From contig JAUVYE010000004.1 in NCBI GenBank assembly GCA_030603245.1, forward strand, positions 1 to 54,239: a DNA stretch of 54,239 bases, given 5' to 3'. The notes under the pieces are model-generated. The model searched no databases, had not been told where the DNA came from, and was given only the letters and a program-made list of their open reading frames with translations. The position numbers and the translations under genes are program-made. The DNA is from a bacterium (GTDB taxonomy: Bacteria; Patescibacteriota; Minisyncoccia; Minisyncoccales; DG-74-3). Positions 1 to 54,239 of this stretch are shown here, piece after piece (position 1 is the first letter of the stretch; each line of letters begins with the position of its first letter).

Positions 1-88
1 TTCCTTTTTTTGTACACGATTTTTGGAGCTTATATCGTCCTCCTTCTCTTATCCACTCCCAGATTGAAGTGATTGTCTCGAACTTCAT
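1..88 (-). CDS. Partial small ORF running off the window edge (MKFETITSIWEWIREGGRYKLQKSCTKKG...), hypothetical
   Basis: ATG at 86-88 on minus strand, open to window edge; near-consensus promoter TTGACA-N17-TATAAA immediately upstream (104-132). Confidence 0.5.
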   Translation of the reverse strand, partial: MKFETITSIWEWIREGGRYKLQKSCTKKG

Positions 89-103
89 TTTTAGTCTATT
101 TGC

Positions 104-132
104 TTTATATCTCCAAACTATAAATTTGTCAA
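104..132 (-). promoter_or_regulatory. sigma70-like promoter TTGACA-17 nt-TATAAA
   Basis: plus-strand tttata 104-109 and tgtcaa 127-132, 17-nt spacer. Confidence 0.65.
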
Positions 133-140
133 TATTAAAA

Positions 141-159
141 CTCGAGAAAAACTCTTGGG
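141..159 (-). terminator. Degenerate copy of array hairpin (ctcgagaaaaactcttggg)
   Basis: Near-identical to the cccgagaaaaactctcggg hairpins at 1216, 1981, 5379, 6180; on minus strand followed by GTTTT. Confidence 0.5.
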
Positions 160-170
160 CAAAAATACGA

Positions 171-206
171 GCTCCTCTGGTGCAACGTTGTTAGAACCTG
201 TTTTAT
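171..206 (+). repeat. Array element copy R1 (36 nt)
   Basis: GCTCCTCTGGTGCAACGTTGTTAGAACCTGTTTTAT. Confidence 0.85.
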
Positions 207-343
207 ATTGAATTAAATAAAAAAAGTGCCAAAGATGGGTATGGCACCTCTTTTGTTTTAATGTGGTTCAATTAATGTATTAATCCGAAACCTTGACAAA
301 TCGAGAAAAAATGATTAAAACAACATTAAAGAGGTGAGAATAG

Positions 344-724
344 TTGGAAAATGAAAAAACGAACCAGAACCGAACGACCATTATAACAATCCTCGTAATT
401 GTGGTCATTGTGGCTCTGGGAGCGTGGAGATATTCTGGCTGGTTCAAGGTTCACGAAGAACAAGTAGTTATCAAAGAAGCGATTAGGAAAACAGCTGGCG
501 GAGAAACCCGAGAGGTTGAATATTTCCTCTATACCAATAAAGGCTACTTCAAGGTTGGCGGCCCAGTAGATGCAGAAGGAATTCCCTATGTCTGGCAACT
601 TGCTAAAGAAAATGAAAGGAAGCTAGTGCTAATCAGATATTATGGAGGCGGCGTATGGCGTATAGATGCCTGGGGATACTATCCAGTCGCCTATGAAATA
701 CATTCTGTACCAGAAACATCCTAG
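344..724 (+). CDS. Small membrane-anchored hypothetical protein (array gene, TTG start)
   Basis: 126 aa; N-terminal TM segment; RBS-like gaggtgag upstream; paralogous to next ORF. Confidence 0.7.
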   Translation: MENEKTNQNRTTIITILVIVVIVALGAWRYSGWFKVHEEQVVIKEAIRKTAGGETREVEYFLYTNKGYFKVGGPVDAEGIPYVWQLAKENERKLVLIRYYGGGVWRIDAWGYYPVAYEIHSVPETS

Positions 725-749
725 AATAAAGATCCGAGTGGTGTAAGAC

Positions 750-1088
750 TTGAATCGACGATTTAAAGCAACGATAATCCTCTTAACGCTCTTTGTTATC
801 TTCGGAGCATTGTTCTTCCTTCCTAAAACAGAAAAGGTTGTAGTTCTTGGAAAAATACAAAAAAAGAGCTGGTTCTCCCTTCCTGTTATAGCAGAAAACA
901 CGCTAACTCTCATTATATCAACTGACAAGGGTTATTTCTATGTTAGAGGAAAATTTGATTCAGATGGCATAAGACATATCTTCAAAAAGCTAGAAATCGG
1001 GAAAACTTACGAAATATCGTACTTTGGCCCCAGATGTAATGCTATCTATTTATACCCATTTATCTCTTCTTTTAAAAAAATTACATAA
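750..1088 (+). CDS. Small membrane-anchored hypothetical protein, paralog of 344-724 (TTG start)
   Basis: 112 aa; N-terminal TM; shared T(N/D)KGYFxVxGxxDxxGI motif. Confidence 0.65.
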   Translation: MNRRFKATIILLTLFVIFGALFFLPKTEKVVVLGKIQKKSWFSLPVIAENTLTLIISTDKGYFYVRGKFDSDGIRHIFKKLEIGKTYEISYFGPRCNAIYLYPFISSFKKIT

Positions 1089-1141
1089 ACCCTAACAATC
1101 TTCAGAAAATCTCTAGGAAGAAAAAGCTCCACACAAACAAA

Positions 1142-1176
1142 AGCTATGAATAATATTTTCATAGCCCTTTTTTTTA
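1142..1176 (+). terminator. Rho-independent terminator
   Basis: gctatgaataatattttcatagc hairpin followed by cccttttttt. Confidence 0.7.
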
Positions 1177-1215
1177 GCTTTTTTATCTAAAAAACAATCT
1201 AATTTTACAAAAAAA

Positions 1216-1234
1216 CCCGAGAAAAACTCTCGGG
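1216..1234 (-). terminator. Array hairpin cccgagaaaaactctcggg
   Basis: Perfect 7-bp stem repeated at several array positions; T-run on minus side. Confidence 0.65.
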
Positions 1235-1244
1235 CAAAATAGGT

Positions 1245-1280
1245 GCTCCGGGGGCTGGACGACATTAGAACCTGTTTTAT
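1245..1280 (+). repeat. Array element copy R2
   Basis: GCTCCGGGGGCTGGACGACATTAGAACCTGTTTTAT. Confidence 0.88.
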
Positions 1281-1300
1281 GAGTCTTTAAAAACAGTTCA

Positions 1301-1561
1301 TTAGCACATAGATACAAACGAGGCGGCTAATAATCCCATAATTATTCCTAAAATTGCAAACCATTTCCCTTTTTGCTTTTTTGTTCTCATCCAAATTAAA
1401 GCTATTATTCCCATAAAAACAGCTCCTAGTCCAGCTATACTATTAACCTCAGAACCACATTCTTTGGCAGTAAATACATATACTAAAGCAAAAATTGCGA
1501 TTAGAAAACTAAAAATTGCTAAACCATTTGTCTCTTTCATGAATGTTTTAATTTTTTCCAT
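1301..1561 (-). CDS. Small multi-TM membrane protein, hypothetical (array gene)
   Basis: 86 aa, three hydrophobic segments; promoter-like TTGTCA-18-TAAAAT upstream. Confidence 0.7.
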   Translation of the reverse strand: MEKIKTFMKETNGLAIFSFLIAIFALVYVFTAKECGSEVNSIAGLGAVFMGIIALIWMRTKKQKGKWFAILGIIMGLLAASFVSMC

Positions 1562-1610
1562 ATTATCTTATTTTACCAAAAAAACTAGCTAAGTGACAAG
1601 ACAAAAATTT

Positions 1611-1690
1611 GCTCCCCCTATTGGACGCGTTCAGAACTATTGATTGGAGAAAAATTAAAGAAAAGCTTAGAAAATTAGAGCCTATTTTAT
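1611..1690 (+). repeat. Array element copy R3, compound form
   Basis: GCTCCCCCTATTGGACGCGTTCAGAAC ... ATTAGAGCCTATTTTAT separated by about 50 nt similar to R4. Confidence 0.7.
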
Positions 1691-1759
1691 TGAAGATTTA
1701 AATAAAAAAGGGGCTATCCTTGTTTTTAGATAAACCCGTAGGGACTTTTGAGTAGTAGT

Positions 1760-1924
1760 TCAGCTCTTCATGGAATTACATTTCAGACAATGCACACCCA
1801 TTGAAGTATGCTGACACTCTTCCTCTCTGTATTTTTGAGTAGCATGACATTCTATGTCTATCTTTCCTCTTACCTGCACTGGTAGACCGTTAATCAAGAG
1901 TTGCTGAAGTGGTGCCAATTTCAT
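1760..1924 (-). CDS. Small hypothetical protein, 54 aa, Cys-rich C-terminus (array gene)
   Basis: Start placed at MKLAPLQQ (RBS aaaggagaa); the longer track ORF reads through the hairpin and promoter. Confidence 0.55.
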   Translation of the reverse strand: MKLAPLQQLLINGLPVQVRGKIDIECHATQKYREEECQHTSMGVHCLKCNSMKS

Positions 1925-1938
1925 TTCTCCTTTTTTGA

Positions 1939-1966
1939 AGATTATCAAATTCAAACAAATTGTCAA
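1939..1966 (-). promoter_or_regulatory. Promoter TTGACA-16 nt-TAATCT upstream of the 54-aa ORF
   Basis: plus-strand agatta 1939-1944, tgtcaa 1961-1966. Confidence 0.55.
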
Positions 1967-1980
1967 TAACCAAGCAAAAA

Positions 1981-1999
1981 CCCGAGATAAACTCTCGGG
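1981..1999 (-). terminator. Array hairpin cccgagataaactctcggg
   Basis: Perfect stem; same as 5379 copy. Confidence 0.65.
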
Positions 2000-2010
2000 C
2001 AAAAATACGA

Positions 2011-2122
2011 GCTCCCCCTATTGGACGCGTTCAGAACCGTGGATTGGAGGAAAATAAGGGAAGAATTGGAGATTTTCAGGATTAGAATGCCTGTGGTTAA
2101 ACGATGTTAGAGCCTGTTTTAT
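2011..2122 (+). repeat. Array element copy R4, compound form containing two core motifs
   Basis: GCTCCCCCTATTGGACGCGTTCAGAACC at 2011-2038 and ACGATGTTAGAGCCTGTTTTAT at 2101-2122. Confidence 0.78.
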
Positions 2123-2164
2123 AAGGAATTTGGCTTAAGATGCCGTTTTGAGTGTAGGGAAATT

Positions 2165-2203
2165 AAAAAAAAGCGGTCTGAGACTAGCTCATACCGTCCT
2201 TGA
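2165..2203 (-). terminator. Terminator downstream of 2213-2491
   Basis: minus strand GGTATGAGctagtCTCAGACC then CGCTTTTTTTT. Confidence 0.55.
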
Positions 2204-2212
2204 TTCGTGAAT

Positions 2213-2491
2213 TTATTTCTCTTCTAGCCTAGTGACCCTTTCTTTTAATCTCTCGATCTCCCAATCTCGCTTTTCTTGCCTAGCTTGAGAGATAATAATT
2301 CCTAGTTTACCGAGTTCAAGCCTATTCTTGCACTTCCAACAATCCCTCAAATGATCTGTTGCTTCTCTTATTTCTCCATCTTTTGGATTAAAGATTTTCT
2401 CCCAAGTTTCTTCACTGATCGGAGCATTCAACAGGCTCTTAATTTCTTCTATTCTTTGATTAGTCAGGGTTCTAGCTTTTTTACAATCCAT
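2213..2491 (-). CDS. Hypothetical protein with CWKC motif and C-terminal coiled coil (array gene)
   Basis: Start at MDCKKARTL after taaggagaa RBS; track ORF starts upstream at 2542. Confidence 0.6.
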   Translation of the reverse strand: MDCKKARTLTNQRIEEIKSLLNAPISEETWEKIFNPKDGEIREATDHLRDCWKCKNRLELGKLGIIISQARQEKRDWEIERLKERVTRLEEK

Positions 2492-2564
2492 TATTCTTTC
2501 TCCTAAGGAACTGTCTTCTTTAAAATTCACAAAAAAAATCAAGTCCTGTAATGGCTTGGAGTTT

Positions 2565-2600
2565 GCTCCGGGGATGGTACAATATTAGAACTTGGTTTTG
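2565..2600 (+). repeat. Array element copy R5 (diverged)
   Basis: GCTCCGGGGATGGTACAATATTAGAACTTGGTTTTG. Confidence 0.7.
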
Positions 2601-2674
2601 GGAAAATTTACCAGCGATTGAATCTAAACTCATTTTCCAGAAACACAAAATAGTATCAATCTAACCTTACTAAA

Positions 2675-3334
2675 TTATATATTAAAAGTACTAAGTAGCC
2701 AGGTAGTAAGCTTTGCTACATACGGTGCAATTGTCGCAATATTTGCCAACATTCCTAGATTTGCCTTTGCTTTTGCAAGAATACTAGTATCTGGTTCTTT
2801 TTTTGCGAGTTGGCTTTTTATAGTTTCTAAATCTCCTTGAATTGAAATTTTTTCTCCATCACTTAACTCTCCAAGCGCATTTACGCGACGACGCAAATCT
2901 TCAGCAAGCTTATGACCTTCTGAAAAAGCAATATTGGAAATACTCGTAACATTATTATTACTTCCAATAACTATAAAATTTCCGCTACCTGAAATGTCGC
3001 CAATTCCTGCAAAAACGTTAGAACGATCAAACTTTGATCCATGCTCAAAATAACCTAATCCGTCCCGAGAAAGTCTGTATTTATAAGTTGGTTTAGCACC
3101 TCCAAATTTCTTCTTTGCAAAATAGTTTTCAACAGGAATTTCTTCAACAAGTTTATTTTGCACTAAAAAAGTTACATTTGCTGCTACTTGATTTTCTTTT
3201 ATTTCCGATAAATGCTCTTTAACTAAACGAGCAAGATTGCGTACGCCAACCATTTGAGATGTACGACTTCTTCCACCCTGATGTAGCTGGTATAAGCTCT
3301 CTAGAATTTTCTCTCTTATTAAATCTTCTTCCAT
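2675..3334 (-). CDS. Winged-helix-like N-terminus, GSGNFIVIGSNNNVT linker, helical C-terminus with hydrophobic tail; hypothetical, possibly conflict-system related
   Basis: 219 aa protein architecture read from translation. Confidence 0.65.
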   Translation of the reverse strand: MEEDLIREKILESLYQLHQGGRSRTSQMVGVRNLARLVKEHLSEIKENQVAANVTFLVQNKLVEEIPVENYFAKKKFGGAKPTYKYRLSRDGLGYFEHGSKFDRSNVFAGIGDISGSGNFIVIGSNNNVTSISNIAFSEGHKLAEDLRRRVNALGELSDGEKISIQGDLETIKSQLAKKEPDTSILAKAKANLGMLANIATIAPYVAKLTTWLLSTFNI

Positions 3335-3576
3335 ATTTTATTAAATTTATTAATTTTCTTAACAATATCATTTGTCGCCTTAAATTTATCATTTCTAATT
3401 TAAAAATCAAACCAACTTTCTTTTATCTTTTGTAGAAAAACTGTGGTTAAAATAAAAATCATAGGTAAAATCAGATCCGTCCAGTCAAAAAGAAAATCTG
3501 CTGTTCCCAAAGTCTAGGAAAAAAGGATTTCTAAATTAGAAATTTCAAAAATACTAGTAATGTCAACAAGTATATT

Positions 3577-3837
3577 CTACTTTCCTTTGTGTTGGCTTTT
3601 GGCTCCTTTTTCACGGTTTTCTTCCCAGTGCAGTGGCTGAAGGTTTCTTATATTGTCGGTTCCACCCTTGTCTTTGGGGTTTTTATGGTCAATTTCCCAT
3701 CCATATTTTCCTTCAGTCCCATATGAAGCTTTCCTGATCTTATTGCCATACGTATCTTTGCCCCATCCTTCTGGATTTTTCCCGCGAATAGGTTTTGCCT
3801 TATCCCACACTTTTTCTATTGTTTTTTTGGCAGGCAT
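3577..3837 (-). CDS. HNH endonuclease-like protein
   Basis: YGWEIDHKNPKDKGGTDNIRNLQPLHWEENREKG matches the HNH signature. Confidence 0.85.
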   Translation of the reverse strand: MPAKKTIEKVWDKAKPIRGKNPEGWGKDTYGNKIRKASYGTEGKYGWEIDHKNPKDKGGTDNIRNLQPLHWEENREKGAKSQHKGK

Positions 3838-3871
3838 AGTAATTGAAAATTAATAAGAATTAGCGACCTTT

Positions 3872-3899
3872 AAAATAAAAACCGGGCCATCCCCGATTT
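3872..3899 (-). terminator. Terminator of candidate small RNA/leader
   Basis: minus strand AAATCGGGGATGGCCCGGTTTTTATTTT. Confidence 0.6.
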
Positions 3900-4002
3900 G
3901 TCTTTTTGCTTAAATCGGAGGTGATAAAAGGTTAATGAACAGTAAAAATTATGTTTAAATTAACCTCCGATGGTGAAATATCTATTAAATTTTACCTTAT
4001 TG
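3875..4002 (-). ncRNA. Candidate structured small RNA or attenuated leader upstream of the HNH gene
   Basis: Promoter TTGCAA-17-TATACT at 4008-4036, terminator at 3872-3899, inverted repeat ATCGGAGGTTAA / TTAACC..ACCTCCGAT between; no substantial ORF. Confidence 0.45.
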
Positions 4003-4007
4003 TAAGT

Positions 4008-4036
4008 AGTATAACATATTTTTACAAAATTTGCAA
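4008..4036 (-). promoter_or_regulatory. Promoter TTGCAA-17 nt-TATACT
   Basis: plus-strand agtata 4008-4013, ttgcaa 4031-4036. Confidence 0.55.
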
Positions 4037-4103
4037 GTAAAAATTCGAACAAAAGCTCGGACTTATACAATTACATACAAATATATGCAATTTTATACAA
4101 TTA

Positions 4104-4139
4104 GCTCCCCTGATGCAACGTTGTTAGAACCTGTTTTGT
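4104..4139 (+). repeat. Array element copy R6
   Basis: GCTCCCCTGATGCAACGTTGTTAGAACCTGTTTTGT. Confidence 0.85.
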
Positions 4140-4192
4140 ATTGAGTTAAATAAAAAAACCATCCAGTCGATGATTAAAAAAATGGGTGGGTA

Positions 4193-4534
4193 TTAGTTTT
4201 TTCGAGGCACTAGCACTTTATCGATCGATGACAGTCTAAGTCCATTTTCTTTGCAGAACGCTTGGAACTCCTGTTGTGTTTCAAAACACATCTCAACAAT
4301 ACTAGCATTAGTTAGTGTTGTTATATCCCCTAGATCATGATATTTTACGATCGTTACGTAGGCAATCTTACGACCACTTTTATAGTTTAAGACATGAGCA
4401 CGTGTCACAATCTTTGTGTCTATATAATTTTCCAATACCCACCCTGGAGTTGAGGTAGAATAAACCGTTATTCCTTCGATTGTGTCAAAACACCTGCTCC
4501 AAAGTTTATTTAAAAGAGCGATTATCTGCCTCAT
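4193..4534 (-). CDS. Hypothetical protein (array gene)
   Basis: Start at MRQIIALL; promoter TCGACA-17-TATAAT at 4548-4576. Confidence 0.65.
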   Translation of the reverse strand: MRQIIALLNKLWSRCFDTIEGITVYSTSTPGWVLENYIDTKIVTRAHVLNYKSGRKIAYVTIVKYHDLGDITTLTNASIVEMCFETQQEFQAFCKENGLRLSSIDKVLVPRKN

Positions 4535-4547
4535 TTTTATCAACTAA

Positions 4548-4576
4548 ATTATAACAAACAGAATATTATTTGTCGA
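4548..4576 (-). promoter_or_regulatory. Promoter TCGACA-17 nt-TATAAT
   Basis: plus-strand attata 4548-4553, tgtcga 4571-4576. Confidence 0.6.
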
Positions 4577-4582
4577 TAACTT

Positions 4583-4618
4583 GCTCCCCTGGCGGGACGA
4601 TGTTAGAACCTGTTTTAT
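4583..4618 (+). repeat. Array element copy R7
   Basis: GCTCCCCTGGCGGGACGATGTTAGAACCTGTTTTAT. Confidence 0.9.
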
Positions 4619-4631
4619 ATTCAATTAAATC

Positions 4632-4660
4632 AAAAAACCGCCTATTAAGCGATTTTTTAA
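4632..4660 (-). terminator. Bidirectional terminator-like hairpin
   Basis: aaaaaaccgcctattaagcgatttttt. Confidence 0.5.
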
Positions 4661-4827
4661 TTCTCTTAATTTCTCCCCTTTTTCCAACTAATAATAGTAT
4701 GATTATTAGCTCGAAAAAAATTAGGGGAGAAGTAAGTTATTGGCTTAGTGAAAAAAGGGTGAATTTAAGGTACGATTGATTTTGTGCTCACAAAAATCTG
4801 CAAGAGTAATAAAGCCTATAATTCATT

Positions 4828-5322
4828 TCATTTGAAGAGATCAAGCACATTAGTCTTCACTGCGTCTTCAGCTGCTTTAGCTATCTCTGCCAGTGTCCCC
4901 GTCGACTTTAATGCTTCGGCCGTGATCACAAATATCATTGTTGCAGGATCGCCATCACTAACCCACACAATACCTCTATCTGTGAGCTCGTCATCCACGT
5001 CGCGGAAACTAATGTTTATTGTTTGCACTGGTACTTCTTCGCCTCTGGGGTTACACGACACCCCGATGTCATCGCCTCTGACTAGATCGATCTGTTCACC
5101 TGAACTGATCAACCTCACAATTTCTTTTCCAGGCTCGACGCCTCTTAAAACTTTCGCCTCAAGAGAAATCGGAAGTTTCGCTGTCAACCTAGCTAGCTCA
5201 AATTCGAATGTGGGTTTTTCAGCAGACAGAAGAGCACTCTCCAAGTCTTTTGTTTCAACGTTCTTCTGTGGATTTTCTGAAGCATCCTTTTTAGCCCATT
5301 GAATCCAAATATTATATTCTAT
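4828..5322 (-). CDS. Hypothetical protein (array gene); start uncertain (TTG at 5244, or non-canonical ATA at 5322)
   Basis: Reading frame open to 5322 directly after TAGGAGGAGGGAAAAACC RBS; no in-frame ATG upstream. Confidence 0.6.
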   Translation of the reverse strand: MEYNIWIQWAKKDASENPQKNVETKDLESALLSAEKPTFEFELARLTAKLPISLEAKVLRGVEPGKEIVRLISSGEQIDLVRGDDIGVSCNPRGEEVPVQTINISFRDVDDELTDRGIVWVSDGDPATMIFVITAEALKSTGTLAEIAKAAEDAVKTNVLDLFK

Positions 5323-5341
5323 GGTTTTTCCCTCCTCCTAA

Positions 5342-5370
5342 AAACTACCAAATTGGCATGACCAAGTCAA
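5342..5370 (-). promoter_or_regulatory. Promoter TTGACT-17 nt-TAGTTT
   Basis: plus-strand aaacta 5342-5347, agtcaa 5365-5370. Confidence 0.5.
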
Positions 5371-5378
5371 TACTAAAA

Positions 5379-5397
5379 CCCGAGATAAACTCTCGGG
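5379..5397 (-). terminator. Array hairpin cccgagataaactctcggg
   Basis: Perfect stem with T-run on minus strand. Confidence 0.65.
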
Positions 5398-5447
5398 CAA
5401 TATATCCACAACTTAACTCCCTATTTTAATTTAATTTCCACACATTA

Positions 5448-5483
5448 GCTCCGGGGGCTGGACGATGTTAGAACCTGTTTTGC
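5448..5483 (+). repeat. Array element copy R8
   Basis: GCTCCGGGGGCTGGACGATGTTAGAACCTGTTTTGC. Confidence 0.9.
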
Positions 5484-5492
5484 CTTATAAAA

Positions 5493-5526
5493 AACAAAAC
5501 CGCCCCTTTAAAGAGACGGTTTTGCA
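5493..5526 (-). terminator. Terminator downstream of 5540-6100
   Basis: aaaaccgcccctttaaagagacggtttt hairpin. Confidence 0.6.
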
Positions 5527-5539
5527 ATAATTAGTTCTA

Positions 5540-6100
5540 TTATTTTTCGTGTCCTTTGCTTTGAATCGGCATACCAATATGAGATTGAGCAGCTTCTTGT
5601 TTGTCTTCCTGTGAACTGACATATTGTCCGTGATTTCCTGTGAATTGCGTTGACTCTCTTGTAGCTGTACCTACAGTGGTCGTCCATGTACCCCCACGGG
5701 CTCCAAAACAATTATCTGTCCAAGTGCCACTAATTTTACCATCAACATCAATTTCTCCAACTAGAGTAAACGAGCAAGAAAGTAAATCATAATCAGCAGT
5801 CATATTAAAATCACTACCATCGACTAAACCATTGGTTACAGTCCATGGATACTGATAAGGTTCGATTGCTGAAAAGGCTCCACCACTACCTTCAAGCGTA
5901 CCATCTTCAGCTTGTACCAAATTCATGTCATGAAGGTTGGTACCTTCCATATAATGATAATCAAAAACCCAAACTCCGTTAACATCCCATGGTCCGTATT
6001 CTACTGGTCCTGGAACTCTGTCAACTTTTGCTCCTGCGATATTTACTAGAGCAAATAAAGACAGGGTTAATATAATGCTTCCAAAAATTATTTTTTTCAT
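5540..6100 (-). CDS. Secreted protein with signal peptide, beta-rich (array gene)
   Basis: MKKIIFGSIILTLSLFALVNIAGAKV signal sequence; 186 aa. Confidence 0.75.
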   Translation of the reverse strand: MKKIIFGSIILTLSLFALVNIAGAKVDRVPGPVEYGPWDVNGVWVFDYHYMEGTNLHDMNLVQAEDGTLEGSGGAFSAIEPYQYPWTVTNGLVDGSDFNMTADYDLLSCSFTLVGEIDVDGKISGTWTDNCFGARGGTWTTTVGTATRESTQFTGNHGQYVSSQEDKQEAAQSHIGMPIQSKGHEK

Positions 6101-6149
6101 AATTTTCTAATTTAATTTTTATTTTTCGACTTTGGCTTTTCTTACTTTT

Positions 6150-6178
6150 AGACTAAAACTCATTTATTGAAAAGTCAA
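6150..6178 (-). promoter_or_regulatory. Promoter TTGACT-17 nt-TAGTCT
   Basis: plus-strand agacta 6150-6155, agtcaa 6173-6178. Confidence 0.5.
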
Positions 6179-6179
6179 A

Positions 6180-6198
6180 CCCGAGAAAAACTCTCGGG
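6180..6198 (-). terminator. Array hairpin cccgagaaaaactctcggg
   Basis: Identical to 1216 copy. Confidence 0.65.
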
Positions 6199-6208
6199 CT
6201 TTTAAAAA

Positions 6209-6244
6209 ACTCCCCTGGCGGGACGATGTTAGAACCTGTTTCAT
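6209..6244 (+). repeat. Array element copy R9 (last recognisable copy)
   Basis: ACTCCCCTGGCGGGACGATGTTAGAACCTGTTTCAT. Confidence 0.88.
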
Positions 6245-6376
6245 TAAAACAAAATGGTCTTTTGATATACTGATTTTAGCTAATCCTTAGTTTACCCTAC
6301 CCTTCAACTCACTATTTATTTAAAAAATTGAAAAACAAGAAAAAAATGGTAAAATAATTTAATTATTTCTAAATTC

Positions 6377-6601
6377 ATGAAAGAACGAGAAGAAAAAATT
6401 ATTCGTACTATTTATCACGAAGAGACTAATCGTTTCTTCAAATCAATTGGGTTGTCTGAAAAATTAGAGAAGGGTGAACTCCAGTGCAATGTCTGTGGTG
6501 AAATAATAACAGTTACCAACTTTAGAGCAGTCACCCGTAAGGAGGGTGATTTGCTTTTCTGTTGTGATAAAGAATTATGTATGCAGAAATTTAGAACATG
6601 A
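6377..6601 (+). CDS. Small Cys-containing (zinc-ribbon-like) protein
   Basis: CNVCG...CCDKELC motifs; stop overlaps start of next ORF (ATGA). Confidence 0.65.
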   Translation: MKEREEKIIRTIYHEETNRFFKSIGLSEKLEKGELQCNVCGEIITVTNFRAVTRKEGDLLFCCDKELCMQKFRT

Positions 6602-7734
6602 ACACGAATTGGTTAAAATACATATTTGAATATGGACCATTAGCTTTAGCTATCCCTATATTCGAGTATTTTGGAACATCAGGTTTGATTTTCTTTATAC
6701 TTATAATAGTTATAATTCGTTTATTTGCGATAATACTAGATAAAGATCTTAATGAACGTTGGCGAGCGCGGTTCTACAAAATAATATATAAAATAAACGG
6801 AAGTAGTAATGCAGAGAAAAAATATATAGAAAATAATGCCTGTAGTCGTCTCAATCTTGCACGTCGCAAAATGCCATTCGAGAAAGAATATCTACCTAAG
6901 GCGATAAGAATAGAATGGTTTGGTGATAAAATAGGAAAAACTGCACAAATCAAAGAAAATGAAATTCTCATCCGTCTTGATCCAGCGGAAAGACAAGAAA
7001 AAAATATAGTTTTACTCGCCGATGCTTTAGTTAAAGAAACCTCTCTTATTGGGATTAGACATATTTTAAATGAAGCCTCAGAGGCTTCAATGGATTTAAA
7101 TCTCGTAAAAAGTCTACTTAAGGAAACTGGTGATAGAAAAATTTTGGATTGGTTCTTACGTAACGAATATCAAACAGCTTTAGGAAAAATAAATGGAATC
7201 GGGAAGTGGAACGAAGCGATTGTAGAAATTGATGAAAGGGGTCTATTTACCAGACTATTGCTTGTAGAACTAGAGTGGTTCTCTAAAAGAATTTCAGGCA
7301 GATCTTCTCCAGAATTTTTCAAAGAGGTTATAGGCTTGGTTAAATTCCTCTATAAAATAGCAACTAAGGTTTATAAACAAGATGTACCCTTAGAATATAC
7401 TTCACGAAATATAAAAATCGGCGTCATTCTTGTGGGAAAAACGAGTAAAATTCTTCGTAGAGGAATTGAACCTTTTTTGAAAGCGTTCATGTATCAAATA
7501 CAAAAACAGTTTACTTCGATATATGTTATTGAATTTGATAAAGAATTACTTGGTGTTTCAGACCCAAAAGCACATGAATACTTTATGAATTTAACGAAAA
7601 GCCTAACCAAGGAAATAGAGAAACGATTTGAAATTAAAAAGGACTTCGATCTTTCCTATGACTGCATTGACTCTATGGGTAGAAAAAGGCATGCAAAAAT
7701 TTGCCATTATATTCCTCACTATGCATTTTTTTAA
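6598..7734 (+). CDS. Membrane-anchored hypothetical protein, 378 aa
   Basis: N-terminal hydrophobic segments, long soluble domain; translationally coupled to 6377-6601. Confidence 0.75.
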   Translation: MNTNWLKYIFEYGPLALAIPIFEYFGTSGLIFFILIIVIIRLFAIILDKDLNERWRARFYKIIYKINGSSNAEKKYIENNACSRLNLARRKMPFEKEYLPKAIRIEWFGDKIGKTAQIKENEILIRLDPAERQEKNIVLLADALVKETSLIGIRHILNEASEASMDLNLVKSLLKETGDRKILDWFLRNEYQTALGKINGIGKWNEAIVEIDERGLFTRLLLVELEWFSKRISGRSSPEFFKEVIGLVKFLYKIATKVYKQDVPLEYTSRNIKIGVILVGKTSKILRRGIEPFLKAFMYQIQKQFTSIYVIEFDKELLGVSDPKAHEYFMNLTKSLTKEIEKRFEIKKDFDLSYDCIDSMGRKRHAKICHYIPHYAFF

Positions 7735-7772
7735 TAAAACAGCCTAGCGATGGGCTTTTAACTAATTCAAAA

Positions 7773-7799
7773 CAAAACAGGGTTTTTGACCCTGTTTTC
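7773..7799. terminator. Bidirectional terminator hairpin
   Basis: aaaacagggtttttgaccctgttttc. Confidence 0.7.
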
Positions 7800-7807
7800 G
7801 CTTCTGA

Positions 7808-7836
7808 GCTCCGGCAATCGGACTCGAACCTCCACC
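7808..7836 (-). pseudogene. tRNA 3'-end remnant (T-arm plus acceptor), possible attachment-site scar
   Basis: reverse complement GGTGGAGGTTCGAGTCCGATTGCCGGAGC contains TTCGAGT T-loop; no complete tRNA upstream; T-stem sides GGAGG/CCGAT do not pair fully. Confidence 0.6.
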
Positions 7837-7855
7837 TAATAAGCACTTGATATGT

Positions 7856-8470
7856 TTAATCTAATAGTTTTTCCAATTCAACAATATCAGAAATCAAATA
7901 GTCTGGATTAGCTGCTTCTAACATTTCTTTTGGTTTGTGGCCCCAAGATATTCCTATTGATACTACACCTCCTTTTTTTCCAGCTTTAATATCATGTGAC
8001 ATATCCCCTACGTATATGGTTTCTTCTGGCTGAAAATTATTCCTTTGAAGAATCTCTGTAATCACTTTTGCTTTATCAAGGATATTCCCATTTATTTCCT
8101 GAAAATAATCAAACACTCTATATCTTTTAGCGTCTGCGATTATTTTTTCCTGAGAACCAGAACTCATTATAACCAGTTTAATTCCTTTATCGTACAATCT
8201 TTTAAGCACATCTTTTACCCCTGGATATAATCCTGTGTCACCAGACGCATCAAGACCTTCTCTAAAAAGCTTAAGTATTTGATCTTTAGTACAATCTGGA
8301 AAATGTTTTTTCCAGAAATTCATATAGGGCAGAGAGAATTTCTTTCTATACTCTTTAAAAGACATGGGCTTAACACCCAATTTTTCAAAAACATACATTG
8401 TAGCCTTATAAATTGTTGTCAGGTCATCCATCAGAGTTCCTGACCAATCAAATAGAATATTTTTAATCAT
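7856..8470 (-). CDS. HAD-superfamily phosphatase (phosphoglycolate phosphatase-like)
   Basis: FDWSGTLMDD, VIMSSGS, YVGDMSHDIKAGKKGG. Confidence 0.85.
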   Translation of the reverse strand: MIKNILFDWSGTLMDDLTTIYKATMYVFEKLGVKPMSFKEYRKKFSLPYMNFWKKHFPDCTKDQILKLFREGLDASGDTGLYPGVKDVLKRLYDKGIKLVIMSSGSQEKIIADAKRYRVFDYFQEINGNILDKAKVITEILQRNNFQPEETIYVGDMSHDIKAGKKGGVVSIGISWGHKPKEMLEAANPDYLISDIVELEKLLD

Positions 8471-8554
8471 ATAAACTTAGTTTAACAGAAAAAAATTTAA
8501 CAACAAAAAAAGCCGTGTTGGTTTTAAAGACCACACGGGTTGGAACTATGGTGT

Positions 8555-8983
8555 TTACAATGCTTCCTCTTCTCCACCTTTTTCAAGAACCGTAAACTGT
8601 TCTATTAGTTTTAAGATTTCTCTGTACTCTGTGCCTTCAACGCCCTTGAGAGAAGCAATAAATGCTAATTGCTTAAGAATCCTTATTACTGAAGTATATA
8701 TTCCTTGTTCTAAATCAACTATTCCATGCTCATAATGTTCTATTTTCTCTTCCAAAGCAGGAATTTCCCTCTTAAGCCTTTCTAATTTTCTTTTGACACG
8801 TTCTTGCAAAAGAGGTATGAAGGGCTTTTTCCAAAAAGGAACAGAAGATAATTCTGAGCACAATTTTGAGAAAGTTTTTGTTGCTTTCTCGTGCTCCTTT
8901 GTCTTATTTACAAGCTCCTGTTTTAGTTGGTTTAGTTCATTTTTAAAAAGTTGCATTGTTTTTTCTATAAAATCGTCGGTCAC
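8555..8983 (-). CDS. Coiled-coil hypothetical protein
   Basis: 142 aa, charged heptad-rich. Confidence 0.65.
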   Translation of the reverse strand: MTDDFIEKTMQLFKNELNQLKQELVNKTKEHEKATKTFSKLCSELSSVPFWKKPFIPLLQERVKRKLERLKREIPALEEKIEHYEHGIVDLEQGIYTSVIRILKQLAFIASLKGVEGTEYREILKLIEQFTVLEKGGEEEAL

Positions 8984-9091
8984 CCATTCACACCTTCTTT
9001 TTTTTAATGAACCTTTAATTTCTTTCTACCACTCAAACATAAAAAAAACAAGCCCCATAGAGCTTGTCTTTAAAATATTTAAAAAAATAAA

Positions 9092-9808
9092 TTATAATCC
9101 GATAAATTCTTTGATTTTACTAACAGGAATAGAAACAACTTTTCCGTCCTTATTAATCTGATTTAAACCTACAATATTAGCATAAATATCAAATAACGGA
9201 CTTCCGGCTAAAGTGTTTTGTTCAAAAATATTAGTTTCAATTAAATTATCATCAAAACTTTTAACAATTCCCTGGTTAACTGTTTTTTTAAGCCCTGCTT
9301 TTTCAAACACTATTCCCATTAAAAAAACTCTTTGGCCTAATTTAATTTTTCCAAAATCAGCAAAACTAAGAGTTGGTAAATTAGATTTTTCAACTTTGAT
9401 TAAGGCTAAGTTTTCTTTGACGTCTCTTTTTAAAATCTGAAAATCAGCCAATTCTTCATCCACAAAAAAACTAAAAACAGAACCTTTCGGAACCAAATCA
9501 TTCAAAGTCACAAAAAGTCCGTCTGAAGTAACAATAAGGCCTGAACCTTGTAAAATAATGCCATCAACCGTCTGAGTTCTAACCCCAACTATTGTGTTTT
9601 CTACTCTCTCAATTGCATCTTGAAGAGCAGTATTTTCAGTAACTGTAATTTCTTTTATTTCAGTCACATAAATTGGGGTTTGTTCTAATCGATATTCAGA
9701 AAAAAGAGGTTTTTCCACAAAATAGGGCCAGAGAATCTGATCAGCAAAAATACCACCCGCTATTCCAAAAATAAAAAGAAAAAGAATTTTATAGATTTTT
9801 TTAAACAT
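9092..9808 (-). CDS. Trypsin-like (HtrA-type) domain protein, apparently catalytically dead
   Basis: Fold motifs resemble HtrA but His/Asp/Ser positions replaced (TLNDLV, ENLALIKVE, TLAGSPL). Confidence 0.7.
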   Translation of the reverse strand: MFKKIYKILFLFIFGIAGGIFADQILWPYFVEKPLFSEYRLEQTPIYVTEIKEITVTENTALQDAIERVENTIVGVRTQTVDGIILQGSGLIVTSDGLFVTLNDLVPKGSVFSFFVDEELADFQILKRDVKENLALIKVEKSNLPTLSFADFGKIKLGQRVFLMGIVFEKAGLKKTVNQGIVKSFDDNLIETNIFEQNTLAGSPLFDIYANIVGLNQINKDGKVVSIPVSKIKEFIGL

Positions 9809-9810
9809 AA

Positions 9811-12501
9811 TTATTTTACAGCAACTTTTTTTCTTTTACCCTCAACTAATTTTTTGGGAATCAAGAAAACAATTTTTCCATTGTCTGAATCAATCCTGAC
9901 ATTGCCCCCTTCCACAACTTCACCAACAACAATCTTTAATGACAAAGGATCTAAAACTAATTTCTGAATTATTCTTTTAAGGGGTCTGGCTCCAAAATTA
10001 GGGCTAAAACCTTTTTTAGCTAAAACTTGTTTAGCGTTTTCACTAAATTGAATCTTAATTCCCTTGTTTTTTAAACGAGAAGCTACTTTAGCCAGTTCTA
10101 AATCAACTATTTTCCTGATTTCTTTTTTACCAAGATAATTGAAAATAATAATTTCATCAATCCTGTTCAAAAACTCGGGTCTTAATCTTTCTTTTAAAGC
10201 TTCCATTACTTTTTCTTTTAAAGATGTTTTCTCTTTTTCTTCTTTTTCTCCGAAAAACCCAAGAGAACCCATTTTAGAAATATATTGAGACCCAAGATTA
10301 GAAGTCATAATCAAAATTGAATTCTTAAAAGAAGCAGTCCTGCCCTTAGCATCAGTCAATCTTCCATCTTCTAAAATCTGAAGCAAGATATTAAAAACTT
10401 CAGGATGAGCTTTTTCAACTTCATCCAATAAAATTACACTATAAGGCCTTCTTCTGATTTTATCCGTAAGCTGACCTCCTTCTTCATAACCAACATAACC
10501 AGGAGGAGAACCAATCATTTTAGAAACAGTGTGACGCTCCATATATTCTGACATATCAAGCTGCACCAAAGCATTTTCATCATTAAATAGAAATTCAGCC
10601 AAAGCCCTGGCTGTTTCTGTTTTGCCCACTCCAGTTGGTCCTAAAAACAGAAAAGAGCCCAAAGGTCTGTTTTCTTCTGAAATCCCAGCTCTTGAGCGCC
10701 GAATAGCATTGGAAACTGCTGAAATTGCTTCTTCTTGACCAATAACTCGATGAGAAATAATCTCTTCCATTCTCTTTAATTTTTGAGCTTCTTTTTCTAA
10801 AAGCTGGGTGGCTGGAATTCCGGTCCATTGAGAAATAATCTTAGCTATGTCTTCAGTCTCAATCTCTTCTTTCAAAAGAGGATGGTTTTTTTGAAGCCGA
10901 GCTAATTTTCTTTCAGTTTTCCTTAAATCTTTTTGAAGCTGAGGAATTTTTCCATATTTTATCTCAGCTACTTTTTCAAGATCAGCTTGAGCTGTTCCTC
11001 TTTCTGCTTCTAAACGAGCCGAATCAATTTCTTGTTTAAGCTTTTTAATATTGGTAATAGTTTCTCTTTCAAGCTTCCATTTAGCTTCAATGTTTTTAGC
11101 TTTTTCTTTTAAGTCAGCTAATTGCCGAACAATAACTTTTTGTTTTAATTCAGATTTTTTCTCTTTTTTAATGGCTTGTTTTTCAATTTCTAATTTACGA
11201 ATTTGCTTTTTTAGTTCCTCCAAAGCAACTGGTTCTGATTCAATATCCAATCTCAAAGAACTCATTGCCTCGTCCATTAAATCAACTGCTTTGTCTGGCA
11301 AAAATCTATCAGTAATATAACGGGCAGCTAATTGAGCGCAAGCTAATATGGCTGAATCAGTAATTCTAACTCCATGATGAACTTCATATTTTTCCTTAAT
11401 ACCCCTTAAAATAGCAACCGTATCATCAATAGTGGACTCAGCAACATAAATTGGCTGGAATCTTCTTTCTAAGGCAGGGTCTTTTTCAATATATTTTTGA
11501 TATTCTTTTAAAGTAGTAGCTCCAATTGCCTTTAATTCTCCGCGAGACAAAGCAGGCTTTAAAAGATTAGAAGCATCAATAGCTCCCTCAGCTGCTCCAG
11601 CCCCAACTAAAGTATGTAATTCATCAATAAATAAAACATACTTGCCCTCAGCTTTCTCAACCTCTTTTAACAGAGCTTTAACTCTGTTTTCAAACTCTCC
11701 TCTATATTTAGTGCCAGCCACCAAAGCTCCTAAATCCAAAGCAATAATTTCCTTTTCTTTTAAGCTTTCAGGAACTTCATGGTGAATAATTCTTTGAGCC
11801 AAACCCTCAACAATAGCTGTTTTTCCAACCCCGGCTTCTCCAATTAAAACTGGATTATTTTTGGTTCTACGAGAAAGAACCTGCATTAATCTTCTGATTT
11901 CATTTTCTCTGCCAATAACTGGGTCTAATTTACCTTGCTTGGCTAAAGAGGTTAAATTGCGGGCATATTTTTCAATAACCTGATATTTTGATTCAGGATT
12001 AGGGTCAGTAATTTTTTCTCCTCCCCTAATTTCATTAAAAATTTCTAAAGCAGTGTCATAATTCAAAGATTTTTTTTCCAAAAGAGCTCCTTTTGATTCT
12101 AAGAAATTAGCTTTTTCCAAAACTTCTTTGGCTTTAGTAGGACTGTCTAAAAGAGCTAAAAACAGATGTTCGACTGAAATATACTGATCACCCATTTTAA
12201 TTGATTCCTGGCGAGCTCTTTCCAAAACCTTAGCCATATCTTGAGTTAAATAAACCTGACCAAAAGATTGAGGACTAATAATAGGTGAGATTCCTTCTAA
12301 AGATTTTTTGGTTTTATTCTTCAAATCATCAATATTTACGTTCAGCTTTAAAAGCAAACTTAAAACAATGCTCTCCCCTTGTAAGAGCAAAGAGTATAAA
12401 AGGTGCAAAGCATCAATCTGTTGCTGTCCTTTTTTACGAGCAATTGATTGAGCTTTTAAAATTGCCTCTTGAGCTTTTTGAGTAAAATTACCTCCAATCA
12501 T
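9811..12501 (-). CDS. clpB: ATP-dependent chaperone ClpB
   Basis: Clp N repeats, two AAA+ modules ([16 protein letters not shown]), long middle domain. Confidence 0.93.
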
Positions 12502-12541
12502 AGCGTTTTTATTTTACAATAAATTATCAAGAAATCAATAC

Positions 12542-13849
12542 TTATTCATTCCTTTCATCAAGAGTAACTGTAAAGAATTTTTCTTCTCCCTCTCTTAAAA
12601 CCTTTAAAATAATCTTATCTCCAGGATTATATTTTCTAATAATATCAGCCAAGGAATTATCAGTTGTAATTCTTTGACCATCAAATTCTAAAACAATATC
12701 CCCTTGCCTTAATCCAATGGTTTCAGCCGGAGATCCAGGAGTAATAGCTGTTCTCCCTGAACTTGTATCTGAAGTAATATAAGCTCCATAATTTACTGGC
12801 AAATTATTATCCTCTTGGATTTTTTCATTAAGAACAACATATCTTATGCCTAAAAAAGGATAAACAATTTTGCCAAAATCTTGAACCTGTTTAATGTCTT
12901 TTTTGGCCTTGTTAATAGGAATAGTAAAACCAATATTTTCTCCTTCTAAAGAAACAGCAGTATTAATGCCAATTACTTCTCCTTTTAGGTTTAAGAGTGG
13001 TCCTCCTGAATTACCTTTATTAATAGCTGCATCTGTTTGAATAACATCTTCCAAGGTTTCAACCATTCCTCCGCCAGAAGCAGTAATTGTTCTGCCTAAA
13101 CCAGAAATCACGCCTACTGAAACAGTATTCTGAAATTCTCCCAAAGCATTACCAATCGCAATCACACTCTGACCTATTTGTAATTTGTCTGAATCTCCGA
13201 GCTTAACTATTGAAAAAGAGTTTGAATCTTCAATTTTAAGAATAGCTAAATCCTGAAATGGGTCTTTAGCCAAAACACGGGCTGGGTATTGCTTACCATC
13301 ATTAGTCAAAACCGTATAGTCAGCTTCCTGGTCTAAAACTACATGTTTATTGGTTAATATCATCCCATCTTCAGAAACAATAAATCCTGTTCCGCCTCCA
13401 ATCTCTCTTTTTTCAATCCCTTTTTGGCGATATTCGGGAATTGAAAAAGGATCGCGGAAATATTGTTCAATAATGGGCAAGTCCTTAGTAATAATAATAT
13501 TAACTACTGCTGGAGAAACATGTTTAACCACTGCAATAATTGTTTGCTCCTGATTTGTTTGAGGAATATATTCTTTTTCAATAATTGTTTCTTTTTCAAC
13601 TATTGTGCTGACAAAAGGTAAATCAATATTTAACTTGGTAAGAATGTCTTTTACTTCAAAATAGAAAATGCTTCCAGAAACAGCTCCAGCTAAAAACCCA
13701 AAAACAGAAGACAGAATAACTGAACAAAAAATCATTAAAGAAATTTGGCTTTTCCAAATCTTGGACAGCTTAATCTTGGGCCGCCAACTAATAGTCTTTT
13801 TGGTTTTGTCTTGTTGGAATGAAGTTGAAGGTAAATTATAGTCTATCAT
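12542..13849 (-). CDS. HtrA/DegP-like serine protease with PDZ domain
   Basis: TNKHVV, DLAILKI, GNSGGPL, C-terminal PDZ. Confidence 0.93.
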   Translation of the reverse strand: MIDYNLPSTSFQQDKTKKTISWRPKIKLSKIWKSQISLMIFCSVILSSVFGFLAGAVSGSIFYFEVKDILTKLNIDLPFVSTIVEKETIIEKEYIPQTNQEQTIIAVVKHVSPAVVNIIITKDLPIIEQYFRDPFSIPEYRQKGIEKREIGGGTGFIVSEDGMILTNKHVVLDQEADYTVLTNDGKQYPARVLAKDPFQDLAILKIEDSNSFSIVKLGDSDKLQIGQSVIAIGNALGEFQNTVSVGVISGLGRTITASGGGMVETLEDVIQTDAAINKGNSGGPLLNLKGEVIGINTAVSLEGENIGFTIPINKAKKDIKQVQDFGKIVYPFLGIRYVVLNEKIQEDNNLPVNYGAYITSDTSSGRTAITPGSPAETIGLRQGDIVLEFDGQRITTDNSLADIIRKYNPGDKIILKVLREGEEKFFTVTLDERNE

Positions 13850-13864
13850 ATGAGCTATTTTATC

Positions 13865-14575
13865 TTATTTTTTCTTTTTCTTAAAGGAATAACCAAATCG
13901 ATATTTAAAAATATCTGTTTTAATGTCACCTAAAAAAAATAAATAAATACCAGCTAAAATATATTTTAAATAAGCCCTTAATTTTCCATCCCTTTCAAAC
14001 CTTCTTGAAGAAGTCAAAACTGGTTTGGTTTTGATAAATCCAAATTTTCCAAAGCGAGCTGCTTTTCTTGCATAAGAGTGGTCTTCAGCCAATTTTATTT
14101 CTTCATCATACCCATTAATTTTTTGATGGAGCTTTTTTCTAATTAAAATAGAATTAAAAGCATGGGGCAAAAAGTTTTGGGTTATATTTACCCAAAAATT
14201 ATAGATTCCATAAAGCAGTTTATCTAATTTATTGCCTTCCATGTAAATTGGAAAAGAAGCGCAATCTAAATTTCTTTTCTCAAATTGTTGAATTAATTGT
14301 TTTAAAAAATCCTGTGGTAAGAAAATATTGTCAGCATCCATAAACAAAAAAATATCTCCTTGAGCTGCTTTTGCTCCTTCATTTCTTCCTTTAGCAGGCA
14401 AACCGCCTTTAACTGTTTTACAACCAAAACTTTTAGCAATTTCTACTGTTCTATCCCTTGAATCAGCATCAGCCACAATTATTTCAAAATCCCTAAAGCT
14501 TTGCTTTTTGATTTGTTTAAGTAATAGAGGAAGGTACTCTTCCTCATTAAAAGTTGGAATGATTATTGAAAGCAT
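13865..14575 (-). CDS. Glycosyltransferase family 2
   Basis: MLSIIIPTFNEEEYLPLLL, DADSRDRT, FMDADN. Confidence 0.9.
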   Translation of the reverse strand: MLSIIIPTFNEEEYLPLLLKQIKKQSFRDFEIIVADADSRDRTVEIAKSFGCKTVKGGLPAKGRNEGAKAAQGDIFLFMDADNIFLPQDFLKQLIQQFEKRNLDCASFPIYMEGNKLDKLLYGIYNFWVNITQNFLPHAFNSILIRKKLHQKINGYDEEIKLAEDHSYARKAARFGKFGFIKTKPVLTSSRRFERDGKLRAYLKYILAGIYLFFLGDIKTDIFKYRFGYSFKKKKK

Positions 14576-14578
14576 GAT

Positions 14579-15565
14579 TTAAAATATTTTCTTGGCCTCA
14601 TCCCAGATTGCAGGCCTGTTTTGTTTCTCTTTCATCCAATACCACCATTCAGAACCCCAGAAATAAAACTCTTTTAATCCAGTCTTCTTAGCAAATTCAA
14701 TATTTGTTTTAAATTGTTCTAAATTCATTGTTTTTTCTTGCTCTTCCATTGGTGAATCGTAAAGCAACTTAGGCCCCCAGGGTTCAGCTTGCAATTCCAC
14801 ACAAATTACCTCTTTATCAAACAGTTTATTAATAATCTGAGCTTTTCTTGCATAAAAAATTGGAGGGAAAGGATAGTGAATATAGAATCCTAACTGATGA
14901 AACCAGGCCTTTTTATACATTGTTGTGCCAACTATATCTCCAAAAATAGCTGCCTGAATCCAAAAAGACCCTTCGCCAGAATCAGAAATTAAAACTCTGT
15001 CTTTTTTGTCTAAAGATTTAACTAAATCTATTTCTTTTTTCAAAAAACCTTTGTCAACCCATTGGCAATCTCCAAAAGGGAAAAACGGTTCATTTTCTAC
15101 TTGCCAATACTTAATGACTGGAGAATCTTTATACCTTAAAACAATATTCTCGAGCATTTTTAAAATTTCTTCTTGCTGCTCTTGTTTGCTTTTACTTTTA
15201 GCCCATTCTGGAACATGGCATTCTGGCCAGCGTGGAGTTTTCATTCCTATGGCTAAAACAAGCTTGACTCCTTTTTCCTCTGCTTTTTCTATTTGCCAGT
15301 CTAAATCCTGAAAATTAAATTGGTTTTCCTGAGGTTCAATTAAATCCCAATGAGCAGCTAATTTGATGTTCTTAACATTCAAATCATCAAGTAGAGCTAA
15401 ATAGTTCTCTTTCCAATCCAAGCCCAATGATTGAGAATGTTTTTGAGAAAAATTAACTCCCCAAGCAATTTTATCTGCTTGAGGAACACTTCCAATAAAA
15501 AACAAACTAAAAAACAGTATAAGTAAAAACAATAACCCAAACATAATTTTTTTTAGGTTTTTCAC
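14579..15565 (-). CDS. TIM-barrel glycoside hydrolase-like protein
   Basis: WDLIEPQ, KYWQVENEPF, VICVELQAEPW. Confidence 0.75.
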   Translation of the reverse strand: MKNLKKIMFGLLFLLILFFSLFFIGSVPQADKIAWGVNFSQKHSQSLGLDWKENYLALLDDLNVKNIKLAAHWDLIEPQENQFNFQDLDWQIEKAEEKGVKLVLAIGMKTPRWPECHVPEWAKSKSKQEQQEEILKMLENIVLRYKDSPVIKYWQVENEPFFPFGDCQWVDKGFLKKEIDLVKSLDKKDRVLISDSGEGSFWIQAAIFGDIVGTTMYKKAWFHQLGFYIHYPFPPIFYARKAQIINKLFDKEVICVELQAEPWGPKLLYDSPMEEQEKTMNLEQFKTNIEFAKKTGLKEFYFWGSEWWYWMKEKQNRPAIWDEAKKIF

Positions 15566-16839
15566 CGTGAAATTATTTTTTCAATCTTAAAAGTACCGAG
15601 CTTTTCTCCTTCGATAAAAGCCTCCATTGCAGCTTCAGCAAGATATCCTCTTTCCAGCCAATCAAAAAGCCACTCATGAATATGGCTGGGATCTTTCTGG
15701 GGAATACCAAAACCAGATCTTAAAAGCCAGCTTTTATTAAATTCTTCCTGAGAACCGATACAGGGAGCAACAATAATTGGGATTCCCAAAGCCGAATAAA
15801 AAGATAATTCGCTTGGTTTTGTATACAAAATATCCGTATTTCTCAGAGCCATATTAAATTTCTGAAAATATAATTCAATCTCTTTTTCAAAAATTATTTC
15901 AATATCTTTGTTCTTTTTTAAACCCAATTTTCTAATCTCTTTAACAAAATATTCTTTAACTTTTTTTCTAATTCCAGCTACTAAAATTATCTTGATTTCC
16001 TGTTTTTTAATTTTAGAAAACAAACTTTTAACAACCTGTATCCCAATCTCTTTTTGAGCTCCAGCTCCTCCCACTGCAAACATTAGGGTTAAAGCATGGT
16101 TTGATTTTTTGGGCAATTTTCCTATGTATTTTTTAATCAATGGGCTGTAATAGTGTTGGTATCTTTTTTTAGGATCAAGATTTACAATCCGATGAGCCAG
16201 GTCTTTTCTCAAAAGGCCTAACTTTTCTGTTCCAATATTTTCCTTGGGCAAGGGATAGCCAGTTAAAAATATGTTTTCTGCTTTTACTCCATACAATTTC
16301 AACCGTTCAACCACCCTTTCATTGGGGGCAAAATATTTAATCTTACTGGTATGTGGTATTAAAGAGGCCCAAGTTCGAGCAATATCAGCATCGCAAATAA
16401 TACAAAAAATATCGCCAGGATAATCAAAATATTCAGCCATAAAAGCTGGTGTGAAAAAACTTGTTATCAATGGAAAAGGTTTTTTCTTTAATCTCTCAAT
16501 CAAATGCTTTCCCCAACCTCTTTGAATTAAAGAAAAAATTTCTTGTAATTGGAAATTTGATTTTGACAAATCTCTTTTAGGATAAAAACTAAGAATTCTT
16601 TGAAGTTTATCATATGTTGCAAAAACAAATCCGCCAATCAGAGGAACTCTTTTAAATTGAGATATAGTTTCATAAAATTTTCTGCTCCCCTCCCAAAGTC
16701 TACGATCTCCGCTTGGAATATCTTGATAATCATTAGCAGGAATAATTTCTTTTTTAAACGCTAAATCCTTCAAAGGATAAGTGGTCCTTTGATGGCCATA
16801 GCCCATATTAACTGTAATTACCCAAGCCTTTTTTGTCAT
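15562..16839 (-). CDS. Glycosyltransferase-like protein (GT28/MGDG synthase-like)
   Basis: NMGYGHQR, FAVGGAGAQKEIG, TKPSELSFYSALGIPII. Confidence 0.65.
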   Translation of the reverse strand: MTKKAWVITVNMGYGHQRTTYPLKDLAFKKEIIPANDYQDIPSGDRRLWEGSRKFYETISQFKRVPLIGGFVFATYDKLQRILSFYPKRDLSKSNFQLQEIFSLIQRGWGKHLIERLKKKPFPLITSFFTPAFMAEYFDYPGDIFCIICDADIARTWASLIPHTSKIKYFAPNERVVERLKLYGVKAENIFLTGYPLPKENIGTEKLGLLRKDLAHRIVNLDPKKRYQHYYSPLIKKYIGKLPKKSNHALTLMFAVGGAGAQKEIGIQVVKSLFSKIKKQEIKIILVAGIRKKVKEYFVKEIRKLGLKKNKDIEIIFEKEIELYFQKFNMALRNTDILYTKPSELSFYSALGIPIIVAPCIGSQEEFNKSWLLRSGFGIPQKDPSHIHEWLFDWLERGYLAEAAMEAFIEGEKLGTFKIEKIISR

Positions 16840-16854
16840 AGATTTATTTTAGCA

Positions 16855-18171
16855 TTAATAGTTTAAAAATTTTAGTTTTTGACCTTTCTCAATACGCCAA
16901 ACTATTAAAGCCAAGACAAAATAGCAAAAGAAAAGAAAAAAGATGTTCACATTTTGAAAGATCAAATTAGCCCAAGAAATTTTTGAAAACCAATCAATTA
17001 TTTTGATTAAATAAGCAAGCATAAACCAGGCTGGCCAAGACAAAAATTGACCAAGTAATTCCCAGACCATACCTGTGATAGAAAAAATAAAGCCCAAAAT
17101 AGTTATGGCTGGTAAAAGAGGAAGAATTAAAATATTAGCAAGTAATGAAATTGTTGAAATTTGACCAAAATTATAGATTAAAATTGGTAAAGTAAAAATC
17201 TGAGCAGCTAAAGTACCAGAAAGATTATATCTTAATTGAAAAACATCTGGGATTTTTTTAAAAAGATTAAGAAGTATTGGCTGTAAATAAATAAGGCCCA
17301 TGATTGCTAAAAAAGACAATTGAAAACCAACATCAAAAACTAAAAGCAATGGATTAAAAATTAACATTATAGTAGCTGATAAAACAATTATCCGAGAACC
17401 AGTTGAAATTCTACCAAAGTGCTGGGCTGTCAAAAAAGCAATGGCCATAATTCCGGCTCGAACAGCTGAGGCGGGCGCCCCAATCATTAAGATATAAAAA
17501 GAAATTAAAATTACTGAAATATAAAACGATTGATTTTTCCAAAAGCCCAAAGATAGAAGAAAATCAGATAGCAGAAAACATAAAATAGTAATATTCATGC
17601 CAGATACAGCAGCAATATGGCGAGTTCCAGTAAAATTGAGCTTGTCTTTCCATTCATTAGAAATGTTGCTCTCGTCTCCAAAAAGCAAAGCCTCTAAAAA
17701 ACCAGATTGTGGCATGGGCATGATTGTGTTTAAACTTGTTTTTAATTTGTTTTTAGCTGAAATTAAAAATCTTTTTAAAGAGCTAGCTTGATTCTTCTCA
17801 ACTAAATCAATTTGGGGCTGATACATCAGAGCAAAAATTTTGTCTTTAGCTAAATAGTCTTTGTAATTAAAGCCTTCAAAAATTTGAGGTTCTTGCAATG
17901 TGCCTTTAATTTTTAATTTATCCCCATACTCATATTGAGGATAATGCCATTTGGTAATTAAAACTTTTTCTTCTGAATTTTCTAATTTAACTGTTAATTT
18001 AGTGGTTTTTGCTCTTTTATCCGGCTCTTCAACCACCACTCCAAACAGGATAACCTCTTTATCAAAATACTCTTTTAGTTGATTGCTTTGTATGTCTGTA
18101 TTTAATGAATATAAAAAAACTCCTCCAATAAAGAAGAGACAAAAATAAAAAAGAATTTTGGAAGAAGTCAT
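16855..18171 (-). CDS. comEC: ComEC/Rec2 family competence protein (no C-terminal metallo-beta-lactamase domain)
   Basis: N-terminal OB-like region, TGTRHIAAVSGMNI, multi-TM. Confidence 0.88.
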   Translation of the reverse strand: MTSSKILFYFCLFFIGGVFLYSLNTDIQSNQLKEYFDKEVILFGVVVEEPDKRAKTTKLTVKLENSEEKVLITKWHYPQYEYGDKLKIKGTLQEPQIFEGFNYKDYLAKDKIFALMYQPQIDLVEKNQASSLKRFLISAKNKLKTSLNTIMPMPQSGFLEALLFGDESNISNEWKDKLNFTGTRHIAAVSGMNITILCFLLSDFLLSLGFWKNQSFYISVILISFYILMIGAPASAVRAGIMAIAFLTAQHFGRISTGSRIIVLSATIMLIFNPLLLVFDVGFQLSFLAIMGLIYLQPILLNLFKKIPDVFQLRYNLSGTLAAQIFTLPILIYNFGQISTISLLANILILPLLPAITILGFIFSITGMVWELLGQFLSWPAWFMLAYLIKIIDWFSKISWANLIFQNVNIFFLFFCYFVLALIVWRIEKGQKLKFLNY

Positions 18172-18181
18172 TTTAATAAAC

Positions 18182-18877
18182 TTATCTTACTTGGCAAGTT
18201 TCAAAAAATGGAGCAATTGTTTTTTGAATTTTTAAAAGAAATTCTCTTGGGTAAGGTTTAACTTTTTCAAATTTCGGATCAACAGTTTTTTCTGGCCTAA
18301 ATTGTTGAAGATAATAAGCCTTAGCTCCCCAAATCCATTTAGCCATATTAATTATATCCTTTTTACTGTGAACCCCAGGAACTATGGTGCTTCGGAATTC
18401 ATAATCTACTATCCCCTCTTTTAAAAGTTTAATAGAATTGTCAATCTGTTTGATTTTTGCTTTTTTAGCAAAAATTTCAGCATATCTTTGTTTTGGCAAC
18501 TTAACATCCATAGCCACATAATCAATCAAATTTTTATTGATTAATTCTTTTATCATTTCTGGGTTTGAACCATTAGTATCAAGTTTTACAAAAAACCCTA
18601 ATTTTTTAATTTTTTTTGCAAAATTAGGCAAATTTTTAAAAATAGTTGGTTCCCCTCCACACAAAACAACTCCTTCTAATAAACCCTTTCTCTTTTTTAG
18701 AAAATTGAAAAATTCTTTTTCAGAAATTTTGGGCTGTTTTTCAATTTCTCTTGGCAAAACAAGCTCTTTTGAATAACACCAGGGACAAAGAAAATTACAA
18801 CCAGCTAAAAAAACGGTACAAGCTAGTTTGCCTGGATAATCAATCAGAGTCAACTTTTGAAGACCAGCAATTTCCAT
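18182..18877 (-). CDS. nrdG: Anaerobic ribonucleoside-triphosphate reductase activating protein
   Basis: Radical SAM motif CNFLCPWCYS; next to nrdD. Confidence 0.9.
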   Translation of the reverse strand: MEIAGLQKLTLIDYPGKLACTVFLAGCNFLCPWCYSKELVLPREIEKQPKISEKEFFNFLKKRKGLLEGVVLCGGEPTIFKNLPNFAKKIKKLGFFVKLDTNGSNPEMIKELINKNLIDYVAMDVKLPKQRYAEIFAKKAKIKQIDNSIKLLKEGIVDYEFRSTIVPGVHSKKDIINMAKWIWGAKAYYLQQFRPEKTVDPKFEKVKPYPREFLLKIQKTIAPFFETCQVR

Positions 18878-18880
18878 AAA

Positions 18881-21019
18881 TTATTTAGTAAGCTGAGTTT
18901 TTTTAACCTTAAACTCTTTTCTTTCTTTATATTCTCTCTTTTTTCCATCGTGCCATTGAGAAACAGGTCTTAAATAACCAACAATACGAGAATAAACTTC
19001 GCAAGGTTGTTCTACAGTACACTGAGGACAGGTAAAATGCTCTCCTGATAAATAGCCATGTACAGGACAAATGGAAAAAGTAGGAGTAATAGTAATGTAT
19101 GGCAAGTTAAACTTTTCGAAAACTGTTTTGACTAAGTTCTTTACTGTTGCAATATCAGAAACCTGTTCTCCTAAAAAAAGGTGAAGCACAGTGCCACCAC
19201 TGTAACGACATTGCAATTCATCCTGAAGCTTTAATGCTTTAAAAATATCGTCGGTTTTTCCGACTGGCAATTGAGTAGAGTTGGTATAATAAGGCGCTTT
19301 CTTTGTGCCAGCAGTAATGATATCTGGATACTTTTCTTTATCTATTTTTGCCTGGCGATAGCTTGTTCCTTCAGCTGGAGTAGCCTCAAGATTATATATG
19401 TTTCCTGTATCTTTTTGATATTTAATTAATTTCTTGCGCATAAAATCTAATACTTCAAGAGCAAACCTTCTTCCTCTACGAGAAGCAATATCTTCGCCAA
19501 TAAAGTTCAACAGTGCTTCATTCATACCTAAAAGACCAATGGTTGAAAAATGGTTTCCGAAATAAGTTCCTCGTATCTTTTTTACTGAAGCCAAATAATG
19601 CTTTGAATAAGGATAAAGCCCTTTTTCCATAAAATCTTCTAAGGCTTTTCTTTTAATCTCCAAGCTGTCTTTAGATAAATCCATGAGCCGGCCCAGTCTT
19701 TGAAAAAAGTCTTTCTTTGTTTTTGAAAGATAACCAATCCTGGACATATTAATGGTGCAAACTCCAATGGAGCCGGTTAAAGGAGCTGAACCAAACAACC
19801 CAGTCCCTCTCTGATAAAGCTCTTTATTGTTGAGACGAAGTCTGCAACACATCGAGCGAAAGTCCTCTGGATCCATGTCTGAATTAACAAAATTAGAAAA
19901 ATAGTTTATGCCATACTTAGCTGTTGCTTCCCAAAGAGGATCTAAAGTAGGATTATTCCAGTCAAAATCTTTAGTAATAGAAACTGTTGGAATCGGAAAA
20001 GTAAATGGCCTACCTTTAGCATCTCCTTCCATTAAGACTTCGTAAAAAGCCCTATTAAACATATCTATTTCGTCCTGAAATTCTCCATAAGTTTCTTTTT
20101 GAGGCTTACCACCAATAATTACGGGCTGATTGGCATAAAAACTGGGTGGCTTAATATCAATTGATACATTTAAAAACGGAGTTTGAAAGCCAACTCTAGT
20201 AGGCACCATGCAGTTATATAGAAACTCCTGCATTGCTTGTTTTACCTGGGAATAGCTTAAATTGTCATATCGTATGAAGGGAGCAAGTAGAGTATCGAGA
20301 TTAGAAACAGCATTCGCTCCTGCACTTTCACCCTGAAGCGTATATAGGAAATTCACTAGTTGGCCCAGGGCAACCCTAAAGTGTTTTGGCGGTCGTGACT
20401 CCACTTTTCCTTGAACCCCTCTGAACCCTTGCAACAACACATCATACAAATCCCAACCCATACAATAAGGAGCAAGAATTTCTAAATTATGAATATGAAA
20501 ATCTTCATTAGTCGCTGCTTCTCTGATTTCTTTAGGATAGATTTTATTGAGCCAGTATTTCTTAGCAACATAAGAGTTAACATATTGATTTAATCCCTGT
20601 AAAGAATAGGACATATTAGCATTTTCTTTTATCTGCCAATCAAGTTCGTCTAAATATTTATCTACTGCCCTACTAGAATCATCTAAAAGAGAGCTCGCCT
20701 CTCTAATTCTTCTTCTTTGCTCTCGATATAATATGTAAGCTTTGGCTGTTTCAGCCAAACCCTCTAAAATTAAAACTTCCTCAACAATATCTTGAATTTG
20801 TTCAACGTGAGGAATTTCGTCTTTTTTAAAACGTCTGTTTAAAATTTGCGTTACTCTTTCGGCAAGTCTATTTGATTTTTTGCCATCTCCCTGATCGGTA
20901 GCAGTAAGAGCTTTAAAAACTACATCTTTAATTCTTTCTTGGTCAAATGGCACAATTGTGCCATCTCTTTTTTCAACCTTTGTAATTTTATTTTCTATCT
21001 TTTTTATTTTTCTGGCCAT
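18881..21019 (-). CDS. nrdD: Anaerobic ribonucleoside-triphosphate reductase
   Basis: ATP-cone N-terminus, C-terminal CPVHG..CPQC and RIVGYLRP. Confidence 0.93.
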   Translation of the reverse strand: MARKIKKIENKITKVEKRDGTIVPFDQERIKDVVFKALTATDQGDGKKSNRLAERVTQILNRRFKKDEIPHVEQIQDIVEEVLILEGLAETAKAYILYREQRRRIREASSLLDDSSRAVDKYLDELDWQIKENANMSYSLQGLNQYVNSYVAKKYWLNKIYPKEIREAATNEDFHIHNLEILAPYCMGWDLYDVLLQGFRGVQGKVESRPPKHFRVALGQLVNFLYTLQGESAGANAVSNLDTLLAPFIRYDNLSYSQVKQAMQEFLYNCMVPTRVGFQTPFLNVSIDIKPPSFYANQPVIIGGKPQKETYGEFQDEIDMFNRAFYEVLMEGDAKGRPFTFPIPTVSITKDFDWNNPTLDPLWEATAKYGINYFSNFVNSDMDPEDFRSMCCRLRLNNKELYQRGTGLFGSAPLTGSIGVCTINMSRIGYLSKTKKDFFQRLGRLMDLSKDSLEIKRKALEDFMEKGLYPYSKHYLASVKKIRGTYFGNHFSTIGLLGMNEALLNFIGEDIASRRGRRFALEVLDFMRKKLIKYQKDTGNIYNLEATPAEGTSYRQAKIDKEKYPDIITAGTKKAPYYTNSTQLPVGKTDDIFKALKLQDELQCRYSGGTVLHLFLGEQVSDIATVKNLVKTVFEKFNLPYITITPTFSICPVHGYLSGEHFTCPQCTVEQPCEVYSRIVGYLRPVSQWHDGKKREYKERKEFKVKKTQLTK

Positions 21020-21110
21020 TTTTCTAAGTTATTAATAATTAAATTAGTCCATTTTACTACAACCAAAAAACCGAGTCAAAACTCGGTCAAGTTTTTGAAA
21101 AACATTATGA

Positions 21111-22037
21111 CTAAAAACCAGTAGCAATAACAGTAACTTTTATTTGCCCTTTGCCCAATTTCTCATTTTGAATCGCCCCAAAAATAACTCTAGCCCCAGG
21201 ATTAATTTCTTTAGTAATGACTTTAGCTGCTTCATCTATTTCTGAAAGAGAAATGTCTTCTCCCGAAATATTAAACAAAATACCATTAGCTCCTCTACAG
21301 GAACTATCAAGTAAAGGAGAGTTAATTGCTAAACGAGCAGCTATTTCAGCTCTTTTCTCCCCCTCAGCCCTGCCAATACCAAATAAAGCGGTTCCAGAAT
21401 CTTCAATAATTTCTTTAACATCAGCAAAATTAACATTAATAATACCTGGAAGCATTATTAAATCAGAAATGCCCTGAACAGCCTGACGCAGAATATCATC
21501 ACAAAACCAAAAAGCTTTCAGAAGTGGAATATTAGGGTCTAAGATTGACAAAAGCTTGTCATTAGAAATCGTAATTAAGCTGTCTACTTTTTCTTTTAAT
21601 CTTCTTACACCCAGTCTAGCTATTTTCTTTCGCGCCTGACCCTCAAAAGAAAATGGTGTTGTAATAACAGCTACTGTTAGAGCCCCCAACTCCTTGGCAA
21701 TTTCAGCTACAACAGGACCTGCTCCAGTACCTGTTCCTCCACCCGCTCCATAGGTAATAAAAACCATATCTGCATCTTTTAAAATCTCTGAAATTTCTTC
21801 TTTACTCTCTAAAGCTGCTTTTTTTCCCAGCTCTGGATTCATTCCTGTACCCAGGCCCTTGGTTAATTCTCTTCCGATCTGAAGACGAATATGAGCTTTA
21901 GTTTTTTTAAGATCTTGAAAATCAGCATTAATGGCAATTAAATCAACACCTCTAATTTTAGCTCGCATCATTCTAGAAACAGCATTGCCGCCCGAACCTC
22001 CGACTCCAACTACCTTAATTTTTATTGGACCAGTCAT
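21111..22037 (-). CDS. ftsZ: Cell division protein FtsZ (tail-less)
   Basis: VGGSGGNAV, GAGGGTGTGAGP; ends at VTVIATGF. Confidence 0.95.
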   Translation of the reverse strand: MTGPIKIKVVGVGGSGGNAVSRMMRAKIRGVDLIAINADFQDLKKTKAHIRLQIGRELTKGLGTGMNPELGKKAALESKEEISEILKDADMVFITYGAGGGTGTGAGPVVAEIAKELGALTVAVITTPFSFEGQARKKIARLGVRRLKEKVDSLITISNDKLLSILDPNIPLLKAFWFCDDILRQAVQGISDLIMLPGIINVNFADVKEIIEDSGTALFGIGRAEGEKRAEIAARLAINSPLLDSSCRGANGILFNISGEDISLSEIDEAAKVITKEINPGARVIFGAIQNEKLGKGQIKVTVIATGF

Positions 22038-22041
22038 AATA

Positions 22042-23247
22042 TTATGGAATTAAACTTTTAAAAAAATTTTTAACTCTAGAAACTGCTTCTCCAACCATAG
22101 AAGGAGAAGACTCTGCACCCTCTAAATCAAGCCCCATTAAAGTTAAGCCACAAATAGTGGCCAAACCAGGATCTTTATCAAGACCAACAAAACCATGTGG
22201 CCTTCCAATCTTACAGGGTAATCGTAATTCTCTTTTAGCTAACCTTACTATTCCTGGCAACTTAGCACCTCCTCCAGTTAAAACTATACCAGCTGGCAAT
22301 AAACTATCTTTAGAAATCTTTTTCAATTCTTTATTCATTTCTTCAAAAATCTGTGAAACCCTTGCCTCAATAATATTATTTAGGATTTTACGTGTAAAAA
22401 CAAGGGGTTCTGGTTCTTTAATTTCAATTTTTTCTCTTTTCTCTTTTTTAGAAATAAGACAAGAACCAAATTCTTTTTTTATTCTTTCGGCAATATCAAT
22501 ATCTGTTCTCAAGCCAATAGCAATATCATGAGTAATGTTGGCTGAACCAACTGGTAAAACAGCTAAATGGATTACGCTTCCCTCTTCAAACACAGCTAAA
22601 CTTGATGTTCCCTCTCCTATATCTAAAAGTGCTACTCCTAATTCTTTTTGGCGAGGCGAAAGTACAGCCCTGGCAGCAGCTATTGCTGAAGGAATGATAT
22701 CATTTGTTGTCTGAAAGCCAGAATTTAAAATGCTTTGCTGTAAGTTTTTAAAATAAGGAGAAAAAACGCAAACAACCAAAGCTTCCACCTCTAATCTTAC
22801 TCCTTTCATTCCAACAGCTTCTTTTACTTTTTCTCCATCAACTATAAAATTCCGAGGGAAAACACCTAAAATCTCTTTATTCGGAGAAAGAGAAAAGGTT
22901 TTAGCATCTTCTAAAACTCTGTCAATATCTTCTTCAGAAACCTGTTTATCAGCTCTTGAAACAGCCACTTTGCCTTCTGAAGAAGTACAAAATATATGAC
23001 TGCCCCCAATATTAATATAAACAGAATTAATTTTCTGGCCTGTTTGAATTTCCATTTCCTCTTGCACATCTTCAAGCGCCCTAGTAACTTCTTGAACATT
23101 AATCACTATTCCCCTCCTAATACCGCTTACTGGTTTTTGAAAAAAAGCAATGTTTTCCAATTCTGAGTTTGGATTCTGTTGAACAACCAAAGCCTTTATT
23201 GAACTTGTCCCAATATCTAAACTAGTTATGAAATGGGGTTTTGCCAT
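22042..23247 (-). CDS. ftsA: Cell division protein FtsA
   Basis: SLDIGTSSIKALV, LLDIGEGTSSLAV, GIVLTGGGAKLPG. Confidence 0.95.
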   Translation of the reverse strand: MAKPHFITSLDIGTSSIKALVVQQNPNSELENIAFFQKPVSGIRRGIVINVQEVTRALEDVQEEMEIQTGQKINSVYINIGGSHIFCTSSEGKVAVSRADKQVSEEDIDRVLEDAKTFSLSPNKEILGVFPRNFIVDGEKVKEAVGMKGVRLEVEALVVCVFSPYFKNLQQSILNSGFQTTNDIIPSAIAAARAVLSPRQKELGVALLDIGEGTSSLAVFEEGSVIHLAVLPVGSANITHDIAIGLRTDIDIAERIKKEFGSCLISKKEKREKIEIKEPEPLVFTRKILNNIIEARVSQIFEEMNKELKKISKDSLLPAGIVLTGGGAKLPGIVRLAKRELRLPCKIGRPHGFVGLDKDPGLATICGLTLMGLDLEGAESSPSMVGEAVSRVKNFFKSLIP

Positions 23248-23672
23248 ATTTTTAAATAATAATTCTCTTTTTCTTGCATTTTCTTTGTCTCTTTTTCTGA
23301 TTTTTCATGATTATATCCTAAAAGATGTAAAATACCATGAATTAACACTCTTGCTAGTTCTGTTTCAAAAATAGATTTTAATCTTTTTGTATTTTTTCTA
23401 ACTTCTCGCAAACAAATAACTATCTCGCCCAATTCTTTTTCTTTGCCAGGGGGAAATTTAAATTCTAATGGTTTGAGCTTACCAAAAGATAAAACATCTG
23501 TTGTTCTATTCTTACCCAAATATTGCTTATTTAATTTTCGCATTTTTGCCGGCCCAATCAAAACAATTGATATTTCTTCGCTCTTTTTTTCTCCCTTTAA
23601 AACAAGGTTGACAATCTTTTCAAAAAAACTTTTATCTATTGAATTTGCAGTAAGATTAGTAATACTAATCAT
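23226..23672 (-). CDS. ybeY: Endoribonuclease YbeY
   Basis: HGILHLLGYNHE. Confidence 0.93.
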   Translation of the reverse strand: MISITNLTANSIDKSFFEKIVNLVLKGEKKSEEISIVLIGPAKMRKLNKQYLGKNRTTDVLSFGKLKPLEFKFPPGKEKELGEIVICLREVRKNTKRLKSIFETELARVLIHGILHLLGYNHEKSEKETKKMQEKENYYLKIWQNPIS

Positions 23673-24165
23673 TTTTTAACAATTCTTTTACAATATCAGA
23701 AACCTGATCTCCATGCGCCCTACCCACCACTCTTGGCATTACTTCTTTCATAACTTTTCCCATGTCTTTGATTTCTTTAGCTCCTGTTTCAGCAATCACT
23801 TGTTTGATTGTCTGGTAAAGTTTTTCTTCTGAAAGCTGTTCTGGTAAGTATTTCTTTAAAATATCTAATTCTTTTTTCTCTTTTTCAGCCAAATCCTTTC
23901 TTTCTCCTTTTTCAAAAGCCACTATTGCTTCTTTTCTTTTTTTTGCCTCAATAGAAATGATTGAAGTTATTTCTTCTTCTGTCAGCTGACTTTCTTTTTC
24001 TAATTCTTCTTGGCCCAAATCAGGGTTTTCTTTATTCAATCTATACCTCTTTTCTTTTTCCTTATTCAAAATCGCGGCTAAAAGCATTCTTAAAACAGAA
24101 ACTTTGATTTCTCTTTTTCCTTTCAAAGCAATTTTTAGGTTTTGGCTAATTTTATGCTTGAACAT
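23665..24165 (-). CDS. GatB/YqeY domain protein
   Basis: YLPEQLSEEKL, MGKVMKEVMPRVVGRAHG. Confidence 0.9.
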   Translation of the reverse strand: MFKHKISQNLKIALKGKREIKVSVLRMLLAAILNKEKEKRYRLNKENPDLGQEELEKESQLTEEEITSIISIEAKKRKEAIVAFEKGERKDLAEKEKKELDILKKYLPEQLSEEKLYQTIKQVIAETGAKEIKDMGKVMKEVMPRVVGRAHGDQVSDIVKELLKND

Positions 24166-24167
24166 TT

Positions 24168-24383
24168 TTAAAATTTGCCCAATTTTTTCTTTTTTTCGTA
24201 CTCTTTCTTTAGTTCTTCCCTTCTAAGAGCTGCTCTTTTTTTTAATTGATTGCTTTTAGATCTTTTATGAAACTGAGATCGTCTTCTTCTAAGTAAAATC
24301 CCGCTTTTGCGAAGTCTACTTGAAAAGCGACGAACTAAAGATTGAGATGTTTCTTTTTCTTTTTTTTTAATTTCTATTGTCAT
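24168..24383 (-). CDS. rpsU: 30S ribosomal protein S21
   Basis: 71 aa basic protein, LVRRFSSRLRKSGIL...RRRRSQFHKRSKS. Confidence 0.88.
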   Translation of the reverse strand: MTIEIKKKEKETSQSLVRRFSSRLRKSGILLRRRRSQFHKRSKSNQLKKRAALRREELKKEYEKKKKLGKF

Positions 24384-24388
24384 ATAAA

Positions 24389-24736
24389 TTAAATATTATG
24401 CTTTGGAACACTTTCTGTCCAACCACCCAAAAGGTGTAAATGAAGATGATTAACCATTTGACCAGCTCCTTTTCCGACATTAAAACATAGTTTATAGCCG
24501 ATTTTATTAATTTCTGTTTTTTCTGCCATATTTTTAGCAACTAAAATCAAATTTCCAATTAGATCTTTATCTTCTTTTTTCAATTCATTCACTGAACCAA
24601 TATGTTTTTTAGAAATAATTAAAACATGAACAGGTGCTTTGGGATTAATATCTTTAAAAGCTAAAATCTCATCATCTTCATAAACAATCTCAGAAGGTAA
24701 TTCCTTGTTCACAATTTTACAAAAAATACATTCCAT
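24389..24736 (-). CDS. HIT family protein
   Basis: CIFCKIV, HLHLHLLGG. Confidence 0.93.
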   Translation of the reverse strand: MECIFCKIVNKELPSEIVYEDDEILAFKDINPKAPVHVLIISKKHIGSVNELKKEDKDLIGNLILVAKNMAEKTEINKIGYKLCFNVGKGAGQMVNHLHLHLLGGWTESVPKHNI

Positions 24737-24739
24737 AAA

Positions 24740-26023
24740 TTATTTCTTAAAGTTTTTCTTCATTTCTTTTACCACTTTATCCATTTTTACTGTTTTCTGC
24801 TTTCCTGTTTTCATGTTCCTGACAATAATTGTTCCATCTATAGCCTCTTTGTGTCCCAAAATTAAAGTATATAATACTCCAAGTTTATTAGCCCTAGCCA
24901 ATTGAGCTCTCAAAGAGTCTCTGCCAAAAGATTCAGCGATTGAAATTTTAGCTTTTCTAAATTCTTCACACAGTTTTAAGCTTTTTCTTTTAGCCAACTT
25001 ACCAACTTGAGACAAAAAAATCTTAGGAAGCGTAACTCGAGAAACAATGCCTCCGGTTTCTTTCATTGAAGTTATAATTCTCTCTATTCCTGCAGCTCCC
25101 CCTGTCCCTGGTATATCTCTTCGTCCTAAAATTTTTGACAAATTATCATATCTTCCTCCACCAACCAAAGCTCCTAATACTTTTCCCTCAGCAGAATCTT
25201 CAACTATTTCAAAAACAGTTTTGGTATAATAATCTAAACCTCTAACCAAATAAGGGTTTAAGCGATAAGAAATTTCAGCTTCATCTAAAAATTCTAAAAC
25301 TTCTTTAAAGTGTTGATGACAAGTGTCGCAAAGATTATCAATTGATTCGGGTGCTTGACTAATAATACTTTGACATCTTTCTTGTTTACAGTCTAAAATC
25401 CTTAACGGATTTGTTTTTAACCTTCTCTGACAATCTGTGCAAAGGAGTCTTTCCCTTGAACGAAGATAATTCTTCAATAGTTTTTTATAATATGGTCGGC
25501 ACTGTGAATCTCCAATACTGTTTATTTCCACTAATAAGTTTTTCAGCCTTAAGTCTTTTAGAATATTATAGAAAATCTGAATAATTTGAGCATCAATCAC
25601 TGGGCTCTTTTCTCCCAAAATTTCAAGTCCAAACTGCCAAAACTGACGAAAACGACCTGCCTGTGGTTTCTCATATCTGAAAAAGGGACCAAAATACCAG
25701 AGCTTAACTGGTTGAGGTAAATTAATCATGCCTTTTTGAATATAAGCTCTTACCACCGGAGCTGTGCCTTCTGGTCTCAAACTTAAGTGGTCTCCCCCTC
25801 TGGTTTTTAGATTAAACATTTCTTTTTGAACAATATCTGTATCCAATCCCACTCCTTTTGAAAAAAGTTCTGATTGTTCAAGAATTGGGGTATCAATTTT
25901 TCCAAAACCATAAAAATTAGCAATATTTTCAACCACATTATATATTTTCCGAAAATAGGCCTGATCTTTTGGTAAAATATCATGCATTCCGGTTGGAGTT
26001 TGAAATTTTGGTTTTCTGGCCAT
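24740..26023 (-). CDS. hisS: Histidyl-tRNA synthetase
   Basis: Start at MARKPKFQTPTGMHD; LRPEGTAPVVRAY, LVRGLDYYTKTVFE. Confidence 0.95.
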   Translation of the reverse strand: MARKPKFQTPTGMHDILPKDQAYFRKIYNVVENIANFYGFGKIDTPILEQSELFSKGVGLDTDIVQKEMFNLKTRGGDHLSLRPEGTAPVVRAYIQKGMINLPQPVKLWYFGPFFRYEKPQAGRFRQFWQFGLEILGEKSPVIDAQIIQIFYNILKDLRLKNLLVEINSIGDSQCRPYYKKLLKNYLRSRERLLCTDCQRRLKTNPLRILDCKQERCQSIISQAPESIDNLCDTCHQHFKEVLEFLDEAEISYRLNPYLVRGLDYYTKTVFEIVEDSAEGKVLGALVGGGRYDNLSKILGRRDIPGTGGAAGIERIITSMKETGGIVSRVTLPKIFLSQVGKLAKRKSLKLCEEFRKAKISIAESFGRDSLRAQLARANKLGVLYTLILGHKEAIDGTIIVRNMKTGKQKTVKMDKVVKEMKKNFKK

Positions 26024-26028
26024 AAGTT

Positions 26029-26604
26029 TTAATATTGAGGGGTTTCGATCTTGGCTAAAGCAGTAAACGGCCAAGCTCTTATAAAAACTTTTCCAATAAT
26101 ATATTCTCTATTTAAAGTTCCCCAGCTTCGGGAATCAGAAGAAAGGCCTCTATTGTCCCCTAAAACAAAATACTCGTTTTCGTCTAAAGAAGTTTTCGCT
26201 TGTCCTGGGGTTTTTGCATTAGAAGAAAGATATTCTCTTTCATCTAAAACCTGTTTACCGTCTCCAGAATAAACCATAACTGAACCAGAATTTATTTCAA
26301 CCAGTTCTCCTGGAAGACCAATAATTCTTTTAATATAACGCTGTGAGGGATTATTGGGATATTTGAAAACTACAACATCCCCTCTTTTAATGTCTGAAAA
26401 CCTATAAGATAGTTCATCAATAATTAAATAATCGCCATCTTGAAAACTAGGCTCCATTGACTGTCCCCTTACAAAAAATGGCTGGAATAAAAAATAGCGA
26501 ATAGGAACTACTATTATTAGAGCAATAATAACTATTTTAAAAACCTCCCAAATGAATATAAAAAACGAAAAAACTGCTTTCATACTCTTTTGATTATATC
26601 TCAT
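26029..26604 (-). CDS. lepB: Signal peptidase I
   Basis: GQSMEPSFQDGDYL, RYIKRIIGLPGE, GDNRGLSSDSR. Confidence 0.95.
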   Translation of the reverse strand: MRYNQKSMKAVFSFFIFIWEVFKIVIIALIIVVPIRYFLFQPFFVRGQSMEPSFQDGDYLIIDELSYRFSDIKRGDVVVFKYPNNPSQRYIKRIIGLPGELVEINSGSVMVYSGDGKQVLDEREYLSSNAKTPGQAKTSLDENEYFVLGDNRGLSSDSRSWGTLNREYIIGKVFIRAWPFTALAKIETPQY

Positions 26605-26654
26605 TTTTTATGATGAATCAAGAAATTTTGAACAAGAAATGCTAAAATAAAAAC

Positions 26655-27179
26655 ATGATTATTATCATTGGTTTGGGCAATCCAGGAGAAAAATTTAAAG
26701 ACACAAGACATAATATTGGTTTTGAAGTCTTAGATAAAATTAAGGAAGAGAATGATTTTCCTGATTTTGCTTTTTCTAAAAAGTTCAATGCTCAAGTTTC
26801 AAAAGGAATTTTAAATCAAGAAAAAACTATTTTAGCAAAACCTCAAACCTTTATGAATTCTTCTGGTAAGTCAGTAAAAGCTTTAACACAATATTACAAA
26901 AAAGCAAAACTAATAATAGTTCACGATGATATTGATATTTTATTGGGAAAAGTTAAGTTTTCTAAAGATTCAGGATCAGCTGGCCATAAGGGGGTGGAAT
27001 CTGTTATTAATAACTTAGGAACAAAAGATTTTATGAGATTAAGAATCGGCATTGTCCCGCTAAAAGGCAAACCCAAAGAAACAGAAAAATTTGTTCTCAA
27101 GAAGTTTACAAAAAAAGAAAAGGAGATTATAAAAAAGATAATTGAAGAAATTAGTGAAACTGTTAAAAAATTGATATGA
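26655..27179 (+). CDS. pth: Peptidyl-tRNA hydrolase
   Basis: GLGNPGEKFKDTRHNIGF, KPQTFMNSSG, HDDIDI. Confidence 0.95.
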   Translation: MIIIIGLGNPGEKFKDTRHNIGFEVLDKIKEENDFPDFAFSKKFNAQVSKGILNQEKTILAKPQTFMNSSGKSVKALTQYYKKAKLIIVHDDIDILLGKVKFSKDSGSAGHKGVESVINNLGTKDFMRLRIGIVPLKGKPKETEKFVLKKFTKKEKEIIKKIIEEISETVKKLI

Positions 27180-29206
27180 AAATAATAATAGTTGAAAGTC
27201 CCACCAAGGCTAAAACAATCACAAACTTCTTGGGACCAAAATACAAGGTCCTGTCTTCTTATGGACATGTTAGGGACTTGCCTAAAAGCACATTAGGAAT
27301 AGATATTGAAAATGATTTTAAGCCCAAATATATTATTCCGACCAAGGCTAGAAAAAACCTTAACATATTAAAAAAAGAGGTTGAAAAAGCTGATTTGGTT
27401 ATCTTGGCTACTGATGAAGATAGAGAGGGAGAAGCAATAGCCTGGCATTTAGCTCAAGCCATGAAACTAAAAGACAATTATGAAAGAATTGTTTTTCATG
27501 AAATTACTAAAAAAGCAATAGAAAAAGCTTTAGACAATCCAAGAAAAATTAATATTGACCTTGTTGACGCTCAACAAGCACGCAGAATTTTAGACAGACT
27601 TGTTGGTTATAAGTTATCTCCATTTTTATGGAAAAAAGTGGCCAGAGGACTATCGGCCGGAAGAGTTCAGTCAATAGCAGTAAGATTAGTGGCTGAAAGA
27701 GAAAAAGAGATTGAAGATTTTATTTCTCAAGAATATTGGACTATAGTGGCTAAACTCCTTAAACTCAAAGCGCAAAACGCGTTTGAAGCTATATTGATTA
27801 AAAAAGATGGAGAAAGAATTAACAGGTTAGACATAAAAAACAAAAAACAATCAGATCAAATCTTAAAAGATTTAGATGGGGCTGAATACAAAATAGCCAA
27901 TATTCAGAAAAAAGAACTAAAGAGAAATCCTTTACCACCATTCACTACAAGTTCCTTGCAACGAGAGGCCTGGAAAAGATTTCACTGGTCAGCCAAAATG
28001 ACTATGAGAAATGCCCAAAATCTATATGAAAAAGGGTTTATTACTTATCACAGAACTGATTCTGTTAATCTAAGCAATTTGGCCTTAACTACAACCAAGA
28101 AGTATGTTATAGAGAATTTTGGCCAAAAATATTGGGCAGGATTTTTTAGAAAATATAAGGCCAAAGGAAGAGCTCAAGAAGCTCATGAAGCAATTAGACC
28201 AACTTTTGTAAATCAAAGGCCTGAAAACCTAAAAACCAAATTAGATAATAGACAGTTTAAATTATATGATCTCGTTTGGAGAAGATCAGTTGCATCTCAA
28301 ATGAGCCAAGCAATTTTTGATTCAACCTCAGTAGATATTTCTGCTAAAAATTATACTTTTAGAACCAATGGACAGGTTTTAAAATTTGATGGCTTTTTAA
28401 AAGTTAATCCAATCCAATATGAAGAAAAAGAATTACCTCAGCTTACAAAAGAAGAAGTTTTGGAATTAACAGAATTAATCCCCTCTCAACACTTTACCAA
28501 ACCTCCTGCCAGATATACTGAAGCCACTTTGATTAAATCTTTGGAAGAACATGGAATTGGTAGGCCATCCACCTATGCTCCCATTATGTCAACAATTCAA
28601 GATAGAAATTATGTTCAAAAAAATGAAAACAAAAGATTTGAACCAACTGAAATTGGAATAGTGGTAAACAATCTTTTAGTGGAGCATTTTCCTAAAATAG
28701 TTGATATTGGTTTTACAGCTAAAATGGAAAAGGATTTAGATAATATAGTGAATGATAAAGAAGAATGGGTACCTATAATTAAAAAATTCTATGGCCCTTT
28801 TGAAAAGAACCTAAAGCAAAAAGAAAAGGAAATTTCTAAAAAAGATATTGCCCAAGAAACAACAAACAAAATATGTCCTGAATGCGGTTCTCCAATATTA
28901 ATCAGATTAGGTAGGTTTGGAAGGTTTTATGCTTGCTCTAATTTTCCAAAATGTAAATATACTGAACCTTTAGAAAAACAAGATTTAGATATTAAGTGCC
29001 CCAAATGCAAAAAAGGAGAAATTGTTTTAAAAAGAACCAGAAAAGGAAAAATCTTTTATGCTTGCAATCAATATCCTAAATGTGATTTTGCTTTATGGGA
29101 TAAGCCTATTAAAGAAACGTGTCCAAAATGTGGAGCATTGTTGGTTGAAAAAGGAAAACTGATTAAGTGTTCGAACAAAGGGTGTGATTTCAAAAAAAAG
29201 AAGTGA
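27176..29206 (+). CDS. topA: DNA topoisomerase I
   Basis: VESPTKAKTI, TDEDREGEAIAWH, FITYHRTDS, C-terminal zinc fingers. Confidence 0.96.
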   Translation: MKIIIVESPTKAKTITNFLGPKYKVLSSYGHVRDLPKSTLGIDIENDFKPKYIIPTKARKNLNILKKEVEKADLVILATDEDREGEAIAWHLAQAMKLKDNYERIVFHEITKKAIEKALDNPRKINIDLVDAQQARRILDRLVGYKLSPFLWKKVARGLSAGRVQSIAVRLVAEREKEIEDFISQEYWTIVAKLLKLKAQNAFEAILIKKDGERINRLDIKNKKQSDQILKDLDGAEYKIANIQKKELKRNPLPPFTTSSLQREAWKRFHWSAKMTMRNAQNLYEKGFITYHRTDSVNLSNLALTTTKKYVIENFGQKYWAGFFRKYKAKGRAQEAHEAIRPTFVNQRPENLKTKLDNRQFKLYDLVWRRSVASQMSQAIFDSTSVDISAKNYTFRTNGQVLKFDGFLKVNPIQYEEKELPQLTKEEVLELTELIPSQHFTKPPARYTEATLIKSLEEHGIGRPSTYAPIMSTIQDRNYVQKNENKRFEPTEIGIVVNNLLVEHFPKIVDIGFTAKMEKDLDNIVNDKEEWVPIIKKFYGPFEKNLKQKEKEISKKDIAQETTNKICPECGSPILIRLGRFGRFYACSNFPKCKYTEPLEKQDLDIKCPKCKKGEIVLKRTRKGKIFYACNQYPKCDFALWDKPIKETCPKCGALLVEKGKLIKCSNKGCDFKKKK

Positions 29207-29236
29207 GATTGTTCTCACTATTTTGAAACTATAGGC

Positions 29237-29794
29237 TCATGGACTTTTTAGAAGTTTCATGACTAAGTTTTCATCGAAATGATGCATTCTCTTGCCATAC
29301 CAACTTGACGATAAGGATTCAATACCTCTTCTATCAAAGAGCTCCATTTCTATTATGGATTCTATTGCTTTTTCAAGGATTTCACAAGGAATTCCTGTTA
29401 AAACAAAGTGTTCTCTGATACCAAACAGGCCCTCTTCCCCCTCGTCAGCAATCTCTGTTTTTTTAGCCTCTTCTAAATCCATACTTACTGGATTTCCCCA
29501 CCTGTCAAAGCATTCGTAATCTTCCAGCTTCTTAAGTATTATCTTTCCGGGATCAATATCTTTTTTGATGATTGCGGAAAACATCTTTCCAAGCGCGCCT
29601 CTGGCTGCGCGTTCAATCATTTCTTTTTCGCTCTGACCTGAAAGATATTGCGCTTCTTTCTTGAATGGTTCCCAGTACTTGCCAGTCGGTTTTTCTGTTA
29701 ATGTTAGCAATGCCATTTCCTTACCCTTTTCCCCTGTAACCACGCAGACAGCTACAGAACGGCGAGGGCTTAGAGCTCTTCTTAACATCGTCAC
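29237..29794 (-). CDS. Hypothetical protein
   Basis: 185-aa ORF without recognised motif. Confidence 0.6.
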   Translation of the reverse strand: MTMLRRALSPRRSVAVCVVTGEKGKEMALLTLTEKPTGKYWEPFKKEAQYLSGQSEKEMIERAARGALGKMFSAIIKKDIDPGKIILKKLEDYECFDRWGNPVSMDLEEAKKTEIADEGEEGLFGIREHFVLTGIPCEILEKAIESIIEMELFDRRGIESLSSSWYGKRMHHFDENLVMKLLKSP

Positions 29795-29820
29795 CAGGTC
29801 CCTTGTCTAATATCAATTTA

Positions 29821-29844
29821 ATTGATTTTTTTAAAAAAATCAAT
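29821..29844. repeat. Perfect 24-bp palindrome
   Basis: attgatttttttaaaaaaatcaat. Confidence 0.8.
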
Positions 29845-29889
29845 AGATTGACGCCGGAAGCAAAAATTGCTAACTTTTAAGCATAATAA

Positions 29890-29976
29890 GCCGAAGTGGC
29901 GGAACTGGTTTACGCGTAGGTCTCAAAAACCTATGAGAGCAATCTCATGTGGGTTCAACTCCCACCTTCGGCACCA
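29890..29976 (+). tRNA. tRNA-Leu (anticodon CAA), CCA encoded
   Basis: GCCGAAG...CTTCGGCACCA; anticodon loop CTCAAAA, long variable arm, T-loop TTCAACT. Confidence 0.95.
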
Positions 29977-29978
29977 AA

Positions 29979-30003
29979 AAACTGCTCCAAAAGAGCAGTT
30001 TTG
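29979..30003 (+). terminator. Terminator after tRNA-Leu
   Basis: aaaactgctccaaaagagcagtttt. Confidence 0.75.
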
Positions 30004-30050
30004 CATTGACAAAGATATTAAAAAATGCTTTAATCTGACACAGATGAACA

Positions 30051-30443
30051 ATGGTAATGGTAAAAGCCGAAGTTCAAGAAAGAAAAATAGCAAACAATCT
30101 TGTCTCGCTACATTTCCAAACCGAGGAACCGATCTTCAGACGCACAGAGCATTTCCACAAAGATTTGTTCTTTCACACAAAGAAGCATTTAAACTATTTT
30201 GCTAACTACATAGGACAGGAAGCCATGAATCTAGTTGAAAAGATTATGGGAATGAAAAATGTAACGTCAATCACTATCTTTCACTGCGACAAACGCGCCA
30301 TTGATTACAACAACCAAAGATTAGTTGTGAACATAGACACAACAAACACAAAAAAAAGAAGTATTCCGGGTATAAAATCCTATATAAAAAGACTCTTGAC
30401 CGCAATGCCAATCGAGAAAGGAATTGTCAAAATAGCACACTAA
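30051..30443 (+). CDS. Hypothetical protein
   Basis: 130 aa; promoter-like TTGACA-17-TTTAAT upstream at about 30006-30034. Confidence 0.65.
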   Translation: MVMVKAEVQERKIANNLVSLHFQTEEPIFRRTEHFHKDLFFHTKKHLNYFANYIGQEAMNLVEKIMGMKNVTSITIFHCDKRAIDYNNQRLVVNIDTTNTKKRSIPGIKSYIKRLLTAMPIEKGIVKIAH

Positions 30444-30482
30444 GCTTCAGGTTCCTTAAACCACAAAAGCGACTAATGAAAA

Positions 30483-31001
30483 TTAGTCTTTTTTTAATTC
30501 CTTGCCAACTCGATTAACAATGAGAGTAGAAATAATTCCAACCAAAGCACCCACAACAATATCCGAAGGCCAATGAACCCCAGAAAAAACCCTGGCTATT
30601 GAAATTAATGAAGCTGATATTAGAAAAACAAGACCAGCTTTTTTATGATGAAAATAAATGCTTGTTGCTATGGCAAAATAAAAAGCAGCGTGAGCTGAGG
30701 GAAAAGAAGCAGTAACTGGATGCTGAATCAATAAATAGATTTGTTTTCCTACAAAAGGACGAAGCTTTGGCCATAATTGACGAATAATATCTACAAAAAT
30801 TTCTTTAGCCAAAATAGCAGCAAAAAACGCTTCAACAATCATGTAAATATGTTTTCTAAAATTTCTAGCTAAAAATAAAATCAAAAGAAAAATAAAAACA
30901 TACTCAAAGTATTGGGCAAAAAATATAGCTAGTGTGTCTAACCAAAAATATTTTCCAGCAAACCTATTTATTTCTCCAAAAAGATAGAAGTCTAAACTCA
31001 T
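30483..31001 (-). CDS. PAP2-family membrane phosphatase
   Basis: PSAHAAF, SGVHWPSDIV. Confidence 0.9.
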   Translation of the reverse strand: MSLDFYLFGEINRFAGKYFWLDTLAIFFAQYFEYVFIFLLILFLARNFRKHIYMIVEAFFAAILAKEIFVDIIRQLWPKLRPFVGKQIYLLIQHPVTASFPSAHAAFYFAIATSIYFHHKKAGLVFLISASLISIARVFSGVHWPSDIVVGALVGIISTLIVNRVGKELKKD

Positions 31002-31615
31002 TGAAAATATTTCATTAGTTCTTCTTTTTTTATGTCTCCTTTTCTCAAGACTTTTAACTCTTTGCCAATCAAATCAACTACTGTAGACGATTGGGAAGAA
31101 TTTAAAATTCCAGCATCAACGACCAGGTCTGGCTGAAATTTCTCATTTTTAAACTGGGCAATAATATTATTAATATCTAAAGAGGAAGGTTCTCCAGCCA
31201 AATTGGCTGAAGTTCCGCTTAAAGACTTATTAATTTTATCAAGTAGAGCATTAAGAGGAGCATAATTAGGAACTCTTAATCCAATTGTTTTACCCTCTAC
31301 TAAAACTCCTTGAGGAAAATCAATCTTAGCTTTTAAAACTACTGTTACTTTGCCAGGCCAAACCTTTTCTAAAAATCTCTCTTGTTTTTCGCTAATAATG
31401 GCTATTTGTTTGGCCACTTCAATGTCTTTTATAAAAACAGGGATTGGTTTTTTTAGATCTCTTTTTTTAATCTGAAAAAGTTTTTGTATTGCTTCTTGGT
31501 TGGTGGCATCACAAATTAGCCCATAAACCGTATCTGTTGGAAAAACAATCACACCATTTTCTTCAATCACTTTTATTGATTCTTCTAGGCTATCAACAAC
31601 ACTAATTTTTTTCAT
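30998..31615 (-). CDS. Threonylcarbamoyl-AMP synthase (Sua5/YciO/YrdC family)
   Basis: [32 protein letters not shown]. Confidence 0.9.
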
Positions 31616-32880
31616 TTTAAATTCTTATTTCTTACTTCTTTAAACTCAGAGTAAAAAAGAGTATTGTTTTCAATATTTTTTCTAACCAAAGAATTAGGAC
31701 CAATCAAAACATTAGAACCAATTAAAACTCCGGGCATTAAAGAGCTATGAATTCCTATTTTTGTATTTTGACCAATTATAGTTCCAAAAGACTTTAAGTC
31801 TGTATCGATTTTTTCTCCCTTAACCACAGATTTAATGTTTCCCCTATCTAATCTGACATTAGCAGTAATTGTTCCTGCCCCAATTTTACAATCTTTATCA
31901 AAAATTGAATCACCAAAAAATCCAGAATGAACGCTGACCCCTTCTTGAAAAATAGATCTTACAACTTCAGCATTGGCCCCAATCAAAACATTGTCTTCCA
32001 AATTTACGTATTCACGAACTAGGGCATTATTTCCAATAATACAGTTTTTACCAATATAGCAGGGACCTTTAATAACTGCGTTTTCAAAAACTCTTGTATT
32101 GTCTCCAATAAAAACTTTTCCTTCAATCTTAGCACTTTTGGCAATTTTTGCTTTTTTACTGATTTTTGGTTTTAAAAACCTATTGATTAAAAATCTATTG
32201 CTATCAAATATATGCCAAGGAAATTTTAAAGCAAGAGTGTCTCTATTAACCATGACTACTCTCTCATCTTTTTCTTTTGCATAAGCTAAAAGAGCGTCTT
32301 CAAGAGAATAGGGATTACTTGGTACTTTTTCCAAATAAGACAAAAATTCTTTGGGTAAAAAATAGACTCCAACTATTTTTAGATTAGAGGGTTCTTTGCC
32401 TGGTTTTGGTTTTTCAATCAAATCTATAACCTTATCTTTTTTAACTTTCAAAATACCAAACAACCAGGGCGTGTTGGTTTTGCCAGCAACTAAAATTAAT
32501 CCGTTTTTTTCTTTTAAGCGTTTGAACTTTTTTAAGATTGGCTCCACATAATATTCAATATCAATCCTTTCTGCATTCAAAACAAAAAACTGACCCTTAA
32601 TTAGTTTTTTAACTTTTAAAATAGCATCTCCAGTGCCAGTCGGCTTTGTCTGAACAACATATTTTACTCTTTGTGAAAGTTTATATTGTTTCAACTCTTT
32701 TTCTAAAACTTTGTTCTTGCCTTGAACAATAATTATTTCTTTTATCCCCTTGGTTCTTTCTAAACCTTTAATAACGTGCCAAATCAAAGGCTTGCCCATA
32801 ATTTTCATTAAGGATTTATGCTCATTATTCAAGGGCCAGAAACGAGAAGACTGGCCTGCAGCCAAAATTACTACTTGCAT
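31612..32880 (-). CDS. Nucleotidyltransferase with left-handed beta-helix domain (GlmU-like)
   Basis: [15 protein letters not shown], hexapeptide repeats. Confidence 0.85.
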
Positions 32881-33824
32881 AAACTTATTATTGTTTTAGC
32901 TAATTTTTTAGGATCGTGTTCAATTAAACTTTTTAATAAAAGATTTTTACCAATAAATTTTTCTATAGGCAAATCTTTATTTATTTCAACCAATTTAAGC
33001 AATTCTGGGTGTTTTTTTCTGTATTTTCTGATTATCTCTTTATTGGGAACAAAATTGTTGTAAATTACATAATCTAATTCTTTTTTTAGATATTTTTCTA
33101 TTTCTTTTACAAAATCCAAAACAGTAAAATTATTAGTTTCTCCATGCTTTGTCATTAAGTTACAGATATAAACCGATTTCCCTTTACTTTTTTCAATAGC
33201 TTCGGGAATTCCTTTCGTCAATAAAATTTGGGCAAGCGAGGAATATAAATCTCCTGGCCCAATAATAATTAAATCTGCTTTTTTTATTGTTTCTAAAGCC
33301 CTGGGATAAGCTTTGGCTTTTGGTTTTAAAAATACTTTTTTAATTTTTAATCTTCCATTATGTTTCGGAATGTCAATATTGGTTTCGCCCGAAATTATCT
33401 TTCCATTTTCTAAAATTGCGTAAAGATTTGCTTTGTCAAGAGTCACCGGCAGAACCTGATGTTGAACATTTAAGATTTTACTTACTTCTTTAATAGTTTT
33501 TTCATAATCGTTTGTGGCTAACTCTAAAGCAGTAATAAAGAGATTAGCAAAACTATGACCTTTTAACTCGCCTACTTGAAATCTGTAATCAAAAAGTTCA
33601 GCAATAGCAGGAGAAGTATTAGCTAAGGCAATAAATGCTCTTTTAATATCGCCCGGAGAAACAATCTTGTAATCTTTTCTTAATCTTCCTGACGAGCCCC
33701 CAGAATCTAACATAGCACAAATCGCTGATATCTTTACTGGATATTTTTTAAGCCCCATTAAAACCGCCTTGGGCATGGCATTTCCTCCTCCCAAACAAAC
33801 TATTTTTTTCTTTCTCTTTGACAT
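32871..33824 (-). CDS. YvcK-family (gluconeogenesis factor-like) protein
   Basis: [39 protein letters not shown]. Confidence 0.88.
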
Positions 33825-33869
33825 TTTCTTCCTTTAAAGTAGAATAAAATTATCTTAAAGTCAAAGTAA

Positions 33870-35129
33870 ATGACAGACAAATTTTTAATTACAGGTGGCA
33901 AACCTCTTTCTGGAGAAATAACTGTATCGGGTTATAAAAACTCAGCCGGAGCTATTTTGGCTGGTGTTTTGCTTTCAGAACAACCATCTATTATAGATAA
34001 TCTTCCTTTAGTTTCTGATGTTTTAAATCAAATTGAAATCCTTAAAAAAATGGGGGCTGAAATTGAATGGTTGGATAAAAACAAAATTAAAATTAATCCA
34101 GTCAATATTCATCCTCAAAAAATTCCAGTAGATTTGTTTGAAAAAATGAGGGTTTCTGTTTTATTAATGGGCCCTCTTTTAGCAAGGTTTAAAAAAATAA
34201 AAGTACCCAGTCCTGGAGGAGACAAAATCGGGTTAAGGCCAATCACAACACATATTGAAGCTTTTAAAAAATTAGGGGTAAAAATAAAGAGAGAAGATGG
34301 TTTTTATATTCTTGAAGCACCAGAAAAAACACAAGGAACAAGAGTTGTTTTAAAAGAATTTTCTGTTACTGCCACTGAAAATATAATGATGCTAGCAGCC
34401 TTAGCTAATGGTAAAACAATTATTGAAATTGCAGCTGCTGAACCACAGGTTCAAGATCTTGGTAATCTTCTAAAAAAAATGGGGGTTGAAATAAAGGGAG
34501 TTGGAACCCACACAATTGAAATAATTGGTAAACCAAAATTGTCTGGAACAGAGTTTTCTATCTGCCCTGACCCATTAGAAGCAGGTACTTTTATGATTGC
34601 TTTAGCCATTACTCATGGACAAGGAAAAATCAAAAAAGTAAACCCTAATCATTTATCTTTCTTTTTAGAAAAAATGAGAGATATTGGAGTAAATTTTAAA
34701 GTTCAAGGAGATGAAATTCATGTTTTTCAAACTCAAGAATTTAAGCCAACTAGAATTCAGGCCCTACCCTATCCCGGCTTTCCTACTGACCTTCAACCAC
34801 AAACCTCAGTCTTACTTACTCAAGCCCAAGGAAAAAGCCTGATTCATGAACCTTTATATGAAAACAGATTCAATCATTTGCATGAATTAAGAAAAATGGG
34901 AGCTGATATTGAAATTACTGATCCTCATCGTGCTTTAATCTTTGGAAAAACCAAATTAATTGCTAACAGAATAAAAGCCCCAGACATCAGGGCTGGAGCA
35001 ACTTTAATAATAGCCGGCTTAATAGCTGAGGGTAAAACTTTAATCGGAGATATTTCTCAAATTGAAAGAGGTTACGAAAATATTGATCAAAAATTAAGAA
35101 AATTAGGAGCTCAGATAGAAAGAGTGTAG
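33870..35129 (+). CDS. murA: UDP-N-acetylglucosamine 1-carboxyvinyltransferase
   Basis: GYKNSAGAILAGVLL, MRVSVLLMGPLLAR, YPGFPTDLQPQ. Confidence 0.93.
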   Translation: MTDKFLITGGKPLSGEITVSGYKNSAGAILAGVLLSEQPSIIDNLPLVSDVLNQIEILKKMGAEIEWLDKNKIKINPVNIHPQKIPVDLFEKMRVSVLLMGPLLARFKKIKVPSPGGDKIGLRPITTHIEAFKKLGVKIKREDGFYILEAPEKTQGTRVVLKEFSVTATENIMMLAALANGKTIIEIAAAEPQVQDLGNLLKKMGVEIKGVGTHTIEIIGKPKLSGTEFSICPDPLEAGTFMIALAITHGQGKIKKVNPNHLSFFLEKMRDIGVNFKVQGDEIHVFQTQEFKPTRIQALPYPGFPTDLQPQTSVLLTQAQGKSLIHEPLYENRFNHLHELRKMGADIEITDPHRALIFGKTKLIANRIKAPDIRAGATLIIAGLIAEGKTLIGDISQIERGYENIDQKLRKLGAQIERV

Positions 35130-35719
35130 CTTTGAGCTAATTGAAAAGTTTGTAAATTAAGTTCCAAATATTTATCTGGAACTATTTTTTTTGCAGCTTT
35201 TAAAACAGAAAAAGCTTTTAAAGGAATTAAACCCTTAAGTACTGCCAAACTTATTAAATAAATACCAGCCAGTACTTCTTTGTTAAGCTCTTTTTTACAA
35301 ATATTAGTAGCTGGAACTAAGGCTATTTTGTTTGAAAATCCTTTAAGTTGTTTTAAAACCTGACTCTTGTCTGGTTTTTTTGTACCTGGAATGGACTTTA
35401 CAAAGTCATTAATCAAAAACATGGTTTTAGAATCTTTGGAAGCATAGTAACAAGCTCTTAAAGCTTCTTGAAGTTCAAGAGAAATGATTAAATCAGCTCC
35501 ACCCTGTCTTATTAGCGGCGAATCAACCTTAGAACCAAAACGAATAGCTGTTTCTACCGAACCCCCTCTTTGCGATAAGCCATGAAGTTCAGAAGTTTTA
35601 ACATCAAAACCATCAATCAAAGCTGCTTTGGCTAAAATTTTGGTTATGGTTATTAAACCTTGACCTCCTATTCCACTGATAATGATATTAAAATTTTTCT
35701 TTTTCATATACGAATACAT
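35111..35719 (-). CDS. iorB: Indolepyruvate oxidoreductase subunit beta
   Basis: ISGIGGQGLITITKILAKAAL, ELHGLSQRGGSV. Confidence 0.88.
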   Translation of the reverse strand: MYSYMKKKNFNIIISGIGGQGLITITKILAKAALIDGFDVKTSELHGLSQRGGSVETAIRFGSKVDSPLIRQGGADLIISLELQEALRACYYASKDSKTMFLINDFVKSIPGTKKPDKSQVLKQLKGFSNKIALVPATNICKKELNKEVLAGIYLISLAVLKGLIPLKAFSVLKAAKKIVPDKYLELNLQTFQLAQSYTLSI

Positions 35720-37338
35720 GCTCTTCGAGCAATAATGACTGAAACTTCTTTTTTTTCTAAAAACTCTTTAATAGTTTGTTCAAACTCTTTTACATTTATT
35801 GGATCAATTGTTTTTACATATTTTACCCCTAAGGCACGGACAATATCTTCAATCTTAATCTCTTCACCTTTTGCAGGAGCTCCAGGATGAGGTTGCTGAC
35901 CAGTCATGGCTGTGGTTCTATTATCCATAATAATAATTAAAGGGTCTGATTTATTGGAAATTGTATTGATTAAAGCAGGAATCCCAGCATGAAAAAATGA
36001 CGAATCGCCTACAAAAGCAATTACTTTTTGATTCGTTGCTTTTTTAATCCCATGAGCAATTCCAGCTGAAGAACCCATACAAAACAAATAATCCTGCATT
36101 TTATGCGGAGGATAAGCAGCTAACATATAGCAACCAATTTCTCCACCAAAAATTGTTCCCTTTGGGGCTAGTTTCTTAACAGTAGAAAATATCAACCAAT
36201 AAGGGCAATTGGAACAAAGTTGAGGAAAACGTTTTTCTATCTCTAATTTCTTAAACTTTCTAAGATGAGATTTAAAATTGAACTTTGGCTTTGTGTTTGC
36301 AAATTTAGCAAGAGCTGAAATTACATATTCTGGTTTTAATTCTCCAGTCACAGGTAAAACGTTTTTACCCCAAATCTGAAGTTTTGGATTTATATTCTTA
36401 GATAATCTTTCTGTTTCTTTTTCTAAATAGGGTTCTAACTCCTCTACTATTAAAACTTTTTTAAGTTTCTTGATAAATTTTTGAATTTTCTTTTCTGGCA
36501 AAGGATTAAAAAATCCTAATTTAAAAACAGGCATTTTAAGATTCAACTCTTTCAGAGCTTCTTTAACATACAAATAAGAAACCCCTGAAGTAATAATACC
36601 CATTTTTTCGGACCTCAAACGTCCCTTAATTTGGTTAAGAGGAGATTTTTCTGAGATTTTTCTCATTTCTTCAATCTTTTCTAAAAGCTCATTCTTCATT
36701 TCTAAAACTCGAGGGGGCATTGTTGAAAATTGATGAGGGTCTTTAATAAATTTTGCTTTTCCTTTTGCTTTAACAATTCTCGCCAATCTAACCGGAGATG
36801 CTTGTAGGGCCACTCTGGTTGTTTCCCGAATCATAACAGGTATTTTAAACTTCTTAGAAAGCTCAAAACCTAATTTAGTAAAGTCTTTACACTCTTGAGA
36901 ATCAGATGGTTCTAAAATTGGTATATGAGCTAAATTAGCAAAGCCTCTGGTATTTTCTTCTGATTGAGCTGAACTCCAGCAATTAGGATCATCAGCCACC
37001 AAAATAACCATTTCTCCTTTTATGCCTGAATAACACAAAGGTATTAAAAAGTCTGAAGCCACATTCAAACCAAAATTCTTCATTGCTACTAAAGTTTTCA
37101 AACCAGAAAAGGAAGCTCCTGCTCCTGCCTCTAGAGCCACTTTTTCATTGGTTGAATATTCAAAATAAATCCCTGCTTCTTCGGCAATTCTAAAAAAAGT
37201 ATTACCCACTTCTGAGGCCGGGGTTCCAGGATAAGTGGATACAAACTGAACGCCTGATTCCAAGGCGCCCCGAACAATAGCATTATTTCCTAAAAGAATA
37301 ATTTTTTCGCCAGTTTTTCCTGATAAAATTTCTTCCAT
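35704..37338 (-). CDS. iorA: Indolepyruvate oxidoreductase subunit alpha, lacking C-terminal ferredoxin domain
   Basis: TYPGTPASEVGNTF, GEIGCYMLAAYPP, GDSSFFHAG; ends RRACIRI. Confidence 0.88.
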   Translation of the reverse strand: MEEILSGKTGEKIILLGNNAIVRGALESGVQFVSTYPGTPASEVGNTFFRIAEEAGIYFEYSTNEKVALEAGAGASFSGLKTLVAMKNFGLNVASDFLIPLCYSGIKGEMVILVADDPNCWSSAQSEENTRGFANLAHIPILEPSDSQECKDFTKLGFELSKKFKIPVMIRETTRVALQASPVRLARIVKAKGKAKFIKDPHQFSTMPPRVLEMKNELLEKIEEMRKISEKSPLNQIKGRLRSEKMGIITSGVSYLYVKEALKELNLKMPVFKLGFFNPLPEKKIQKFIKKLKKVLIVEELEPYLEKETERLSKNINPKLQIWGKNVLPVTGELKPEYVISALAKFANTKPKFNFKSHLRKFKKLEIEKRFPQLCSNCPYWLIFSTVKKLAPKGTIFGGEIGCYMLAAYPPHKMQDYLFCMGSSAGIAHGIKKATNQKVIAFVGDSSFFHAGIPALINTISNKSDPLIIIMDNRTTAMTGQQPHPGAPAKGEEIKIEDIVRALGVKYVKTIDPINVKEFEQTIKEFLEKKEVSVIIARRACIRI

Positions 37339-37343
37339 AAAAT

Positions 37344-38081
37344 TTAGTATTTTCTTTTTAATTTTGACGCTGCTTTTTCGTCAAGAATAACAATCGTATC
37401 TTGATGTTTCTGTAAAATTGAAGCAGTAATTTGAGAAGTAATTGGACCTTCTAAGGCTTTTGCAATACTTATTGCTTTGTTTTCACCCGAAGCCAAAAGA
37501 AGAATTTTTTTTGCTTCAAAAATTGTTTGGACTCCCATAGTGATAGCAAATTTAGGGACATCTTCTTCTTTTTCAAAAAATCGAGAGTTATCTTTAATAG
37601 TTGATTGAGCTAATTTTGCCAAATGTGTTCTTGAATTAAAGGGAGTTCCTGGTTCATTAAATCCAATATGACCATCTGAACCAATGCCTAAAATTTGAAG
37701 ATCAATCCCTCCCACGTTTTGAATGTCTTGTTCATAATCTCTACAAAACACCTTAACATCTTTAGTCTCTCCATTAGGTATATGAATATTCTTAGAATCA
37801 ATGTTTATATTATCAAAAAAATTCTCTTTCATATAATAATGATAACTTTGGGAATGATTGGCTGGTAAACCAAGGTATTCGTCTAAATTAAAAGTAATAA
37901 TTTTTGAGAAATCTAAAACGTTCTGTTTGTGCATTTGAATCAACTTTTGATAAAGACCAATTGGAGTGCTTCCAGTAGCTAATCCCAAAACAAGGTTTAG
38001 TTTTTCTTGAATGGCTTGTTTAACAATCTCAGCAGCTTGTTTGCTTAAATCCTCGTAATTTTTTTCAATAATAATTTTCAT
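37344..38081 (-). CDS. nagB: Glucosamine-6-phosphate deaminase
   Basis: LGLATGSTPIGLYQ, FNLDEYLGL, GIGSDGHIGFNEPG. Confidence 0.94.
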   Translation of the reverse strand: MKIIIEKNYEDLSKQAAEIVKQAIQEKLNLVLGLATGSTPIGLYQKLIQMHKQNVLDFSKIITFNLDEYLGLPANHSQSYHYYMKENFFDNINIDSKNIHIPNGETKDVKVFCRDYEQDIQNVGGIDLQILGIGSDGHIGFNEPGTPFNSRTHLAKLAQSTIKDNSRFFEKEEDVPKFAITMGVQTIFEAKKILLLASGENKAISIAKALEGPITSQITASILQKHQDTIVILDEKAASKLKRKY

Positions 38082-38091
38082 ATATGCTTTA

Positions 38092-40488
38092 TTATATCAC
38101 TATATTAATTAATCTCTGAGGGACAAAAATTATTTTTTGGATTTCTTTATCCCCTATCCATTTTTTGATTTTTTCTCGGGATAAAGCAATTTCTTTAGCT
38201 TTTTTTTCAGAAAGGTTAACTTCAACTTCTATTTTGTCTCGCACCCTCCCATTAATTTGAATTATCAGAGTAAACATTTTTTCTTGGACTATTTTAGAAT
38301 CATGCTTAGGCCAAGCCTGTTTATGAATTGAATCTTTAAACCCTAACTCATGCCACAACTCTTCAGTCATATGGGGAGCAAAAGGAGCTAACATTTTCAA
38401 AGCTCTTTCAATAACATCTCTGCCAAGTTTTTCTTTGTTCAGAGATGCAAAATTAACAAATTCCATAAAAGCAGCTATGGAAGTATTAAACTTCATTTTT
38501 TCTAAGTCCCGATCAATCTTCCTATTAAGTTGATGAGCTGCTCTAATAATTTCTGAGCTGCTTTTTTCATTTTGTTTGCATTCCAAAATTAATCTCCAAA
38601 ACTTTTCTAAAAATCGAAAAACTCCTTTAACTCCCTTAGGGTTCCAGGCAATGGCTTGATCAAAAGGCCCCATAAACATTTCGTAAATTCGCAAAGTATC
38701 AGCTCCATAAGTTTTAACAATCTCATCAGGATTAATTACATTATCAAAAGATTTTGACATTTTACGGCCATCTTCAGCCAAAACCATACCATGGGAAGTT
38801 CTTTTTTGATATGGTTCAGGGCTTGGACAAATTTTAATATCATAAAGGAATTTGTAAATAAAGCGAGAATACAAAAGGTGTAAGGTTGTATGCTCCATAC
38901 CACCATTATACCAATCAACTGGCATCCAGTATTTTAATTTCTTTTTATCAACTAAAGCTTTGTCATTTTTAGGATCAATATAGCGCATAAAATACCAATT
39001 AGAGCCAGCCCAATTAGGCATAGTATCTGTTTCTCTTTTAGCTTCACCCCCACATTTAGGACATTTTACATTGACCCATTCTGAAATTCTGGCTAAAGGA
39101 GATTCACCTGTATCAGTTGGTTGATATTTTTCAACAAAAGGCAGTTCAACTGGTAAATCTTTTTCTGGTACTGGAACCACTCCACAGGATTTACAATGAA
39201 TAATTGGAATTGGTTCTCCCCAATAATGCTGTCTGGAAAAAATCCAATCTCTGAGCTTGTATTGAACTGTTTTTTTGCCTAAACCTTGTTTTTTTAGCCA
39301 TTGAGTAATCTTTTCTATTGCTTGTTCAGAAGACAAACCATTAAACTCTTCAGAATTAACTAATTTTCCATAATCAACAAAAGCTTGTTTAGAAATATCG
39401 CCTCCAGAAATTACTTCTTTAATTTCCAGTCCATATTTTTTAGCAAAATCATAATCTCTTTTATCATGAGCTGGCACTACCATAACTGCGCCTCCACCAT
39501 AAGTACCAACCACATAATCCCCTACCCAGACAGGAATTTTTTCTTGATTTACTGGATTTAAACAATAAGAACCAGTAAAAACTCCTGTTTTTTCTTTTTC
39601 CAATTCTGTTCTTTCAAACTCAGTTTTTTCTTTAGATTCTTGAATGTACTTTTTAACTTGTTTTTCATTTTCTTTTGTAGTCAATTTTTCAACCAAAGGA
39701 TGCTCAGGAGCTAAAACCATAGCCGTCACCCCAAAAAGAGTATCTGTTCTAGTTGTAAAAACACTAATCTTGTCTTCAGAATTTTCAAGCTTAAAATCAA
39801 TGTTTGTTCCATAGCTTCTGCCTATCCAGTTTATTTGTTGAGCCCTAATTTTTTCCCAAAAATCAACTTTATCCAAATCATCAATTAACCTATCAGCATA
39901 TTTTGTAATTTTAAACATCCATTGTTTTAATATTTTTTGTTCAACTTTTGCCCCACATCTTTCACATTTATTATCAATTACTTCTTCGTTAGCCAAACCA
40001 ATCTTACAAGATGGACACCAATTAACTGGAATTTCTGCTTGATAAGCTAAATCTTTTTTGAGAAGCTGCAAAAAGATCCACTGAGTCCATTTATAATATT
40101 TGGGGTCAGTAGTATTAATTTCTCTGTCCCAATCAAAAGAAAGGCCCAGGCTTTTTAATTGTCTTTTGAAAGTAGCAACATTTTTCTCAGTTGCTACTTG
40201 AGGATGAATGCCTGTTTTAATAGCATAGTTTTCAGTTGGTAAACCAAAGGCATCCCAACCAATAGGATATAAAACATTAAAACCCTCCATTCGCTTTTTG
40301 CGGACTATAGCATCCATTGCGGAATAAGAGCGACAATGCCCAACATGCAGCCCAACGCCTGAAGGATAAGGAAACTCAATTAAAATATAAAGTTTTGGTT
40401 TCTTGGAAAAATCTTCAGCTTGATAAAAATTATTCTCTTGCCAATATTTTTGCCACTTTTTTTCAATCTCTTGAGGATTGTATTTCAT
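38092..40488 (-). CDS. leuS: Leucyl-tRNA synthetase
   Basis: FPYPSGVGLHVGHCR, EDGRKMSKSFDNVINP. Confidence 0.96.
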   Translation of the reverse strand: MKYNPQEIEKKWQKYWQENNFYQAEDFSKKPKLYILIEFPYPSGVGLHVGHCRSYSAMDAIVRKKRMEGFNVLYPIGWDAFGLPTENYAIKTGIHPQVATEKNVATFKRQLKSLGLSFDWDREINTTDPKYYKWTQWIFLQLLKKDLAYQAEIPVNWCPSCKIGLANEEVIDNKCERCGAKVEQKILKQWMFKITKYADRLIDDLDKVDFWEKIRAQQINWIGRSYGTNIDFKLENSEDKISVFTTRTDTLFGVTAMVLAPEHPLVEKLTTKENEKQVKKYIQESKEKTEFERTELEKEKTGVFTGSYCLNPVNQEKIPVWVGDYVVGTYGGGAVMVVPAHDKRDYDFAKKYGLEIKEVISGGDISKQAFVDYGKLVNSEEFNGLSSEQAIEKITQWLKKQGLGKKTVQYKLRDWIFSRQHYWGEPIPIIHCKSCGVVPVPEKDLPVELPFVEKYQPTDTGESPLARISEWVNVKCPKCGGEAKRETDTMPNWAGSNWYFMRYIDPKNDKALVDKKKLKYWMPVDWYNGGMEHTTLHLLYSRFIYKFLYDIKICPSPEPYQKRTSHGMVLAEDGRKMSKSFDNVINPDEIVKTYGADTLRIYEMFMGPFDQAIAWNPKGVKGVFRFLEKFWRLILECKQNEKSSSEIIRAAHQLNRKIDRDLEKMKFNTSIAAFMEFVNFASLNKEKLGRDVIERALKMLAPFAPHMTEELWHELGFKDSIHKQAWPKHDSKIVQEKMFTLIIQINGRVRDKIEVEVNLSEKKAKEIALSREKIKKWIGDKEIQKIIFVPQRLINIVI

Positions 40489-40524
40489 ATGTTTTATCTT
40501 ATATCCTTGCTTTAATTTTGTAAA

Positions 40525-40560
40525 ATAAAAAGGGGCCAGACTTCAGTTTGAAATCTGGCT
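40525..40560 (-). terminator. Terminator downstream of 40580-40774
   Basis: ggccagacttcagtttgaaatctggc hairpin. Confidence 0.6.
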
Positions 40561-40579
40561 AAAAAGGGGGCCAAGGAAC

Positions 40580-40774
40580 TTATTTGTGCCCTGGGTGGAA
40601 AATCTGCCCGAGGGCAACCGGCTCCTCATGACCAACTACGGGAATACGAAGACCTTCCCAAGGATCGGCTTTTTCTATCTCAGTCGTCTGGGCTAATCCT
40701 TTTTCCTCAGAAAACACGAGGGTCACTCCTTCGGGATGGCCAAGAATTGGAAGATTAACTTCTTTTTTACCCAA
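40580..40774 (-). CDS. Small hypothetical protein, 64 aa
   Basis: ORF with downstream terminator. Confidence 0.55.
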   Translation of the reverse strand: MGKKEVNLPILGHPEGVTLVFSEEKGLAQTTEIEKADPWEGLRIPVVGHEEPVALGQIFHPGHK

Positions 40775-40847
40775 TCTTTATCACTAATTTATATTATAAA
40801 GATTATAAAAAATTTGTAAAATGATGAAAATAAATTAGAATTAATTA

Positions 40848-41645
40848 ATGGAGTTAATTTTTTTAAAACTTGGCGGGTCTTTAATCACTCAAAAAGATAA
40901 TCCTTTTACTGAAAGAAAGGATATTATACAACGACTGGCTAAAGAAATACACGAAGCAAGACAAAAAAAAGACTTTAAATTACTTATAGGTAATGGAGGA
41001 GGTTCATATCCTCATGTGCCAGCTAAAAAATATCAAACAGCCAAAGGAATTATTAACGAAGAAAGCTTAAAAGGTATAGCTGAAGTACAAGATGCTGCTG
41101 CTAGATTGAATAGAATAATTGTCAGGGCTTTTTTAGACGCTGGCGAAAATGCGATTTCAGTCCAACCATCTTCTGTTTGTATTACTGAAAACTCAAAAAT
41201 TGTTGAGTTTTATACAAAACCATTAGAAATGTTGTTGGAAAAAGAAATGCTGCCTGTTGTTTACGGAGATATTGGTTTAGATCTAAAGCAAGGCTGCTCT
41301 ATTATCTCTACAGAAGAACTGTTTGTTTTTTTAGCTAAAAAATTAAAACCGCAAAAAATTATTATGGCTGGTGTAGTAGATGGGGTTTTTACCGCTGATC
41401 CTACAAAAGATAAAACAGCTCAAATGATTCCAAAAATTACACCGCAAAATTATCCTGAAATTAAAAAAAAGCTTTCAGGAAGCGCTGGTATTGACGTAAC
41501 TGGTGGTATGCTTCTAAAAGTAGAAAAGGCATTGGAATTGATCTCAACGGGCGCCGAAGTAAGTATTATTAATGGCCTGGTTGAAAATCGAGTTAAAGAA
41601 GCGCTTTTAGGAAAAGAAGTTGTGAGAACTATAATAAAATCGTAA
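40848..41645 (+). CDS. Isopentenyl phosphate kinase-like amino-acid kinase
   Basis: LKLGGSLIT, GNGGGSYPHVPAKKY, GVVDGVFTADP, GIDVTGGM. Confidence 0.85.
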   Translation: MELIFLKLGGSLITQKDNPFTERKDIIQRLAKEIHEARQKKDFKLLIGNGGGSYPHVPAKKYQTAKGIINEESLKGIAEVQDAAARLNRIIVRAFLDAGENAISVQPSSVCITENSKIVEFYTKPLEMLLEKEMLPVVYGDIGLDLKQGCSIISTEELFVFLAKKLKPQKIIMAGVVDGVFTADPTKDKTAQMIPKITPQNYPEIKKKLSGSAGIDVTGGMLLKVEKALELISTGAEVSIINGLVENRVKEALLGKEVVRTIIKS

Positions 41646-41666
41646 AAATCAATCAAGAAATTAAAA

Positions 41667-41700
41667 CAGGACAAGAAAATTTCTCGTCCTGTTTTTATTG
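41667..41700 (+). terminator. Terminator
   Basis: aaaacaggacaagaaaatttctcgtcctgttttt. Confidence 0.75.
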
Positions 41701-41745
41701 ACAAAAATATTTATATTTGTTATAAATTTATTTAGTGCATTAGCA

Positions 41746-41961
41746 ATGATAAATTTGGTAAGTTTAGCGTCTAATCCAACAGAAGCATTGAAATGGATTA
41801 GCGTAGAGCTGACATCATTCATGTCAGCAAGCACAATTGAGCGGGAATATATCGAGACATTAAAACAGGCTCGGCAATTGATCGAAGAAGGAAGGCTTGA
41901 CGGCCTCAAACAAATAAATGAGCGCCTGAGAGATCTCGAATATCAAAATCTTTTTGATTAA
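41746..41961 (+). CDS. Small hypothetical protein
   Basis: Start moved to MINLVSLAS because a promoter TTGACA-17-TATAAA lies at about 41699-41727 inside the longer track ORF. Confidence 0.5.
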   Translation: MINLVSLASNPTEALKWISVELTSFMSASTIEREYIETLKQARQLIEEGRLDGLKQINERLRDLEYQNLFD

Positions 41962-42039
41962 TTTCAGCTCAATACCAAAACCCATAGAGAGAATCTCATT
42001 CTCTCGCTTTTTTTTATAAAACATGTAGATAAACTTAGT

Positions 42040-42867
42040 TTATTTGAGATTAAATAAGGTTTTAGCGTTTTGAGCAGTGATCTTGGCTACGGTTTCTAAG
42101 TCAATTTCCTTGATTTCAGCTATTCTTTGGGCTATATATTTCACTTTTAAGGGATCGTTTCTTTGTCCCTTAAACTCGGGGGGAGGCAAGTAAGGACAAT
42201 CAGTTTCAATTAAAATTCTCTCCAAAGGAGTTTTTTTAATTATTTCATCAAGGTTTAATTTAAAAATTATTCCATTAAAACCTAAATACAACCCCATATC
42301 CATATATTGTTGAGCCTGTTCCCAGGTTCCAGTAAAACAATGAACCACCCCTTTAATTCCTTTTTGGGATTTTAAAATTTCTAATAAATCCTTGTGCGCC
42401 ATCCGACAATGAAAAATTACAGGCAAACTTAGTTCTTTCGCTAATTCTAATTGTTTCAAAAGCAAATCTTTTTGTTTCTGGAAAAACCTTTGTTTTCTAC
42501 CAGTGGTTTTTGGTTTCCAATAATAATCTAAACCAATCTCTCCGATAGCAACTACCTTTGGTAATCCAGCCAATTTTTTGTATTGATTAAAGTCAAAATC
42601 TTGCTCTAAATGTTTTCCTTCGTTTTTATCAAATTTAATCTTTACTAAACCAGTATCTAAATTTATAGGATGAAGGCCAATAGAAGCATAAACACCTTGA
42701 GGATATTTTTGAGCAATATCAACTACTTCTTGAGAGGTTTTTAAATTAGTGCCTACATTAATCATCCAAACATTGTTGTCTAAACATTTTTGAATGACTT
42801 GTTCTCTGTCTTTTTCAAAAGATGAAAAATTAATATGAGCATGAGTATCAATTAACATATAAATCAT
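42040..42867 (-). CDS. TatD-family hydrolase
   Basis: LIDTHAHINF, GEIGLDYYW, ETDCPYLPPP. Confidence 0.93.
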   Translation of the reverse strand: MIYMLIDTHAHINFSSFEKDREQVIQKCLDNNVWMINVGTNLKTSQEVVDIAQKYPQGVYASIGLHPINLDTGLVKIKFDKNEGKHLEQDFDFNQYKKLAGLPKVVAIGEIGLDYYWKPKTTGRKQRFFQKQKDLLLKQLELAKELSLPVIFHCRMAHKDLLEILKSQKGIKGVVHCFTGTWEQAQQYMDMGLYLGFNGIIFKLNLDEIIKKTPLERILIETDCPYLPPPEFKGQRNDPLKVKYIAQRIAEIKEIDLETVAKITAQNAKTLFNLK

Positions 42868-42895
42868 TTTACCAAAAAAAAGAGGGAAGTTTTAA

Positions 42896-43195
42896 TTAAC
42901 TTCCCGTAAATAGGATGGGAATGATGGGGGGTGGTTGCTTTTCGTCGACTTCGATTCCGTGCTCTTCAAGAATAAAGAAACCTGAGTTGAATTTGTGGGG
43001 CCCGTTAGAACCAACGACTCGATACTCTCTTCCTACCGGAAGTGAGCATACCTTGCCCTCTATTCCATTTCTCTTTTTTGTACGAGTTTTTATCTCTCTT
43101 CCCTTCTTTAGAAACCAGAGATACACTTTGAAGTTGCTGAATAACTGCAGGGCATTCGGAAAGAAAACCTTAACCATCTTTTTGGTTTTCGCCAT
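42896..43195 (-). CDS. Hypothetical protein (start at MAKTKKMVKV)
   Basis: RBS gggaggagatg upstream; overlaps the 48-aa ORF at 43170-43316. Confidence 0.5.
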   Translation of the reverse strand: MAKTKKMVKVFFPNALQLFSNFKVYLWFLKKGREIKTRTKKRNGIEGKVCSLPVGREYRVVGSNGPHKFNSGFFILEEHGIEVDEKQPPPIIPILFTGS

Positions 43196-43316
43196 TTTTT
43201 TCATCTCCTCCCTTTGGCCATGATTCGGCTCCCCAAAAGGATGAAAACTTTTCTTCTGGCTTCTTATCCTTTTCAAGAATTTTCCCACTCTCTTTCTGTT
43301 CTTTTGTCTGTTCCAT
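43170..43316 (-). CDS. 48-aa hydrophilic small ORF (MEQTKEQKESGKILEKDKKPEEKFSSFWGAESWPKGGDEKNGENQKDG)
   Basis: ATG after gaggaatagaaaa; not in provided track; overlaps next start by 26 nt. Confidence 0.45.
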   Translation of the reverse strand: MEQTKEQKESGKILEKDKKPEEKFSSFWGAESWPKGGDEKNGENQKDG

Positions 43317-43323
43317 TTTTCTA

Positions 43324-43388
43324 TTCCTCATAACGGTGACTTAGTCACCAAAACTTATTATTGATGAACAAATCACCGTTATAAGGTT
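43324..43388 (-). promoter_or_regulatory. Structured 5' leader with two mutually exclusive stems, one covering the RBS
   Basis: minus strand ATAACGGTGA...GGTGACTAAGTCACCGTTATGAGG. Confidence 0.5.
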
Positions 43389-43431
43389 TTATCAATCTCT
43401 TTTTGTCTTATTATGTTGTGAAAGAACTAAA

Positions 43432-43459
43432 AAACCTCCCGTTAAGTTGGGAGGTTTGA
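43432..43459. terminator. Terminator-like hairpin
   Basis: aaacctcccgttaagttgggaggttt. Confidence 0.6.
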
Positions 43460-43646
43460 AAAATTTCTAATTTCTAATTGTCTTAATTTCTAATTTTTAT
43501 TAAACCTCCCAATGAAAACAAACCAAAAAAAATAACGAGAATGGCTTGTTTTGTTAAGAGATTATTATAATTTTTCTTTTCTTGAATAATATACATTTAA
43601 TTAAAAAATAGATGCAATTATTAGAATATCAGAATCGAAAATCTTG

Positions 43647-45083
43647 TCAAGAAATTAATCTGGGGAAAAGTGATTTTGATTCTTTAGTTTTTAATTGCTC
43701 AAGGATTTTCTCTGAGGTTTCTGGTAAGAAAGACTTTAACATCTCAGCAATATTTGACAAAGCCAAAAGTAAATCATTAATCACTTGTTCTTGCTTATCT
43801 GACTCTTCCCAGGGTTTAGTTTGTTCAATGTATTTGTCACAAAAACCAATCAATCTCCAAATTGTCACTAAAGCCTCATTAAACTTAAACTCATCTAATG
43901 ATTTTTTGTATTCTTCCCAAGTTTTGTCTGTAATTTTTTGAAAATTGGAATTTGAAAATTCATTGGAAATTGAAAATTGGAAATTAGAGTTTTGAGCAAG
44001 AGTAATAACCCGAGCAACAAAGTTGCCTAATCCTCTAGACAAATCAGCTGTATATCTATCCTCAAACTTTTCGTAAGTAAAATCTCCATCTTGCGTTGGA
44101 GGCATTTCTCTTAAAAGAAAATATCTAACAGGGTCAGTGCCATATTTTTCAACTAATTTAATAGGATTAATAACATTTCCTATGCTTTTTGACATCTTTC
44201 CCCCATCAACTGTTAAAAAACCGTGAACAAAGATGGTTTTGGGCAACGGCAAGTCCAGAGATAAAAGCAAAGCTCCCCAAATTACACTATGATGCCAGAC
44301 TATGTCTTTTCCTATAATATGAACTTCTGCTGGCCAAAAGGTTTCAAATTCTCTGTTCGGATAACCTATAGTTGTAAGATAGTTTATTAGAGCATCTACC
44401 CAAACAAAAATAGTAAATTTTTTATTTAAAGGAACAGGAATTCCCCATTCAACTTTAGCCCTAGAAATACTTAAGTCTTGCAGTGGTTCTTTTAGTCTAT
44501 TTAAAATTTCATTACTTTTACTCTCCGGAATAATAAAGTTCTCGTTTTCTTTAATGTGCTTGATGAGCGTATTTTGGTATTTGCTCATTCTAAAAAAATA
44601 TGTTTCCTCTTCTATTATTTCTGGTTCTTTTTTGTGTACAGGACATTTGCCCTCAATTAAATCTTTTGCTAAATAGTAACTCTCGCAATCAACACAATAT
44701 AATCCTTTGTATTTCCCTTTATAAATATCTCCTTTATCATATATTTTCTGAAAAATTTTTTGGACAACTTTTTCATGTCTTTCGTCTGTGGTTCTAATAA
44801 AATCGTCGTAAGAGATGTTCAGAGATTTCCAAGCGTCCTTAAAATATTTACTCATTTCATCTACGAATTCCTTTGGATTTTTTCCCGCTTCTTCAGCTTT
44901 TCTTTGGATTTTTAATCCATGTTCGTCTGTCCCAGTACTAAAATGAACTTCAAAACCTTGAAGTCTCTTATAACGTGCAATAACATCAGCTTGAATTTTT
45001 TCTAAGGAGTGACCCAAATGTGGCTTATCTGAAGGATAATCAATTGCGGTTGAAATAAAGAATTTTTTGTTTGAATCAGACAT
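43647..45083 (-). CDS. metG: Methionyl-tRNA synthetase (short form, no C-terminal dimerisation domain)
   Basis: STAIDYPSDKPHLGHS, KMSKSIGNVINP. Confidence 0.94.
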   Translation of the reverse strand: MSDSNKKFFISTAIDYPSDKPHLGHSLEKIQADVIARYKRLQGFEVHFSTGTDEHGLKIQRKAEEAGKNPKEFVDEMSKYFKDAWKSLNISYDDFIRTTDERHEKVVQKIFQKIYDKGDIYKGKYKGLYCVDCESYYLAKDLIEGKCPVHKKEPEIIEEETYFFRMSKYQNTLIKHIKENENFIIPESKSNEILNRLKEPLQDLSISRAKVEWGIPVPLNKKFTIFVWVDALINYLTTIGYPNREFETFWPAEVHIIGKDIVWHHSVIWGALLLSLDLPLPKTIFVHGFLTVDGGKMSKSIGNVINPIKLVEKYGTDPVRYFLLREMPPTQDGDFTYEKFEDRYTADLSRGLGNFVARVITLAQNSNFQFSISNEFSNSNFQKITDKTWEEYKKSLDEFKFNEALVTIWRLIGFCDKYIEQTKPWEESDKQEQVINDLLLALSNIAEMLKSFLPETSEKILEQLKTKESKSLFPRLIS

Positions 45084-46115
45084 TTATTTTACAACTAATT
45101 TTTCTTGCTTTTTAGCTATTAAAAAGTCTTTCCAGAACTCAAACAAAATACCAGTAATTGGAATTGCCAAGATGGCTCCTAAAAGCCCTAAAAGTTTTCC
45201 TCCAACAGCCAAAGAAATTAAAACTAAAGCCGGAGGAAGACCAATAAACTTTTTCGCCAAAATTGGTGTTATAATATTGCCCTCTATCAGCTGAATCAAG
45301 ATAAAAGCACCTAAGACAAAAAATGCTTTTAACCAGGAATCAAGTCCCACTAAAATAAAAGCTATAATAGCTGAAAATACTGGTCCTAAAATAGGAACAA
45401 TTTCCAAAACACCAGCTAAAAAAGAAAGGGTAAAAGTATATTGTACGCTAAAAATCTTAAGACTAATAAAGACTAAAATTGCCACAAAAATACCAGTTAA
45501 TATCCTTGTTCCAAACCATTGAGCAGTTTTAGTTTGACATCTTTTCCAAAGATCCAACGTATAATTTTCATACTGTTGAGGAGTAAAAATAGCTAAAAGT
45601 CGCTCAATTCCACCCTCTTCCAAAGAAATGAAAAAAGCAACTGAACCAATAAAAATAGTGGAACCAATTCCTCCAAAAATAACTGAAAGAGCGCTTAAAA
45701 TATTCGTTGAAGCTTTTTCAAGAAAATCTCCAATTGCTTGAATAAAACTTTCCATGCTTTCAAGAGCCTCGATTCCTAATCCTTGCAATGGAGGAGAAAT
45801 TCTTTCAAAATATTGTGGGAAAAGTTGAGAAAATTGTTTTATCTCTGTAAAGAGTAATGGAAACAACCAATAAATAGTTAAAGCTAAACATCCAAAAATC
45901 ATTGAATAAACAAAAAGGGTAGCTAAAAATCTGGGTAATCCTCGACGTCTTAAAAAACTAATAGCAGGCTCAAATAAAACTGAAATAATTAAAGCAAAAA
46001 CAGACCAAACTAAAATATTCCTGATTAAATAAATGAGGTAAAAACAGAAAAGAGCAAAAGCAATCTTTAAAATTGTTCCCCAAGAAATATCTAGTAATTG
46101 AGTTTTTTGGTTCAT
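45084..46115 (-). CDS. AI-2E family transporter
   Basis: Multi-TM; EIVPILGPVFSAIIAF. Confidence 0.88.
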   Translation of the reverse strand: MNQKTQLLDISWGTILKIAFALFCFYLIYLIRNILVWSVFALIISVLFEPAISFLRRRGLPRFLATLFVYSMIFGCLALTIYWLFPLLFTEIKQFSQLFPQYFERISPPLQGLGIEALESMESFIQAIGDFLEKASTNILSALSVIFGGIGSTIFIGSVAFFISLEEGGIERLLAIFTPQQYENYTLDLWKRCQTKTAQWFGTRILTGIFVAILVFISLKIFSVQYTFTLSFLAGVLEIVPILGPVFSAIIAFILVGLDSWLKAFFVLGAFILIQLIEGNIITPILAKKFIGLPPALVLISLAVGGKLLGLLGAILAIPITGILFEFWKDFLIAKKQEKLVVK

Positions 46116-46120
46116 AATAA

Positions 46121-47386
46121 TTAAAGTTTTAAAAGTTTCTTGAATTTTGTTTTTTGCCTAAATGGACCAATTAGGGCTAAATTTAATTTTGATGGTTGAA
46201 AAATGTCTTTGGCAACTTTTAAAATATCATTGCATGTTACTTTATTAATTCTTGAAATTTGCTCTTTGGGAGTAATAATTTTATTAATCAGTAATTCTTG
46301 TCCAGCATAAAACGCACTTTGAACGTCAGAAGATTCTAAGGCTAGAGTGAGCGCTCCCTTAAAACTATCTTTAGCTTTTTGAAGCTCTGATTTGGTTATT
46401 TTTTTAGTTTTAATTCTTTTATACTCTTTTAAAATTAATTTTGTAACAGATTCTACTTTTTGATGATCTACTCCAGCTTGAGTCACTAAAAAACCTGTAT
46501 CAGTAGTACTTCGAGAACTAGTTCTAACATAGTATGCCAAACCCTTTCTTTCTCTAACAGATATCCATAAACGAGAACTCATATAACCACCCAAAATAGT
46601 AGCTAATAATGCCTGAGCATATCTCAAAGGATGAAATAAATCATATCCTCTTACGCCAAGACAAATATGAGTTTGATCTGTTTTTTTAAAATGAACTAAA
46701 ACTTGGGGCTTTTTTTGTTGTTCAATAACTTTTAATTTTTCTTTGGTCTCTCCGATTTTTATCTTTTTGAAATATTTTACAATCTTTTTTTCTGTTGCTT
46801 CAGAATTTATATTTCCTGCAATACAAATTACCGTATTTGAAGCTAAATAATTCTTTTTTCTGTAATTCAACAAATCTGTTCTTTTAAAACCTGCGATATT
46901 TTCCTTTTCTCCAATTATTGGCCAACCAGCTGGCTGATTACCATAAAGAACTATATCCCAAAGGTCTTTAACATAACTTATTGGAGTATCCAAATACATT
47001 TTTAATTCCTGCAAAATAACCCCTTTTTCTCTTTGAATTTCTTTTTCTTCAAGCCTTGAATTCAAATATATGTCTGAAACCCAATCCAAAGCTAAATCTA
47101 AATGATTAGAATCTACCTTAGCCCAATAACCAGTTTGCTCTTTATCAGTAAAAGCATTATACATTCCTCCAACCCTATCTAATGGTTCAATCAAAGCTAA
47201 AGTGTTAGGTCTTTTTTTAGTTCCTTTAAAAAACATGTGTTCTAAAAAATGAGAAATTCCATTTATTTCTCTGGTTTCATTTTTTGAACCCACTTTTATC
47301 AAAACCAAAACAGTTACTGCTTGAGTACCTTTCATCGGAACAGTAATAACTCTTAAATCATTTTTAAAGGTCCTTTTTTTATACAT
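46121..47386 (-). CDS. M16-family zinc peptidase
   Basis: HFLEHMFFKGTKKR. Confidence 0.93.
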   Translation of the reverse strand: MYKKRTFKNDLRVITVPMKGTQAVTVLVLIKVGSKNETREINGISHFLEHMFFKGTKKRPNTLALIEPLDRVGGMYNAFTDKEQTGYWAKVDSNHLDLALDWVSDIYLNSRLEEKEIQREKGVILQELKMYLDTPISYVKDLWDIVLYGNQPAGWPIIGEKENIAGFKRTDLLNYRKKNYLASNTVICIAGNINSEATEKKIVKYFKKIKIGETKEKLKVIEQQKKPQVLVHFKKTDQTHICLGVRGYDLFHPLRYAQALLATILGGYMSSRLWISVRERKGLAYYVRTSSRSTTDTGFLVTQAGVDHQKVESVTKLILKEYKRIKTKKITKSELQKAKDSFKGALTLALESSDVQSAFYAGQELLINKIITPKEQISRINKVTCNDILKVAKDIFQPSKLNLALIGPFRQKTKFKKLLKL

Positions 47387-47387
47387 T

Positions 47388-48716
47388 TTAACTTTCCAGT
47401 TTTTCTTTTAGAACTTTAACTAAATCTTTAATCTTTATTCTTTCTTGTTTCATTGTGTCCCGATCTCTTAAAGTAACTGTTTTATCCTCCAATGTCTGAA
47501 AATCTACTGTTACAGCAAGTAAAACTCCTGTTTCATCAATCCTGCGATATCTTCTTCCAATAGAACCAACTTGATCATACAAACAAATAAAGTGTGGCTT
47601 TAGTGTTTTGTAAATTTCTTTAGCTTTTTTAACTATTTTGGGTTTATTCTTTACTAAAGGTAAAATAGCTACTTTAATTGGAGCTAATTTTTTGTGAATC
47701 TTCAAAACAACTTCTGCTTCTTTAACCGCTTTAGTTGTTTTTGTTCTGCCACCTTTTATTTCTTGGTAAGCATTAACTAAAAAAGCAAAAAGGGATCTCT
47801 CTACCCCAACCGATGTTTCAATGATATTAGGAAAGTATTTTTCTTTTGATTCTTGGTTAAAGTATTTCAAATCCTTTCCAGAATGCTTAGAGTGATTTGA
47901 AAGATCCCAATCTCCTCGATTGTGTATTCCCTCAATCTCGCCCCAGCCAAAAGGAAACCTATATTCAATATCAACCTGTCTTTGAGCATAATGAGCTCGT
48001 CGTTTGGCTGGAATCTCTATAGCTCTTAAATCTTTTTGGGGAATGCCTAAGCTTAAATACCAATTAATTCTTTCTTTTTTCCAGAAATTAAACCACTTAT
48101 TAGCTTGTTTAGGATGACAAAACCATTGCATTTCCATTTGTTCAAACTCACGAGTTCTAAAAATAAAGTTTTTAGGATTGATTTCGTTGCGAAAAGCCTT
48201 ACCAATTTGAGCAATCCCAAAAGGAATCTTTAGTCTCATTGAATTTAAAACATTTTCAAAGTTCATATAGATTCCTTGACATGTTTCAGCTCTTAAATAA
48301 GCTGTGGAAGCATTGTCCTCTACTGGACCAACAAAAGTTTTCATCATTAAATTAAACTTTCTTGGCTTAGTAAGCTTCCCTCCGCACTCAGGACATTTAT
48401 TATCCTTAACTTCTTCTGGTTTAAATCTTTTCTTACATTCCTTACATTCAACTAACTCATCAGCAAAACCAGCAGTTAAATGACCTGATGCTTGCCAAAC
48501 CTTAGGGTTCATTAATATGGCAGCATCTAATCCAACAATATTATCATGATTATTAATCATTTCTTGCCACCAGATCTGTTTAAGATTTCTTTTCATTTCC
48601 ACTCCAAGAGGGCCAAAATCATAGCTTGAGCCAAAACCACCATAGATTTCAGAAGAAGGAAAAATAAAACCTCTTCTTTTGGTCAAAGATACAATTTTTG
48701 ATATTTTGTTTTCCAT
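47388..48716 (-). CDS. glyS: Glycyl-tRNA synthetase
   Basis: SSEIYGGFGSSYDFGPLGVEMKRN, FRTREFEQMEMQWF. Confidence 0.94.
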   Translation of the reverse strand: MENKISKIVSLTKRRGFIFPSSEIYGGFGSSYDFGPLGVEMKRNLKQIWWQEMINNHDNIVGLDAAILMNPKVWQASGHLTAGFADELVECKECKKRFKPEEVKDNKCPECGGKLTKPRKFNLMMKTFVGPVEDNASTAYLRAETCQGIYMNFENVLNSMRLKIPFGIAQIGKAFRNEINPKNFIFRTREFEQMEMQWFCHPKQANKWFNFWKKERINWYLSLGIPQKDLRAIEIPAKRRAHYAQRQVDIEYRFPFGWGEIEGIHNRGDWDLSNHSKHSGKDLKYFNQESKEKYFPNIIETSVGVERSLFAFLVNAYQEIKGGRTKTTKAVKEAEVVLKIHKKLAPIKVAILPLVKNKPKIVKKAKEIYKTLKPHFICLYDQVGSIGRRYRRIDETGVLLAVTVDFQTLEDKTVTLRDRDTMKQERIKIKDLVKVLKEKLES

Positions 48717-48752
48717 TGATTCATTTTATCTTATTCTTTTTAAAAGAAAAAA

Positions 48753-50399
48753 TTACTGAACAACGCCATTTTCAACAGTTGGATCATCGGGCAAACTTGT
48801 GTCTATACTATTAGTAGAAAATGTTAAAATTTCTTTTGTCCAATCATCCTGACCAATAATTTCTGCTTGCCCTATAATATCCGGGGTTTGTCCTATTTGA
48901 GAAGAATCAGGACTAAAAGCGACTTGAAAAGCTATGTTACAAGCAGAATTTAACACTCCTTCTCCAACTTTAAGATTGCCAACTCGCCAAATAATTTCTC
49001 GGGATCCAGAATCAAAAGTAAACTTTGACTCTTCGTCCTCAGGAAAAATTTCACCAGTTAATCTTACATTTTTTGACAATTTTGCTTTCACTGTTACGCT
49101 ATTAACATTGTTGTAGAAATTTTTAACTTGCCACATTATAGTATAGGTTGTTGTATCTCCAACTCTAGGGGGAACAGAACCAGAGTTACCAAAAATCTCA
49201 TCTTCAAAATAACCCTTTTGAACAATATCCATTTTTGAATTCACTTTAGTTTCAAATTCTTCTCTAGCCTGACTTAAATAAATATTGGTTTTAATCACTT
49301 CTTCTCCTTTAGAAGAAGTAATTTCCCAATTCTCTTTTAATTTAACCCAAAACTCCACTTCTCCTCGTTCTCTAACATCTAAGAATTGAAGTTCTCCCAA
49401 TCTTTTCCAATCCCATAAAATTGAATTATCTCCCTGTTCAAAATCTCCACGAGGAGCCTTAAGGCTGGTTAAATCAAGGCTATCTCCAGTCAAAGTAATT
49501 AAAAGAGATAAATCAGTCAAAGGGGTTTCGCCTATGTTTTTAAAAGAAACCTGATAGTGAAGCAAATCGCCTGGACTGGCAACATATTCTGGACTGCTGT
49601 TTATCTCTTGACTGATATAAAGAGCTGGCTTAATAATTTTTACTGTTTTTAAAATTTCTTTTAGTAAAACAAACTCGCCATCTTGCCATGTGCCAAATTC
49701 AGCTTTGAAAATCTCGTTGTCTCCAACACTACCCCTAATCTTACCAGTGATTTCAATTCTTCCACCCTCAGCTTTACTCATAGGAGGAATTTCCCATTCA
49801 ACCTCTTCTAAAGATTGGGGAGTGGATTCAACAAACTCAAAATCTGAAGGGTATTCTACTTTTATTCTTAACCCAGAAAGAGGATAGTCAATGTTTGAAA
49901 AATAATTTAAAGAAAAGGTTAAGTCTTTTCCCGATTCAACCTCAGAAGGTAAATCAAATCTAAAAGTCAATGGAATGCTCTTAATTACAGTAGTAAGAGT
50001 GGTTTTTGATTCAAAGCGTGCTTTAAGGTTTTTAGGACGATAACTTAAAGAAACTTTAGCTGTTTTTGGCTCTCCTTCTTTTCCTATAAGTCGAGCCTTA
50101 AAGGGATATGTTTTTTCTTCTCCCGGATAAATATCTTCTAATTCTATTTCCTTTCTCAAAAGATTTTCTTCAACAATTGAATAATCAGGATATTCAAAAA
50201 TTATTCTTGGCTCTTCTAATCTGACTTTTCCATTGTTTTTGTATTTAACAAGATACTCAAAATTCTCAGCAATTTCTATTGTTTCTGGTCCTAAAATCTC
50301 TAATTTCAAGCTTTCTCTTGAATAATAGTTAGAATTCCAATAGTAAATAGCGGCTGCTACCAAAAGAATCATTAAAAAAATAATAAAACCTTTTTTCAT
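48753..50399 (-). CDS. Membrane-anchored surface protein with repeated beta-sandwich (DUF11/CARDB-like) domains
   Basis: N-terminal TM; repeated YKNNGK / FKNIGETPL pattern. Confidence 0.7.
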   Translation of the reverse strand: MKKGFIIFLMILLVAAAIYYWNSNYYSRESLKLEILGPETIEIAENFEYLVKYKNNGKVRLEEPRIIFEYPDYSIVEENLLRKEIELEDIYPGEEKTYPFKARLIGKEGEPKTAKVSLSYRPKNLKARFESKTTLTTVIKSIPLTFRFDLPSEVESGKDLTFSLNYFSNIDYPLSGLRIKVEYPSDFEFVESTPQSLEEVEWEIPPMSKAEGGRIEITGKIRGSVGDNEIFKAEFGTWQDGEFVLLKEILKTVKIIKPALYISQEINSSPEYVASPGDLLHYQVSFKNIGETPLTDLSLLITLTGDSLDLTSLKAPRGDFEQGDNSILWDWKRLGELQFLDVRERGEVEFWVKLKENWEITSSKGEEVIKTNIYLSQAREEFETKVNSKMDIVQKGYFEDEIFGNSGSVPPRVGDTTTYTIMWQVKNFYNNVNSVTVKAKLSKNVRLTGEIFPEDEESKFTFDSGSREIIWRVGNLKVGEGVLNSACNIAFQVAFSPDSSQIGQTPDIIGQAEIIGQDDWTKEILTFSTNSIDTSLPDDPTVENGVVQ

Positions 50400-50404
50400 T
50401 TGAA

Positions 50405-51136
50405 TTAATTAATTTGACTAAGAATAAAATTAAGGAAATTATCAGAGATATTTTCTAAATTATTTAAATTAGATTCATTAATCTTTTTTAATTTTCTGAT
50501 AATCAACCAATCTTTGTTCAAAATTAATCTTAACACCTTAATTGTTTCTGGGCTAATGTCTAGGGTTTCTTTTTTATCTTTTAAACAATTAGAGCAAATT
50601 ATTCCTCCTTGTTCTGGGATAAAACTTAAGTTTTGGGGCTTTAGCTTTTTTCCACACAAGGCACAATTATCTACTTGAGGATGATAACCCAAGACAGAAA
50701 CAAAATTCCAGAAAAAGTAATAATATATTAACGGTAAATGGTAAATGATAAATGGTAAATCGTTTAATTTTTCAAATGTTTCGCTTAATAATTTCCAAAT
50801 CTTTTCATCTGCTTCCTCTCCCTTGATCAAACCGTCTAAAAGATCAGCAATCTGATAAATAGTTTTTAATTTTTCTAAATCTTTGTGGATCTCAGAAAAT
50901 TTATCAATAACAATAGCATCAGTAAGTGTTTTATAGCTTTTACCTTGAATAAATTCTAATTCCAAAAAGGAAAACAATTGAGTATTTCCTCTTAATTTTG
51001 CTTTTATCTTTCTTATGGCCCGACCCAAAATCTTTAGTTTACCAAAGTCTTTGGTATAAATTGTAAATAACTGATCTGCTTCTTTAAGATTGTCCTGCTT
51101 GAGAATAAATCCTTGAGTACGGTAATGAACAACCAT
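50405..51136 (-). CDS. recO: DNA repair protein RecO
   Basis: GFILKQDNLKEADQLFTIYTKDFGK, zinc finger CALCGKKL...CSNC. Confidence 0.9.
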   Translation of the reverse strand: MVVHYRTQGFILKQDNLKEADQLFTIYTKDFGKLKILGRAIRKIKAKLRGNTQLFSFLELEFIQGKSYKTLTDAIVIDKFSEIHKDLEKLKTIYQIADLLDGLIKGEEADEKIWKLLSETFEKLNDLPFIIYHLPLIYYYFFWNFVSVLGYHPQVDNCALCGKKLKPQNLSFIPEQGGIICSNCLKDKKETLDISPETIKVLRLILNKDWLIIRKLKKINESNLNNLENISDNFLNFILSQIN

Positions 51137-51137
51137 T

Positions 51138-53999
51138 TCACCTAACTTTTTTAATTCCTATCCATAAATTATCTTGACCAATTTTCAATTCTTTCTCTTT
51201 GTCAATATTAGAAGACCTACCATGTTTAATCTGATCTGCTTTGGTTTCATTAAGAATTTGAGTACAAGATTCTTGACGAGCTAAAATCTTTTTTACTCTA
51301 TGGCTAGCTTCGTAACTAATGGATATCCTGTGTACGGGCTTCAAACCTAATTCTTTTCTCATAGATTGAATCTGGCGAATTATTTCTCTTAGCATCCCCT
51401 CTTCTTTAAGGTCAGGAGTGATATCAGTGTCAAATTTTATGCCTTCAAGTTTTGGATCAACTATTATTTCTTTCACATTTATCTCTTCTCTAATTAGGTA
51501 ATGCAGTCTTTCCAATCCTTTTTCTTTGATCCTTATGCTTTTTAATGGCTGTCTTACTTTAATTCCTAATTCCTTTCTTTTTGCTAAGGCCAAAGAAACA
51601 ATCTCTCTTACTAAATCCATTTTCTTTTCTAAATCTGGTTTAATCTTTCTTTTATCTGCCTTAGGCCAATCACATAAATGTACAGACTCGGGCATATCTT
51701 TCTTTTTCAAAGAAAAATAGATCTCTTCAGCCAAGAATGGAATTATTGGTGCTATCAATTTTGTTAAATTCAAAAGAGTATAATATAGGACTTCTGTTGC
51801 TTCCCTTTTTTCTGTTTCATCTTTTGGTTTTTGTAATCGTGCCCTAGACCTGCGAATATACCAAAGAGATAAATCATTAATAAAAAAGTTTTCAATAGCT
51901 AAAACAGCTTGGCTAGCTTTAAATTGATCTAAGTTTTGGGTTGCTTTTTCAATTACATTATTAAGCTTAGAAATAATCCATTGATCCAAAATATTCTTAG
52001 AATTTGGGATTTGGGATTTAGGATTTGGGATTTCTTCAACATATGTTTTAAAAAAACAAAAGCTATTCCAAAGAGTTAATAGTTTCTTTTTAGCCTCATC
52101 AACTGTATTGTAACCAAATCTTAAATCATAAATAATATTTTGTCTGGAATATAACCATCTCATAGGATCAGCTCCCATCTTTTCTACCCCATCATCAAAC
52201 CAAATGGTGTTGCCCTTAGATTTATGCATTTCTTCTCCTTTTTCATCTTTAACAGTAGCATGGCCAAAAATTGTTTTAACAGGTGCTGTGTTATTCATCA
52301 CCTGACTCATAACAATAAGAGAATAAAACCAATTTTTAAATTGGCCAGGAAAGGATTCACAAATAAAATCAGCTGGAAACCATTTTTTCCAATATTTTTT
52401 GTCTGAAGAATATTTAAGAGTAGAAAAAGAAACAATTCCTGCATCCAGCCAAGGATTGCCAACATCTAATATTCTGGAAACTTGTTTGCCGCATTTTAAA
52501 CATTTAATTTTAACCTCATCTATCCATGGACGATGAGGAGAATGGTCTTCAAATTTTTCCCAACCAGAAACTGCTTTTTCTTTTAATTCTTGTTTTGAAC
52601 CAATAACTTCAAAATGGCCGCACTCGCACTCAAAAATTGGAAGAGCTAAACCCCAATATCTTTTTTTAGAAATCATCCAATCGTGCATATTATTAAGCCA
52701 ATCTATTTCTCTTTCTTTGCCAAAACTAGGAATCCACTCTATTTTTTTTACTGTTTTCTTTAAAGGTTCTCTTAAAGCATCCATTGAAATATACCATTCA
52801 TCTACTAAGCGAAAGATTAATTCTGATTTACATCGCCAGCAAATGGGATATCTATGTGTATAATTTTCTATCTTAAAAACCTTTCCTTTTTCTTTCAGGT
52901 TGTCAAAGATTAAATCTCTGGTTTCGTTTTCACCCACTGATTTGTTGGTTAGAAAATCAAATCCTTGTAAATACTTACTTTCTTCGTTTGTTGGATTAAT
53001 AACTGGAAGACTAAAGTCTTTGCTCAACTGAAAGTCTTCTTGTCCACAACCAGGAGCTATATGAACTATTCCTGTTCCCTCTTCAAAAGAAACCTCATCC
53101 CATAAAATAACCTTATGCCCGTTATTTTCTAAGGCCTGCTCAACAATAGGAAGTTCATCAAATATGCCTTCATATTTTAGACCCTCTAATTCTTTGCCTT
53201 TAAAAGTTTTAACTACCTTGCCTTCTGGAATTAAATCAACTTTTTCTTTAACAAGAATAAACGTTTCTTGTCCTTTTTTAACCTCAACATAATCTAATTC
53301 TGGATTAACAGCTAAAGCAACATTGCTCGGCAATGTCCAGGGAGTAGTTGTCCAAACCAAAAAGTAAGTGTTTTGTTTGTCTATAATTTTAAATTTTAGG
53401 AAAATTGATTTATGAACAACTTCTTTATATTCTTCAGACAAAATCTCATGTTGGGAAATAGCTGTGCCACAACGCGGACACCAAGGTACAACATCTTTAC
53501 CTTTATACAACCAACCTTTTTCATGACATTTTTTTAAAAAACTCCAAATAGTGTAATTGTTCTCATCTGACATTGTAAAATAGGAATTGTCCCAATCCAT
53601 CCACTGACCTAAACGAATTGATTGCTGGGTTTGAATCTTAGAATATTTCATTACTCTGGCTTTACAAGCTTTAACAAATTTTTCAATACCAAATTTTTCA
53701 ATGTCTTTTTTAGATTTAAAGCCCATTTCTTTTTCTACTTCTACTTCCACCCAAAGCCCTTGGCAATCAAAACCATTTTGAAATCTTTGATCATAACCCC
53801 TCATTACCTTGTATCTTTGAAAAAGATCTTTATAGGTTCTGCCCCAAGCATGATGAACACCCATTGGATTATTAGCAGTAATAGGACCATCTAAAAAAGA
53901 CCATCTTTTTTTTCCATGGTTTTTTTTCTGATATTTCTCAAAAATATTATTATCTTCCCAAAATTTTAGAATTTTATGTTCGTTTTGAACAAAGTCCAT
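51138..53999 (-). CDS. ileS: Isoleucyl-tRNA synthetase
   Basis: GPITANNPMGVHHAWGRTYKD, HKSKGNTIWFDDG. Confidence 0.95.
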   Translation of the reverse strand: MDFVQNEHKILKFWEDNNIFEKYQKKNHGKKRWSFLDGPITANNPMGVHHAWGRTYKDLFQRYKVMRGYDQRFQNGFDCQGLWVEVEVEKEMGFKSKKDIEKFGIEKFVKACKARVMKYSKIQTQQSIRLGQWMDWDNSYFTMSDENNYTIWSFLKKCHEKGWLYKGKDVVPWCPRCGTAISQHEILSEEYKEVVHKSIFLKFKIIDKQNTYFLVWTTTPWTLPSNVALAVNPELDYVEVKKGQETFILVKEKVDLIPEGKVVKTFKGKELEGLKYEGIFDELPIVEQALENNGHKVILWDEVSFEEGTGIVHIAPGCGQEDFQLSKDFSLPVINPTNEESKYLQGFDFLTNKSVGENETRDLIFDNLKEKGKVFKIENYTHRYPICWRCKSELIFRLVDEWYISMDALREPLKKTVKKIEWIPSFGKEREIDWLNNMHDWMISKKRYWGLALPIFECECGHFEVIGSKQELKEKAVSGWEKFEDHSPHRPWIDEVKIKCLKCGKQVSRILDVGNPWLDAGIVSFSTLKYSSDKKYWKKWFPADFICESFPGQFKNWFYSLIVMSQVMNNTAPVKTIFGHATVKDEKGEEMHKSKGNTIWFDDGVEKMGADPMRWLYSRQNIIYDLRFGYNTVDEAKKKLLTLWNSFCFFKTYVEEIPNPKSQIPNSKNILDQWIISKLNNVIEKATQNLDQFKASQAVLAIENFFINDLSLWYIRRSRARLQKPKDETEKREATEVLYYTLLNLTKLIAPIIPFLAEEIYFSLKKKDMPESVHLCDWPKADKRKIKPDLEKKMDLVREIVSLALAKRKELGIKVRQPLKSIRIKEKGLERLHYLIREEINVKEIIVDPKLEGIKFDTDITPDLKEEGMLREIIRQIQSMRKELGLKPVHRISISYEASHRVKKILARQESCTQILNETKADQIKHGRSSNIDKEKELKIGQDNLWIGIKKVR

Positions 54000-54000
54000 A

Positions 54001-54239
54001 TTAATTTATTTCTTTTAAATCTCCCATTTTCATGGGAACACCATTTTTTCTTCGTTCTAAAGATTGTTCTTGATTTAATCCGTTTATCCAGTCTTCCAAA
54101 AGCCATAAAGGATCACCATGACCAATAATTAAAATGTTTTTTTGAGTATATTTTTCTTCTATTTCTTTTAATAATCCAATTACTCTTGTTTTAACATCGT
54201 TCCAGCTTTCACCTTCAGAAGGAGCAATGGTAAACTTTT
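54001..54239 (-). CDS. Histidine phosphatase-family protein, partial at window edge
   Basis: Minus-strand translation ...KFTIAPSEGESWNDVKTRVIGLLKEIEEKYTQKNILIIGHGDPLWLLEDWINGL...KEIN*, RHG-type GHGDP. Confidence 0.7.
   Translation of the reverse strand, partial: KFTIAPSEGESWNDVKTRVIGLLKEIEEKYTQKNILIIGHGDPLWLLEDWINGLNQEQSLERRKNGVPMKMGDLKEIN

Follow-up and report, generated by a model that had tools for sequence, protein, structure and literature searches.

A tRNA-Asn 3' end in a Parcubacteria cassette array as a probable attachment-site scar

The analyzed window, a stretch of 54,239 nucleotides, contains at positions 7808-7830 (minus strand) the 3' end of a tRNA-Asn gene that lacks a 5' half and passes into other DNA at the T-loop. 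This chimeric sequence is homologous to the elements of a cassette array in the same window, elements of this kind keep a fixed orientation behind tRNAs, and junctions of its class recur in a different family beside the same backbone gene. With a probability of about 70%, we regard it as the left attachment (att) junction of a mobile unit that targets tRNA-Asn and belongs to a tRNA-anchored cassette array built up by serial insertion, similar to additive genomic islands. Because the elements in the window belong to the same series, the scar is read as one element of an additive array of mostly single-gene cassettes. The genome comprises 548 kb in 26 contigs and is 98% complete; the window is contig C5.

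The tRNA-Asn 3' end and its genomic surroundings

Read on the minus strand from 7830 to 7808, the scar consists of the T-loop GGTTCGAGTCC, the 3' T-strand CCGAT, the acceptor 3' strand TGCCGGA, G73 and a C; the plus-strand letters of this tRNA-like block are GCTCCGGCAATCGGACTCGAACC. The minus-strand letters that the preliminary description had quoted for 7850-7808 are indeed present there. The right arm of the junction (7831-7852, minus strand; plus strand TCCACCTAATAAGCACTTGATA) carries TCCACCTAATAAGCAC... and is not complementary to the 3' strand of the T-stem. Only two of five positions pair between ATCGG and CCTCC, compared with mostly five of five in real tRNA-Asn genes of relatives, in agreement with the mismatched T-stem halves reported earlier. 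The sequence had been described as looking like a chimera of two different tRNAs. The joint at the T-loop stands, and the left half of the chimera, GGTGGAGG, may derive from a second tRNA or from a mobile-unit arm; likewise, 7831-7852 is either such an arm or what remains, after decay, of a tRNA's variable loop and 5' T-strand. Immediately to the left of the scar is an intrinsic-terminator-like hairpin (7774-7798, minus strand), a feature also observed at other cassette ends.

The similarity to tRNA-Asn was quantified with the pattern GCTCC-N7-GGACTCGAACC, which spans 23 bp with 16 fixed bases. It occurs twice in the 548-kb genome, once in the scar and once in the real tRNA-Asn, against about 3e-4 matches expected by chance according to our arithmetic. 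The reversed pattern had no match in any of the genomes searched, and these controls rule out chance similarity. The tRNA-Asn(GTT) gene of contig C21 ends with …GGTTCGAGTCCTACCCGCGGAGC and the scar with …GGTTCGAGTCCGATTGCCGGAGC. The two have the T-loop, G73 and the trailing C in common, but T-strand and acceptor differ. Because the left arm TGCCGGA of the scar mismatches CCGCGGA of the C21 gene, the unit or its target came from elsewhere.

ARAGORN detected no tRNA at 7808-7830, nor any at the scar with introns as long as 3 kb allowed in the region 7500-9500, and at the gathering score Rfam reported neither a tRNA nor a group I intron at the scar. Permissive cmsearch of the whole genome gave 7809-7891 (minus strand) 16.1 bits, compared to a cut-off of 29, and the putative 5' half of this match would fall inside the 3' end of the coding sequence of a neighboring gene for a HAD-superfamily hydrolase. 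The 5' acceptor partner, TCCGGC(A), is absent from the minus strand of 7801-9600. Together, ARAGORN with and without introns, Rfam and the search for the acceptor partner rule out a complete non-canonical or intron-bearing tRNA, the presence of which would have counted against the initial proposal, and leave the 3' half-tRNA without a 5' half that it had described. In relatives, group I introns were observed to interrupt tRNA-Asn genes (L206 1286-1990, L220 1189-1523 and L224 65-391; Rfam 69-96 bits), in one case within the same family, and therefore a standard tRNA search misses these genes.

Between the preceding array element at 6208 and the scar lie cassette genes for proteins of 74 and 378 aa (6377-7734, plus strand), the longer of which has no Pfam match. 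To the right follow, all on the minus strand, the HAD-superfamily hydrolase gene (7856-8470), an ORF for a 142-aa coiled-coil protein (8555-8983) and an S1C-type protease gene (9092-9808), the first conserved backbone gene, which is found together with ClpB in nearly all relatives. The region downstream of ClpB-S1C was compared in 11 relatives, some of which were readable only to a nearby contig end. The HAD gene was absent at this locus from all 11, and a homologue of the 142-aa ORF was found near it in G002 only. Therefore, conserved synteny begins near 9092 and the scar lies within the variable region; the HAD gene is probably accessory cargo and part of the array. The earlier placement of the transition from accessory to housekeeping genes exactly at the scar thus has to be shifted. 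A remnant of this kind with no island nearby, which would have spoken against a link to the island, was not seen at any of the 11 neighboring loci. At its left end, the window is identical over positions 1-141 to the start of C21, another array contig, which indicates that the assembly was interrupted within a repeated cassette and that the array extends past the window.

Array elements in the window, behind intact tRNAs and in relatives

The elements at 1-6.3 kb have as left arm the antisense 3' end of tRNA-Asn, and near the T-loop these tRNA-Asn-like left arms continue into a shared arm, GATGTTAGAACCTGTTTTAT. All are on the plus strand. They are located at 170-206 (tRNA-Asn-like left arm GCTCCTCTGG.. 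and arm GTTAGAACCTGTTTTAT), 1245-1280 and 5447-5483 (both with left arm GCTCCGGGGGCTGGAC), 1611-1662 and 2011-2062 (two copies of type C, GCTCCCCCTATTGGACGCGTTCAGAAC, which translates as LDAFRTIDWRKIKEKL), 2088-2122 (degenerate), 2566-2627 (type B, GCTCCGGGGATGGTACAATATTAGAACTTGG, which translates as YNIRTWFWENLPAIES), 4103-4139, 4583-4618 (left arm GCTCCCCTGGCGGGAC, as in contig C21) and 6208-6244, the element preceding the last cassette left of the scar. The sequence similarity with the array elements that had been pointed out for the scar was confirmed: each of them consists of a tRNA 3' end to which other DNA is attached at the T-loop. The arm GCTCCCCTGGCGGGAC can be read as T-strand CCCGC, acceptor CAGGGGA, G and C, a regular tRNA-Asn end. 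Since this end is unlike that of the tRNA-Asn in C21, its sequence probably stems from another species.

Arrays in this genome are anchored at intact genes for tRNA-Asn (C21), tRNA-His (C14) and tRNA-Asp (C4). In C21, elements of the window type lead up to the intact tRNA-Asn; the C14 elements resemble tRNA-His and sit behind it, and the same is true for one C4 element and tRNA-Asp. In relatives, arrays were found behind tRNA-Asn, tRNA-Gln(CTG) and tRNA-His. Where elements and a tRNA shared a locus, the elements were oriented antisense to the tRNA in 35 of 35 cases and located on its 3' side in 34 of 35. The tRNA nearest to 33 close elements was Asn for 15, Gln(CTG) for 13, His for four and Asp for one. 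Left arms agreed with their own tRNA at 4.97 of seven bases, compared with 4.01 for random tRNAs (sd 0.15; highest value in 2000 draws, 4.55). As in additive islands, copies of tRNA 3' ends thus lie between accessory genes, and at C21, C14, C4 and in relatives the array is located 3' of an intact tRNA and runs in one orientation; the scar's own locus has no intact tRNA.

A 20-bp signature, the element core, makes the array recognizable in 24 of 60 related genomes, with no match for the reversed control. In an even sample of the phylum it was found in only 8 of 380 genomes, and therefore it is concentrated in this order. The signature-bearing records of the named genome collection are almost all from Patescibacteria/Parcubacteria, the groups including Nealsonbacteria, Wildermuthbacteria, Colwellbacteria and Moraniibacteriota, which marks the organism as Parcubacterium-like. 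Among the genomes available, one per species, G001, a member of the same genus, carries a different set of cassettes behind its tRNA-Asn.

The scar belongs to class D, the variant with an intact T-loop. Locus L192, from a different family, has three class D junctions (2894, 6368 and 9508) between cassette-like genes, all with imperfectly paired T-strands like those of the scar, and the junction at 9508 directly adjoins the S1C protease gene that also opens the backbone in the window. Further class D junctions are present at L061, L084, L177, L218, L219, L235 and L236, and L243 contains a lone remnant that differs from the scar by one base over the 23-bp block. In G084, two junctions are identical over this block to the real tRNA-Asn of the genome (L218, L232 and L233), which is the pattern expected of att direct repeats. 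The preliminary description had suggested that the remnant may be the att scar that bounds the island. We retain the attachment-site scar as the best reading and abandon the single island boundary, as the same class recurs between cassettes, three times in L192 alone.

Class D junctions from several genera (L061, L177, L192 2894 and L236 7458) share the right arm CCTCTCGGTCGCCCTAACG...ATAGGCGTCTCGGTC, which includes a compensated hairpin and may be either an additional att arm or a tRNA-like RNA. The flank that precedes element left arms on their left side is conserved and consists of a hairpin CTCGGTC-N3-TCGAACCGAG with a variable stem, followed by CACTAGCCT-GCTCC (L076 7220-7305, L177, L183, L192, L218 and L231), and farther left, beyond this hairpin, a second inverted repeat GGTTCGA...TCGAACC was observed. 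The flank …CTCGGTCGCTCGAACCGAG-CACTAGCCT-GCTCC is common to some elements and to real tRNA-Asn 3' ends across genera, including G001, and probably forms the units' other arm.

Proposed serial insertion at tRNA-Asn and competing explanations

According to the att-scar reading, recombination between a mobile unit and a tRNA-Asn gene would have taken place within the T-loop or close to it, and the tRNA target suggests site-specific recombination by a tyrosine recombinase. The new 3' end brought by the incoming unit would restore the tRNA, and the old 3' end would be left at the far junction, where it would remain, together with the T-loop (GCTCC...GGACTCGAACC), linked to the arm contributed by the unit itself. 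Successive insertions at tRNA 3' ends would then generate an array of junctions in the same orientation, one before every unit. The order of these events, as well as the past presence or loss of a tRNA body at the scar locus, is what we infer from the present arrangement. Several observations speak against this reading. Serial insertion predicts an intact tRNA-Asn to the right of the scar, yet none is present, so that it must have been lost or moved. No integrase is linked to any array read here, and the comparison of relatives yielded no empty site. In addition, many left arms mismatch the resident tRNA; the units therefore probably came from other species or arose by recombination between elements. 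For a model of simple accretion, this mismatch poses the greatest problem.

A further difficulty is that the right arm, TAGGT-GGAGG, resembles tRNA-Asn in its variable loop and 5' T-strand, a similarity that would fit a chimera of two tRNAs. Accordingly, the scar could have formed when the non-matching 3' end of a unit was attached to a second tRNA-Asn gene, of which T-strand GGAGG and variable loop TAGGT would be left; this redundant tRNA would have been killed by the insertion, and its 5' half would have decayed. Such an origin corresponds to the two joined tRNAs of the preliminary description in the literal sense. GGAGG/CCTCC is the T-stem of a real tRNA-Asn in a relative (L213), and the loss would have been tolerable because C21 holds another tRNA-Asn copy. 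However, neither an anticodon arm nor an acceptor partner was found within 1.8 kb upstream, and other class D arms (L084, L235, ...GGAAGTGAAGGTTTAGAGG) are about as similar to tRNA without being tRNA. We therefore consider the second tRNA body an unlikely origin of the right arm.

It is very improbable that the scar is a decayed tRNA-Asn pseudogene that originated by segmental duplication and is unrelated to mobility. A tRNA-Asn 3' sequence with a missing 5' half would be expected of such a pseudogene, but acceptor and T-strand are unlike those of the resident tRNA-Asn and the break is exactly at the T-loop. Furthermore, the same class occurs in other families, always in one orientation, and no homologous flanks common to the scar and a tRNA-Asn locus were seen. 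Least probable of all is an integron-like system, with the elements as attC-type sites, the scar as attI or a degenerate attC, and an integron integrase shuffling the cassettes: tandem single-gene cassettes and a repeated site are typical of integron arrays, and CALIN integrons also lack the integrase, but here the sites are tRNA 3' ends located behind tRNAs, they do not fold into attC hairpins (DNA-fold z of +0.22 and -1.25), and the sole recombinase of this class in the genome is not an integron integrase (89 bits versus the TIGR02249 cut-off of 265), so that folding and integrase class rule out an attC identity.

Gene capture behind tRNA genes is a known style, and the serial att-junction reading has its closest counterpart in the additive flexible genomic island fGI-2 of Methylophilaceae, in which the repeats are the last 20 nt of tRNA-Lys (PMC10872708). 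Both systems contain variable accessory genes, mostly of unknown function, with tRNA 3'-end repeats between them, and the present arrays presumably grew, as fGI-2 did, by repeated insertion at one site. In contrast to fGI-2, the repeats described here continue at the T-loop into another conserved arm, which is often coding, they involve several isoacceptors (Asn, Gln and His) across an order of Parcubacteria, the units are mostly single genes, and no recombinase is linked. Integrative elements are known to leave fragments of tRNA genes (PMC9897764, citing Williams 2002), and a 3' fragment at the distal junction is shared with them; however, in the arrays many fragments are found in series, with a chimeric T-stem and a 3' half unlike the resident tRNA. 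Tycheposons are likewise tRNA-anchored cargo islands in streamlined genomes, but they encode a XerD-type recombinase and are tRNA-bounded units of 4-200 kb (PMC10872708), whereas no recombinase was linked to the arrays read here and their units mostly measure 0.4-1.5 kb. In the open-access literature searched, which represents part of all literature, we found no description of such arrays in Parcubacteria. The arrays are a candidate route by which the very small, presumably host-dependent genomes of Parcubacteria gain and keep single accessory genes.

Recombinases and coding tails at the att core

The genome encodes a single Phage_integrase-family protein (contig C22), which is Xer-like and not linked to the arrays. 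Relatives also encode about one protein of this family each, and where second recombinase copies occur, no array element of this type is nearby.

Several types of elements translate through the att core. With tblastn, the tail (LRI)VDNVRTIIQRQNEYIYIPDL, followed by a stop codon, was detected in 81 of 290 relatives, with more than 100 occurrences in total. It starts at the att core and is an orphan in every genome read (L092, L127-L155 and others); other tails that start at the att core are DDVRTYFMTTKEHFEIPVL, DDFRTLDWGKVYKHPNIVLNQLRELAG and DAFRTLDWEKIKEEL. Among 25 copies of the tail, 1019, 477 and 1927 differences were counted at codon positions 1, 2 and 3, respectively, and single-base codon differences comprised 1182 synonymous and 449 non-synonymous changes. 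Because of this bias, we conclude that the tail evolved as a coding sequence. Among the more than 100 tails in the 290 relatives, none was part of a gene-length frame with a recognizable body.

It is conceivable, if on the whole doubtful, that the elements are split-gene att sites. The att core of a Parcubacteria unit would then lie in the 3' end of a gene, possibly that of an integrase, and would mimic the antisense 3' end of a tRNA. Integration would sever the tail (...DNVRTIIQRQNEYIYIPDL and stop), which would be left behind as an element and would feed order-wide arrays mobilized in trans. Such units would be a bacterial counterpart of the suicidal integrases of the SSV1 type, which are reported only from archaea (PMC8371274). 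In both, the target is a tRNA and coding sequence runs across the att core; if this sequence is part of a gene here as well, integration would cut it in two. In the arrays, however, the coding sequence observed is confined to a C-terminal tail of some 25 aa, and the searches performed yielded no gene body. If the tail gene were the integrase of the unit, integration would split its own gene, as in the archaeal suicidal integrases (PMC8371274). The coding tail over the att core thus raises a testable question concerning its parent protein and self-splitting upon integration.

Searches for the tail gene in a phage collection yielded no match, and a pattern search of IMG/VR yielded chance matches or matches to structural proteins, plus one viral contig, L096. 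This contig ends, at 14680-14740, in an array element with a tRNA-Asn-like left arm, and it is possibly an assembly chimera or a phage that carries an element.
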